Virus record (IMG/VR): IMGVR_UViG_3300030943_000073
Coordinates: 1 to 39,111 of that record
Reading direction: 5' to 3' (one strand)
Length of the DNA stretch: 39,111 nt
Origin: a virus
Shown: positions 1 to 39,111 of the stretch, piece after piece
Layout: every line of letters begins with the position of its first letter
Numbering within the stretch: the first letter of the stretch is position 1
Notes under the pieces: model-generated
Seen by the model: only the letters and a program-made list of their open reading frames with translations
Databases searched by the model: none
What the model was told of the DNA's origin: nothing
Position numbers and translations under genes: made by a program

Positions 1-1279
1 CTTTACCAGCAAATGCTGCAGTACCTTCTAATGCAGACATAGCACCACCCGAAGCCATACCTACAGCTATCTGAGGAAGAAGATAACCAAGTGTCGGAGC
101 TTGACGTACCATCCAATCAATAGCACCAGTTCCTTGTTCTGTTGATGCTGATTGTTTAAACTCTGCTTGTTTCCATTCATTGAAATAATCTTGTAGTGCT
201 TTGTCACCTTTCGCCCAATTCAATGGTTGTGCTTCTCTACGTAATGAATTACCTACATTGGATGGAAGTGAACTATAAGAATAATTGAATGCTTGATTCA
301 TGGCGGTATAATCTCCTGATTCAAATGCTTTATCAAGTTCTTCTACAGCTTTTGTATTACCTTGCGCTAGGTTAGCAGCACGTACCTTATCATAATGCTT
401 TTGAATGGCTTCATTACCTTGTTTATAAAGATAAGTTTCATCATGATTCATTGCATTATTAAAAAGAGCACCAACAGAAGAAAAGGAACTCATAGTACCG
501 GCGGTTGCAGCACTGTAAGCTCCTACAAAGAAATCTTTAATAGAACTACCGAATGTTTCTTTTGGACCCCACTTAGTTGAATACTGTCTATCTCCTGCAA
601 CAAAAGCATCTGATGGTAGTACATCAAATACTTCACGTCCATTAGTAGGGTCAATAGTAGTTGTTACAACTGCTTTACCATCACCAAACATTTTATCCAT
701 TCCATCCTTACCTGGGTTAGGAATACGTTTACCATTCTTTAAAATATATGGAGCAGCAGAAGCACGTTCTTCACCGGTACCACGTTCATTATCTTCATTA
801 CGAAAAATATCATGATAAGGTGCATAAGAAGGTGTAAGGTCTTTTACATTGCCAAGATACTTATCAGACATTGAACGACCACTTACTTCCGGTGATTGTA
901 CATCATTCTGAAATTTTAATGCGGCCAAATCAACACCACGTTTATTTAAACTTACTTTCTTAGCATTTTGTATTTTTGCTTGATTATAAGTTTTTACTAT
1001 TTGACTTGCTGGTATAGCGTCTGTATCAAGAGGATTTTTTTCTTTTGAATACTTGTCTACATAATAGTTTACATCGTTGAAAATAGGCTGTTCAGAATGC
1101 GCCATAGAGGTAAGTATATCTGCAGTGGATTGCTTATTCTTTAAAGCATCTCCAACTACATCAACTGTTCCTTGATAATTTCCTTCTTGATCTACAAATG
1201 CATCACTAGACTGTGCTTGATATTTTTCTTCAAGTGTTGGTACTACTGGTTGTGTTTGTTCTTGTTCTTGGTTAGCCAT
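1..1279 (-). CDS. Large virion cargo/ejection-type protein, C-terminus outside window
   Basis: Open frame of 426 codons beginning at the ATG at 1279-1277 and still open at base 1, so the C-terminal part is missing. The N-terminus is Gln/Glu/Pro-rich. Hydrophobic Ala/Gly/Ser-rich stretches lie near residues 250-272 and 392-426, the latter with MASGGAMSAL, while the rest is polar. It is the fourth in a row of genes after the giant tail protein, starting 18 nt below the previous stop. In crAss-like phages this position holds long proteins packaged in the virion and thought to be ejected with the DNA. I assign that role by position and composition only, since no catalytic motif is visible in the part present. 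A virion RNA polymerase subunit further downstream is possible but cannot be judged here. Confidence 0.75.
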   Translation of the reverse strand, partial: MANQEQEQTQPVVPTLEEKYQAQSSDAFVDQEGNYQGTVDVVGDALKNKQSTADILTSMAHSEQPIFNDVNYYVDKYSKEKNPLDTDAIPASQIVKTYNQAKIQNAKKVSLNKRGVDLAALKFQNDVQSPEVSGRSMSDKYLGNVKDLTPSYAPYHDIFRNEDNERGTGEERASAAPYILKNGKRIPNPGKDGMDKMFGDGKAVVTTTIDPTNGREVFDVLPSDAFVAGDRQYSTKWGPKETFGSSIKDFFVGAYSAATAGTMSSFSSVGALFNNAMNHDETYLYKQGNEAIQKHYDKVRAANLAQGNTKAVEELDKAFESGDYTAMNQAFNYSYSSLPSNVGNSLRREAQPLNWAKGDKALQDYFNEWKQAEFKQSASTEQGTGAIDWMVRQAPTLGYLLPQIAVGMASGGAMSALEGTAAFAGK

Positions 1280-1297
1280 AATTATATTGAGTATTTA

Positions 1298-3565
1298 TTA
1301 TTGAATTGATTGTCTACTTCCAAAATTGTAATTATCATTTGGATTTGATTGTTCTTGTTTTTGTTTATCAAGCATATTGATATACTGTTCTTTTTCTCCC
1401 GGTTGAAGTTTACCGGATGTTTCAAGATTATTGATAATATTCAAACTTTTCATATATGACCTTTGAGGATCACTTTTGAAATCAATATTATTTTTTGCTT
1501 GTATATCAACAAGTCTTGCTTGTGGTGTTTTACCAACATAAACTTTATTAGTTACTTGGTCATCAATAAATCCATTCTTAGAATATTTGTTTTGAAGATT
1601 ACGTGTTCTTGCTAAGTTTGTTTCACGTTGAGCATTATTCATAACAGATTCTCCACCGGCAATAAGATTACCTTCTGCCATAGCTTCTTTCTGTTTATTG
1701 ATATTATACTTATTGATAGCATTACGTCCTTCCTGTGCTGCCGTAGATGGTCCCTCAGCTTGTAATGGTACTTCATATATATCTTCTCCAAATCCGAAAC
1801 CAAAACCAGGTGCATCACTTACTTTCTTTATATGATTTTTTGGATTCTTTGCTAACTGAGAAATAGGTGTAAGAACAGGATTTTTACCATCTACTGCAAA
1901 AGGTAACTTAGTATCACCAGTAGCACGTACCATAGTAGTTACATAGTTCTGAACAATAGGTTGACCATTAGCATCTGTTTGAATACGTGAAAGCAAATAA
2001 CCTCCTTGGTCTTTCGGTGTTTTATCAAAACGTATTGTTTTTATCAAATCAGAATTGATACCCATAATCTGCGCATTTTTATCATCGCCAAATACAACAT
2101 CCGGTTTAAATGCAATACCATTAAACATAGCCATAGGAAGATTGGTAACCTTTTCTGTTTTCCCTTGTACTCCTAATTCTGGGAATAATGAATTTTCAAG
2201 AACCTTACGTTCATCACCAGTAATCTTACTACTATAAACTGTTGGGTTATTAAAGTTCAACATACCATCTTTAGGATTCTCAGTAAAGAAACTACCGGTA
2301 GTTGGATTAGTAGGTTTAGAATAGATAATATCAATTGCTGAAATAGCATTTTTATCTTCCGCTTCATCATGTTTAAGTAATTCGGAAATACCAGATTTAT
2401 TACTAGAATTAAAATCACGTAATCCTTTAGTATCATTTGCAGCAGTAGCGTAAACATAACGTTGTGCTTCTGTCATAATAGCATCAGCTAATCGTTTTTG
2501 TTCTGCTAAATTTTTATCACGAGCTTCTACATCTGATGTAGGTATTCGTTTTGCTTGTTGCTTAAGCAATTCAATACTTGCAACAACTTGCTCACCACTA
2601 GCACGAGTATAATCATTCTTAGTAATAGGTCTGCCCTTTGCATCTTTAGCAACTGATGTGGTACCTGTAGGAACTATTAAAGTACCATTTAATGCTGAGC
2701 TCATAGCATAAGCACGCGCATCTTCCGGTAAGTTTTGCCACATACTACTAGCAGCACTTTTCATATTATTATAGTTATCTGAACGTGACCAGTCCCAACT
2801 TCTTAAACCATCATCTTTATTACCAGCATAAGCCATTTGTTTAGCTGAAGCAGTATCTATTCTACCTTTAATCTCTTTACTAAAATCAAGTGAGTTCATC
2901 ATCTTTAATGATGGGTCTAATGTATGACTAGGAGCAATGCCACCAGTACCATCAGGAGTAATGCCAGCATCCCATGAGTTACGTTCTTGAAGAGTATTGT
3001 AACTATGAAGTTTTACTGCATTACGACCACTAGGTGTTTTACTAAAGTCTAAAGCAAATGGTCTATCCAATTGTAAGAAGTCCTCAGCACTTTGAGCCTT
3101 ACCTAAATTTGGATTAGTAACAGCTATTTCTTGTCCAATACCTTTTTTATTTATTTCAGTATTTAAACCTTCCCATTGAGATTTAGCAAACTTAGCTTGT
3201 TGTTCTGCAACTCCAAATTGTGATTTCTTTTGAAACAAATCTTGCAACTCAGCATCATAAGCAGTTTCATATTGTTTTAGTTTCTCTGGATCAGATTCAT
3301 TCTTTATCTTTTCAGTATAAATACTTGGAAGCATATTGATACGATTAGTAATTTGATTACGATAATCATATAATGCTTTTGTATGACCAGGTAATAGTTC
3401 TTCCATCTTATCATCACTTGCTGCTTTAGGAGTAGAAGTTCTTGCTCTACTGGCTTTATTACCCTCATTAGCTAATAAGATACGTGGGTCAAGAGATATA
3501 CCGGGACCTGTTTGATTCTGTGCCGCATATCCAACCGGATTAATATTGTTTCCCCATATTGACAT
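1298..3565 (-). CDS. 755-aa putative virion cargo protein
   Basis: A long polar protein, rich in Lys, Asn, Gln and Ser, with no signal peptide, no clear membrane segment and no enzyme motif that I recognise. Residues ~55-135 and ~650-700 are predicted largely helical with heptad-like charge patterns. The C-terminus is Gln/Asn-rich. Its ATG overlaps the stop of the preceding gene by one base (TAATG), which suggests coupled translation. It lies between the neck/tail genes and the truncated left-edge protein, where crAss-like phages keep cargo proteins that travel in the capsid and tail. The role is inferred from gene order and size. It could also be a structural tail component. Confidence 0.75.
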   Translation of the reverse strand: MSIWGNNINPVGYAAQNQTGPGISLDPRILLANEGNKASRARTSTPKAASDDKMEELLPGHTKALYDYRNQITNRINMLPSIYTEKIKNESDPEKLKQYETAYDAELQDLFQKKSQFGVAEQQAKFAKSQWEGLNTEINKKGIGQEIAVTNPNLGKAQSAEDFLQLDRPFALDFSKTPSGRNAVKLHSYNTLQERNSWDAGITPDGTGGIAPSHTLDPSLKMMNSLDFSKEIKGRIDTASAKQMAYAGNKDDGLRSWDWSRSDNYNNMKSAASSMWQNLPEDARAYAMSSALNGTLIVPTGTTSVAKDAKGRPITKNDYTRASGEQVVASIELLKQQAKRIPTSDVEARDKNLAEQKRLADAIMTEAQRYVYATAANDTKGLRDFNSSNKSGISELLKHDEAEDKNAISAIDIIYSKPTNPTTGSFFTENPKDGMLNFNNPTVYSSKITGDERKVLENSLFPELGVQGKTEKVTNLPMAMFNGIAFKPDVVFGDDKNAQIMGINSDLIKTIRFDKTPKDQGGYLLSRIQTDANGQPIVQNYVTTMVRATGDTKLPFAVDGKNPVLTPISQLAKNPKNHIKKVSDAPGFGFGFGEDIYEVPLQAEGPSTAAQEGRNAINKYNINKQKEAMAEGNLIAGGESVMNNAQRETNLARTRNLQNKYSKNGFIDDQVTNKVYVGKTPQARLVDIQAKNNIDFKSDPQRSYMKSLNIINNLETSGKLQPGEKEQYINMLDKQKQEQSNPNDNYNFGSRQSIQ

Positions 3566-4548
3566 TATTTACGTCCTCCCCAAGTTCGTTTATAAAATGA
3601 TTGTTGACTGGCCTTAGCTTTAGTAAGATTATCATATATTACTTTTCGTCTTACCGGATTATCTTCTGTTGCTAATTGATTCTCTAATGAAGCTACTGTA
3701 TCATCTTCTATAGATTGATTTTTTACTGCACTAATACTAGCATTATCAATTATTGATTTTAAACCACTTGTAAGGTCATTTTTAATCTGACTGATACCTT
3801 GACCTATCACACCCGATTTAAACCTGTCAGCCTCGTTCTGAATAGATGTATTGGCCGCATTACGTTGTGCTAATGATTGTGCATTTATTGCACCAGTCTG
3901 ATTATCTGTTTGAGCATTGATTTGTGTTTCTTGATTCTTTATCTTACTTATCTCTGATGATATTTGATTAGCACCATAAATACCTTTTGTAGCAAGTGAT
4001 GGGTCTACTAAACCAAAACGACGATTAGCTTCTCTAGCACCACTCAATTGACTATTCATACTATCAGTCATTGCTTGTTTTTGTTCTGCATCCATAAGAG
4101 ATACATGTGTTGCTTCAATAGGTGCTTGATAAGGAACAAATGCCGGTTTATAATCACTAGCTCTATTTACTCCTATAAGGTCTGTAGCGATATTTAAAGC
4201 AGTATTGACACCAGTAGCTATGTTAGCCCATTTAGATAGTCCATAGATACCTTTCTTATCGCCAGGGACTACAGGTTTAGTAGTATTATTTGCAAGTACT
4301 TCCGATGAATTATCAATATATCTTGTATTTGATAATGCATCTAATGGTTTTGAACTTACTGATACCGGTGCCGGAGTTGGTAATGGTAATGCACTAGGAG
4401 TTTGTTCTGTTCTCAATGCTAAACGTTGTTCGTCATTCATTAAAGGAACAAGTGGATCAACTTTCTTTTTCAATAACATATTTAGTCCATTATCCATAGT
4501 AGTATATGGTGGAGTAAATGATAATTTGGGATTAAATAATTTAGCCAT
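3565..4548 (-). CDS. 327-aa helical putative cargo/ejection protein
   Basis: Unrecognised family. The N-terminal ~130 residues are Pro/Ala/Ser-rich and probably unstructured. Residues ~155-290 are Gln/Asn/Ala-rich and look helical, with long stretches free of Pro. The extreme C-terminus is basic (KRTWGGRK). It starts four bases below the stop of the 133-aa glycine-zipper protein and overlaps the next gene by one base, so it belongs to the same translational string. Low-complexity, helix-rich proteins of this kind are typical of short-tailed phage ejection sets. The function is inferred from neighbours. Confidence 0.75.
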   Translation of the reverse strand: MAKLFNPKLSFTPPYTTMDNGLNMLLKKKVDPLVPLMNDEQRLALRTEQTPSALPLPTPAPVSVSSKPLDALSNTRYIDNSSEVLANNTTKPVVPGDKKGIYGLSKWANIATGVNTALNIATDLIGVNRASDYKPAFVPYQAPIEATHVSLMDAEQKQAMTDSMNSQLSGAREANRRFGLVDPSLATKGIYGANQISSEISKIKNQETQINAQTDNQTGAINAQSLAQRNAANTSIQNEADRFKSGVIGQGISQIKNDLTSGLKSIIDNASISAVKNQSIEDDTVASLENQLATEDNPVRRKVIYDNLTKAKASQQSFYKRTWGGRK

Positions 4549-4552
4549 AATA

Positions 4553-4954
4553 TTAAGTTAGTCTTTGATTTATAATTCCTGTACCACCACCTGATGGAAC
4601 TTGATTAGAAGGATTGACCATTTGATTAATCGACTTCAAACTTTGACTTACACCTTCTTGTGTGTACATCATTCTATTTTGTTCTGATACTTGTTCCGAA
4701 GAAGCTAATTGATTTTTTTCACCTACTATTTGATTTTGATAATCTTCTTGATAAGCTAGTTGTCTTTCTTCTTCTTTTTTCTTAGCACTAGCTCCAAATA
4801 AACTAGCGATACCACCAATACCAGCAATTATTGCTCCTGGTACTGCACCAATACCTGTAGCAGTTAAAGTGCTACCAAGTGTCATTAAACCAGAACCACC
4901 GGCAGACAAAGTGTCGCCAGTGGAATTTCTTTTAGGGGGTTGATAAACGGCCAT
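4553..4954 (-). CDS. 133-aa glycine-zipper protein, putative ejection protein
   Basis: Residues ~18-55 form a hydrophobic stretch with regularly spaced Gly and Ala (GIGAVPGAIIAGIGGIASLF), the pattern of a glycine-zipper membrane-inserting segment. A basic patch AKKKEEER and a Gln/Glu-rich helical tail follow. There is no signal peptide. The ATG overlaps the stop of the giant tail protein by one base (TAATG). Small amphipathic or pore-forming proteins next to the tail hub are known among podovirus ejection proteins that breach the cell envelope. I infer a similar role, without homology proof. It could instead be a small structural tail protein. Confidence 0.7.
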   Translation of the reverse strand: MAVYQPPKRNSTGDTLSAGGSGLMTLGSTLTATGIGAVPGAIIAGIGGIASLFGASAKKKEEERQLAYQEDYQNQIVGEKNQLASSEQVSEQNRMMYTQEGVSQSLKSINQMVNPSNQVPSGGGTGIINQRLT

Positions 4955-7900
4955 TACGAATAAGATATTATAAAGTTAGTAATTACATTTTTAAGATAGA
5001 AATACTTAGGAATATATGATTTATCAACATTACCTAATAAACGTTTTCCTTTATATACTATCTTTACTTTAATCCATTGCCCACGCATCTGTGATTTTGC
5101 TTCAAAGGTATTAAAAGTTTGAGTACTTAATGGTCCAAAATTATTTTTATTAGTTGAAGGAATTATAGGTATATTCCATGCATGTTCTTTATATTCAGGA
5201 TTAGTCCAAAATTCTGCATTATTAATAAAAGCCTTTTTTTCCGATTCTTGATATTCTGTTTTCCAACTAATATTTTCTATTTCTTCTGGACACATTACCA
5301 TTAAGTGAGAACGAAATTCTTTTTCAAATGAACTTACATCTTGTTTCTCTGCAGAACCATTAATAATAAATTCAAGTTCAAAATTATTAGGAATAGTATT
5401 ATTATAAAAATATTGATAATCTCCTTTGTTATGTTCCCAAATAGTAAACCGATTTGCATCTATTCCATTAGAGAATGAAAATAATCTTGAATCAAGTTTC
5501 ATATAGAAATTTGTATCATAAGAATAGAATCCACTAAAGAAATCAAGTTTTTCATTAAATACTAAAGTAAAGTAATTACCATTACCTAGTTTAAAAGTAA
5601 ACAGTATTTCTTTGTTCTCTTCATCAAAGACACTTATAATACCTGTTTGTTCTTCTGAATATAAATCTTGTGGAAGTTTAGTAATTATACCTTTAATGAA
5701 CTTGAAAATATCAGTTACTTGTTTACTAGTTACTAAATCTTCTGCACCAAAAAGAACATTACCACTAGTTGTTGATGCGCCGGCAATTCTCCATATCTTT
5801 TCATTATCCCAATCAACACCATAACATCCTTTATCACCACTACAAATACTTTCTTTATGAGTAGTTCCAAAGTCAGCAATTTTCTTTGACTGAGAAGAAA
5901 GAACAGTTTTATCACCAAGTACTATCTCAGAACTATCTTGACTCGATTGAAGTTTCGTTGAACCATACAATTGGATAATATTCTTTCTTTGGATAATAAA
6001 TAAAGTAGAATTGATAGTAACTAATTTTTTTATCTCTCCACCTTCAAAATTAAAGTCTTGATATTGTCCTATTGGTAACTGTCTATACTGATCTACAAAA
6101 GCGCCATCAACATGTACATTACTAAAGTAAATTCTATTTGCTGCAGTATTACTTTTCATAGTAAATATCTCATCAAATGGCAATAATGTATATGTTCCTT
6201 TTGTTTCATTATATCCACCATTTATCTCCCATGACTCTTTAAAGAATTGATTTGTTTTGTTTCTCCATATAAAATCTTGCACTATGGTATCATAGTTTGC
6301 TTCTAAGGCATTTTTAAGTACGTATGGATAGAATGTATCATCTGCACTAGGAACTCTCAAATTTGAGTTGGTAAATGACTGTAGATACATATTAAACGCT
6401 ATACCACATTGCCATGAACGTTCCCAGTTAGTAATATTTTCAGGAAAGGTATTCCATCGAATACAACGCATAAATGTATTTTGAGAAAACAAATCACCTT
6501 TATAAAATTTCTTTGCAACATAATTTTCTTCTGCAAACCACGAATTGTCATTATCTATTATTGAATAATTTTCATCAAGAATATTATATGAATTTTTTAT
6601 AGAATCAATGTATTCTTGAATTGTAGCATATTTACATATATCAACAATAGCACTATTCAAATTACGATAATCCGGATTATCCGTTGTAAACACAGTTGCT
6701 TCTGAATGATACTTTCCAACTTTTGTTGTTGTACAACCAAAATAAGGTGTTGCAGTCATTGATAAGTTAGTCGCTACTACTGGTAATGAATTTGAATCAA
6801 GATTATTCTCAAATGGTGAAACAAGACGTGATCCAAATGGCCATTCAATATCAATATTTTCAAAACTTATTATAACTGGACGTACATCTACTTCATTGTC
6901 AGTTGTGCTTTTTTTTGTTCTATTAATAAGAATACCGGCATCTTTTAATTGATCTCTAGATTGATCAAAATAATTTTCAATTACTTTTTGTGGTGGATCA
7001 TTACTACCATCCCATACTTCATCACCAAAAACATCTAAAATACTTTTCATTCTACTTGAAAAACCTGTAGTAGATAATACTTGATTCTCTTGAATAATAT
7101 TTGCAGTTATCTTTATTGCAATTGGATTTGATATTATATGATAATTGTTTGATATACTTGGTTCAATAAGACGTTCTGATAAATCTTGATAAGCTATTAT
7201 TGAACTAGTATGTGGTTTATATTTATTTTCTATATTATTATCAGTTACAAGAGGATTAAAACCTTGACCAAGTGCATCAATCTTTACTTTTGGTCGTAAA
7301 TAATAATCTCCAACAATAACTAATTTTTTATTGAGTAAAAGGTCAGGAGTAAATACACTATATTTATTAGTTTTTAATCCAAGAAAATAATCCCTATGGT
7401 CATAATATCTTGCCCACATATCATTTGCAGTTGGATTATTATAATATGTCCATTTTTGACTAGCATCAGTTTCTTGTTCGCGAACTAATATTTCTTCTTT
7501 ATTCATTACCTGTAACTCAGTAACACCCCATTTAGTAATACTCCATCCTTGAGAATATCTTTCGATTTTAATTACTGGAAATAACTTTCTATCACCACCT
7601 AAAAATGGAAAAGCAACATCAATATTATGAGTTCCTAGTTTAGTTGATTGACTAACTTCTCTATCCCCTGCAGTTGTTGGCGATACTCCACGATAACATT
7701 CAAAGGTATTTTTAAAACCAACAGCTTCTACCATAGCACAACTATAACCTTGGCATACGACATTCTCTTGTCGGTTACCTTGTACAAAATAAATAGTAGT
7801 TATATTGGGAAGTAATGCTTTATTAGTTTGATAATATTCATAAGCAAAGTCACGAATAAATTCTACACCCATAAGTTTAAAATGAAGTTGTTTTAAATCA

Positions 7901-9333
7901 TCAGCATTTGTACTATGACTTATTACTCCTTTTCTTGGAAACTTATAAAGACCATTATAGTTATCAATCGTTTTAAGTGTGTCTGCGGGACTTTCATTGA
8001 AGTACTGATGTCTATTATCAATATAGGTACGAAAGTCTGTATAATTCATGTCTGGTATTGTTCCATTGGCATTAGTAAGTGTTACTCCTTCATACCAACC
8101 ACAAACAGGAAATACTGGTGTTTTATATTGACCATCAATTAAAAATGAAACACCCATAGGATAGATTTCATCTTCCATATATTCAAAGTCTTTTGAATCT
8201 TGGTCATAGACTTTATCAATATTATTTTCATTTTTAATAACAGCATGAGGAATAATAAGAGAAGCCATTTCTTTAAGCATATTATAATCAATAGCGCGAC
8301 CTTTCCAATTAGCACCATAATATCTATCTTCATGTTGTACCTCAGTTTCCGCAATATCAAAAGCCATATTATCTTTAAAGAGTTCTTCAAATGTAATATC
8401 TTGAACTCCATTATTACCATTGAATATAATATTGACCGAACCATTTATAATCTTTGTAGACTTAGTAATAAGTTGCATTGACTTACTCAAAGTATCTGAG
8501 GTTCCATAATAATGGACAAAACCGACAGAAACCTTTTTATAGTTTGAGTCGGTATTTGTAATCTGTAATTGTACTTGTTTTGATACTCTTTGTTCACCAG
8601 TGTTCAATACTCCTGAAGAACTATTAAACTCTTTCGAACCACTATGAATATAAAATGGACCAACTTCTTTTATGAATGGTGTTGTATTTAATGATTCATC
8701 TTCATAACGAATATAGAAAAAATAAGTACCTGGTTTAATTGAACCATTGTCTTTTACTTGTCCTTGAACATCCGGAACTTTAGTAATACTTTTTTGATGA
8801 ACAAACAATACAATATCATCAAGATTAGTATATGAACGAAGTGTTTTTTTACCATCTTGGTCAATACCGGTATTGATAATAATATTCTTATTAAGTCCAT
8901 CACAGATATATAAATCAACAGAACCATCATAACTATTTTTAGCAATCATTTCAAGTAATTTTCCTTTTGTAAAACCAAGTACTGATTGATTAATAGAAAG
9001 TCTATCATTTGGCCCATTAGGAATAATAAGAAGTGTTTCTTCTACCCATATAGTACCATTACTTCCTTTGAATGAATAAAAATTTATTTTTTCATTATCG
9101 AAATCATGAGTTACAATATAAATGATGCCATTGAATGATACACATCCAATAGGAACTTCATTAGTACCAAAAGAAGCAATGTTTTTTGTACCACGGATAT
9201 TGGTAATAGTAAACCCATGATCGTCCTTAGAAACAATACTTCCATTAAGCATATAGGTATAACTATTCTGTGGCATCAACGTATTATCAATACCTCTTTT
9301 CATACCACCTAGAAATGTATTATTATGTTGCAT
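4954..9333 (-). CDS. Giant tail hub/stabilisation protein (crAss-like 'tail stabilization', P22 gp10-like group)
   Basis: 1459 residues, the largest complete protein in the window. The N-terminus (NTFLGGMKRGIDNTLMPQNS) has the FxGGM-x-xxIDxxLMPxxSY-xxxLNG pattern that I associate with crAss-like tail stabilisation proteins. The rest is rich in beta-type alternating sequence and aromatic residues, with no transmembrane helix. In crAss-like phages this protein lies between the ring proteins and the cargo proteins and forms the distal tail assembly. The start overlaps the end of the 217-aa neck-type gene by 11 nt. The P22 gp10-like label is the annotation used for this group, not something I can demonstrate by alignment here. 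Confidence 0.8.
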   Translation of the reverse strand: MQHNNTFLGGMKRGIDNTLMPQNSYTYMLNGSIVSKDDHGFTITNIRGTKNIASFGTNEVPIGCVSFNGIIYIVTHDFDNEKINFYSFKGSNGTIWVEETLLIIPNGPNDRLSINQSVLGFTKGKLLEMIAKNSYDGSVDLYICDGLNKNIIINTGIDQDGKKTLRSYTNLDDIVLFVHQKSITKVPDVQGQVKDNGSIKPGTYFFYIRYEDESLNTTPFIKEVGPFYIHSGSKEFNSSSGVLNTGEQRVSKQVQLQITNTDSNYKKVSVGFVHYYGTSDTLSKSMQLITKSTKIINGSVNIIFNGNNGVQDITFEELFKDNMAFDIAETEVQHEDRYYGANWKGRAIDYNMLKEMASLIIPHAVIKNENNIDKVYDQDSKDFEYMEDEIYPMGVSFLIDGQYKTPVFPVCGWYEGVTLTNANGTIPDMNYTDFRTYIDNRHQYFNESPADTLKTIDNYNGLYKFPRKGVISHSTNADDLKQLHFKLMGVEFIRDFAYEYYQTNKALLPNITTIYFVQGNRQENVVCQGYSCAMVEAVGFKNTFECYRGVSPTTAGDREVSQSTKLGTHNIDVAFPFLGGDRKLFPVIKIERYSQGWSITKWGVTELQVMNKEEILVREQETDASQKWTYYNNPTANDMWARYYDHRDYFLGLKTNKYSVFTPDLLLNKKLVIVGDYYLRPKVKIDALGQGFNPLVTDNNIENKYKPHTSSIIAYQDLSERLIEPSISNNYHIISNPIAIKITANIIQENQVLSTTGFSSRMKSILDVFGDEVWDGSNDPPQKVIENYFDQSRDQLKDAGILINRTKKSTTDNEVDVRPVIISFENIDIEWPFGSRLVSPFENNLDSNSLPVVATNLSMTATPYFGCTTTKVGKYHSEATVFTTDNPDYRNLNSAIVDICKYATIQEYIDSIKNSYNILDENYSIIDNDNSWFAEENYVAKKFYKGDLFSQNTFMRCIRWNTFPENITNWERSWQCGIAFNMYLQSFTNSNLRVPSADDTFYPYVLKNALEANYDTIVQDFIWRNKTNQFFKESWEINGGYNETKGTYTLLPFDEIFTMKSNTAANRIYFSNVHVDGAFVDQYRQLPIGQYQDFNFEGGEIKKLVTINSTLFIIQRKNIIQLYGSTKLQSSQDSSEIVLGDKTVLSSQSKKIADFGTTHKESICSGDKGCYGVDWDNEKIWRIAGASTTSGNVLFGAEDLVTSKQVTDIFKFIKGIITKLPQDLYSEEQTGIISVFDEENKEILFTFKLGNGNYFTLVFNEKLDFFSGFYSYDTNFYMKLDSRLFSFSNGIDANRFTIWEHNKGDYQYFYNNTIPNNFELEFIINGSAEKQDVSSFEKEFRSHLMVMCPEEIENISWKTEYQESEKKAFINNAEFWTNPEYKEHAWNIPIIPSTNKNNFGPLSTQTFNTFEAKSQMRGQWIKVKIVYKGKRLLGNVDKSYIPKYFYLKNVITNFIISYS

Positions 9334-9976
9334 GGTAATGTCTTTTTGTAATGAATTTATATTCCGGACTAATAATGAAATTATGAATCTCTTCTATATC
9401 ATTGTTTGATAAATCACCCCAGCTAACATATGCAGCCTGTATTTCATAATCAGAATCCTGACATATCTGTAGCCATCTCCATTGAGCAATACGAGGTGGA
9501 ATAATACTAGCATCCTCTTCATGCATCTTCTTAATACAATAAGCATAACATGCTGTTTCATATCCACGTTTTACAAGTGGAAAACCAACTTCATCAACCG
9601 GCAATGAATAGTAATCAATAAAACACTTCTGAGGGGTCTTAGTAGTACTAAACTGTACATACTGTCCTTGATAAGTACTATGTTTTATCTTCTGACCGGA
9701 TTCATCAAAAACATTTTCTAATTTGAATACATCAGGTGGAACCAATGCACGATTAGAACGAATGACTAATGTAGGATCATCAACAGAAGTAGGTTCTCCA
9801 ATTTGAACTTTCTTATTCAAAATTAATCCTACTGGATCAGTAAGATATTCTGAAACAACTTCACTACACCATCGCATTATTTGTATCTTACTTATCTGAG
9901 TCCCTTTTATTGGAAACGCAGACAACAACCGAACATATATTTCGGCTGCTGTAAAGAATTTATTATTCGGATTCAT
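9323..9976 (-). CDS. Head-tail connector/ring protein, P22 gp4-like candidate
   Basis: 217 residues. The N-terminal half begins with a helical stretch (TAAEIYVRLLSAFPIKG) and a second helix with MRWCSEVVSEYL. The middle is beta-rich, and the C-terminal half is helical, with Trp and Tyr residues around QWRWLQICQDSDYEIQAAY. Immediately before the giant tail protein, crAss-like genomes carry a P22 gp4-like tail accessory protein of about this size. This agrees with the layout helix bundle-beta-helix seen here. It shares 14 nt at its start with the overlooked 59-aa gene upstream and 11 nt at its end with the giant tail gene. Assignment is by position and layout. Confidence 0.7.
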   Translation of the reverse strand: MNPNNKFFTAAEIYVRLLSAFPIKGTQISKIQIMRWCSEVVSEYLTDPVGLILNKKVQIGEPTSVDDPTLVIRSNRALVPPDVFKLENVFDESGQKIKHSTYQGQYVQFSTTKTPQKCFIDYYSLPVDEVGFPLVKRGYETACYAYCIKKMHEEDASIIPPRIAQWRWLQICQDSDYEIQAAYVSWGDLSNNDIEEIHNFIISPEYKFITKRHYHAT

Positions 9977-10142
9977 CTTTATTAGATTTTAATTCTATAT
10001 TTTGATAAGCAAAAACTCCATGTACATTCCTTGCTGTCTTTACATACAACTCATTTGGTCTATACTCTTTATTGCTATCCTCTACTACCTCTTTCAGTTT
10101 CTGGTAGTACTCTTCGTCGTGTGCTGTCGAACGCTTATTCAT
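9963..10142 (-). CDS. 59-aa small charged protein, overlooked gene in neck operon
   Basis: An ATG at 10142-10140 opens a 59-codon frame closed by TAA at 9965-9963. It fills exactly the otherwise empty gap between two structural genes: it starts two bases after the stop of the 122-aa gene and overlaps the start of the 217-aa gene by 14 nt. The product starts MNKRSTAHDEEYYQK, has a charged helical N-terminal half, then NELYVKTARNVHGVFAYQNI, and ends in an acidic KDESE tail. No family is recognised. Tight packing without gaps, as in every other gene of this operon, is the main argument that it is translated. Confidence 0.7.
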   Translation of the reverse strand: MNKRSTAHDEEYYQKLKEVVEDSNKEYRPNELYVKTARNVHGVFAYQNIELKSNKDESE

Positions 10143-10144
10143 AA

Positions 10145-10513
10145 TTATTGCATTGGTTGTTCTGTTACAGAAGTTGCTGTCTGTGGTGTTGCTTGTGATT
10201 GTCCTTGTGACTGTAGTTGATCAGTAGCTTGTTGAATCAACTGTTGTGCCTGTGCTTGTGGAATACCACCCTGTATTAGTTTAGCAAGAATATCTTCCGG
10301 CTTAGCACCTTGTTGTAACATTTTGATAATTTCTTGTATCATTTGAGCAGTTTGTTCTTCTGACATCTGTGTACTGGCCGGAGCCGATGTTTTAGCAGGA
10401 ACAGATGATTTACCTTGTGCTTGTTGCACTTGTTCTTTAGTATAACCTTTAGAAGGTGTCGTTGTCTTAGCAGTACTTGCTGCAGCATACTTTGTTTTGT
10501 CAATTGTTGCCAT
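10145..10513 (-). CDS. 122-aa Gln/Ala-rich helical protein, putative head/neck protein
   Basis: The first ~45 residues are Ala/Thr/Ser/Lys-rich and low in complexity. Residues ~50-95 form helices containing MLQQGAKPEDILAKLIQGG and IPQAQAQQLIQQA, that is, the pattern (L)xxGxxPExILxxLxxxGxPxxxAxxLI. The C-terminus is Gln/Thr-rich. I have seen this helical pattern in short phage virion proteins but cannot name a defined family. It lies two bases below the IHF-like gene and two bases above the overlooked 59-aa gene. Start chosen at the only upstream Met. Probably a minor structural or assembly protein. Confidence 0.65.
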   Translation of the reverse strand: MATIDKTKYAAASTAKTTTPSKGYTKEQVQQAQGKSSVPAKTSAPASTQMSEEQTAQMIQEIIKMLQQGAKPEDILAKLIQGGIPQAQAQQLIQQATDQLQSQGQSQATPQTATSVTEQPMQ

Positions 10514-10515
10514 GA

Positions 10516-11019
10516 TTAAAATTTTATATTATTATCTTCTAATGAATGTAATTTATTTTTATAAAACTTCCCAAATGATACATAAGGGAAACCATATCTT
10601 ATCTTATCCGGAGAAAAAAAATAATCGCAATTAATACGAGTATAAAATCCTTTTCTCTTTGAACGTTCTTTGTCTTTCTGACGACCTTGGTATTTAGTAC
10701 TTGATGTCAATGTCATCAAACTTAATAACCCAACTTTATTTATTTTTATAGTATTTCCTTTAAAGAGTTCTTCTACTATTATAGAAACATATGCAAAGAA
10801 CACTTTATAGGCCATACCTCTTATAATTTGGCTTTTCGGATGCGTATTGGTAGAAAAGGTCACATGAGATAAACGAGGTCTAAAAAGGGTATCTATGTAA
10901 GCCGTTTTGCGTACGCCAAACTTATTGTTTTCATTAACCACATCATGATAATCAAATTCCTCTTTCCTAAACTCTTTTACCTTTTTATTAATCCGAGTCT
11001 TCTTTGAAAATACTTCCAT
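10516..11019 (-). CDS. IHF/HU-like DNA-binding protein (crAss-like 'IHF subunit' position)
   Basis: 167 residues, strongly basic at both ends. The central part, with YKVFFAYVSIIVEELFKGNT then IKINKVGLLSL, has the order of IHF/HU chains: a long helix, then G-x-x-(I/V)-x-(I/L)-x-x-(I/V/F)-G-x-(L/F). A basic Lys/Arg-rich stretch (GRQKDKERSKRKGFYTR) follows at the place of the DNA-binding arm. crAss-like genomes keep IHF-like genes inside the tail/neck block, which is where this one sits. It overlaps the end of the preceding FISUMP gene by 32 nt, so the first Met could be too far upstream, although no better Met lies nearby. Likely role: DNA bending or organisation in the capsid or connector. Confidence 0.6.
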   Translation of the reverse strand: MEVFSKKTRINKKVKEFRKEEFDYHDVVNENNKFGVRKTAYIDTLFRPRLSHVTFSTNTHPKSQIIRGMAYKVFFAYVSIIVEELFKGNTIKINKVGLLSLMTLTSSTKYQGRQKDKERSKRKGFYTRINCDYFFSPDKIRYGFPYVSFGKFYKNKLHSLEDNNIKF

Positions 11020-11971
11020 TTATATCTTTATGAGGATTTATACCATCACGGAACTGAGCCGAGTAATTCTCTTTCATATCAATACCAAAATACTTTTCAA
11101 CCGGTTCAAAATATTCTGTTGTCTTATCCGAATGAGTACGATACTGATACTCTCCAAATGGTATATTCTGTTCTCTAGTAAATCGTGGCGTCTCAATAGC
11201 TTTATCATCTGGAATGATATAATCAATATTATTATAAGTAATAATAAAACCTTTAATATCATTTTGAATAAAATTATATACATTATTTTCATCATTATTA
11301 TATGCTATAACTGCTCCTTCTATTCCAGCAAAATTACTACTAATTAAATCACCATTACGATAATGTTTTGTTGCAAGATTTTGTTGTAACCATACTTGAT
11401 TACCTATTTTAATAGTATTGTATATATTACCATCTATATCTGTAACTGAACCTTCATTTATTTCATTATCTTTTATGCATCGAATACTAAAACCTATATC
11501 TAAATAACTAGTTTGGTTATGTCCAAAAACATCAGCATCTAATTGTACGCCACTAAAAAGTGCAAGATTAGTAGAATATCGAGAAGTAGACCACCATGAA
11601 GCATTTCCACGCATATTATAAGAACCACTAACAGTATCATATTGGCCACCTGGTAATGCAGTAAACCCACTTTCATTAGTAGTATTTGGGTCTTGCCATA
11701 ACCAATGTTCATCTCCAAGTTCCTTTACTTTAGCACCCGCAACATATGTTCCTCCTAAATAATCAACTAAATTACCCCATTCAGCAATAGTTGGAATATG
11801 ATATCCTTCTGGTGCAATTCCTCTATCATCTATGGCAGCATACCAATTATAAAGTCTACCATATTTAATAGTTTTTGTTGTTTCAGGAACTTTATGATAA
11901 TCTTTCCATGAAACACCTTCATAGAATAATTCACCGTCAACTTCTACTTGTTCTGTTATAACTAAATACAT
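10988..11971 (-). CDS. FISUMP-domain protein inside the neck operon (permuted domain order)
   Basis: 327 residues. Residues ~36-170 match the C-terminal half of the Fibrobacter succinogenes major domain (FISUMP): YGRLYNWYAA, GYHIPTIAEWGNLVDYLGG, ESGFTALPGGQYD, ASWWSTSRYS and IGFSIRCIKD. Residues ~177-212 then match what is normally the N-terminal half (TDIDGNIYNTIKIGNQVWLQ, then NLATKHYRNGD). The order is therefore reversed relative to the usual domain. In phages, FISUMP domains are generally on surface-exposed adhesins, so I infer a virion-surface or receptor/glycan-binding role. Its place between two neck-type genes is unusual. The last ~90 residues match nothing I know. Confidence 0.75.
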   Translation of the reverse strand: MYLVITEQVEVDGELFYEGVSWKDYHKVPETTKTIKYGRLYNWYAAIDDRGIAPEGYHIPTIAEWGNLVDYLGGTYVAGAKVKELGDEHWLWQDPNTTNESGFTALPGGQYDTVSGSYNMRGNASWWSTSRYSTNLALFSGVQLDADVFGHNQTSYLDIGFSIRCIKDNEINEGSVTDIDGNIYNTIKIGNQVWLQQNLATKHYRNGDLISSNFAGIEGAVIAYNNDENNVYNFIQNDIKGFIITYNNIDYIIPDDKAIETPRFTREQNIPFGEYQYRTHSDKTTEYFEPVEKYFGIDMKENYSAQFRDGINPHKDINGSIFKEDSD

Positions 11972-11973
11972 AA

Positions 11974-12630
11974 TTATTGTCCTCCATTATCTTGTTGTTG
12001 CTGTTGTTGTGGTTGCTTTACTGGAACATTCTTTGTCTCATCAACACCATTATTTGCAAAGTCTACCGGCATACCTAATTTTGCAGCAATATGTTGAAAA
12101 GTAATTATCTCTAACTGCCTTTCATTATTCTCTCCAATAGGATATGCTGTTGTTTGATAGAAGTAACCTATAAGTGTATTTGGTTGCTCAAAAATAGCAT
12201 GTATCTCTACAGGTCCTACTGCAGTAGTATTTAATTGAAGATAAGCACCTACATCAGCAAATGCTATTTGACTACCACCAAATCGATGATATTCATAACT
12301 TGCCAATTCTTCAAAAGAACAATAATGATACTGTGGTTTATTAGTACCATCCGGGCCAAAGTATCTTATATTACGTTTACCAATACCCTGCATCAATTTA
12401 CAAGGTAAAGTCAATTTCTTATAATGTGCATCAAAATCAGTAGTTATACCAAAAGTAATTTGAAAGAATGCCGTCAATGGTTCTCCGGAAACATATAACG
12501 CACGTATAAGCGTAGCCCGGGAGAAGTTTATCATATCAATAATCCATTCATCATGCAATATCTGATCATCGGTAAGATGTGGTTTTAATTGAAGTTTTAA
12601 ACTCTCAACTATCTTTTCTAATGTTACCAT
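11974..12630 (-). CDS. 218-aa neck/ring-type structural protein
   Basis: N-terminal helices (residues ~1-50, with DEWIIDMINFSRATLIRALY), a beta-rich middle and a C-terminal helix (RQLEIITFQHIAAKLGMPVD) before a Gln-only run and an unstructured tail. This helix-beta-helix layout and the length are close to those of the 227-aa and 217-aa proteins of the same operon, which suggests that the three are ring or adaptor proteins stacked between portal and tail. An intrinsic terminator separates it from the upstream 315-aa gene, so it is probably transcribed by read-through. No enzyme motif is seen. Role inferred from order. Confidence 0.65.
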   Translation of the reverse strand: MVTLEKIVESLKLQLKPHLTDDQILHDEWIIDMINFSRATLIRALYVSGEPLTAFFQITFGITTDFDAHYKKLTLPCKLMQGIGKRNIRYFGPDGTNKPQYHYCSFEELASYEYHRFGGSQIAFADVGAYLQLNTTAVGPVEIHAIFEQPNTLIGYFYQTTAYPIGENNERQLEIITFQHIAAKLGMPVDFANNGVDETKNVPVKQPQQQQQQDNGGQ

Positions 12631-12642
12631 ATTTCTAGTATT

Positions 12643-12677
12643 AAAAAAGGGTAAGTAGACATATCCTACCTACCCTT
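12643..12677 (-). terminator. Intrinsic terminator below the 315-aa structural gene
   Basis: On the minus strand an 11-bp stem (12676-12666 with 12658-12648) encloses a 7-nt loop and runs straight into six U residues (12648-12643). The single non-Watson-Crick pair is G-U in the minus-strand RNA but A-C in the plus-strand RNA, so the hairpin is built for minus-strand transcripts. It lies 26 nt after the stop of the 315-aa gene and 13 nt before the next ATG. Confidence 0.85.
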
Positions 12678-12702
12678 CTTGGATTTAATTGAAAGTTATT
12701 TA

Positions 12703-13650
12703 TTAAGGCGCTGTTTCCAATGCCACAACTCTTGCAGTAAGACTATCCAATGGATTTACATTCAATGCAACATATCCATTAAAAGCAGTATCAGGAGCAG
12801 CAACAACATCTGCCATAGATGGTACAACACCAGCATTAGCAACAGCAATAGCAGCAAACAAATTATCATCTACTAAGGCCAATGGCATATAGAAATTATA
12901 AACCTGTTCTCTATCAGCAAATGCACTAGCAGAAACATTTTCATATCCTTCTGTTTTTGCAACAATAGTAAAACAACAATAATCAACTCCCTCAGTAGGC
13001 ATAACAACACGTTGTCCTGCATTTTCTTCCTTAATCATAAAGATACGACTCAATTGATCATTTGTCAATGTATCTTTCTTAGGAGCAGTTGTAAGTACTT
13101 GTGTGAAGTTATCATCGAAAATACGAACAGTAACCGGTTGTCCTTTTTCTTTTGCAGTAAGAACAAGTGCAGAAGTACCAGCAGCACCCGTACGAGTAGC
13201 TACTACACAAGCACCACTGTTTACAGCATTTGAAGTTCTCATTACATCTGCATTGATTGCATCAACAAGACCATCAACAACAGATTGTTTATCCGCAGTC
13301 AAAGTAGCCGTATTGGTCAACTTATAACTATAAGTATGACTTACTGGGAACTGATGATTTCCGGAACCATCATACAATGGTTGACGTGTAACCTCAATTT
13401 CAAATAATCGTTGATCACCGGTAGTCTTAGCAACGAATGCAGGGGTAAGAGTTATCACTGCAGCAGTACCAACAGCAGATGTTTTCTTTATAATACTTGT
13501 CTTACCATTAAACGGAATATCAATTCCATATTTTTTACATACAAGATGTTTGATACCAGTAGTCACATTACCTTCGTAATACATTCCAAAGTCTTTCGGA
13601 CCAATGGTATTAAATAGGTAGTCTTGTCCACCTCTTATTAAATTACTCAT
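12703..13650 (-). CDS. 315-aa putative major structural/auxiliary capsid or tail protein
   Basis: Starts MSNLIRGGQDYLFNTIGPKD. It is rich in Ala, Thr and Val with beta-type alternation over residues ~50-220 and has no membrane segment or catalytic motif. Codons here contain more C and G than in most neighbours, and the gene is followed directly by a strong intrinsic terminator. Both are consistent with high expression, as for an abundant virion protein. It lies in the head-to-neck stretch four genes below the portal side of the operon and two genes past the capsid protein. It could be a capsid decoration protein, a tail-shaft protein or another ring component. I do not recognise the family. 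Confidence 0.7.
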   Translation of the reverse strand: MSNLIRGGQDYLFNTIGPKDFGMYYEGNVTTGIKHLVCKKYGIDIPFNGKTSIIKKTSAVGTAAVITLTPAFVAKTTGDQRLFEIEVTRQPLYDGSGNHQFPVSHTYSYKLTNTATLTADKQSVVDGLVDAINADVMRTSNAVNSGACVVATRTGAAGTSALVLTAKEKGQPVTVRIFDDNFTQVLTTAPKKDTLTNDQLSRIFMIKEENAGQRVVMPTEGVDYCCFTIVAKTEGYENVSASAFADREQVYNFYMPLALVDDNLFAAIAVANAGVVPSMADVVAAPDTAFNGYVALNVNPLDSLTARVVALETAP

Positions 13651-13662
13651 GATTTTTATTTA

Positions 13663-14346
13663 TTAATGTTTGAATTTTAATTCATTATTGAAAGTAGGAT
13701 ATCGACTATCTTGTATGCCCTCTAAATACATGCGAGAAGCAACTGTAACGATTTCAGAACATACCTCTTTGTCAAATATACTTTCACTTGAATTAGTAGT
13801 ATCCATTTCCGATATAACCGGAGGATTGATAACGTAATTCATCCTAAGTTTTGGATAACCAGTACCACTTGTTGAATAGGGCGCGTAAATAAATACTTTT
13901 TTTACAACAGCCCCATTCACTTCAAGGTTTTGTAAATTGTAATAACAATTAGTTGGTGTTGGCTTACTATAAATGCCATTTAAAATAGTAGTCTGCTCAT
14001 TTAATGAAAGAGGATTACATTTACCTTCATTATTTGGAACAACCTCTATTACCAACTTTGTTATCAATCTACAATCTTTTGGTAAATCAATTGTAAATGT
14101 TTTATACCTATAAACATCCCATTCTTCCAACCATACTCCAACAACTAAATAAGGACCAACAGTAATAGGCAAAAGCTGTATTGCAAACTTCTTGTTTGTA
14201 TCAAAGTTATCAATCTTGTTTGAAATAACTTCTTCTGTTGCTAAATTTAGAATAGTTGAAAATTCAAGTGGTAGAACAGTGCCTACACGTGACTTCCTAA
14301 CAATAGTCAGAAAATCTTTATACATATCTACAATTAATACCGGCAT
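13663..14346 (-). CDS. 227-aa head-tail adaptor/ring-type protein
   Basis: The N-terminal helical region contains YKDFLTIVRKSRVGTVLPLE and ILNLATEEVISNKI, a pattern seen in phage head-tail adaptors that pack against the portal. A beta-rich middle (residues ~55-185) and a C-terminal helix around CSEIVTVASRMYLEGIQDSR follow. The start is 4 nt below the previous stop. A second Met at residue 8 (14325) is an equally possible start. Size and layout resemble the 218-aa and 217-aa proteins further down the operon. Assigned by layout and position after the capsid protein. Confidence 0.65.
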   Translation of the reverse strand: MPVLIVDMYKDFLTIVRKSRVGTVLPLEFSTILNLATEEVISNKIDNFDTNKKFAIQLLPITVGPYLVVGVWLEEWDVYRYKTFTIDLPKDCRLITKLVIEVVPNNEGKCNPLSLNEQTTILNGIYSKPTPTNCYYNLQNLEVNGAVVKKVFIYAPYSTSGTGYPKLRMNYVINPPVISEMDTTNSSESIFDKEVCSEIVTVASRMYLEGIQDSRYPTFNNELKFKH

Positions 14347-14350
14347 AATA

Positions 14351-15133
14351 CTATTTGTTACCTTCTGATTTGTCCAACATATCTTTCAATGGGACATACA
14401 GATTATTGTTTTTGTTATCGAAAATAAAAGCAGCAGCTTCTTTTTCATCTGCACCAAGAGTTACTTTGTCATACATGATATATCCATTAGCAACCGCGCG
14501 TTGTATCATCTTCTTTGAAAGAAGTTTTTTGATGAATACAATTTGTTGATTAGCATCAAGATTTTCAAGATATGAAAGAACTTCTCCCGGACGTGATTCA
14601 ACTAATTCAAATACTCTGGCCTCAGCAATTTTCGTTGATAGATTAGTAGCATTCTCTCCAAAATAGAATAATAAATTATTCATATCTGAAAGAGCCAAGT
14701 CAAGTACTTTCGCACCGGCTTTTGCTTTTGTTCTTGAATCAACAATAGTTTTTTCTGCTTCTGCTTCGAAATTCTGAATATAGAATAAATGTTTACCTAC
14801 TACTACTTCTTTACGGCTATGTGCTATCTCCGGCATTTCAAGAGCAAGATTATAAAGTGCTAAATCTCTTGTTGGAAGATATTTTCCGTTTGTCTTTATT
14901 AAAACAAGTGTTTGGTTATGAACAATAGGATAATTCTCATCTTCTTTAATTATCAATTCTTGTCTTAATAATTCAGTTGGACTCAAATCTTGTTGCCCTG
15001 TCAATAACTTTTTTGATACATTATCAGTAATAGGAGTCATTAAAAATGGTTTTTCCTTATACTTCTTATTGATCGCGTAGATTTTTATTTCTTCGCGTTC
15101 TTCACCTGTTTCGTCTTTGGTTGTCTTAGCCAT
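14351..15133 (-). CDS. 260-aa protein directly downstream of the capsid gene
   Basis: Unrecognised. The first 20 residues are very charged (KTTKDETGEEREEIKIYAI). The rest is a mixed helix/strand protein with a helical centre (residues ~120-175, KAKAGAKVLDLALSDMNNLL) and a C-terminal region ending LYVPLKDMLDKSEGNK. No membrane segment. It sits 26 nt below the capsid gene stop and 4 nt above the adaptor-type gene, so a role in head completion or connector assembly is likely. Nothing in the sequence decides between structural and scaffolding functions. Confidence 0.7.
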   Translation of the reverse strand: MAKTTKDETGEEREEIKIYAINKKYKEKPFLMTPITDNVSKKLLTGQQDLSPTELLRQELIIKEDENYPIVHNQTLVLIKTNGKYLPTRDLALYNLALEMPEIAHSRKEVVVGKHLFYIQNFEAEAEKTIVDSRTKAKAGAKVLDLALSDMNNLLFYFGENATNLSTKIAEARVFELVESRPGEVLSYLENLDANQQIVFIKKLLSKKMIQRAVANGYIMYDKVTLGADEKEAAAFIFDNKNNNLYVPLKDMLDKSEGNK

Positions 15134-15159
15134 TATCTATAATTTTTAAAAAGAATGAA

Positions 15160-16596
15160 TTAATATTTTACTGGACGATAAAGTTCAGCAATACCATTTA
15201 CATCAAGTAAAGCTGCACCGGTTTCCCATAGGATGTGGTGGTGTTTACCATCTACTGAGTTGGCCATGTCGCCACCTTTATTGATACCGTTTACTTCACC
15301 TTCTAACCAACCACGTTTACCAAGTTGCAATAACTCAATTGCTGGTTGATTGATTTCAACATCTCCCAATGATACAAAGATAGCATTATGAGAACTATTA
15401 CGGGTTCCATCAGCACCATAGGTAGTTGCACGCATTGGACTATCAAACCAAGGCACTACAGTAGGGATCATTTTTACTCCACCAAATTCGTAATACTCGT
15501 AATCAAGATTGATACCTTTCTTTCCATTACCACCCATCTCAACTGTTTTAGGGTCGATACCAGCCTGATCTCTCATTAGCTTAGCGAAACCCTTGTAAAA
15601 CTGCATACCACAGATTACAGCTACCTCTTTACCCCATGAAGAAGAATAGATAGAAATATTTTCCATGATATTATCAATGACACGAGTCGACATAACATTG
15701 TATGGTAATCTCCAAGCACCATCACCTTGGTTCAAAATACCATCACCGGCCATTACTTCGAATCCTTCATTTGTTTTTAATAGAACTTTATCATCTGCAG
15801 TAACAGTTGATTTTCCATTCAACAATTGTTTTTCACGATATGTAGCAGCACGTTCAAGCATTTGAATTTGTGCATGGTCAGCCCACATAGAAACACCGTT
15901 ATGTTCCATCCAAATAGCACTAGGACGATATTCATCAGCAGTACCAGAGATAGACCATTTCAAACGTTGAATAGTCATGTGAGTATATGCCTTTTCATCA
16001 AAGGTATATTTTTCGTAAGCTGTTTCTGACATTTCTTCAAATGAAGTATGAGAAATACTTACTTCTTGGCCTATTGCAAGCAAATTTGGATTTACAAAAT
16101 CACCTGACACATTAGTCATGATTTTTACACGATAATGGAAAATTCCGGCATCAATTTCTTGTGGAAGTGTAGAGTCGGAAACGTGTACGTAAGTTTGATT
16201 ATCGGCAAGTTCAAGAACATCTTTTGGAGAGAACCAGTTAGTATCAAGATACAAGTCAATCCATGTTTGATTACGACCCGGTTCATTAGGGAATGCATCA
16301 CATTTGAATGCAGCAATAACGCGAGCTTTACGGTCTGGATAACCTTTGACGTTCCACATTACTTTACGGTTACCAACGATTTTGTATTTTCCTGATTTTG
16401 GATTCAAAGGATCAGCAAGTTTACCCGAAAACATATTACGTCCGGCAAGTAACGAACTAAAGGCAGTAGAACTTTTAGAAAATAAAGTAGTTACTTGAGC
16501 AAGCATATGTGGACTTGCAATCAAGTATTGTGACATGTGTTTTGATGTCGGAGTTTGATTAGCGAACTCTTGTGGTGCGCCAGGTAAAATTCTCAT
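15160..16596 (-). CDS. Major capsid protein (HK97-fold, crAss-like type)
   Basis: 478 residues, close to the ~490 of crAss-like major capsid proteins, and in the expected place: fourth gene below the portal, after two small head proteins and before the neck genes. The N-terminus is short (MRILPGAPQEFANQTPTSKH) with no long scaffolding domain. The centre and C-terminus have the mixed alpha/beta character of HK97-type coats, ending in a GELYRP-like tail (GIAELYRPVKY). Codon choice is richer in C-ending codons than in neighbouring genes, as expected for the most abundant virion protein. The HK97 fold itself is known for the group and is not read from sequence. Confidence 0.8.
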   Translation of the reverse strand: MRILPGAPQEFANQTPTSKHMSQYLIASPHMLAQVTTLFSKSSTAFSSLLAGRNMFSGKLADPLNPKSGKYKIVGNRKVMWNVKGYPDRKARVIAAFKCDAFPNEPGRNQTWIDLYLDTNWFSPKDVLELADNQTYVHVSDSTLPQEIDAGIFHYRVKIMTNVSGDFVNPNLLAIGQEVSISHTSFEEMSETAYEKYTFDEKAYTHMTIQRLKWSISGTADEYRPSAIWMEHNGVSMWADHAQIQMLERAATYREKQLLNGKSTVTADDKVLLKTNEGFEVMAGDGILNQGDGAWRLPYNVMSTRVIDNIMENISIYSSSWGKEVAVICGMQFYKGFAKLMRDQAGIDPKTVEMGGNGKKGINLDYEYYEFGGVKMIPTVVPWFDSPMRATTYGADGTRNSSHNAIFVSLGDVEINQPAIELLQLGKRGWLEGEVNGINKGGDMANSVDGKHHHILWETGAALLDVNGIAELYRPVKY

Positions 16597-16623
16597 GATG
16601 AATTTGATTAATAGAGTTGATTA

Positions 16624-17646
16624 TTATTCTGGTTGTTCAAGCAATTTGACTTCTGACTCAAAGTCTAATGATTGACCAGTCTTTCGAGCGCTAACACCAG
16701 CAAAATTAGGAGTAATACTTAATGACTTAAGTAATGCTTCTTTTCCACCTTCACGCCCCTTAGTAATTGTTTCTATTACTTTTTCTTCTCCAAACTTAGC
16801 AACCATTACAAACATTTTGTATAATGTCATATTGTCTGACAATATTTCATCTATTAAACGTTCACCGGTTTCTTTATTTGGAACAACAACTCTCTCAAAT
16901 TCTGCTAAAAACTGATTATGGGTTTCTTGATTGACAGGAATACCATAAATAGAATCAACTTTTGAAAGACTTTCTTTAAGGGTATTCAATTCGCCTTTTG
17001 TTTCAGCCAACATTTGATTGTACTGAGTTTCATAAGTAGCAGATTGACTTTTCTTATATTCTTTTACAAGATTATCATTGTAGTTCTTGATATTTTCATC
17101 AATTACTAAAGCAGCATCTTGCTTTTGTATTTTAGTCATTCGACCAATCTCTTGTACAATATCATCATCAGTCAAACCACTTGGATTTTTTTCTGAATCA
17201 TAAACACCATAACGAGTTTTTAAATCAAATGCAATTTTTTCATCAACAGTAAATTTACTTGCATCAACATACTGTTCTGATACATTTGTTACTAAATCAT
17301 TAATCGTAAGATTAGGATTAGTAGCAGTCATATCTTGTATCTGTTGTGCTAATGGATGAAGAACCGGTTTCTCTAAACCAAATTTCTGTGCAATAAATGG
17401 ACGAAGTAAATCATTCTCTGTTTCGGCAGTAATCTTTTCAGGCATTTTAAAGCCTTCTAAATCTTTAAATGAATCCCACAAAGGAGAAGGAGTGTAAACT
17501 GTCTCTACGGTATCTTCTGTTGTTTCCTCGGCAGTCTTTTCCACTTTCATAGGTTCATCATATGTACCAGCAGGTGCTTCTAACCTTTGAAGTTCTTCAG
17601 CAGAAAAGCCACCAGAGGTATCTTGACCTTCGGTAGCTTCTTGCAT
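16624..17646 (-). CDS. Putative head scaffold/assembly protein upstream of the capsid gene
   Basis: Acidic, helix-rich protein. The first ~60 residues are Glu/Thr-rich and disordered. A predicted coiled-coil region with many Lys and Glu lies at ~150-230, and a KEALLKSLSITPN segment near the end is followed by a Glu-Val tail. Immediately upstream of a capsid gene this composition is typical of scaffolding proteins. I chose the ATG at 17646, 17 nt after the upstream stop. An alternative ATG at 17670 would add MYKPLFFK and overlap the upstream gene by 8 nt. No protease motif is seen. Confidence 0.65.
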   Translation of the reverse strand: MQEATEGQDTSGGFSAEELQRLEAPAGTYDEPMKVEKTAEETTEDTVETVYTPSPLWDSFKDLEGFKMPEKITAETENDLLRPFIAQKFGLEKPVLHPLAQQIQDMTATNPNLTINDLVTNVSEQYVDASKFTVDEKIAFDLKTRYGVYDSEKNPSGLTDDDIVQEIGRMTKIQKQDAALVIDENIKNYNDNLVKEYKKSQSATYETQYNQMLAETKGELNTLKESLSKVDSIYGIPVNQETHNQFLAEFERVVVPNKETGERLIDEILSDNMTLYKMFVMVAKFGEEKVIETITKGREGGKEALLKSLSITPNFAGVSARKTGQSLDFESEVKLLEQPE

Positions 17647-17662
17647 TTTAAAAAATAATGGC

Positions 17663-18082
17663 TTATACATTGATTAAATTATTAAAGTTAGTATCAACAC
17701 CTAAAAGATATGAATCACTTACTACTAAAGCAAGAGCTCCTTTTACAATGATTTGGTTTGCAGCATTAGCCATTGATGGATTATAATAAACAATATCACT
17801 AGCTTTAAATTGACTACTTCCACTTTCCATTACAACAGCTAAATGTGGATGAACACCTTTAAATCTTTCTAAAGTTGGTTTCTCATTATTTACAATGATG
17901 ATCTTTTCGGCAAATGGAACTGTAATAGGGCAAAGAAGAATATCACCACTATTATTTATTGTTCTACACTTGAAACCAGTTTGACCCGGATCACATACTT
18001 CAATAAGACTTAGATAACTTTTAATCCCATTGTTCTTAGATTGAATTTCCTCAATCGCTTTTTCTAATCTGTCTTTAAACAT
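17663..18082 (-). CDS. 139-aa small head protein, first gene of the capsid operon
   Basis: An N-terminal charged helix (DRLEKAIEEIQSKN) is followed by a beta-rich domain with conserved-looking glycines (CDPGQTGFKCRTIN, then GDILLCPIT) and a C-terminal hydrophobic strand. No family recognised. It is preceded by a 52-nt gap holding a TATATTTG box about 30 nt above the ATG, so it probably starts a transcript covering the scaffold, capsid and adjacent genes. Position between portal and scaffold suggests a structural or assembly role. Confidence 0.65.
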   Translation of the reverse strand: MFKDRLEKAIEEIQSKNNGIKSYLSLIEVCDPGQTGFKCRTINNSGDILLCPITVPFAEKIIIVNNEKPTLERFKGVHPHLAVVMESGSSQFKASDIVYYNPSMANAANQIIVKGALALVVSDSYLLGVDTNFNNLINV

Positions 18083-18111
18083 AAGTGTTTGATTTGATTA
18101 ATAATATGATG

Positions 18112-18119
18112 CAAATATA
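18112..18119 (-). promoter_or_regulatory. Candidate promoter -7 box for the capsid operon
   Basis: The minus strand reads TATATTTG, matching the Bacteroides -7 consensus TAnnTTTG, in the only sizeable gap of the head region, 30 nt above the ATG at 18082. No TTTG lies at the ideal 19-nt spacing upstream, so this is a one-box match only. Confidence 0.4.
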
Positions 18120-18134
18120 TGAATAATTTAATTA

Positions 18135-20657
18135 CTATGAGTCTTTTAAATTTACTTTATTCCTCATGTTTTTTTCATGGTCAACAGTAGTCTTTCGAAT
18201 TGATTGTAATTCACCAGTCTTTAATTGTGCTTCTGAAAGTATCGCATTCATCTTAATTTCAAACTGTTTCATCATTTCTTGTACTCTATTAGCACGTCCT
18301 TCTTCTTGTAAATAGGCAGATTCAATTTCATTATTTGCCATTATTTTAAAGTTTTCAGTTTTCTCTTTAACAACAAGTTCTCGTTCTTTAAACTCTGATT
18401 CCCATTCATAACGTTTTTCATCAAGTTGTAAACGTGCTTTATCAATTTCTCTTGAAGCTAAATCAAATTCATCTTTTGTTTTCAAAAGTTGCATATCAAT
18501 CTGAGCTTGTAAATTCATTGTTTTTTGTTTAGCTTCTTCTTTGGCAGTTTCGGTAGCAACATTATTTTGTTGTCTGATTGCTTCGGCCTCTTTTGACATC
18601 TGAATAAGTTTGTTTTCCATTTCAGTCAAATCATCAATCTTAAACATACTCACTACAGAAGTAAAAGGAAGTTCAGCGCGACCCCATGATTGCATTGCTG
18701 CAGTACGTAAATCTTCAAGACGTGATTCCTCTTTTACATTATTGGAAGAATAGATTCTAAAATCTGAACCATTCAATGAACCTTTTGGTATTTGAATAAG
18801 AACTTCTTCCAGGTCCTTATCAAGAAAGTTTAATACTTTACCATCTTTCCATGTATAACGTATTTTCAAGTTTAGAAATAATTCAATTGCTTTATCAAAA
18901 ACTGTATCATTTTCTGAGAACTGTATTTCAGTAATAAGAGAAGATTGTTCTCGCGACATGTTTACATTACTTACTGGATCAGAAGAAACAAATTGACCAA
19001 GTGAAGCATCAGTAATACCAATAAGTTTACCTATTAATGAATCAATGCCATTAAGGACATTATCAATAAAAGCAATACTCTGAGTAATCGTATCATCATA
19101 GTTTTGAAATTGATTATATGAAGCCGGTGTTTTACGACCTTTCTTCATTGTCTCAATCCACATAGTTCCAAGTTTACGATAGTACATCCATTTACCGGCA
19201 GTCATATTATCCGGTTTCTGACTCTTATCCATTATCATACCTTTTACTCCGGATAAAGCAATAGTAAGTTCTTTCTTATAATTTACAATATCATAAAGTT
19301 CTATTAATTCGCGAACTCTCCATATAAGAGAATATGGTTTTTCAGACGCTGTATTGAACGATCTTGCAACAAGTGGGAGTGTAGGTAGTCCGGGCATATC
19401 AATTGGTCTAAAAACATTGTCCTGTTTACCCATGTTGATATGAATAACATTTCCAATAACAACCATATGATAAATATCATAAATGACAACACGATTACGT
19501 ATTTCATCTTTTTTTAGTTTAGCATCTTTTGTTGTAAGATGTACAAAATATTCATCTTCACGATATTTGTTTGGTGTCTTTTTCCAAAATATTTCACGTG
19601 GTGCCAAAAACCATATACGTGATACTTCAATAGCATTGTGTTGGTCATTGAAGTTTTCACTGTTATCAAAGTATGCAGTATTACCAACATAATTTTTTAT
19701 TGTAGCACTATCACCTATTGAATAAGCAGAGATAATTTGTTCTTCTGATTTAGATAATTCAAATTCAGAAAATATCTGACTTTTATTCATATACTCTTTG
19801 GTAAAACACCATTCACTATTCTGAGTCCAACGATTACTTCCACCTTTAGAATAACATGCAGTATTTGCATCTACTTGTTTAAAAACAATATCTTTTGTTC
19901 TTGGATTATAATAAGTAATATATGTTGGTTTACCAGTTACAATTTTTTCACGAAGCCCTACATTCCAATGCTGTTTTAAATCCTCTGTTTGAATAGCAGA
20001 TTTTAATGCGGCATTGGCAACCTGTTGCATTATTTCAACATCAGTATTCAATAAGAAATAATCAATACGTTTTTGCATTTCATTATTGTCTAATGAAACA
20101 CGTGAAAGATTTCGAATAAGTTTCTGCATCTCTAATTGAATCATTGGCATATTCTTTTTCAGTTCTTCCATCTGAGTTTGTGCTTGTTCATTATCCGGTT
20201 GGACTTCTAACTGTTTCTGCATATCACTCATTTTATCTTGTACTTGTTGAATCTGTTGTTGAACAATTGCATCACGTTCTTTATACATCTCCAATTTCGC
20301 ATTTAGACTAGCCTTAATGCGATTTTCATACTTCAATTGAAGAGTACGTTCATCCATAGCAATTGCTTTGCTTTTAAACGACCTACGTGCTTGTTTAGAT
20401 TCAAGTATATTCAACTTACTTCTTACAATCTCATTACCTATATTTCTGAACTTAGCCGGATAAGTAAAACCTTCAACTTTTGTCAAGTATTCAAATTTTG
20501 TATTATCAATAATACCATGATAAATATTCCAACATTTTCTGTCTTTTATATTATCATCATGGAAATCAGAAGAACCAGATGATAAAATATACCTTGCTAC
20601 TTCTTTGAAATAGTTATCATCTTTATTTTCACTATTAATTAATTTTTCTGGAAACAT
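18135..20657 (-). CDS. Portal protein (crAss-like)
   Basis: 840 residues when started at the ATG at 20657, 11 nt below the terminase stop. An in-frame Met further up (20717) would overlap the terminase by 50 nt and add an implausible Leu/Lys-rich leader. Residues ~95-185 and ~700-830 are Gln/Glu/Lys-rich and coiled-coil-like. The latter matches the long C-terminal helical barrel expected of large portals. The middle carries an SRIWFLAPREIFWKKTPN stretch and GVKGMIMDKSQKP. Position right after the terminase and length near 800 are as in crAss-like genomes. Portals form the dodecameric DNA gate at one capsid vertex. Confidence 0.8.
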   Translation of the reverse strand: MFPEKLINSENKDDNYFKEVARYILSSGSSDFHDDNIKDRKCWNIYHGIIDNTKFEYLTKVEGFTYPAKFRNIGNEIVRSKLNILESKQARRSFKSKAIAMDERTLQLKYENRIKASLNAKLEMYKERDAIVQQQIQQVQDKMSDMQKQLEVQPDNEQAQTQMEELKKNMPMIQLEMQKLIRNLSRVSLDNNEMQKRIDYFLLNTDVEIMQQVANAALKSAIQTEDLKQHWNVGLREKIVTGKPTYITYYNPRTKDIVFKQVDANTACYSKGGSNRWTQNSEWCFTKEYMNKSQIFSEFELSKSEEQIISAYSIGDSATIKNYVGNTAYFDNSENFNDQHNAIEVSRIWFLAPREIFWKKTPNKYREDEYFVHLTTKDAKLKKDEIRNRVVIYDIYHMVVIGNVIHINMGKQDNVFRPIDMPGLPTLPLVARSFNTASEKPYSLIWRVRELIELYDIVNYKKELTIALSGVKGMIMDKSQKPDNMTAGKWMYYRKLGTMWIETMKKGRKTPASYNQFQNYDDTITQSIAFIDNVLNGIDSLIGKLIGITDASLGQFVSSDPVSNVNMSREQSSLITEIQFSENDTVFDKAIELFLNLKIRYTWKDGKVLNFLDKDLEEVLIQIPKGSLNGSDFRIYSSNNVKEESRLEDLRTAAMQSWGRAELPFTSVVSMFKIDDLTEMENKLIQMSKEAEAIRQQNNVATETAKEEAKQKTMNLQAQIDMQLLKTKDEFDLASREIDKARLQLDEKRYEWESEFKERELVVKEKTENFKIMANNEIESAYLQEEGRANRVQEMMKQFEIKMNAILSEAQLKTGELQSIRKTTVDHEKNMRNKVNLKDS

Positions 20658-20667
20658 AGTATTTATT

Positions 20668-22704
20668 TTAAGAAGCAAATTTAATTCCTTGATTATTCTC
20701 TGATACATAACCACCATATGTATCTTCTTCTAGTTCTTCTCCTTCTGAATAAGCAGCGAACTCTTGTGTCTCTAATGCACTTGCAATATTTAAAGCACTT
20801 GCTATAGTAATATCACAATTGTATTTTGGTGATTTTTTAAATTTTGCAAAAGCTTCGATTTGTCGTATATCATACATCTTATCGATAATAGCAAAATCAT
20901 CTTGTTTCATCTTATCTCTCCATATATTTAAAGCATGAGGGATAAATGATTGTTCTACTCCATAACGTTGTGCGGCCTTACCATCTTGTACATATTGACT
21001 AATTACCATTTGTGGACGTTCTTGCAATAAAAACTCACAACCGGCCCGTTTATAATAATCAAATATCAATACATTTGAATACTCAATAAGATTTTCACTT
21101 TCGCCATATAGATAACAGAGTTTTACTGTATCCTCATAGAACTGATAATTTCCACCTTCATCTTCTGTTGGTCGTTCCGTTACTCTAGCAACCCAATGGT
21201 CAAAAGTATGATGTGAATCAATAGCACCTTTCCAAATTGAACAACTACCTAATGAGAATGATGTTTCACTCTCTACCTTATCATAACTGTCCGTAGCGGC
21301 ACTATAAAGATTTTTCCATACTTTCCCATACCCATCAACTTCCGGTGCCTGTATGATAAGAAAACGACCTAATTCATCTGGAACAAGTTCAACTCCTTTA
21401 CCCCAATCAAATGGATCAATCCAATTAATCTCTGCATTGTAAGCAATCTGTTGTTCTCGGTGTGTAAGTAAATAACGTTTTCTATCATTCAATTTTTGAT
21501 TAGCTGTTTCTCCAAGGAAACCACCAGTGGCTACCATGAACATCTGAGATAAATAAAGTGGTTTAGCTGTAAGAGCAATGTATCGTTCAGAAGAGTTTTT
21601 ACTTGATAATTCTTTTTGAATAGAAACAATACTTTCTTCTATTAAACTATTACCATCTTCATCAATTATTTCAAATTCATAAGCTGGAACAAAAGCCGCG
21701 ACTTTACCAGTTGAAGAGATTTCATCTTCTTCCCATATATTGTCAAACTCGAGCAAATCAAATTTAGCCGGATTATATGCCATTTCTTCGACATCAGCAA
21801 CAGACTCATCCATATCACCACCAGTTCCAATATACATTTGATAACCGGTCTTATCACCTTCAGCAAGTAAAGATGGTTTAACGAACTCTGCTGTTTGCTT
21901 AAGAGTATCTTTTTTCCATTTACCAATTTCTTCATAAAGAATCCAAAAAGGAGTAAGACCTGATACAGCTTGTGTATTATCTTTTGCAGTAATACAATAA
22001 ACTTCACTACCAAAACCAAGCATAAGAGTTCTTTTCTCTCCGGTTTCTTCATTGACTACCTCTTCACGATAAGAAGACTTAATATAGTCACTTCTGTTTG
22101 GTGATCTACGTTTATAAAACTCACTATCTCCAAGCCAATCAAGTCCGCGAACAACATTAGTCATTGTATGCTCAGCATAGTTTCCTTGGCCGGCAACAAT
22201 TACGTTTTGAGAACCAGGGATAAAAATAAAATTATAACCGATATTACTTGCTGCATATTCAGAGAATCCTTTCTGTCTTGACTTAGGAAATAACAAATCT
22301 TTTGCATTTAAAAACATAAGTTCTATACACATGAATTTGAAATAATCTAAAGAAGTAAATTTAGGATGACGTTTATCCTTTCTTTTTACATTATCCAATT
22401 TTGCAAGAATAACCCAAAAATTCAAATAGAAATACATTCTACCGGGAATCCAAATATCATGACCACGTTTTGTTGCATTAGGAACAATATATCCTTTTAT
22501 ACAACGACGATATTGCTCATGCCACCATGCTTGATAGTTTGGACTATCTTTATCAGGTTGCATTTCATCTTTATTATAGATAACTGGACTGAAACGCTTA
22601 GTATCTTTAAAATCTCTTGTTAGACACATATTATCAATGTCCGGAACAAGTGTTCTATCCATTGATAATACATCATCTAAATATGTAAGTTTAATATCAG
22701 CCAT
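20668..22704 (-). CDS. terL: Terminase large subunit (packaging ATPase-nuclease)
   Basis: 678 residues. An adenine-binding/Walker A-type segment FPKSRQKGFSEYAAS lies near 139-153, with the R-Q-K-G-x-S form of large terminases. A Walker B segment PFWILYEEIG, with paired acidic residues, lies near 252-261. In the C-terminal half, the segment AATDSYDKVESE and the later FDYYKRAGCEFLLQERP fit an RNase H-type nuclease with acidic metal ligands. It powers DNA translocation through the portal, encoded directly below. It starts 3 nt after the stop of the spanin-like gene. No small terminase subunit is recognised nearby, as is usual for crAss-like phages. Confidence 0.9.
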   Translation of the reverse strand: MADIKLTYLDDVLSMDRTLVPDIDNMCLTRDFKDTKRFSPVIYNKDEMQPDKDSPNYQAWWHEQYRRCIKGYIVPNATKRGHDIWIPGRMYFYLNFWVILAKLDNVKRKDKRHPKFTSLDYFKFMCIELMFLNAKDLLFPKSRQKGFSEYAASNIGYNFIFIPGSQNVIVAGQGNYAEHTMTNVVRGLDWLGDSEFYKRRSPNRSDYIKSSYREEVVNEETGEKRTLMLGFGSEVYCITAKDNTQAVSGLTPFWILYEEIGKWKKDTLKQTAEFVKPSLLAEGDKTGYQMYIGTGGDMDESVADVEEMAYNPAKFDLLEFDNIWEEDEISSTGKVAAFVPAYEFEIIDEDGNSLIEESIVSIQKELSSKNSSERYIALTAKPLYLSQMFMVATGGFLGETANQKLNDRKRYLLTHREQQIAYNAEINWIDPFDWGKGVELVPDELGRFLIIQAPEVDGYGKVWKNLYSAATDSYDKVESETSFSLGSCSIWKGAIDSHHTFDHWVARVTERPTEDEGGNYQFYEDTVKLCYLYGESENLIEYSNVLIFDYYKRAGCEFLLQERPQMVISQYVQDGKAAQRYGVEQSFIPHALNIWRDKMKQDDFAIIDKMYDIRQIEAFAKFKKSPKYNCDITIASALNIASALETQEFAAYSEGEELEEDTYGGYVSENNQGIKFAS

Positions 22705-22707
22705 AAA

Positions 22708-23349
22708 TTATTTTGCTATAAAATATCCTCCAATTGCACCGGCGCCCAAATAGAACCAAATATTATTTTTACTCCACCAACCAGTTGAACGTTTTAATGC
22801 AGTAGTCAAATCTTTCTTTTCTTTTTGTAATATAAGATTTTCATTTTTACATTGTTCTGTTTCCTCTGTTTGTAAGAAGTATTTTTTAGTAGCATCAGTC
22901 AAACTAAGTTCAGTACTAATTAATTTCTTTTCAGTAGTTTTTATAATAGTATCTTTCTGCTGCAGTGATATATTTTTCAATACTAAAAGACTATCACAAT
23001 TCGCTAAAGTATGCTTTGTAGTATCTGTATTATAATCATTTTCAAACTTACTTATCTTTTTTGATAAAACTACATTTTTATCTTTATAATTAGAAAGCGT
23101 TTTACTTGATTCTAAACGATCCTTTTTTCGTAAAGCATTGATACTATCAATCGACTTAATTGATTGCTTACGATAGTTACTAGAAGCTGTATTAAAGCCA
23201 TCACGATATGCAGATGATACATCTTGTTTTGTAATCAATGTTTTTGCCTGTTTTGATTGACATGATTTTACCACACCACCAATAAACAGTAAAAGCACGA
23301 TAGTTATTATCGCGCTTATTACCAAGTTTTTCTTTATAAATTGTATCAT
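22708..23349 (-). CDS. Spanin-like protein: N-terminal signal/anchor, coiled coil, C-terminal TM
   Basis: Residues ~8-29 are a hydrophobic segment (NLVISAIITIVLLLFIGGVV) followed by KSC, which could be a poor lipobox or just an anchor. Residues ~45-190 are highly charged and coiled-coil-like with two Cys. Residues ~196-212 (IWFYLGAGAIGGYFIAK) are a second hydrophobic segment. Membrane-periplasmic coiled coil-membrane is the layout of a unimolecular spanin, or of an Rz-type protein with an extra TM, which fuses inner and outer membranes at lysis. It overlaps the two-TM holin-like gene by 4 nt (ATGA). Function inferred from topology and position. Confidence 0.6.
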   Translation of the reverse strand: MIQFIKKNLVISAIITIVLLLFIGGVVKSCQSKQAKTLITKQDVSSAYRDGFNTASSNYRKQSIKSIDSINALRKKDRLESSKTLSNYKDKNVVLSKKISKFENDYNTDTTKHTLANCDSLLVLKNISLQQKDTIIKTTEKKLISTELSLTDATKKYFLQTEETEQCKNENLILQKEKKDLTTALKRSTGWWSKNNIWFYLGAGAIGGYFIAK

Positions 23350-23567
23350 ACTTCTCTAGTCCCTCCGGTGACATCACTATCTTTATCAAAGAACTTACCA
23401 ATACCAAGAATGATAGGAGTAGAGATTACTAAATATTGACCAGTGTCAGTAATAGTAATTGTTTTTAGATAGACTAAAAATAAACATATAAACACATTTA
23501 CTAAACAGACAATTCCGAATAGTGATGTTTTCCATGATTTGCGTTTGTAAGAAGTTCTTGTTTTCAT
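23346..23567 (-). CDS. 73-aa two-TM holin-like membrane protein
   Basis: I start it at the ATG at 23567 (MKTRTSYKRKSWK), since the earlier in-frame Met at 23582 gives only an MILII leader. A basic N-terminus is followed by a hydrophobic segment (TSLFGIVCLVNVFICLFLVY), a short polar turn and a second hydrophobic stretch (YLVISTPIILGIGKFF), then a charged end. Two TM segments, under 80 residues, a charged C-terminus and translational coupling to a spanin-like gene point to a class II-type holin. It would time access of the muramidase to the wall. Not proven by homology. Confidence 0.6.
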   Translation of the reverse strand: MKTRTSYKRKSWKTSLFGIVCLVNVFICLFLVYLKTITITDTGQYLVISTPIILGIGKFFDKDSDVTGGTREV

Positions 23568-23594
23568 AATAATTAATATCAAATTGTTTTATAA

Positions 23595-24884
23595 TTAAAC
23601 TAATATAGAAGTACCATCAATCCAAATAGTGCCTGTGTCATAATGTCCTTCACCTACAGCACCTATAAGCATCGCCTTGGTACCTATTTCAGAAGATAAA
23701 TTATAACATCCTTGTAAGTCTGTTCCACAAATGTTAGCAGACCTAAGGTCGGTATTATTTAGATTACAGTTTTTCATTAAAACATTAGTTAGATTAGCAG
23801 AAACGAAGTTAACATAAGATAGATCACTATCCATAAATTGACTTCTTTCAAATGATGCGTTTGGAGCAAACATACCTCGTAGATATGAACCTGTAAAATC
23901 ACATTCTTGAACAACAGCGTTTGAAAAATTAGTCTCAGCAAACTTAGAAAACTTGAAACTACATCTCTCAATATAGGAATAAGACATTTCAGCTCCTGAT
24001 AAATCTCCGGATTGTAAATCACAATCTCTCATTATTAGGAATCTCATATAAGACCCTATTAATTTTACTCCTATTAGATTATGATTGACAATATTAGGTG
24101 CAATAGGAACATATTCTTGACCAACTCTTTTATAAAGCATTCGATTACGACCATCAACATTTCGGTCTCCACCACATTGAATTACATTAAAAGGTCCTAA
24201 TTGTCTGTCCCATGGAATTGTCAACATTTCTTCATAATCTGCTACCGTGAAATAAGCCTCATCTAATCCTCCAAAATATACACTATTCAAATTAAGAGGT
24301 AAAGGAAACTTTAATTTAAACTCTTGTCCTCTGTATGCATTAAATGCTATACCCATAAACATCTTATCCATAGGATTACGTATAGTAAATCCTTCATCAT
24401 AGTTCTCACATATATTACGTAATCCCATTGGATACCAATCTATATCTTCTTTAAAATTTATATAAACATAAGCAGGCCATAGAATCTCACCTTTCCATAA
24501 ATTCCAATTTATAGTTTTTGAATGATTATAAAAATTTATGATAATTGGGTTTTCAGCAGTTGCTTCACTACATAATTCTAATTTATCGATAAGATATTCT
24601 CCCGGTTTCATATCTATAACATTGCTTGTGCCCCCACTACTGGAGGCATCAACAAAAAAACTACATGTCGCTGTTTCATATGCTGATAAATCACTATAAT
24701 AATTTCCATTTATATCTTGAAATTCTGTTGGCATTAATCCATCTGCATAATTTCCATTACCTTCTTCTTTTACAATAGTAATTGCTCCTGTAATTGAATT
24801 GGTAATTTCAACACAAGAACCTGATGGTATTCCAGTATTGTCGCCAATAACCCATTTCCCATTTTGTTTTTTATAGAATTTCAT
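23595..24884 (-). CDS. Pentapeptide-repeat protein, putative tail or host-interaction protein
   Basis: 429 residues. The N-terminal ~100 residues (MKFYKKQNGKWVIGD...) and the middle (~110-275) are beta-rich and not recognised. Residues ~285-415 are tandem pentapeptide repeats of the A(N/D)LxX type: CDLQS GDLSG AEMSY, then NLTNV, CNLNN TDLRS ANICG TDLQG. Such repeats fold as a right-handed quadrilateral beta-helix. Some bind DNA gyrase and others are structural. In a phage lysis/tail region, a virion-surface or fibre-like role is the simplest reading. A hairpin lies 30-60 nt above its ATG. Start chosen at MKFYKKQ, the only sensible Met. Confidence 0.7.
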   Translation of the reverse strand: MKFYKKQNGKWVIGDNTGIPSGSCVEITNSITGAITIVKEEGNGNYADGLMPTEFQDINGNYYSDLSAYETATCSFFVDASSSGGTSNVIDMKPGEYLIDKLELCSEATAENPIIINFYNHSKTINWNLWKGEILWPAYVYINFKEDIDWYPMGLRNICENYDEGFTIRNPMDKMFMGIAFNAYRGQEFKLKFPLPLNLNSVYFGGLDEAYFTVADYEEMLTIPWDRQLGPFNVIQCGGDRNVDGRNRMLYKRVGQEYVPIAPNIVNHNLIGVKLIGSYMRFLIMRDCDLQSGDLSGAEMSYSYIERCSFKFSKFAETNFSNAVVQECDFTGSYLRGMFAPNASFERSQFMDSDLSYVNFVSANLTNVLMKNCNLNNTDLRSANICGTDLQGCYNLSSEIGTKAMLIGAVGEGHYDTGTIWIDGTSILV

Positions 24885-24913
24885 GACATTTTAATTTATT
24901 GTGTAAATACAAC

Positions 24914-24943
24914 ATTAGGGAATGAACTTAATCACTCCCTAAT
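24914..24943 (-). terminator. 12-bp hairpin between lysis and pentapeptide genes, possible terminator or processing site
   Basis: Arms 24914-24925 and 24932-24943 pair over 12 bp around a 6-nt loop. The one imperfect pair is G-U in minus-strand RNA and A-C in plus-strand RNA, pointing to minus-strand transcripts. The downstream tract (GTTGTATTTAC) is only weakly U-rich, so termination would be partial. It could instead protect an mRNA 3' end. Confidence 0.5.
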
Positions 24944-24955
24944 AGATAATAATTG

Positions 24956-25027
24956 TTAGCAAGATTTCTTACTTGACATCGGTTTCTTCTTTCCAGAAGA
25001 AGATGGTTTTTGCTTTGTTGCAGCCAT
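24956..25027 (-). CDS. 23-aa basic peptide ORF (too short for usual gene calling)
   Basis: ATG at 25027-25025, TAA at 24958-24956. The peptide starts MAATKQKPSSSGKKKP and ends SSKKSC: eight Lys, six Ser and no hydrophobic residues. It lies 25 nt below the muramidase stop and just above the 12-bp hairpin, filling an otherwise empty gap in a gap-free operon. Tiny Lys-rich peptides of this kind are common in Bacteroidota phages, but I know of no assigned function. It could be a chance frame. Confidence 0.45.
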   Translation of the reverse strand: MAATKQKPSSSGKKKPMSSKKSC

Positions 25028-25052
25028 AATGATTAGTTTTAAAGATTAGTAA

Positions 25053-25523
25053 TTATAGTTTTAAATTGTTTACTCGATTAATCCATCCCTTTTTAAATTT
25101 TGCATTTTTGCCAATACCTATATTAGTGTAAAATGCTATACGAGCATTCTTATAAGCATTGAGATAATTTCCAGAATTTACTTTTTGAAGAGTTTGATTA
25201 CCAAAAATTCCATCAGTTAAAACTCCTATAACTGATTGAAGAACTTCTATTGCTCTATGGACACCAGAGGTAACTGCAAAATCAAAAACATGTAAAGCTA
25301 AAAATTCATCTTTGATTAAATCTATCTTGCAAGGATCACAATACAGTTTTTTATAAATTGCAATTGCCTGTACTTCGGTTAGATTTTTAATATCAAGATG
25401 TGGAAATGCTTTTTTAGAAATTCCATATTTTGTTTCTCCACCGGAATCATCAGGATCATTAGTGTATTTACTTCCACCCTCTGCAAAAAGTATTTTAGGT
25501 ATAAATTTATTTGCTCGTTCCAT
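25053..25523 (-). CDS. Endolysin: GH108 N-acetylmuramidase with PG-binding type C-terminal part
   Basis: 156 residues. Residues ~12-35 hold the GH108 signature EGGxxYTNDPDDSGGETKYGIS, with the catalytic Glu at E15. AIAIYKKLYCDP and the FDFAVTSGVHRAIEVLQ stretch (residues ~92-108) continue the family, and GVLTDGIFGNQTLQKVNSG resembles the PG-binding_3 half normally fused to it. The length is typical, with no signal peptide, so export needs a holin. It cleaves glycan strands of peptidoglycan at lysis. It lies 2 nt below the one-TM coiled-coil protein and upstream of the two-TM and spanin-like genes. Confidence 0.9.
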   Translation of the reverse strand: MERANKFIPKILFAEGGSKYTNDPDDSGGETKYGISKKAFPHLDIKNLTEVQAIAIYKKLYCDPCKIDLIKDEFLALHVFDFAVTSGVHRAIEVLQSVIGVLTDGIFGNQTLQKVNSGNYLNAYKNARIAFYTNIGIGKNAKFKKGWINRVNNLKL

Positions 25524-25525
25524 AA

Positions 25526-25906
25526 TTATTCTTGTTTGTTTTCAATATCTAAAGCACGCATTTTAATTGCTACTGGACAATCATCTGTATTGTCTTTATT
25601 GTGTTTACAACTCTTATTAGAACTTACAATCATTCTATATGCTGATATAAGTCTTTGTGAACGATTATCTTTTTTTAGAAGTTTTTCAACATCTTGTTCA
25701 AGAGTTTCAATTTTTTTCTCAGCTTCTAATTTCCATTTAAGAAGAAGATTTAATGAAGTTTCCCAAGATTGATTTTCTTTGATAATAGCATTACTTTTTC
25801 GAATGCTAATAGAAGATGGTGAGAAATATGATACAATACTCATAACTCCACCAACTGCACCAAGTGTTCCGCCAGTGCCAATTAAGGCAATTAAAATATT
25901 ATCCAT
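25526..25906 (-). CDS. 126-aa one-TM coiled-coil protein, holin or lysis-accessory candidate
   Basis: Residues ~4-28 are hydrophobic and Gly-rich (LIALIGTGGTLGAVGGVMSI). Residues ~58-85 form a charged helix with heptads (LKWKLEAEKKIETLEQDVEK). The C-terminus is polar with Cys residues at KSCKHNKDNTDDC. An N-terminal membrane segment plus a coiled coil, directly before an endolysin, suggests a holin or spanin-type partner. It overlaps the 59-aa gene upstream by 16 nt. I cannot separate holin from a membrane-anchored structural protein. Confidence 0.6.
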   Translation of the reverse strand: MDNILIALIGTGGTLGAVGGVMSIVSYFSPSSISIRKSNAIIKENQSWETSLNLLLKWKLEAEKKIETLEQDVEKLLKKDNRSQRLISAYRMIVSSNKSCKHNKDNTDDCPVAIKMRALDIENKQE

Positions 25907-26070
25907 CGTTTTCTTTTTATGTAAGTTTCGTCAATTTTTTTTGATTCCTCTAGCAGTCGTATTAAATGATCTATTTCATTAGCTGTCATATTATCACAAA
26001 CTCCATTATCTATTGCTTTTATCACCCTTTTAAAGAGTCGTATGATTGTTTTTTTTAGTGTAGCATCCAT
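25891..26070 (-). CDS. 59-aa small protein with the C-[DE]-x-[ML]-T-x-x-E module, overlooked gene
   Basis: ATG at 26070-26068, TAA at 25893-25891. It fills the apparent gap between the four-TM gene (41-nt overlap) and the one-TM gene (16-nt overlap). After a basic helix (KKTIIRLFKRVIKAID), the segment IDNGVCDNMTANEIDHLIRL aligns without gaps with IENNECEDLTNEELEQISIL of the 97-aa wHTH protein at 37.7 kb. It ends in a basic IKRKRW-type tail and lacks the wHTH domain. Function unknown. It may be a remnant or a stand-alone form of that N-terminal module. Confidence 0.7.
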   Translation of the reverse strand: MDATLKKTIIRLFKRVIKAIDNGVCDNMTANEIDHLIRLLEESKKIDETYIKRKRWIIF

Positions 26071-26431
26071 AGTAAAAATATAGAAATATTGATAAACTCA
26101 AAGATAATAATAAAACAGCACTTAAACAGAAAAATGGATATGGCAATTTTATATTAACCTTATACAAATCTACTAATATTAAAACAAAAATATCCATGTA
26201 GATTAATACTCTATGCCATGAGCAAAATCTAAATGTATAAGATAATGCTAGCATGCCAATATGAAATAAATAGCAATGACAAATTATAGTTGTATGTGAA
26301 GTATACGCTGTATAATCAATAAATCCAAAAGCTTCCCCTGTCATACCTATAGCTAAATATACTGTAAGTATAACAGGGAATAACTTTACGAAGTAAAGAG
26401 ATACATATCTTGATATATGTTCAAGATTCAT
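26030..26431 (-). CDS. 133-aa multi-TM membrane protein of Bacteroidota phages
   Basis: Three to four hydrophobic segments lie near residues 14-32, 52-70, 80-92 and 98-122, with a short polar C-terminus. The segment YTFRFCSWHRVLIYMDIFVL, with its F-R-F-C-x-W-H-R core, is a pattern that I have seen in small membrane proteins of Bacteroides phages, but no function is attached to it. Placed at the head of the lysis-type cluster, it may be a holin or other inner-membrane lysis factor. The next gene starts inside it, overlapping by 41 nt, so this start and frame are well supported by the neighbours. Confidence 0.65.
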   Translation of the reverse strand: MNLEHISRYVSLYFVKLFPVILTVYLAIGMTGEAFGFIDYTAYTSHTTIICHCYLFHIGMLALSYTFRFCSWHRVLIYMDIFVLILVDLYKVNIKLPYPFFCLSAVLLLSLSLSIFLYFYYGCYTKKNNHTTL

Positions 26432-26436
26432 AATTC

Positions 26437-26946
26437 TTATTTGCTAGGTGGAAATGTTGCACCACCCGAATCCGGACTTTTTGGATCATCAATTGAACCA
26501 TTGTTTTCTTTTTTAGTTTTCATTTGTTTCCAATTATTTGGTTGTGAAAAAAATTTAAGAGTAATTAAAGAGTTCATAGGTATTCCTTTTGTAGAACGAA
26601 CTATTGATTCTTTAATCTCTACTAATGAAATTTTACGTTCAATTTCAAAATCTTTTTGAAGTTTTGCTTGAAGAATTTTATATTCTTTTTGTTCATCTAA
26701 TGAAAGTAATAATATACTATCATCATGTTGAGCATTTACTTCTTTTCCTTTTTCTTGAATAATATTTTCCAATTCAATTAAACGAGGATTAATTGTTTTT
26801 TGAATTTTATTATTCTCTTTTTCAAGAATTTCAAAATTATCTAAGATAAGACAATTCAACTCAGTATTATCAATACCTTTAGCAGAAAATATTGTCATTA
26901 AACTACTAATCTCAAAAAACTTTACTCTAATTTCTCCAATTTTCAT
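26437..26946 (-). CDS. 169-aa coiled-coil protein of unknown function
   Basis: Helical and charged. Residues ~25-110 hold two heptad-like stretches (ILEKENNKIQKTINPRLIEL and YKILQAKLQKDFEIERKI). The last ~35 residues are polar and Pro/Gly-rich (SIDDPKSPDSGGATFPPSK). No membrane segment, no enzyme motif. It lies between the tail-fibre group and the lysis cluster, 5 nt above the multi-TM gene. It may act in tail-fibre assembly, but this is only positional. Confidence 0.6.
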   Translation of the reverse strand: MKIGEIRVKFFEISSLMTIFSAKGIDNTELNCLILDNFEILEKENNKIQKTINPRLIELENIIQEKGKEVNAQHDDSILLLSLDEQKEYKILQAKLQKDFEIERKISLVEIKESIVRSTKGIPMNSLITLKFFSQPNNWKQMKTKKENNGSIDDPKSPDSGGATFPPSK

Positions 26947-26957
26947 AATGTCGAATT

Positions 26958-27299
26958 TTATATTTTTGTTGCTGTTTTGTATTGCTCAAGAGTAAGAAGA
27001 TAACTCTCTGCAGCTTCTAATGGATTACCAGAAGAAAATAATGTAGTAAATTTCTTTTCTGGTTCAGTTGCTACTCCTTGATTAATCATTCCACCTTGAT
27101 ACATAGAATTGTCAGAAATATTAAACGCTTCTTGTTTAATACTTTGAAGTCCTTTCAATTTTACATCTATTGATAGATATGTTTTTACTGTTAGATTACA
27201 TACTTTTTGATCATAATCTAATTGAATATTACTTATTTCTAAGTAAGCTTTTGGTGTTACGATTCCATTCTTAAAGTCAATGTTTTGTTGTAATGGCAT
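26958..27299 (-). CDS. 113-aa beta-rich protein next to the tail adhesin
   Basis: The first ~60 residues alternate in beta fashion (NIQLDYDQKVCNLTVKTYLS). The second half is polar and helical, ending LEAAESYLLTLEQYKTATKI. No recognised family. It lies 14 nt below the FISUMP adhesin gene and could be a small tail or fibre-associated protein. Evidence is limited to the tight operon packing and an intact frame. Confidence 0.6.
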   Translation of the reverse strand: MPLQQNIDFKNGIVTPKAYLEISNIQLDYDQKVCNLTVKTYLSIDVKLKGLQSIKQEAFNISDNSMYQGGMINQGVATEPEKKFTTLFSSGNPLEAAESYLLTLEQYKTATKI

Positions 27300-27313
27300 A
27301 ATGTGTTTGTTTT

Positions 27314-28408
27314 TTAAATTGTATAATTATATGTTCCTGAACTTGTTGGTGTTATTGAGACTAAGGTATGATCCACTAGCGGACCACCTAAAGAAAATGG
27401 AGAAGATTGATTGGTTCCTGAATTTATCGTCAAATCTACCGTATTGCTATTATAATTAGTTCCATCAAAATATATATAGAAGACGCTTACGGTTACATTT
27501 GTGTTTACGGCTACTAAAGAATTATCAATAATATTAAGCGCCTTTAAATATATGCTGTAATAGCTTCCTCCATCGTAATTATTATGCAGTTCTATTCTAA
27601 TATTAGTGCCACTAACTACGTAATTATCAGCGTAAGACCAAGCATCATTATTTCCATAGCTACAACAAGCCCCACTAGTCGTGCTAGACCATGCTGAATT
27701 ATCAGTTATTATTGGTATATCATCACCATTTCTATATTTAGTTCCTCTTAAATTGGAAGCCATCCATATCTGGTCGCCTATTTTAACTGTCTTGTAGGTA
27801 TATCCACTGTTATCGGTCATTATTCCAGTATTTATAGAATCGTCTTTTATTAGCCTTATACTGATGCCATCATTATAAGAACCAAGGCCATCATTTTTTA
27901 TAAAATAAGGACTGTTATATTCTAATTCTCGGTAAAGTTCTGTTCCGAACAAGTAACTTTTTATTTTAATATCATAAAAATTGCCATTACTACTCCTATA
28001 CCCACTTCCAACGCCACTAAATCCATAAATATCTGTAGCGTCGGTATTTGGAGAACTCCAATGCGAAGTTCCAATTTCTTTTAATTTCCCTCCGCTTACG
28101 CCATCTCTGCCTAAAAAACTAGTAAGTGTATACCATTCATCTATAGTAGGAACGTGCCATCCATTAGGAGCAACGTTTCTACTATCTTTTATTACTCTCC
28201 AGTTATAAATTCTACCATATCCACCATTAGGCTGTACGTGTTGATAATTTCTAAAGTTATACAGACTATTCTTTGACCCGACGTAAGATGGGTCAAAATA
28301 GCCTATAGCAGCAGTATATAATTCAGTCAGACTTCTATTACTAGAATCTCCATATATTTCGGTGACAACATCCCGTTGACTGAACGAATCAGTATTTGGT
28401 ACAGGCAT
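27314..28408 (-). CDS. Tail adhesin with permuted FISUMP domain
   Basis: 364 residues. The N-terminal ~55 residues (SFSQRDVVTEIYGDSSN, then YNFRNY) look like a virion-attachment segment. Residues ~63-205 match the usual C-terminal half of FISUMP (YGRIYNWRVIKDS, GWHVPTIDEWYTL, GGKLKEIGTSHWSSPNT, DGISIRLIKDD). Residues ~213-265 match the usual N-terminal half (TVKIGDQIWMASNLRGTKYR). The final ~100 residues are a beta-sandwich-like domain rich in Thr, Ser and Asn. Its ATG directly follows the stop of the S74 tail fibre, so both are probably part of the receptor-binding apparatus. FISUMP domains in gut phages are generally assigned to adhesins. Binding target unknown. Confidence 0.75.
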   Translation of the reverse strand: MPVPNTDSFSQRDVVTEIYGDSSNRSLTELYTAAIGYFDPSYVGSKNSLYNFRNYQHVQPNGGYGRIYNWRVIKDSRNVAPNGWHVPTIDEWYTLTSFLGRDGVSGGKLKEIGTSHWSSPNTDATDIYGFSGVGSGYRSSNGNFYDIKIKSYLFGTELYRELEYNSPYFIKNDGLGSYNDGISIRLIKDDSINTGIMTDNSGYTYKTVKIGDQIWMASNLRGTKYRNGDDIPIITDNSAWSSTTSGACCSYGNNDAWSYADNYVVSGTNIRIELHNNYDGGSYYSIYLKALNIIDNSLVAVNTNVTVSVFYIYFDGTNYNSNTVDLTINSGTNQSSPFSLGGPLVDHTLVSITPTSSGTYNYTI

Positions 28409-31279
28409 TTATTTATTCTTTAATTTGTTTATTTCGACTTCTAAATATGCGATCTTGGCTACCAGCAAATCAATGTATTTTACTTTATACTCGCCCTCTT
28501 TATCCCCAGTTACAAATTCAGAATAACCACCACTAAGTAAATCTTGGGCTATAGTACCAAATCTAAGTTCCTCTAAGTTGTCTTTAAAATTAAATGATAC
28601 TAAATTAAGTTTACTGTAGTCTTTAATAATTGGTTGGATATTAGTTTTTAAAGTTCTATCTGATGATAAAATAAAATTACTAGCAGTAACAGTACCATTA
28701 AAATAACCATTCCCACCAACTCCAATACCACCTCCAACAACTAATGCGCCAGTAATAGGTGAGATTGAGGCGGTTGTTGAAGATACATTTAATTCACCTG
28801 TTTTTAAAATTTTTACTCTTTCTCCCCATCCACCGTTATATGTCCAAAATGATAGGTAATTTGCTGCTCCATTTTCTGTTGCAGGGGCTATAATGCCGCC
28901 GCCATCTGTGGTATATCCAAGCTGTATTCCATTTAGGTCAGTATTATTACCTGTGAATATGCTTATTCTCTTTCCTATTCCGCTAAAAGCTAAATCTAAG
29001 TCTGTTTTTACTGCGAATTTAAATTCATCTGCCCTAATGCCACCAACCCCTGCTTTAGTTCCGTTATCACTTATCAAGCTATTCACAAAATTACTCCCAT
29101 TCCATTTAGGAATATAGTTGGTTGTAAGGCTTGAAGTAAGGTTATTTCCGTTTAAGAGAAATCCTGTTGAGCTTACGGTGGAAGAAAAGGTTGCTGTATT
29201 ATTGGCGTTTAGACTTAATGTTAATGATGGTGTAGTAGTAGAATTATTGTTTGTATAAAATTTTATTCCTGCACCGCCAGCATCATCAGATCCATCTCCA
29301 TGGTAATTAGTTATTTTACCTGATAACCAAGTAGTCCCAAACTTTTTGTGGTATAAATTAATTTCAGTTGGAACATCTCCTGTCTGATTATCAACTACTA
29401 ATGAATTGAATTTACCATAACCACTTGATGTTACACTCGAAGCAAAAGTTGCTGCTCCTGATGGTTTTAATGTAAGTGCGTCAATAGGAGTATTATTCCC
29501 TAAACTAGAATTAACTGTAAATTTAATATAAGTCCCTGTTGTATGTTGAAACTCATTACCAAATGATATAGTTGATTCATTAGTATCTAAAGCAACACCC
29601 CTTATTATTTTATCATAATAAGGGGAAGATGTTGTACCATTTCCTGAATTTAAAACTCTATAGTATAATGCTGTTAGACTAGAATCAGTTCTAATATCAC
29701 CATCAATCCACATATTTGCGGATTGAGCAGATAAGTTTTGAGCTAATATAAAAGGTCCATAATTTCCTAAATCATTAGTAAATTGACTCAAGGATGTTGG
29801 TTTTCCACTAATTTCTGAATAAACATAACTTGGTTTTGTAGCAGCTTTAGCCCAAGCATAAACATCACTTGCCGGTAAAGTTGTTGGATAAGCGGGAAGT
29901 CCATAACCACTAACAGTAGTTGGATGGTTCCCATCATGCCATTGCAGAGCGTTTACAACATTAGAAAGCCCAAAATCTGCCTTACTAAGTACTATTACTC
30001 CTGTATAACCATTTACTGAACTTACAGCATCTGTGTTATCTACTTTCCCCCAGGTAGTGCCATTAGATATCAACCAGTCACCAACTTTCCATTCACTTAT
30101 AGTACCCATAGTCGTATTTCCGGCTACTGATACTATATAATAATCTCCATTTGAAGTTGGTATTGATGGTAATAATGGTAAATTGGTAGAAGCATCCCAT
30201 AAACCTTTGTAATTTACTTGACCAAGTAATGAGACTGGTATTTGTGATAATGGTATTTTAGTATCACTTCCTAGTGTAGCTACTCCATTAGCTACTCCTA
30301 TAAGTGATGATGCTATTCTAGATGTAGCATCTATAGCATTTATGGTTATATTGGTCGATCCATCAAACGAAACTCCGTTTATAGTTCTTGATGTTTGAAG
30401 TCGTATTGCTGTTCCTGCATTTCCGGTTATATCTGTCTGATCACCGGTATTTATTCCTGATACATTATCTAATGCTATTATGTTTGCATGGATATCAGTA
30501 GAATATATTCCAGCCGGCTGTTTATTATTGAATATAGTCCAATCAGAATAACTTAATGAACCAGTAGTAGTACCTGATGCTAATGCTAATGATAATTGTT
30601 GATTATCCAATGAAAGGCCATTAGCGGAACCCAAAGTAAGTGGATTATGATTTCTATAGCTAAGCTTCTGTATTGCGGTAAGAACAGTATCTGATGGACT
30701 TACAGTACCTTCTGTTGCTACATATCCTTCAAGGTAAGTACCAAGAACTCTATTATAGGTAAAATAAAGATTGTCTGCTTCAGTAACTTCGGAAGTAGTA
30801 TAGGATGGTTTAGAAGCAGAAAGAGCCCAAGAGTATATGTCTGTTATTCCATATCCTTGGACTGTTATTGGTTTGTTTAATAAACCCGAGAATGTCAATT
30901 GGTGTGGATTACCACTAGCTTGTGAATGATCGTAAGCAATCTTACCTAAATCACCATAGTAAGCATTTATATGAAGATTGCCAAGAACTAAATTTTGGAC
31001 TGGAGCAAACAAAACCCATTGTCCATTTTTTCGACAATAGATTTGTTCGTCCGGAGCATCACCGATACCGCTAGTAAAAAATGTAGTTGAAGGTTCTACA
31101 ATGTAAGTAACCTTTGTATCGCTTAAAATAACTTCAAATTGTTCTTTGTTTTCAGTAAATATCACTTCGTAAGTGACAATCACATTATCCAATACCAATT
31201 CAAAGATTGCTTCTTTAGCGTTTATGTTTTCTTCATTGCTTCCACTCGTTTCATCTACCGTAATAGAATAGACATCCAT
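28409..31279 (-). CDS. Tail fibre with C-terminal S74 intramolecular chaperone
   Basis: 956 residues. The N-terminal ~100 residues are a strand-rich domain, probably for attachment. The shaft is Ser/Thr/Gly/Asn-rich with repeated motifs such as YSWALSASKPSYTTSEV and YAWAKAATKPSYVYSEI. The last 84 residues begin SDRTLKTNIQP and form a short S74 domain: Ser873 and Lys878 match the Ser-Lys dyad of these self-cleaving chaperones, followed by FGTIAQDLL and a helix (LLVAKIAYLEVEINKLK). S74 domains trimerise the fibre, then cleave themselves off. It is the first long gene of the receptor-binding group. Confidence 0.85.
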   Translation of the reverse strand: MDVYSITVDETSGSNEENINAKEAIFELVLDNVIVTYEVIFTENKEQFEVILSDTKVTYIVEPSTTFFTSGIGDAPDEQIYCRKNGQWVLFAPVQNLVLGNLHINAYYGDLGKIAYDHSQASGNPHQLTFSGLLNKPITVQGYGITDIYSWALSASKPSYTTSEVTEADNLYFTYNRVLGTYLEGYVATEGTVSPSDTVLTAIQKLSYRNHNPLTLGSANGLSLDNQQLSLALASGTTTGSLSYSDWTIFNNKQPAGIYSTDIHANIIALDNVSGINTGDQTDITGNAGTAIRLQTSRTINGVSFDGSTNITINAIDATSRIASSLIGVANGVATLGSDTKIPLSQIPVSLLGQVNYKGLWDASTNLPLLPSIPTSNGDYYIVSVAGNTTMGTISEWKVGDWLISNGTTWGKVDNTDAVSSVNGYTGVIVLSKADFGLSNVVNALQWHDGNHPTTVSGYGLPAYPTTLPASDVYAWAKAATKPSYVYSEISGKPTSLSQFTNDLGNYGPFILAQNLSAQSANMWIDGDIRTDSSLTALYYRVLNSGNGTTSSPYYDKIIRGVALDTNESTISFGNEFQHTTGTYIKFTVNSSLGNNTPIDALTLKPSGAATFASSVTSSGYGKFNSLVVDNQTGDVPTEINLYHKKFGTTWLSGKITNYHGDGSDDAGGAGIKFYTNNNSTTTPSLTLSLNANNTATFSSTVSSTGFLLNGNNLTSSLTTNYIPKWNGSNFVNSLISDNGTKAGVGGIRADEFKFAVKTDLDLAFSGIGKRISIFTGNNTDLNGIQLGYTTDGGGIIAPATENGAANYLSFWTYNGGWGERVKILKTGELNVSSTTASISPITGALVVGGGIGVGGNGYFNGTVTASNFILSSDRTLKTNIQPIIKDYSKLNLVSFNFKDNLEELRFGTIAQDLLSGGYSEFVTGDKEGEYKVKYIDLLVAKIAYLEVEINKLKNK

Positions 31280-31281
31280 GA

Positions 31282-31638
31282 TTATCTTGGTGTTGTAATT
31301 GGTAATACTTCTCTTCTTCCTGGTGCAAAACCAGTAATCTTTTTACCACTAGCAAGAATAATATTAAAATCAAATTCATATTCAGCCGGTTCAGCATTCA
31401 TTACATGTTCTGGAATGATAATAAAATTTTCAGAAACTTGTATTGTATTATCTTCTGTAGAATATGATTTACCTAATATATTTCTATTCATTAAATTCAT
31501 AAGAACATTAGCTGCAGTCATATCAACCGGTACACGTATCTTTTGAGTACTATCTGCCGGATCATCAATAAGTGTATTTATTTCAATTTTATATTCTGGT
31601 ACTGTAGAACCAAAAAATACTGGGTCAAGGACTATCAT
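31282..31638 (-). CDS. 118-aa beta-rich tail protein candidate
   Basis: Alternating strand pattern throughout (PEYKIEINTLIDDP, EFDFNIILASGKKITGF), with no membrane segment. The end (GRREVLPITTPR) is 3 nt before the tail fibre start. Small beta proteins directly before fibre genes often link fibre and tail. That role is only inferred. The start at MIVLDPVFFG is the only Met near the previous stop, 4 nt away. Confidence 0.65.
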   Translation of the reverse strand: MIVLDPVFFGSTVPEYKIEINTLIDDPADSTQKIRVPVDMTAANVLMNLMNRNILGKSYSTEDNTIQVSENFIIIPEHVMNAEPAEYEFDFNIILASGKKITGFAPGRREVLPITTPR

Positions 31639-31642
31639 AATA

Positions 31643-32314
31643 TTATTCTTTTGCTCGTGGGAACTCTTCTGTAATCGTTATCTTAGCGACTTCCTTTTGA
31701 TTCTCAAACATTGTTGCTGAGTACCGCTTCTTAATGGCATCTTTGTTTACATTTGCCAATACCTTTACATAATAATCATACAAATCACTAGCTTGCTTCA
31801 AAGCATCAAGTCGCTCTTTTGTATTTGGAATATCTATCTCAACTTCATGAACCCGGTCTATCATTTGTTCTCCGGCATCATCAAGTTCTTTATGTGTAAC
31901 CTTAATCTTTTTCTTGATCATATGTGGCATTTTTTGTACTACCTCAGAGAACATATCAATATCCTCTTTTAATGTATCAAGCAAAATCTCATTTCGGGTC
32001 CTGGAATATTTCAAATAACCATGAATACATTTCTGAACCCATTCATTTTCTTCAAAATCGCTAATCTTTTTATAGGATCCAGTATGGCTTTTTACAGCTT
32101 GCATACGACGTTGTGGTAACGGTTGATTATGAAGATAAGAACGTTCTTCTCCAAAGACTTTATACACATAGTAGATATAAGCCATAGCCTTATAGAAAAA
32201 GACCTTATTTGTACTTGTATCATAACGTTTAAAATCTCTGAACTCAGGCATCTGCATTGCCATCTCAGTAACTTTCACTACTGAATCCTCAAGATATAAA
32301 AAATCTTCTTGCAT
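31643..32314 (-). CDS. 223-aa helical, charged protein of unknown function
   Basis: Helix-rich and charged, with MAYIYYVYKVFGEERSYL near 50, HKELDDAGEQMIDRVHEVEI near 145 and a long helix of LDALKQASDLYDYYVKVLAN. No signal peptide, TM or catalytic motif. It is flanked closely by two small genes (3 and 4 nt) upstream of the tail-fibre pair. Possibly a tail or assembly protein conserved in crAss-like phages, but I cannot name it. Confidence 0.65.
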   Translation of the reverse strand: MQEDFLYLEDSVVKVTEMAMQMPEFRDFKRYDTSTNKVFFYKAMAYIYYVYKVFGEERSYLHNQPLPQRRMQAVKSHTGSYKKISDFEENEWVQKCIHGYLKYSRTRNEILLDTLKEDIDMFSEVVQKMPHMIKKKIKVTHKELDDAGEQMIDRVHEVEIDIPNTKERLDALKQASDLYDYYVKVLANVNKDAIKKRYSATMFENQKEVAKITITEEFPRAKE

Positions 32315-32317
32315 ATA

Positions 32318-32605
32318 TTAATAGTTTTTATAAACACCCTCGCGATTAATAAACATCATAGCTTCTAAAATTCCTTTTAAGGCGACATCCAAAGGAACTA
32401 ATTCTTTTGAATGCATAATATCTGTTTCAACAACATTGTTGACAACATGTTTTACTTTTATGCCTATAAGACGACTTACTCGAATAGACTTTCCATTCTT
32501 ATCTTTTATCTCTTTGCTTTTGAAGATAGCATGATCGACAGTATAGACTTCTTTCAGATTAGTGATATTCACTACCGGAATACTAGGTTTTATCCAATTT
32601 GACAT
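32318..32605 (-). CDS. 95-aa small protein, first gene of the tail-fibre operon
   Basis: An N-terminal ~70-residue strand-rich part (VVNITNLKEVYTVDHAIFKS, LIGIKVKHVVNNVVETDIM) is followed by a C-terminal helix (DVALKGILEAMMFINREG). No family recognised. Its ATG lies 24 nt below a TATCTTTG box and just past a hairpin that follows the SSB-like gene, so it probably opens a new transcript running into the fibre and lysis genes. Confidence 0.6.
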   Translation of the reverse strand: MSNWIKPSIPVVNITNLKEVYTVDHAIFKSKEIKDKNGKSIRVSRLIGIKVKHVVNNVVETDIMHSKELVPLDVALKGILEAMMFINREGVYKNY

Positions 32606-32628
32606 ATTATATGTTTTAAAGTTATGCG

Positions 32629-32636
32629 CAAAGATA
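32629..32636 (-). promoter_or_regulatory. Candidate promoter -7 box for the tail-fibre/lysis operon
   Basis: TATCTTTG on the minus strand fits the Bacteroides -7 consensus TAnnTTTG, 23 nt above the ATG at 32605. A TTTG is present upstream at 32653-32650 but with only 13 nt between, shorter than the usual 19. Placement just after a hairpin supports a transcript boundary. Confidence 0.5.
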
Positions 32637-32655
32637 TAAATTGTTTTTGCAAAGA

Positions 32656-32685
32656 AGAGAAGATAGTATTTAAACTATCCTCTCT
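32656..32685 (-). terminator. Hairpin below the SSB-like gene, probable terminator
   Basis: A 12-bp stem, arms 32656-32667 and 32674-32685 with a 6-nt loop. The odd pair is G-U in minus-strand RNA and A-C in plus-strand RNA. A pyrimidine-rich stretch with several U residues follows it. It stands 58 nt past the SSB-like stop, and the promoter box lies beyond it. Confidence 0.6.
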
Positions 32686-32742
32686 TTAATTTACAATAGT
32701 GTTTAATTGACTGTTTTATTTTTGCGGGATTACAGTAAACCC

Positions 32743-33171
32743 TTAATTAAAAGGCAAATCACTTCCTTCATTAGCACCTACTTGCAAAGGATTAGTGTTA
32801 TGAACAACACCACCACTATTTGCATTCGGATAAATTACAGCACCAGCTGGTGGAGTCATACTATTACTACTAGGAACTAGCATTCCAGGAACATCTGCCG
32901 GAACTTCCGGTTTTTGTACAGAAACAACAGTAAGTTCATTGAAATATTTATCTTGCCATGGCTTACCTTTTGTTTCAATCTCACAATCAATATGCAATGT
33001 AGGATTAGCCAAGAAATACTCATGAATATCAGTAAAGCATTTCACACTGAACTCAACATTATCAATCACACTCTTTACAATCCATGTACCAATTATATAA
33101 GGACCATTCTGGCCGGAACCTTCATAATTAGAAAAATTCTTTACCAACGCTATTCTTTGTACTACTTTCAT
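32743..33171 (-). CDS. ssb: Single-stranded-DNA-binding-like protein with acidic/Phe tip
   Basis: 142 residues. The first ~90 form a strand-rich, OB-fold-like core (MKVVQRIALVKNFSNYEGS, then FNELTVVSVQKP). The middle is Pro/Asn/Gly-rich and disordered. The end, NEGSDLPFN, is close to the DDxPF tip by which SSB proteins recruit partners. A short core, disordered linker and conserved tip are the classical SSB plan, so the call is fairly good, although the core lacks motifs that I can pin down. It would coat ssDNA in replication or recombination. Its ATG overlaps the stop of the previous gene (ATGA). Confidence 0.65.
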   Translation of the reverse strand: MKVVQRIALVKNFSNYEGSGQNGPYIIGTWIVKSVIDNVEFSVKCFTDIHEYFLANPTLHIDCEIETKGKPWQDKYFNELTVVSVQKPEVPADVPGMLVPSSNSMTPPAGAVIYPNANSGGVVHNTNPLQVGANEGSDLPFN

Positions 33172-33896
33172 TTCTTCGTTCTTCTTTTTGTTCTATTTTG
33201 AAATACCATTCTTTTCTCTTCATTTTCAACTACCGTATTCCATTCCCAACGGTAACGCATTACTTCATAACCATAGTTTACTGACAGAAGCAAATGGAAT
33301 AGCCTATAAGCTTCGATAGGAACTGAAACAGTACCATGGTTCAATAAAGTAATCAACCACGTAGGAAGCATGTTTGCGTTGCTTATCTGACGTTCATTAT
33401 CCTTGTCAATATCACTAACAATTAGTATTGGAGCATTTTCAGGAACTGACATTAAAGCATTAATGATTACTTGCTGTTCTGAAAGATTTTCAGACAAAGA
33501 CAAATTCGTTTTAAATGTATCAGAATATTGTTTTTTATAAACAGATAAAGTATTCTGTAAACTTAAAAGAACTGACCCCAAATTATCTCTAGAAAAATAT
33601 ATTTCTCCCTTTTTTATACTATCAATAAATTCTTCTACATCAAGTAAATTACTTTTCTCTCCATAAGAAAACATAATCTTAATAGTAGAGTCAGTAAACA
33701 TTACTAATCTTATTTCAGTAAACTCTTTTACAAAAGGAGCCTCAGTAGAACTAAAGACCCTACCACAAGTTTGACAACTATACAAATACTTCTCATTACC
33801 CCGAGCGTCTACTACACTACCATGGAACAATGAACCTCGCGTATCACAACGCCTTACTAAGCACTTTAAAAGTGCACCTAATGAACGATTACTCAT
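33168..33896 (-). CDS. 242-aa protein with Cys pairs, leading the minus-strand block
   Basis: CLVRRC at residues ~12-17 and CQTC near 38-41 could form a treble-clef or zinc-ribbon site. The rest is mixed helix/strand with acidic stretches (DVEEFIDSIKKGEIYF) and a basic C-terminus (FQNRTKRRTKK). No family recognised. It is the first minus-strand gene after the divergent region and is coupled to the SSB-like gene by a 4-nt overlap, so it may act on DNA with it or in late gene control. Alternatively it is simply structural. Confidence 0.65.
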   Translation of the reverse strand: MSNRSLGALLKCLVRRCDTRGSLFHGSVVDARGNEKYLYSCQTCGRVFSSTEAPFVKEFTEIRLVMFTDSTIKIMFSYGEKSNLLDVEEFIDSIKKGEIYFSRDNLGSVLLSLQNTLSVYKKQYSDTFKTNLSLSENLSEQQVIINALMSVPENAPILIVSDIDKDNERQISNANMLPTWLITLLNHGTVSVPIEAYRLFHLLLSVNYGYEVMRYRWEWNTVVENEEKRMVFQNRTKRRTKK

Positions 33897-33923
33897 AAAT
33901 TATTCTTTTTAAAAATTACACCC

Positions 33924-33931
33924 CAAAGATA
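33924..33931 (-). promoter_or_regulatory. Candidate promoter -7 box heading the minus-strand block
   Basis: TATCTTTG on the minus strand matches TAnnTTTG, 27 nt above the ATG at 33896. At the 19-nt spacing the sequence is TATG rather than TTTG, three of four matches. It sits in the divergent region between the two strand blocks. Confidence 0.5.
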
Positions 33932-34011
33932 ATCAATAAATAAACAACTACATAGTAACAATACTATTATAAAATACCATTAACAATATAACCAATCCAA
34001 TGAAGAACATA

Positions 34012-34131
34012 CCCTACACTACCCTACCCCTTATTATACCCACCATACCTACTACTCCCGAAATACAAACCCCCTGGACATACCCTATACCAAATTACAA
34101 GCTCTCTGGATACTCTCTAGTAACTCCCCCC
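34012..34131. other. C-tract region at the divergent boundary (G-tracts on the minus strand)
   Basis: Eight runs of three to six C lie within 120 bp: 34012-34014, 34022-34024, 34027-34030, 34039-34041, 34057-34059, 34070-34074, 34083-34085 and 34126-34131. The surrounding DNA is about two-thirds A+T. On the minus strand these are G-runs, four of them (34041 to 34012) with spacers of 8, 2 and 7 nt, which could form a G-quadruplex. No gene covers 33897-34177. Confidence 0.6.
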
Positions 34132-34177
34132 GGTTAGACGATATAAAAAATTAATTACAAATTAAAAACAAATTATT

Positions 34178-34540
34178 ATGAGCAAATTATTGTATGTAGC
34201 GACAAAAGCCGCTGAGTTGAAATTCGACCTTAGTGACATGGTGCCAACATCGTTTGAAATCATCAATCAGTTTTACAAAGATGGTAGTCAAAAGACTGCA
34301 GCCGGCAAGTTGGTAAAAATTGAAGCAGCTAATGCTGACGTAAACAATCCAAACCTTCGTATCTGGTGTACATTGGCTATCGCTGGAATGACTGACAACT
34401 TCTGTCAAGAAGTAACACGCATGAACTCATGTGGGTTTGATTCAGTAATTGACAAAGAAGAAGCTGCTAAAGGATTCATTAAACTTAAAGCAGGTGCTAA
34501 GATCAACTGCTTAGGTGGTGAAATCAAATACAGCATGTAA
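34178..34540 (+). CDS. 120-aa protein of unknown function, single-gene transcript
   Basis: A beta-rich middle and a C-terminal small Gly/Lys-rich part (KAGAKINCLGGEIKYSM), with the N-terminal ~25 residues (KLLYVATKAAELKFDLSDMV) helical. No family recognised. It uses more C- and G-ending codons than its neighbours and is followed after 7 nt by a strong intrinsic terminator. It therefore looks like a monocistronic, highly expressed gene, the first on the plus strand after the divergent region. This could fit an early protein or a virion protein. Confidence 0.7.
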   Translation: MSKLLYVATKAAELKFDLSDMVPTSFEIINQFYKDGSQKTAAGKLVKIEAANADVNNPNLRIWCTLAIAGMTDNFCQEVTRMNSCGFDSVIDKEEAAKGFIKLKAGAKINCLGGEIKYSM

Positions 34541-34547
34541 GAACAAC

Positions 34548-34579
34548 AAAGGGAGATGTAATGTCTCCCTTTTTTTTAA
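34548..34579 (+). terminator. Strong intrinsic terminator after the 120-aa gene
   Basis: An 8-bp perfect stem (AAGGGAGA with TCTCCCTT, 34549-34556 and 34564-34571) around a 7-nt loop runs directly into a tract of T residues. It begins 7 nt after the stop codon. Confidence 0.92.
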
Positions 34580-34687
34580 TACTATTACCTCGAAATACTT
34601 GCTTGCTAGAGTTGTTGCGGACTGGCTTGTTTAAGTGATTGCCTCGCGCACGTTCATTATATTATATACTAACTAATACTTATCATT

Positions 34688-34861
34688 ATGAAATCAAATA
34701 AACATATCATTGAGCATATCATATATGCCTTTATCTTCGGTATTGCAACTGTATACTTCTTTACTCATACACATATATATGGTAAAGCTATTCTTATTGG
34801 TTGTATTGCCTTATTTGCTGTAAACGTACATGAAGCTATTGCTCATTATAGAAATAGATAA
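34688..34861 (+). CDS. 57-aa small membrane protein, overlooked gene
   Basis: ATG at 34688, TAA ending at 34861, too short for usual gene calling. The product has two hydrophobic segments (YAFIFGIATVYFF and AILIGCIALFAV) separated by a His/Tyr turn (THTHIYGK), and a basic end (HYRNR). Codons are regular and the upstream leader (ACTAATACTTATCATT) is A/T-rich like those of neighbouring genes. Function unknown, perhaps a small host-membrane-modifying phage protein. It ends 7 nt before the multi-hairpin element. Confidence 0.65.
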   Translation: MKSNKHIIEHIIYAFIFGIATVYFFTHTHIYGKAILIGCIALFAVNVHEAIAHYRNR

Positions 34862-34868
34862 TACTACT

Positions 34869-34953
34869 AATTGATGGCGTTACTCGTGAGAGTAGATGCA
34901 TTTGATTCTATCGGTACCTCATTTCACCCAACAAGGTGCAGAAGCCATCAATT
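34869..34953. repeat. 85-nt inverted-repeat element with internal hairpins (structured RNA or DNA)
   Basis: Perfect 10-bp outer arms: AATTGATGGC at 34869-34878 and GCCATCAATT at 34944-34953. Inside are TACTC-GTGA-GAGTA and CACC-CAACAA-GGTG hairpins, plus a weaker TAGA/TCTA pair between them. Together they give a branched fold. It lies in the convergent gap between the 57-aa gene and the HTH gene and has no T-tract on either side, so it is not a classic terminator. Confidence 0.6.
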
Positions 34954-34957
34954 AAAT

Positions 34958-35185
34958 CTATTTCAAAGCAAATCCTGTCTTACGTGTATTAGCAGTTATT
35001 CCTGACCATAATGTATAGACATCATTAGTATGTACTGATGATAAATTCATTTGTCTTGATACTGTCTTTACATTAATAGATAGATGATCTGCAATATCTT
35101 TCATAGATGTACTGACAAGTATATCATTGGTTGCTTTTATTACTGCAACATAATACTCTTTCTTACTAGTTTTATTCTTTTTCAT
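34958..35185 (-). CDS. 75-aa helix-turn-helix regulator
   Basis: Residues ~27-47 form an HTH (MKDIADHLSINVKTVSRQM), following a basic N-terminus (MKKNKTSKKEYY) and a strand pair (YVAVIKATNDILVSTS). I start it at 35185, not at the upstream Met at 35239. A full Bacteroides promoter (35248-35218) lies between them, and its predicted start of transcription, near 35211, is downstream of the upper Met. It is the only minus-strand gene in the plus-strand region and faces the 92-aa gene, whose start lies just beyond the promoter, so it may repress its neighbour or itself. Confidence 0.7.
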   Translation of the reverse strand: MKKNKTSKKEYYVAVIKATNDILVSTSMKDIADHLSINVKTVSRQMNLSSVHTNDVYTLWSGITANTRKTGFALK

Positions 35186-35217
35186 ATAATGTCTTATTGG
35201 TGTCGATACTAATCGGA

Positions 35218-35248
35218 CAAAAGTACTATTATTATTCATTTAAACAAA
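35218..35248 (-). promoter_or_regulatory. Full Bacteroides-type promoter TTTG-N19-TACTTTTG
   Basis: On the minus strand TTTG (35248-35245) is followed after exactly 19 nt by TACTTTTG (35225-35218), an exact match to the -33/-7 consensus of the Bacteroides primary sigma factor. Transcription would begin near 35211, giving a leader of ~25 nt before the ATG at 35185. Confidence 0.75.
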
Positions 35249-35254
35249 GATATC

Positions 35255-35533
35255 ATGAAAATTAAACCAATGAGTTGGACTCAGTTTGCTATTTTATTTA
35301 CACTTATATTTAGTGTTGGAACGTTCTTATTATTAGCTGATTATGCTACTAGAACACTACCAAAACAACCTCTGACAATTGAACAGAATATTGTCATAGA
35401 CATTGTGCAATCAAATATTGAAACGACATTGCACTATGTAATCATTCAAGATAAACGGTCCGGAACACTAAAAGTGGAGTCTATTTACAACGAACAACTA
35501 CAGTATTTCAATGTAGGTGATACGATACAATAG
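35255..35533 (+). CDS. 92-aa single-TM protein, extracytoplasmic beta domain
   Basis: An N-terminal segment ~10-28 (AILFTLIFSVGTFLLLADYA) is a membrane anchor or signal, followed by ~60 polar, strand-rich residues (LHYVIIQDKRSGTLKVESIY). No lipobox. Function unknown. The ATG lies only 6 nt beyond the -33 box of the divergent promoter, so the two genes share a control region. A plus-strand promoter is not obvious. Confidence 0.6.
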   Translation: MKIKPMSWTQFAILFTLIFSVGTFLLLADYATRTLPKQPLTIEQNIVIDIVQSNIETTLHYVIIQDKRSGTLKVESIYNEQLQYFNVGDTIQ

Positions 35534-36039
35534 GCTACAGTAAAGGATTTCGTGATGTTCAAGCTCTCTCTGTACACTCCTATTCTCTGGTATCTCTCTC
35601 TATACTCTCTCTATGTATGTAATGCTTATAATGCGTTGAATTCGTCATTATATGTATTGGTACTGTTTATTGAGATATAGTGGTGGCATTAGTGAGTTGG
35701 TTGTGTTCCTTAAGTATTCATTTCTTGCAATAAAGTATAGTGTGTTGAATCTATTGGTCTACATTATATTAGATTATTTGATAGTGGTTGTGATTGGTGT
35801 AATCCGGTGTATCATATGCTATATAATATTGTGAGATTTGATTACTTTCGCGGGCTTGTTTAAGCTACTTTCTTTTATTGATATGATACATAGTGTCATT
35901 CTATTGCTATTCGTTCAACAGTGAGCTTTCTATGCGTTGAAATGACGTGTGTGGTTAGTGTGAATGATAGCTTATTTCTATTATTGTCTATTAATTTTCA
36001 TATATAAACTATTTATTAATCAACAAAACATTTATTATT
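35534..36039. other. 506-bp gap with CT-rich and TG-rich segments and short repeats
   Basis: I see no convincing gene. The first ~75 bp is pyrimidine-rich (CTCTCTGTACACTCC, TATCTCTCTCTATACTCTCT). The rest is T/G-skewed. It shares CAAGCTCTCT (35560-35569) with the divergent region (34098-34107) and GGCTTGTTTAAG (35853-35864) with 34624-34635. ATGCGTTGAA occurs twice, at 35631-35640 and 35932-35941. The only open frame of size (35652-35834) reads as hydrophobic noise. Confidence 0.5.
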
Positions 36040-36306
36040 ATGCAAGTAGGTGATTTTATTTATTTAAACAGGTATCATAGTACAAATTGTGGAAAAGATT
36101 ATCCTGAAAATTCTATTAGTATCTTAGTTGTAACTGCAGTTCCTGATCGTGATGATGAATTGCGTATTCGTTTTGCTAGACATACTGAGTCTAATTATTC
36201 GTATATTCCAGTGTGTAAAGTATCATTAGTTCCAGAAGATGATATTAATCGTGCAAAAAAACTATTTGATGCTGCTGTAGAATCTTGTGATAATGCTGTG
36301 CTCTAA
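36040..36306 (+). CDS. 88-aa small protein of unknown function
   Basis: Starts MQVGDFIYLNRYHSTNCG. A strand-rich first half contains ILVVTAVPDRDDELRIRFAR, and the last ~25 residues are helical (DINRAKKLFDAAVESCDNAV). The pattern VGDxIYL...VT resembles small SH3- or KOW-like barrels, but I do not assign it. First gene of a five-gene plus-strand string (36.0-37.5 kb) of tightly spaced or overlapping small genes. Confidence 0.65.
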   Translation: MQVGDFIYLNRYHSTNCGKDYPENSISILVVTAVPDRDDELRIRFARHTESNYSYIPVCKVSLVPEDDINRAKKLFDAAVESCDNAVL

Positions 36307-36655
36307 CGATCCTATCATAATGCTACTGTATTTCCTGATGGGATTTGCAGTAGCTAATCTTGCTCTTTGCTTTCAGCATATACAAGAGTTTGGAATGATA
36401 TTCGACTGGTATCATGACTGGTTATACAAATACGTGCGATATAAGAGACTTTTATCGAAGTATGGTAAGAATATACGTTCAGTGTCCTTTATGGCTTACA
36501 TTGCCAAACCATTGGGCTTGTGTCCCTATTGTAATGGGATATGGATAGCTATCATTACTTACTTGATTGCCTTTGGATTTCATTGGGATATATTTTTATT
36601 CATTGGCATATCATGGTTCTTTATTCGATTTATTCAACAAAACAAAATTATATAG
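36293..36655 (+). CDS. 120-aa membrane protein with CPYC motif
   Basis: I start it at the ATG at 36293, overlapping the previous stop by 14 nt. A GTG at 36287 would add two residues. Hydrophobic segments lie near 8-26, 80-97 and 99-115, with a charged cytoplasmic middle (YRYKRLLSKYGKN-like). KPLGLCPYCNGIWIAIITYL places a C-P-Y-C pair at the start of a membrane helix, a pattern also seen in small phage and bacterial membrane proteins of the DUF1360 kind. Function unknown. The Cys pair could bind a metal or be a redox site. Confidence 0.65.
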   Translation: MLCSNDPIIMLLYFLMGFAVANLALCFQHIQEFGMIFDWYHDWLYKYVRYKRLLSKYGKNIRSVSFMAYIAKPLGLCPYCNGIWIAIITYLIAFGFHWDIFLFIGISWFFIRFIQQNKII

Positions 36656-36656
36656 T

Positions 36657-36926
36657 ATGGGATATTATTTAAATCAAACTCGCAAAGGTCCAATTGAAAG
36701 ACCTGATTTCGCTTCACGATGCAAAGCATTAATGGAAGATGGTGCTACCGAAATTGATACACCAAAAGAATGGAAAGAAGGTCTTGTATTTGTAGTAAAC
36801 AATGGTGGCTTTTCTGCAGCAGCTTATTGTTATTCTGAAAATGAAATGTTTGTGTTTCAAAATATGAATGACACAAGAAATAAAAAGTGGTTTTATTACG
36901 AACAGGCTAAAGAATTGGCCGATTAA
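36657..36926 (+). CDS. 89-aa conserved-type phage protein (MGYYLN... family)
   Basis: The ATG at 36657 lies two bases after the previous TAG. An in-frame Met 90 nt upstream would lie inside the preceding gene. It begins MGYYLNQTRKGP, continues FASRCKALMEDGATEIDTP and FVVNNGGFSAAAYCYSE, and ends YYEQAKELAD. I recognise this pattern (GYYLNxT...LxxDGAxxxDxP...LVxVVxNGxFxAAAY) as a family of hypothetical proteins found in many phages and plasmids. No function has been assigned as far as I know. Confidence 0.75.
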   Translation: MGYYLNQTRKGPIERPDFASRCKALMEDGATEIDTPKEWKEGLVFVVNNGGFSAAAYCYSENEMFVFQNMNDTRNKKWFYYEQAKELAD

Positions 36927-36940
36927 TATCAATAAATAAT

Positions 36941-37225
36941 ATGGGAAAGCAAGCTTACAAAAGTAAAGGAGATATTATCTACTTTATGCACAACAACAAG
37001 ATTGAAAAAAAAACAATCTTAGGTATATCAACTTACGTTGGTGAATGTCAAGTATTAATGGGTAATAATAGAACTGTTCCGGAAGGACAAGTTCTTATGG
37101 TGTATCACACTGGTTCATATCATGAAGTAGAATCAAAAGATGCTTATGATAATCTTGATGATTTAATGACAAGTCTAACAACTCCATTAAACTTACCAGA
37201 TGGCACAACAAATACAGAATCCTAA
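36941..37225 (+). CDS. 94-aa small protein of unknown function
   Basis: Mostly short strands with Lys and Gly (SKGDIIYFMHNNKIEKKTI, VLMGNNRTVPEGQVLMVYHT), then an acidic, helical end (DAYDNLDDLMTSLTTP). It could be a small beta-barrel. No family recognised. Its leader, TAATATCAATAAA, is repeated exactly after the tRNA gene upstream of the wHTH gene. The next gene begins 26 nt before its stop. Confidence 0.6.
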   Translation: MGKQAYKSKGDIIYFMHNNKIEKKTILGISTYVGECQVLMGNNRTVPEGQVLMVYHTGSYHEVESKDAYDNLDDLMTSLTTPLNLPDGTTNTES

Positions 37226-37466
37226 AGGGTTCAAAGTAATAAGCACTACAGCTACTGAATGCCTTAAATGGGGTGGTATGGCTATTTGTGATCATTGTAA
37301 TAATGCTGCATCAATAGGTTATTTTGTTGCAGTTCTTAATCATTGGGTATGTCCTGAATGCTTTGATAAATGGCTTAAACGTGCTGTTGTCTATGAAGAG
37401 GACAAATCTTATGAGAATAAAGTATTTAATCGCTATGCCAAATTGCTTGGCTTACCGGTTGAATAG
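37200..37466 (+). CDS. 88-aa zinc-ribbon-like protein
   Basis: CDHC at residues ~30-33 and CPEC at ~51-54 (ICDHCNNAASIGYFVAVLN and HWVCPECFDKWLKR) give two C-x2-C knuckles separated by 17 residues, a typical zinc-ribbon or treble-clef arrangement. The last ~25 residues are helical. The start at 37200 overlaps the previous gene by 26 nt. It may bind nucleic acid or protein. No specific function can be stated. Confidence 0.65.
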   Translation: MAQQIQNPKGFKVISTTATECLKWGGMAICDHCNNAASIGYFVAVLNHWVCPECFDKWLKRAVVYEEDKSYENKVFNRYAKLLGLPVE

Positions 37467-37561
37467 TGATTGAAATAGCTTGGATAATTATCTCAATATA
37501 CTAATGCTGATGTAGGGTAATGACAAATAATTATTAGGTAGCTAACAATTACAAATGGTTT

Positions 37562-37669
37562 GGGGATATAGCTCAGTTGGTTAGAGCATTTAATGGAACA
37601 GTGGCAAGCGTAATTACTTACGGTCCGAATCCCATTAAAAGGTCGGCAGTTCAAATCTGTCTATCTCCA
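37562..37669 (+). tRNA. tRNA gene with expanded anticodon arm (about 34 nt extra), anticodon uncertain
   Basis: The acceptor arm GGGGATA (37562-37568) pairs with TATCTCC (37662-37668). A D-arm GCTC-AGTTGGTTA-GAGC (37571-37587) and a T-arm GGCAG-TTCAAAT-CTGTC (37645-37661) are standard, with a 5-nt variable loop. The anticodon stem TTTAA/TTAAA (37589-37593 with 37635-37639) continues as eight perfect pairs (TTTAATGG/CCATTAAA). It encloses 35 nt with a further CGTAA-TTAC-TTACG hairpin, instead of a 7-nt loop. CCA is not encoded. The discriminator is A (37669). I cannot name the amino acid. It could be an intron-like insertion, a decayed tRNA, or an unusual tRNA-like RNA. Confidence 0.7.
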
Positions 37670-37694
37670 CTAATATCAATAAACAATTATTACA

Positions 37695-37988
37695 ATGAGA
37701 AATTTAAATAAGATCATTTCTATTGTTTTAAAAATGATAGAGAATAATGAATGCGAAGATTTGACTAATGAAGAATTAGAACAAATATCAATACTCATTC
37801 ATAGACCCACTACAATGGGCCGAGAAGATGCTGCTAAGTTTATGGGAGTATCATTAAACAAGTTCCATGAATTAAAAAACATTGGAATTATTAAAGAGCC
37901 TAGAAAAATTAAAGGACAAAAAGAAAAAATTTATTATCTCAGTGATTTAAAAAAGTCATTAGATATAATGAAAGAAAAAGGATTATGA
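37695..37988 (+). CDS. 97-aa winged-helix/MerR-like DNA-binding protein
   Basis: The N-terminal ~35 residues (MIENNECEDLTNEELEQI) are a helical module shared with the 59-aa gene at 25.9 kb. Residues ~40-90 are a MerR/excisionase-type winged helix: GREDAAKFMGVSLNKFHEL, then a wing (KEPRKIKGQKEKIYY) and a final helix. It may bind DNA to regulate or guide the HNH endonuclease, whose ATG overlaps its stop by 4 nt (ATGA). Located 26 nt after the tRNA. Confidence 0.7.
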   Translation: MRNLNKIISIVLKMIENNECEDLTNEELEQISILIHRPTTMGREDAAKFMGVSLNKFHELKNIGIIKEPRKIKGQKEKIYYLSDLKKSLDIMKEKGL

Positions 37989-38500
37989 AAGAAATACAAT
38001 TGACTAGAGGAAAAGTAGCATTAGTAGATGATGAAGATTTTGAATTATTAAGTCAGAATAAATGGTATGCTCAAAAATATTCAAAAACAGATACTTGGTA
38101 TGCAGCAAGAAGAATATGGAAAGTTGATGGCAATAAAGATAAAACTATATTAATGCATATTCAAATAATGGGAACTAAACCTGGATTTGAAATAGATCAT
38201 AAAGATACAAATGGATTAAATAATCAGAAACCAAATTTAAGATATTGTACTAGTTCTCAAAATCAAATGAATACTAAGAAAAGAAAAGGTTGTACTTCTA
38301 AATATAAAGGTATATATTGGGATAATCAAATGAAATCTTGGAGAGTTAGAGTAAAAAAAGATGGTAAAATTATGTATCAAAAATTATTCAAAGACGAAAT
38401 TAGTGCTGCAATAGCTTACAATAATGCAGCAATTATTCATTTTGGAGATTTTGCTCGATTAAATATAATTCCAGATTTACATCAAACACATTTAATTTGA
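37985..38500 (+). CDS. HNH endonuclease with AP2 DNA-binding domain (homing-type)
   Basis: 171 residues. The HNH_3-type nuclease spans ~55-95: H58, then D71-H72-K-D-x-N76-G-L-x-N80 and N84 with L-R. An AP2 domain follows at ~103-160 (SKYKGIYWDNQMKSWRVRV, then AAIAYNNAAIIHFGDFARLN). HNH-AP2 proteins are commonly mobile, cutting an allele that lacks them so that the gene is copied in. The catalytic residues are intact, so it is probably active. The gene overlaps the wHTH gene by 4 nt and follows the odd tRNA by 315 nt. Confidence 0.85.
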   Translation: MKEIQLTRGKVALVDDEDFELLSQNKWYAQKYSKTDTWYAARRIWKVDGNKDKTILMHIQIMGTKPGFEIDHKDTNGLNNQKPNLRYCTSSQNQMNTKKRKGCTSKYKGIYWDNQMKSWRVRVKKDGKIMYQKLFKDEISAAIAYNNAAIIHFGDFARLNIIPDLHQTHLI

Positions 38501-38567
38501 TTAAGTATTTGAAAATCAATATTTATTAATGTATTAAAACTCATTAGTTGCTAATTATTATAATATA

Positions 38568-38575
38568 TATTTTTG
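38568..38575 (+). promoter_or_regulatory. Candidate promoter -7 box before the Gly-rich gene
   Basis: TATTTTTG matches the TAnnTTTG consensus in the gap after the HNH gene, with GTTG, a near match to TTTG, ~17 nt upstream. A hairpin GTTGC-TG-GCAAC (38589-38600) lies just after the predicted start of transcription, in the leader of the gene at 38617. Confidence 0.45.
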
Positions 38576-38616
38576 ATTCGTCAGTAACGTTGCTGGCAAC
38601 TAAAAATATATTTATT

Positions 38617-39111
38617 ATGTTGACATTAGATGGTAATTTACCCGCTATTGGCGGTGGTAGTTCAATGGGTTCCGGAGTAGGTCTTGGAGCAGTCGGTGGT
38701 GGTGTTGCTGGGTTAGTTCTTGGTTCACTTCTTGCAAGTAATGGTAATGGTGGTTTATTTGGTGGTGGTAACAATAATGCAAATGTTGCTGAGTTTGGTG
38801 CTATCAATAACCAATTACAATCATTAGGTGGTCAAATCAATGGTACAGCATTGACAGCTCAAATTCGTGCTGATACTATTGACCTTTCTCAAAGTATTAG
38901 TACTGTAGGTACACAAATAGGACAATTGGCGACTGCTCAAGCTGCAGCTAATTTTACTACTTTGGAATCAATCAATGGATTGGGAAGAGATATTACCGCT
39001 TCTCAAAATCAGAATGCTCTTCAACAATTAAACAGTTTCAATAACCTTACCACAACTACATTGCAAGGCTTCAATAGCTCAGCAATGCAAGTACAAAATG
39101 CTACGAATCAA
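38617..39111 (+). CDS. Gly/Asn-rich protein with glycine-zipper segment, truncated by window edge
   Basis: 165 codons, open at the right edge. Residues ~10-45 have a Gly-rich hydrophobic segment (GSGVGLGAVGGGVAGLVLGS), a strong glycine-zipper or membrane-inserting pattern, then GGLFGGGNNN. The rest is Gln/Asn/Thr/Ala-rich and helix-like with AQIRADTIDLSQSIST. No signal peptide. Its own promoter-like region suggests an abundant protein. I have seen similar Gly-rich/Gln-rich hypothetical proteins in gut phages, without known function. It resembles the 133-aa cargo protein in plan, so it could be virion-associated. The antisense frame (38544-38807) is a low-complexity Pro-rich artefact. Confidence 0.7.
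   Translation, partial: MLTLDGNLPAIGGGSSMGSGVGLGAVGGGVAGLVLGSLLASNGNGGLFGGGNNNANVAEFGAINNQLQSLGGQINGTALTAQIRADTIDLSQSISTVGTQIGQLATAQAAANFTTLESINGLGRDITASQNQNALQQLNSFNNLTTTTLQGFNSSAMQVQNATNQ

Follow-up and report, generated by a model that had tools for sequence, protein, structure and literature searches.

A candidate non-decoding tRNA-like RNA in a crAss-like phage and phage tRNA-like genes with non-canonical anticodon arms

Introduction

What could be the product of a phage gene that possesses the acceptor, D and T arms of a tRNA, but in which the anticodon stem runs on into a long structured insert? Phage tRNAs are usually explained by a contribution to decoding, by replacement of tRNAs cut by defence systems, or by complementation of a host tRNA lost on integration. 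Genes with all tRNA features except the anticodon fit none of these three accounts and point to a job of the acceptor and elbow alone. Here, one such locus was analyzed together with its near relatives and with phage genes of similar architecture, and the possible explanations (an intron-bearing tRNA, a decayed gene, a decoy and a processed, non-decoding RNA) were weighed against one another.

Results

Structure and genomic context of the element

The window, i.e., the whole stretch of DNA analyzed, is a complete virus record of 39,111 bases, which is probably a genome fragment. Its protein content marks the source virus as a crAss-like phage: the family matches are PF23898 (Crass_capsid) for the major capsid protein and PF25731 (crAss muzzle) for a 1459-aa protein, and the terminase is 27-29% identical to those of known crAss-like phages. 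The features of the locus, all on the + strand, are as follows.

37200..37466, +, gene for an 88-aa protein of PHROG 22392 (function not assigned), upstream of the tRNA-like gene; relatives have it in this position too
37562..37669, +, tRNA-like gene, whole element (Rfam RF00005 match; ARAGORN negative)
37562..37568, +, acceptor stem, 5′ strand GGGGATA (7/7 pairs), with T at N-1 and a G3.U70 pair
37571..37587, +, D arm GCTC-AGTTGGTTA-GAGC (stem 4/4 pairs)
37589..37596, +, extended 8-bp anticodon stem, 5′ strand TTTAATGG (sequence, folding, shuffle test)
37597..37631, +, insert/arm content, 35 nt (sequence, RF00005 alignment)
37609..37622, +, inner hairpin CGTAA-TTAC-TTACG (sequence, folding)
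37632..37639, +, extended stem, 3′ strand CCATTAAA (sequence, folding)
37640..37644, +, variable region AGGTC, in which C48 pairs with G15 (sequence, 15-48 analysis)
37645..37661, +, T arm GGCAG-TTCAAAT-CTGTC (stem 5/5 pairs)
37662..37672, +, acceptor 3′ strand TATCTCC (37662-37668), A73 and C74; CCA is not encoded
37695..37988, +, gene for a 97-aa helix-turn-helix (HTH) DNA-binding protein of PHROG 668, starting 26 nt downstream of the tRNA-like gene
37985..38500, +, HNH endonuclease gene (weak AP2 match), an insertion that follows the HTH gene

The original prediction of standard acceptor, D and T arms was borne out, with 7/7, 4/4 and 5/5 pairs, respectively, all perfect except for one G.U pair. 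The Rfam tRNA model RF00005 matches the element over its full length (score 55.8 bits, cut-off 29; E 1.5e-9), leaving 40 nt in the anticodon arm as an unmodelled insert. The tertiary pair 15-48 (G15, C48), a T loop of the TTCRANT type (TTCAAAT), RNase P-type ends (T-1, A73 and C74) and an Ala-type combination of G3.U70 with discriminator A73 (37669) are all present. ARAGORN called no tRNA anywhere in the window and detected no tmRNA, by which a tmRNA identity was rejected. At the tRNA-like element, neither a sigma-70 promoter nor a terminator of its own exceeded shuffled sequence.

The predicted continuation of the anticodon stem was also confirmed: TTTAATGG and CCATTAAA form 8 perfect Watson-Crick pairs around the hairpin-containing insert, the length of which depends on the stem that is counted (a 35-nt loop with 8 pairs, 41 nt with the standard 5-bp stem). 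Eight consecutive pairs in the same register were obtained in 0 of 20000 shuffles of the arm, and the element has a folding z-score of -2.66, only 1 of 200 shuffles being equally stable. A 5-bp anticodon stem with a 7-nt loop containing U33 was not found in the element.

The same site in near relatives

Contigs with a terminase 97-100% identical to that of the window were taken as relatives. They have in common with the window the order of the 88-aa gene, a tRNA-like element and the 97-aa HTH gene, and they carry two other alleles at the site. In the first (L066-L069), the arm CAAC-ATTTTAT-GTTG forms a 4-bp stem with a 7-nt loop, and ARAGORN calls a tRNA-Lys(UUU); its acceptor stem, in L066, contains one mismatch and two G.U pairs, such that L066 could be a decaying or chimeric tRNA-Lys. 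In the second (L070-L072), the arm is TTAC-18 nt-GTAA, the acceptor is perfect, and ARAGORN makes no call. The insert-free version that was to be sought among relatives was found only loosely: L066 is tRNA-Lys-like with a 7-nt loop and is 75% identical to the window element, but its body differs. The window-type allele is represented by one example among the alleles compared, and a search for more distant relatives of the locus via the HTH protein returned just the two alleles already seen. The HNH endonuclease gene is missing at the corresponding place in relatives L066 and L070, yet their elements are odd too, which leaves the earlier suggestion that the insert is a target site of the adjacent endonuclease unsupported.

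The three alleles are 68-76% identical across the element, whereas their flanks are 90-98% identical; the element is therefore either exchanged or evolving much faster than its surroundings. The boundaries of this turnover coincide with the tRNA ends, as would be expected if tRNA genes were swapped at the site and decoding was lost via chance insertions, leaving a decaying or recombinant pseudogene. The weak acceptor of L066 agrees with such a history, as does the naming of similar genes as "pseudo tRNA" in phage genome papers (PMC3185647). However, the near-perfect arms of the window element and an 8-bp stem beyond chance expectation are not readily reconciled with it, and we regard a pseudogene as improbable.

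Putative mini-introns in other phage tRNAs

As of a 2014 review, phage introns were known only in protein genes (PMC3984707). In the present analysis, each long gene retrieved from IMG/VR was examined for a single deletion that restores a perfect 5-bp anticodon stem and a U33/R37 loop. Among the matches listed, 32 of 102 long genes passed, compared with 1.0% of shuffles. From these sequence patterns, mini-introns of ~21-69 nt apparently exist in other phage tRNAs, the inserts of which would be spliced out.

Two groups are prominent among the candidates. In group (i) (L101, L378, L383, L389, L392, L398, L413, L416, L419, L425, L428 and L465), inserts of 39-69 nt lie in the 5′ strand of the anticodon stem, and a unique deletion yields a canonical arm; many of these inserts contain a hairpin followed by AC(A/U)GCAA, and others end in TTACTT or ATACTTC. 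In group (ii), the insert lies between positions 36 and 37, a site that fits 15 of the 102 non-canonical long genes among the matches listed (0.4 expected), and ten of the listed loops read CUNNN|AA. The insert of L109 is itself a mini-tRNA, with a 7-bp acceptor beginning exactly at the junction and a CCA end; the inserts of L090, L165 and L445 resemble it in having a T arm and an acceptor-like helix that starts 0-2 nt from the junction, and the nested mini-tRNA of L090, like that of L109, has a CCA.

The original prediction had considered phage tRNAs to be free of such inserts; this no longer holds, given that the tRNA-Arg(UCU) genes of three cultured Aeromonas phages contain a 26-28-nt insert at 36/37, whereas the orthologue in phiAS5 is uninterrupted. 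Their positions are as follows.

L489:1505-1604, tRNA-Arg(UCU) of PX29, with insert
L490:599-700, tRNA-Arg(UCU) of avDM12-TAAL, with insert
L491:599-700, tRNA-Arg(UCU) of Ah1, with insert
L492:566-639, tRNA-Arg(UCU) of phiAS5, uninterrupted

The stems of these tRNAs show paired changes. In GenBank, the PX29 gene is entered as a two-piece tRNA-Lys. The neighbouring gene, 57B, is labelled an RNA ligase in RefSeq.

Could the window gene likewise be a real tRNA? Removal of a 36-nt mini-intron lying at 36/37 would leave a 4-bp stem (TTTA/TAAA) and the loop AUGGAAU, joined as AUGGA|AU. The 36/37 site is established by comparison in the Aeromonas phages and recurs, as above, in the long genes; in the sister allele L066, for which ARAGORN calls a tRNA-Lys, the 4-bp frame is the same and the loop follows the pattern A-U-NNN-A-U, and in PX29 the helix likewise continues through the loop into the insert. 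Nevertheless, no deletion gives a 5-bp stem and a 7-nt U33 loop, such that only the 4-bp reading fits, and a 4-pair fit is reached by 37% of shuffles. The resulting anticodon would be GGA (Ser), placed on a body whose variable region is short and whose acceptor has the Ala-type G3.U70 pair. The insert has no motif seen in common with those of other candidate introns, and a nested T arm was rejected, with just 2 pairs possible. A new intron, as originally proposed for this gene, is accordingly doubtful. A group I intron was rejected as well, since the insert is 36 nt at most, compared with a core of ~200 nt or more, and has no Rfam match.

Phage tRNA-like genes with a non-canonical anticodon arm

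The IMG/VR genes were retrieved by pattern scans that required a D arm (TAGCTCA...AGAGC) and, 3′ of it, a T loop (GTTCRANTC), the distance between the two being one foreign to normal tRNAs. Three scans each gave at least 120 matches, and all counts for the set are among the matches listed. Once intron-type genes and those canonical tRNAs whose variable arm is long had been taken out, at least ~80 short and ~70 long non-canonical genes were left (~150 distinct, among the matches listed), of which some may be unrecognised intron genes. The set was assembled from metagenomic contigs with a single D-arm/T-loop motif, and it is a grouping by motif rather than a demonstrated single family. The anticodon arms are short, absent or rod-like; among the matches listed, at least 33 genes have 6-13 nt between the D and T stems, i.e., the arm is absent.

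The acceptor stem and the pair 15-48 are not part of the scan pattern and were hence unselected. Six or seven of the 7 acceptor positions are paired in 74.5% of the short and 76.3% of the long matches listed, compared with 4% when 3′ strands are swapped. At 15-48, the short matches listed have 56 G-C and 16 A-T pairs versus 2 crossed combinations, and the long ones 61 G-C and 18 A-T versus 3 crossed (covariation p of 4e-14 and 6e-15, respectively). RNase P substrates are expected to carry U at -1 and C at 74; among the matches listed, the frequency of U-1 is 39/69 in the long genes (background 28%) and 30/80 in the short ones (background 25%), and that of C74 is 47/69 and 55/80, respectively. 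In this set, the top half of the tRNA is under selection, and the anticodon arm is lost or replaced. The covariation and processing signals at the population level thus count against a pseudogene, and the original argument that intact arms speak against simple decay gains from the retention of acceptor, elbow and processing signals across the class. The window element fits the set in its paired acceptor, 15-48 pair, U-1/C74 and non-canonical arm.

Acceptor sequences vary across the set, with many U-A pairs at 1-72, while pairing is retained; given this freedom, the set is unlikely to have a role bound to a single synthetase. G3.U70 is present in 15/150 listed genes, compared with 26/900 at other positions (p 2e-4), but Ala-specific charging as a shared thread was rejected, as ordinary Ala tRNAs may account for a share of ~10%. 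The linker CTT(T)GGGTC is combined with differing acceptors in L009, L196, L296, L336 and L363, and L009, which has no anticodon arm, has the same acceptor sequence as the window element. In Acinetobacter prophages, one armless element, found in 4/176 genomes searched, is 92-93% identical in differing backgrounds, mainly the linker being different; it lies directly 3′ of a terminator-like sequence and 5′ of an ORF. No match to cultured relatives of L196, L224, L195, L245 or L109 was found in the phage collection.

Two further observations concern arm replacement and other D/T-arm RNAs. In L091, L164, L175 and L187, the anticodon arm is replaced by an apparent H-type pseudoknot. Separately, L319, L326, L337, L342, L361 and similar loci in Flavobacteriia genomes encode D/T-arm RNAs that start with GGGGAAGTAGCTCAG, contain a core AATAGA and lack a paired tRNA acceptor; in appearance they resemble Y RNAs of the YrlA type, and they have no Rfam match.

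By mechanical gene calls, the next gene is on the same strand as the element in 72-79% of the matches listed, and 10/80 short and 18/74 long listed matches overlap predicted ORFs. A common neighbour gene for armless elements was rejected, since the flanking genes are mixed (portal, terminase, endolysin, anti-Thoeris). Two of these flanking genes encode anti-Thoeris proteins (Tad2-like and Tad3). The window element might in principle be a decoy against host defences that attack tRNAs, protected because the anticodon loop is missing. Rapid allele turnover at a fixed site would suit this role, and phage tRNAs are reported to alter their anticodon loops and evade nucleases (PMC10264068). Anticodon nucleases, however, require the very loop that is absent, and armless elements have no consistent neighbouring defence gene, making a decoy very improbable.

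Discussion

The reading favored here, with moderate confidence, is that the window element encodes a processed, non-decoding tRNA-like RNA, which corresponds to the tRNA-like option of the original prediction. It is ranked first, a mini-intron second and a decayed gene third, because the gene fails the intron test and, in the 4-bp reading, would carry a Ser anticodon on a non-Ser body. Such a tRNA-derived RNA would keep the top of the tRNA (acceptor, D and T arms, elbow) without a usable anticodon loop. Most likely, it would be transcribed together with neighbouring genes, after which host RNase P would cut its 5′ end and the 3′ end would be trimmed and CCA-tailed, giving a stable L-shaped RNA of ~111 nt that is unable to decode; the same cuts would define where the mRNA of the downstream HTH gene begins. 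We infer transcription, RNase P processing and any role of this RNA from sequence features. A function as a structure-based processing signal or as a stable mimic of tRNA that works via acceptor and elbow is favored, since across the set the acceptor remains paired while its sequence is free to vary.

More broadly, and more tentatively, we propose that processed tRNA mimics that do not decode are widespread in phages, the window element being one of them; selection would act on their acceptor and elbow, and their anticodon arm would be free, absent or replaced. Beside these may stand new tiny tRNA introns, some of them nested mini-tRNAs that could be excised by RNase P and 3′ processing and resealed by RNA ligase. 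Normal tRNA finders report neither the tRNA-like nor the mini-intron-bearing genes properly, and with present tools the non-decoding genes are overlooked, misnamed or labelled pseudogenes. With the Aeromonas set of insert-bearing and insert-free genes, mini-introns in phage tRNAs can be tested directly on phages in culture.

Among known systems, the window element can be compared first with the ordinary phage tRNAs of RF00005: it has their acceptor, D and T arms, tertiary pair 15-48 and RNase P-type ends, but its anticodon arm encloses 35 nt in place of a 7-nt U33 loop. The Aeromonas tRNA-Arg(UCU) inserts are similar in forming a hairpin in the anticodon loop with a helix continuing from the stem, but their removal gives a canonical arm and an insert-free orthologue exists. 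Group I introns of bacterial tRNA genes occupy the same place, the anticodon loop, but the window insert is far smaller. The tRNA-like domain of the bacterial Y RNA YrlA mimics the D and T arms and has no anticodon arm; the window element differs from it in having a 7-bp acceptor stem with tRNA-type ends. The M3 RNA of phi80 was rejected as a precedent, being annotated as a homologue of lambda oop. Phage "pseudo tRNA genes" (e.g., in Felix O1; PMC3185647) are likewise annotated phage tRNA genes with insertions or deletions, but they were deemed to be without conserved features, unlike the large structured set with a selected top half described here. Finally, stable RNA species 1 (rnaC) of T4 is expressed late and is of unknown function (PMC9697503, PMC3014915). 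At its locus (L374:1409-1547, -), the T arm is canonical and the 7-position acceptor is weak. Like the window element, rnaC is a phage RNA that combines a tRNA T arm and a partial acceptor with a large structure in place of the anticodon side; unlike it, rnaC is 139 nt long, has no canonical D arm and contains two mismatches in its acceptor. The rnaC RNA may be distantly analogous to the tRNA-like genes described here.
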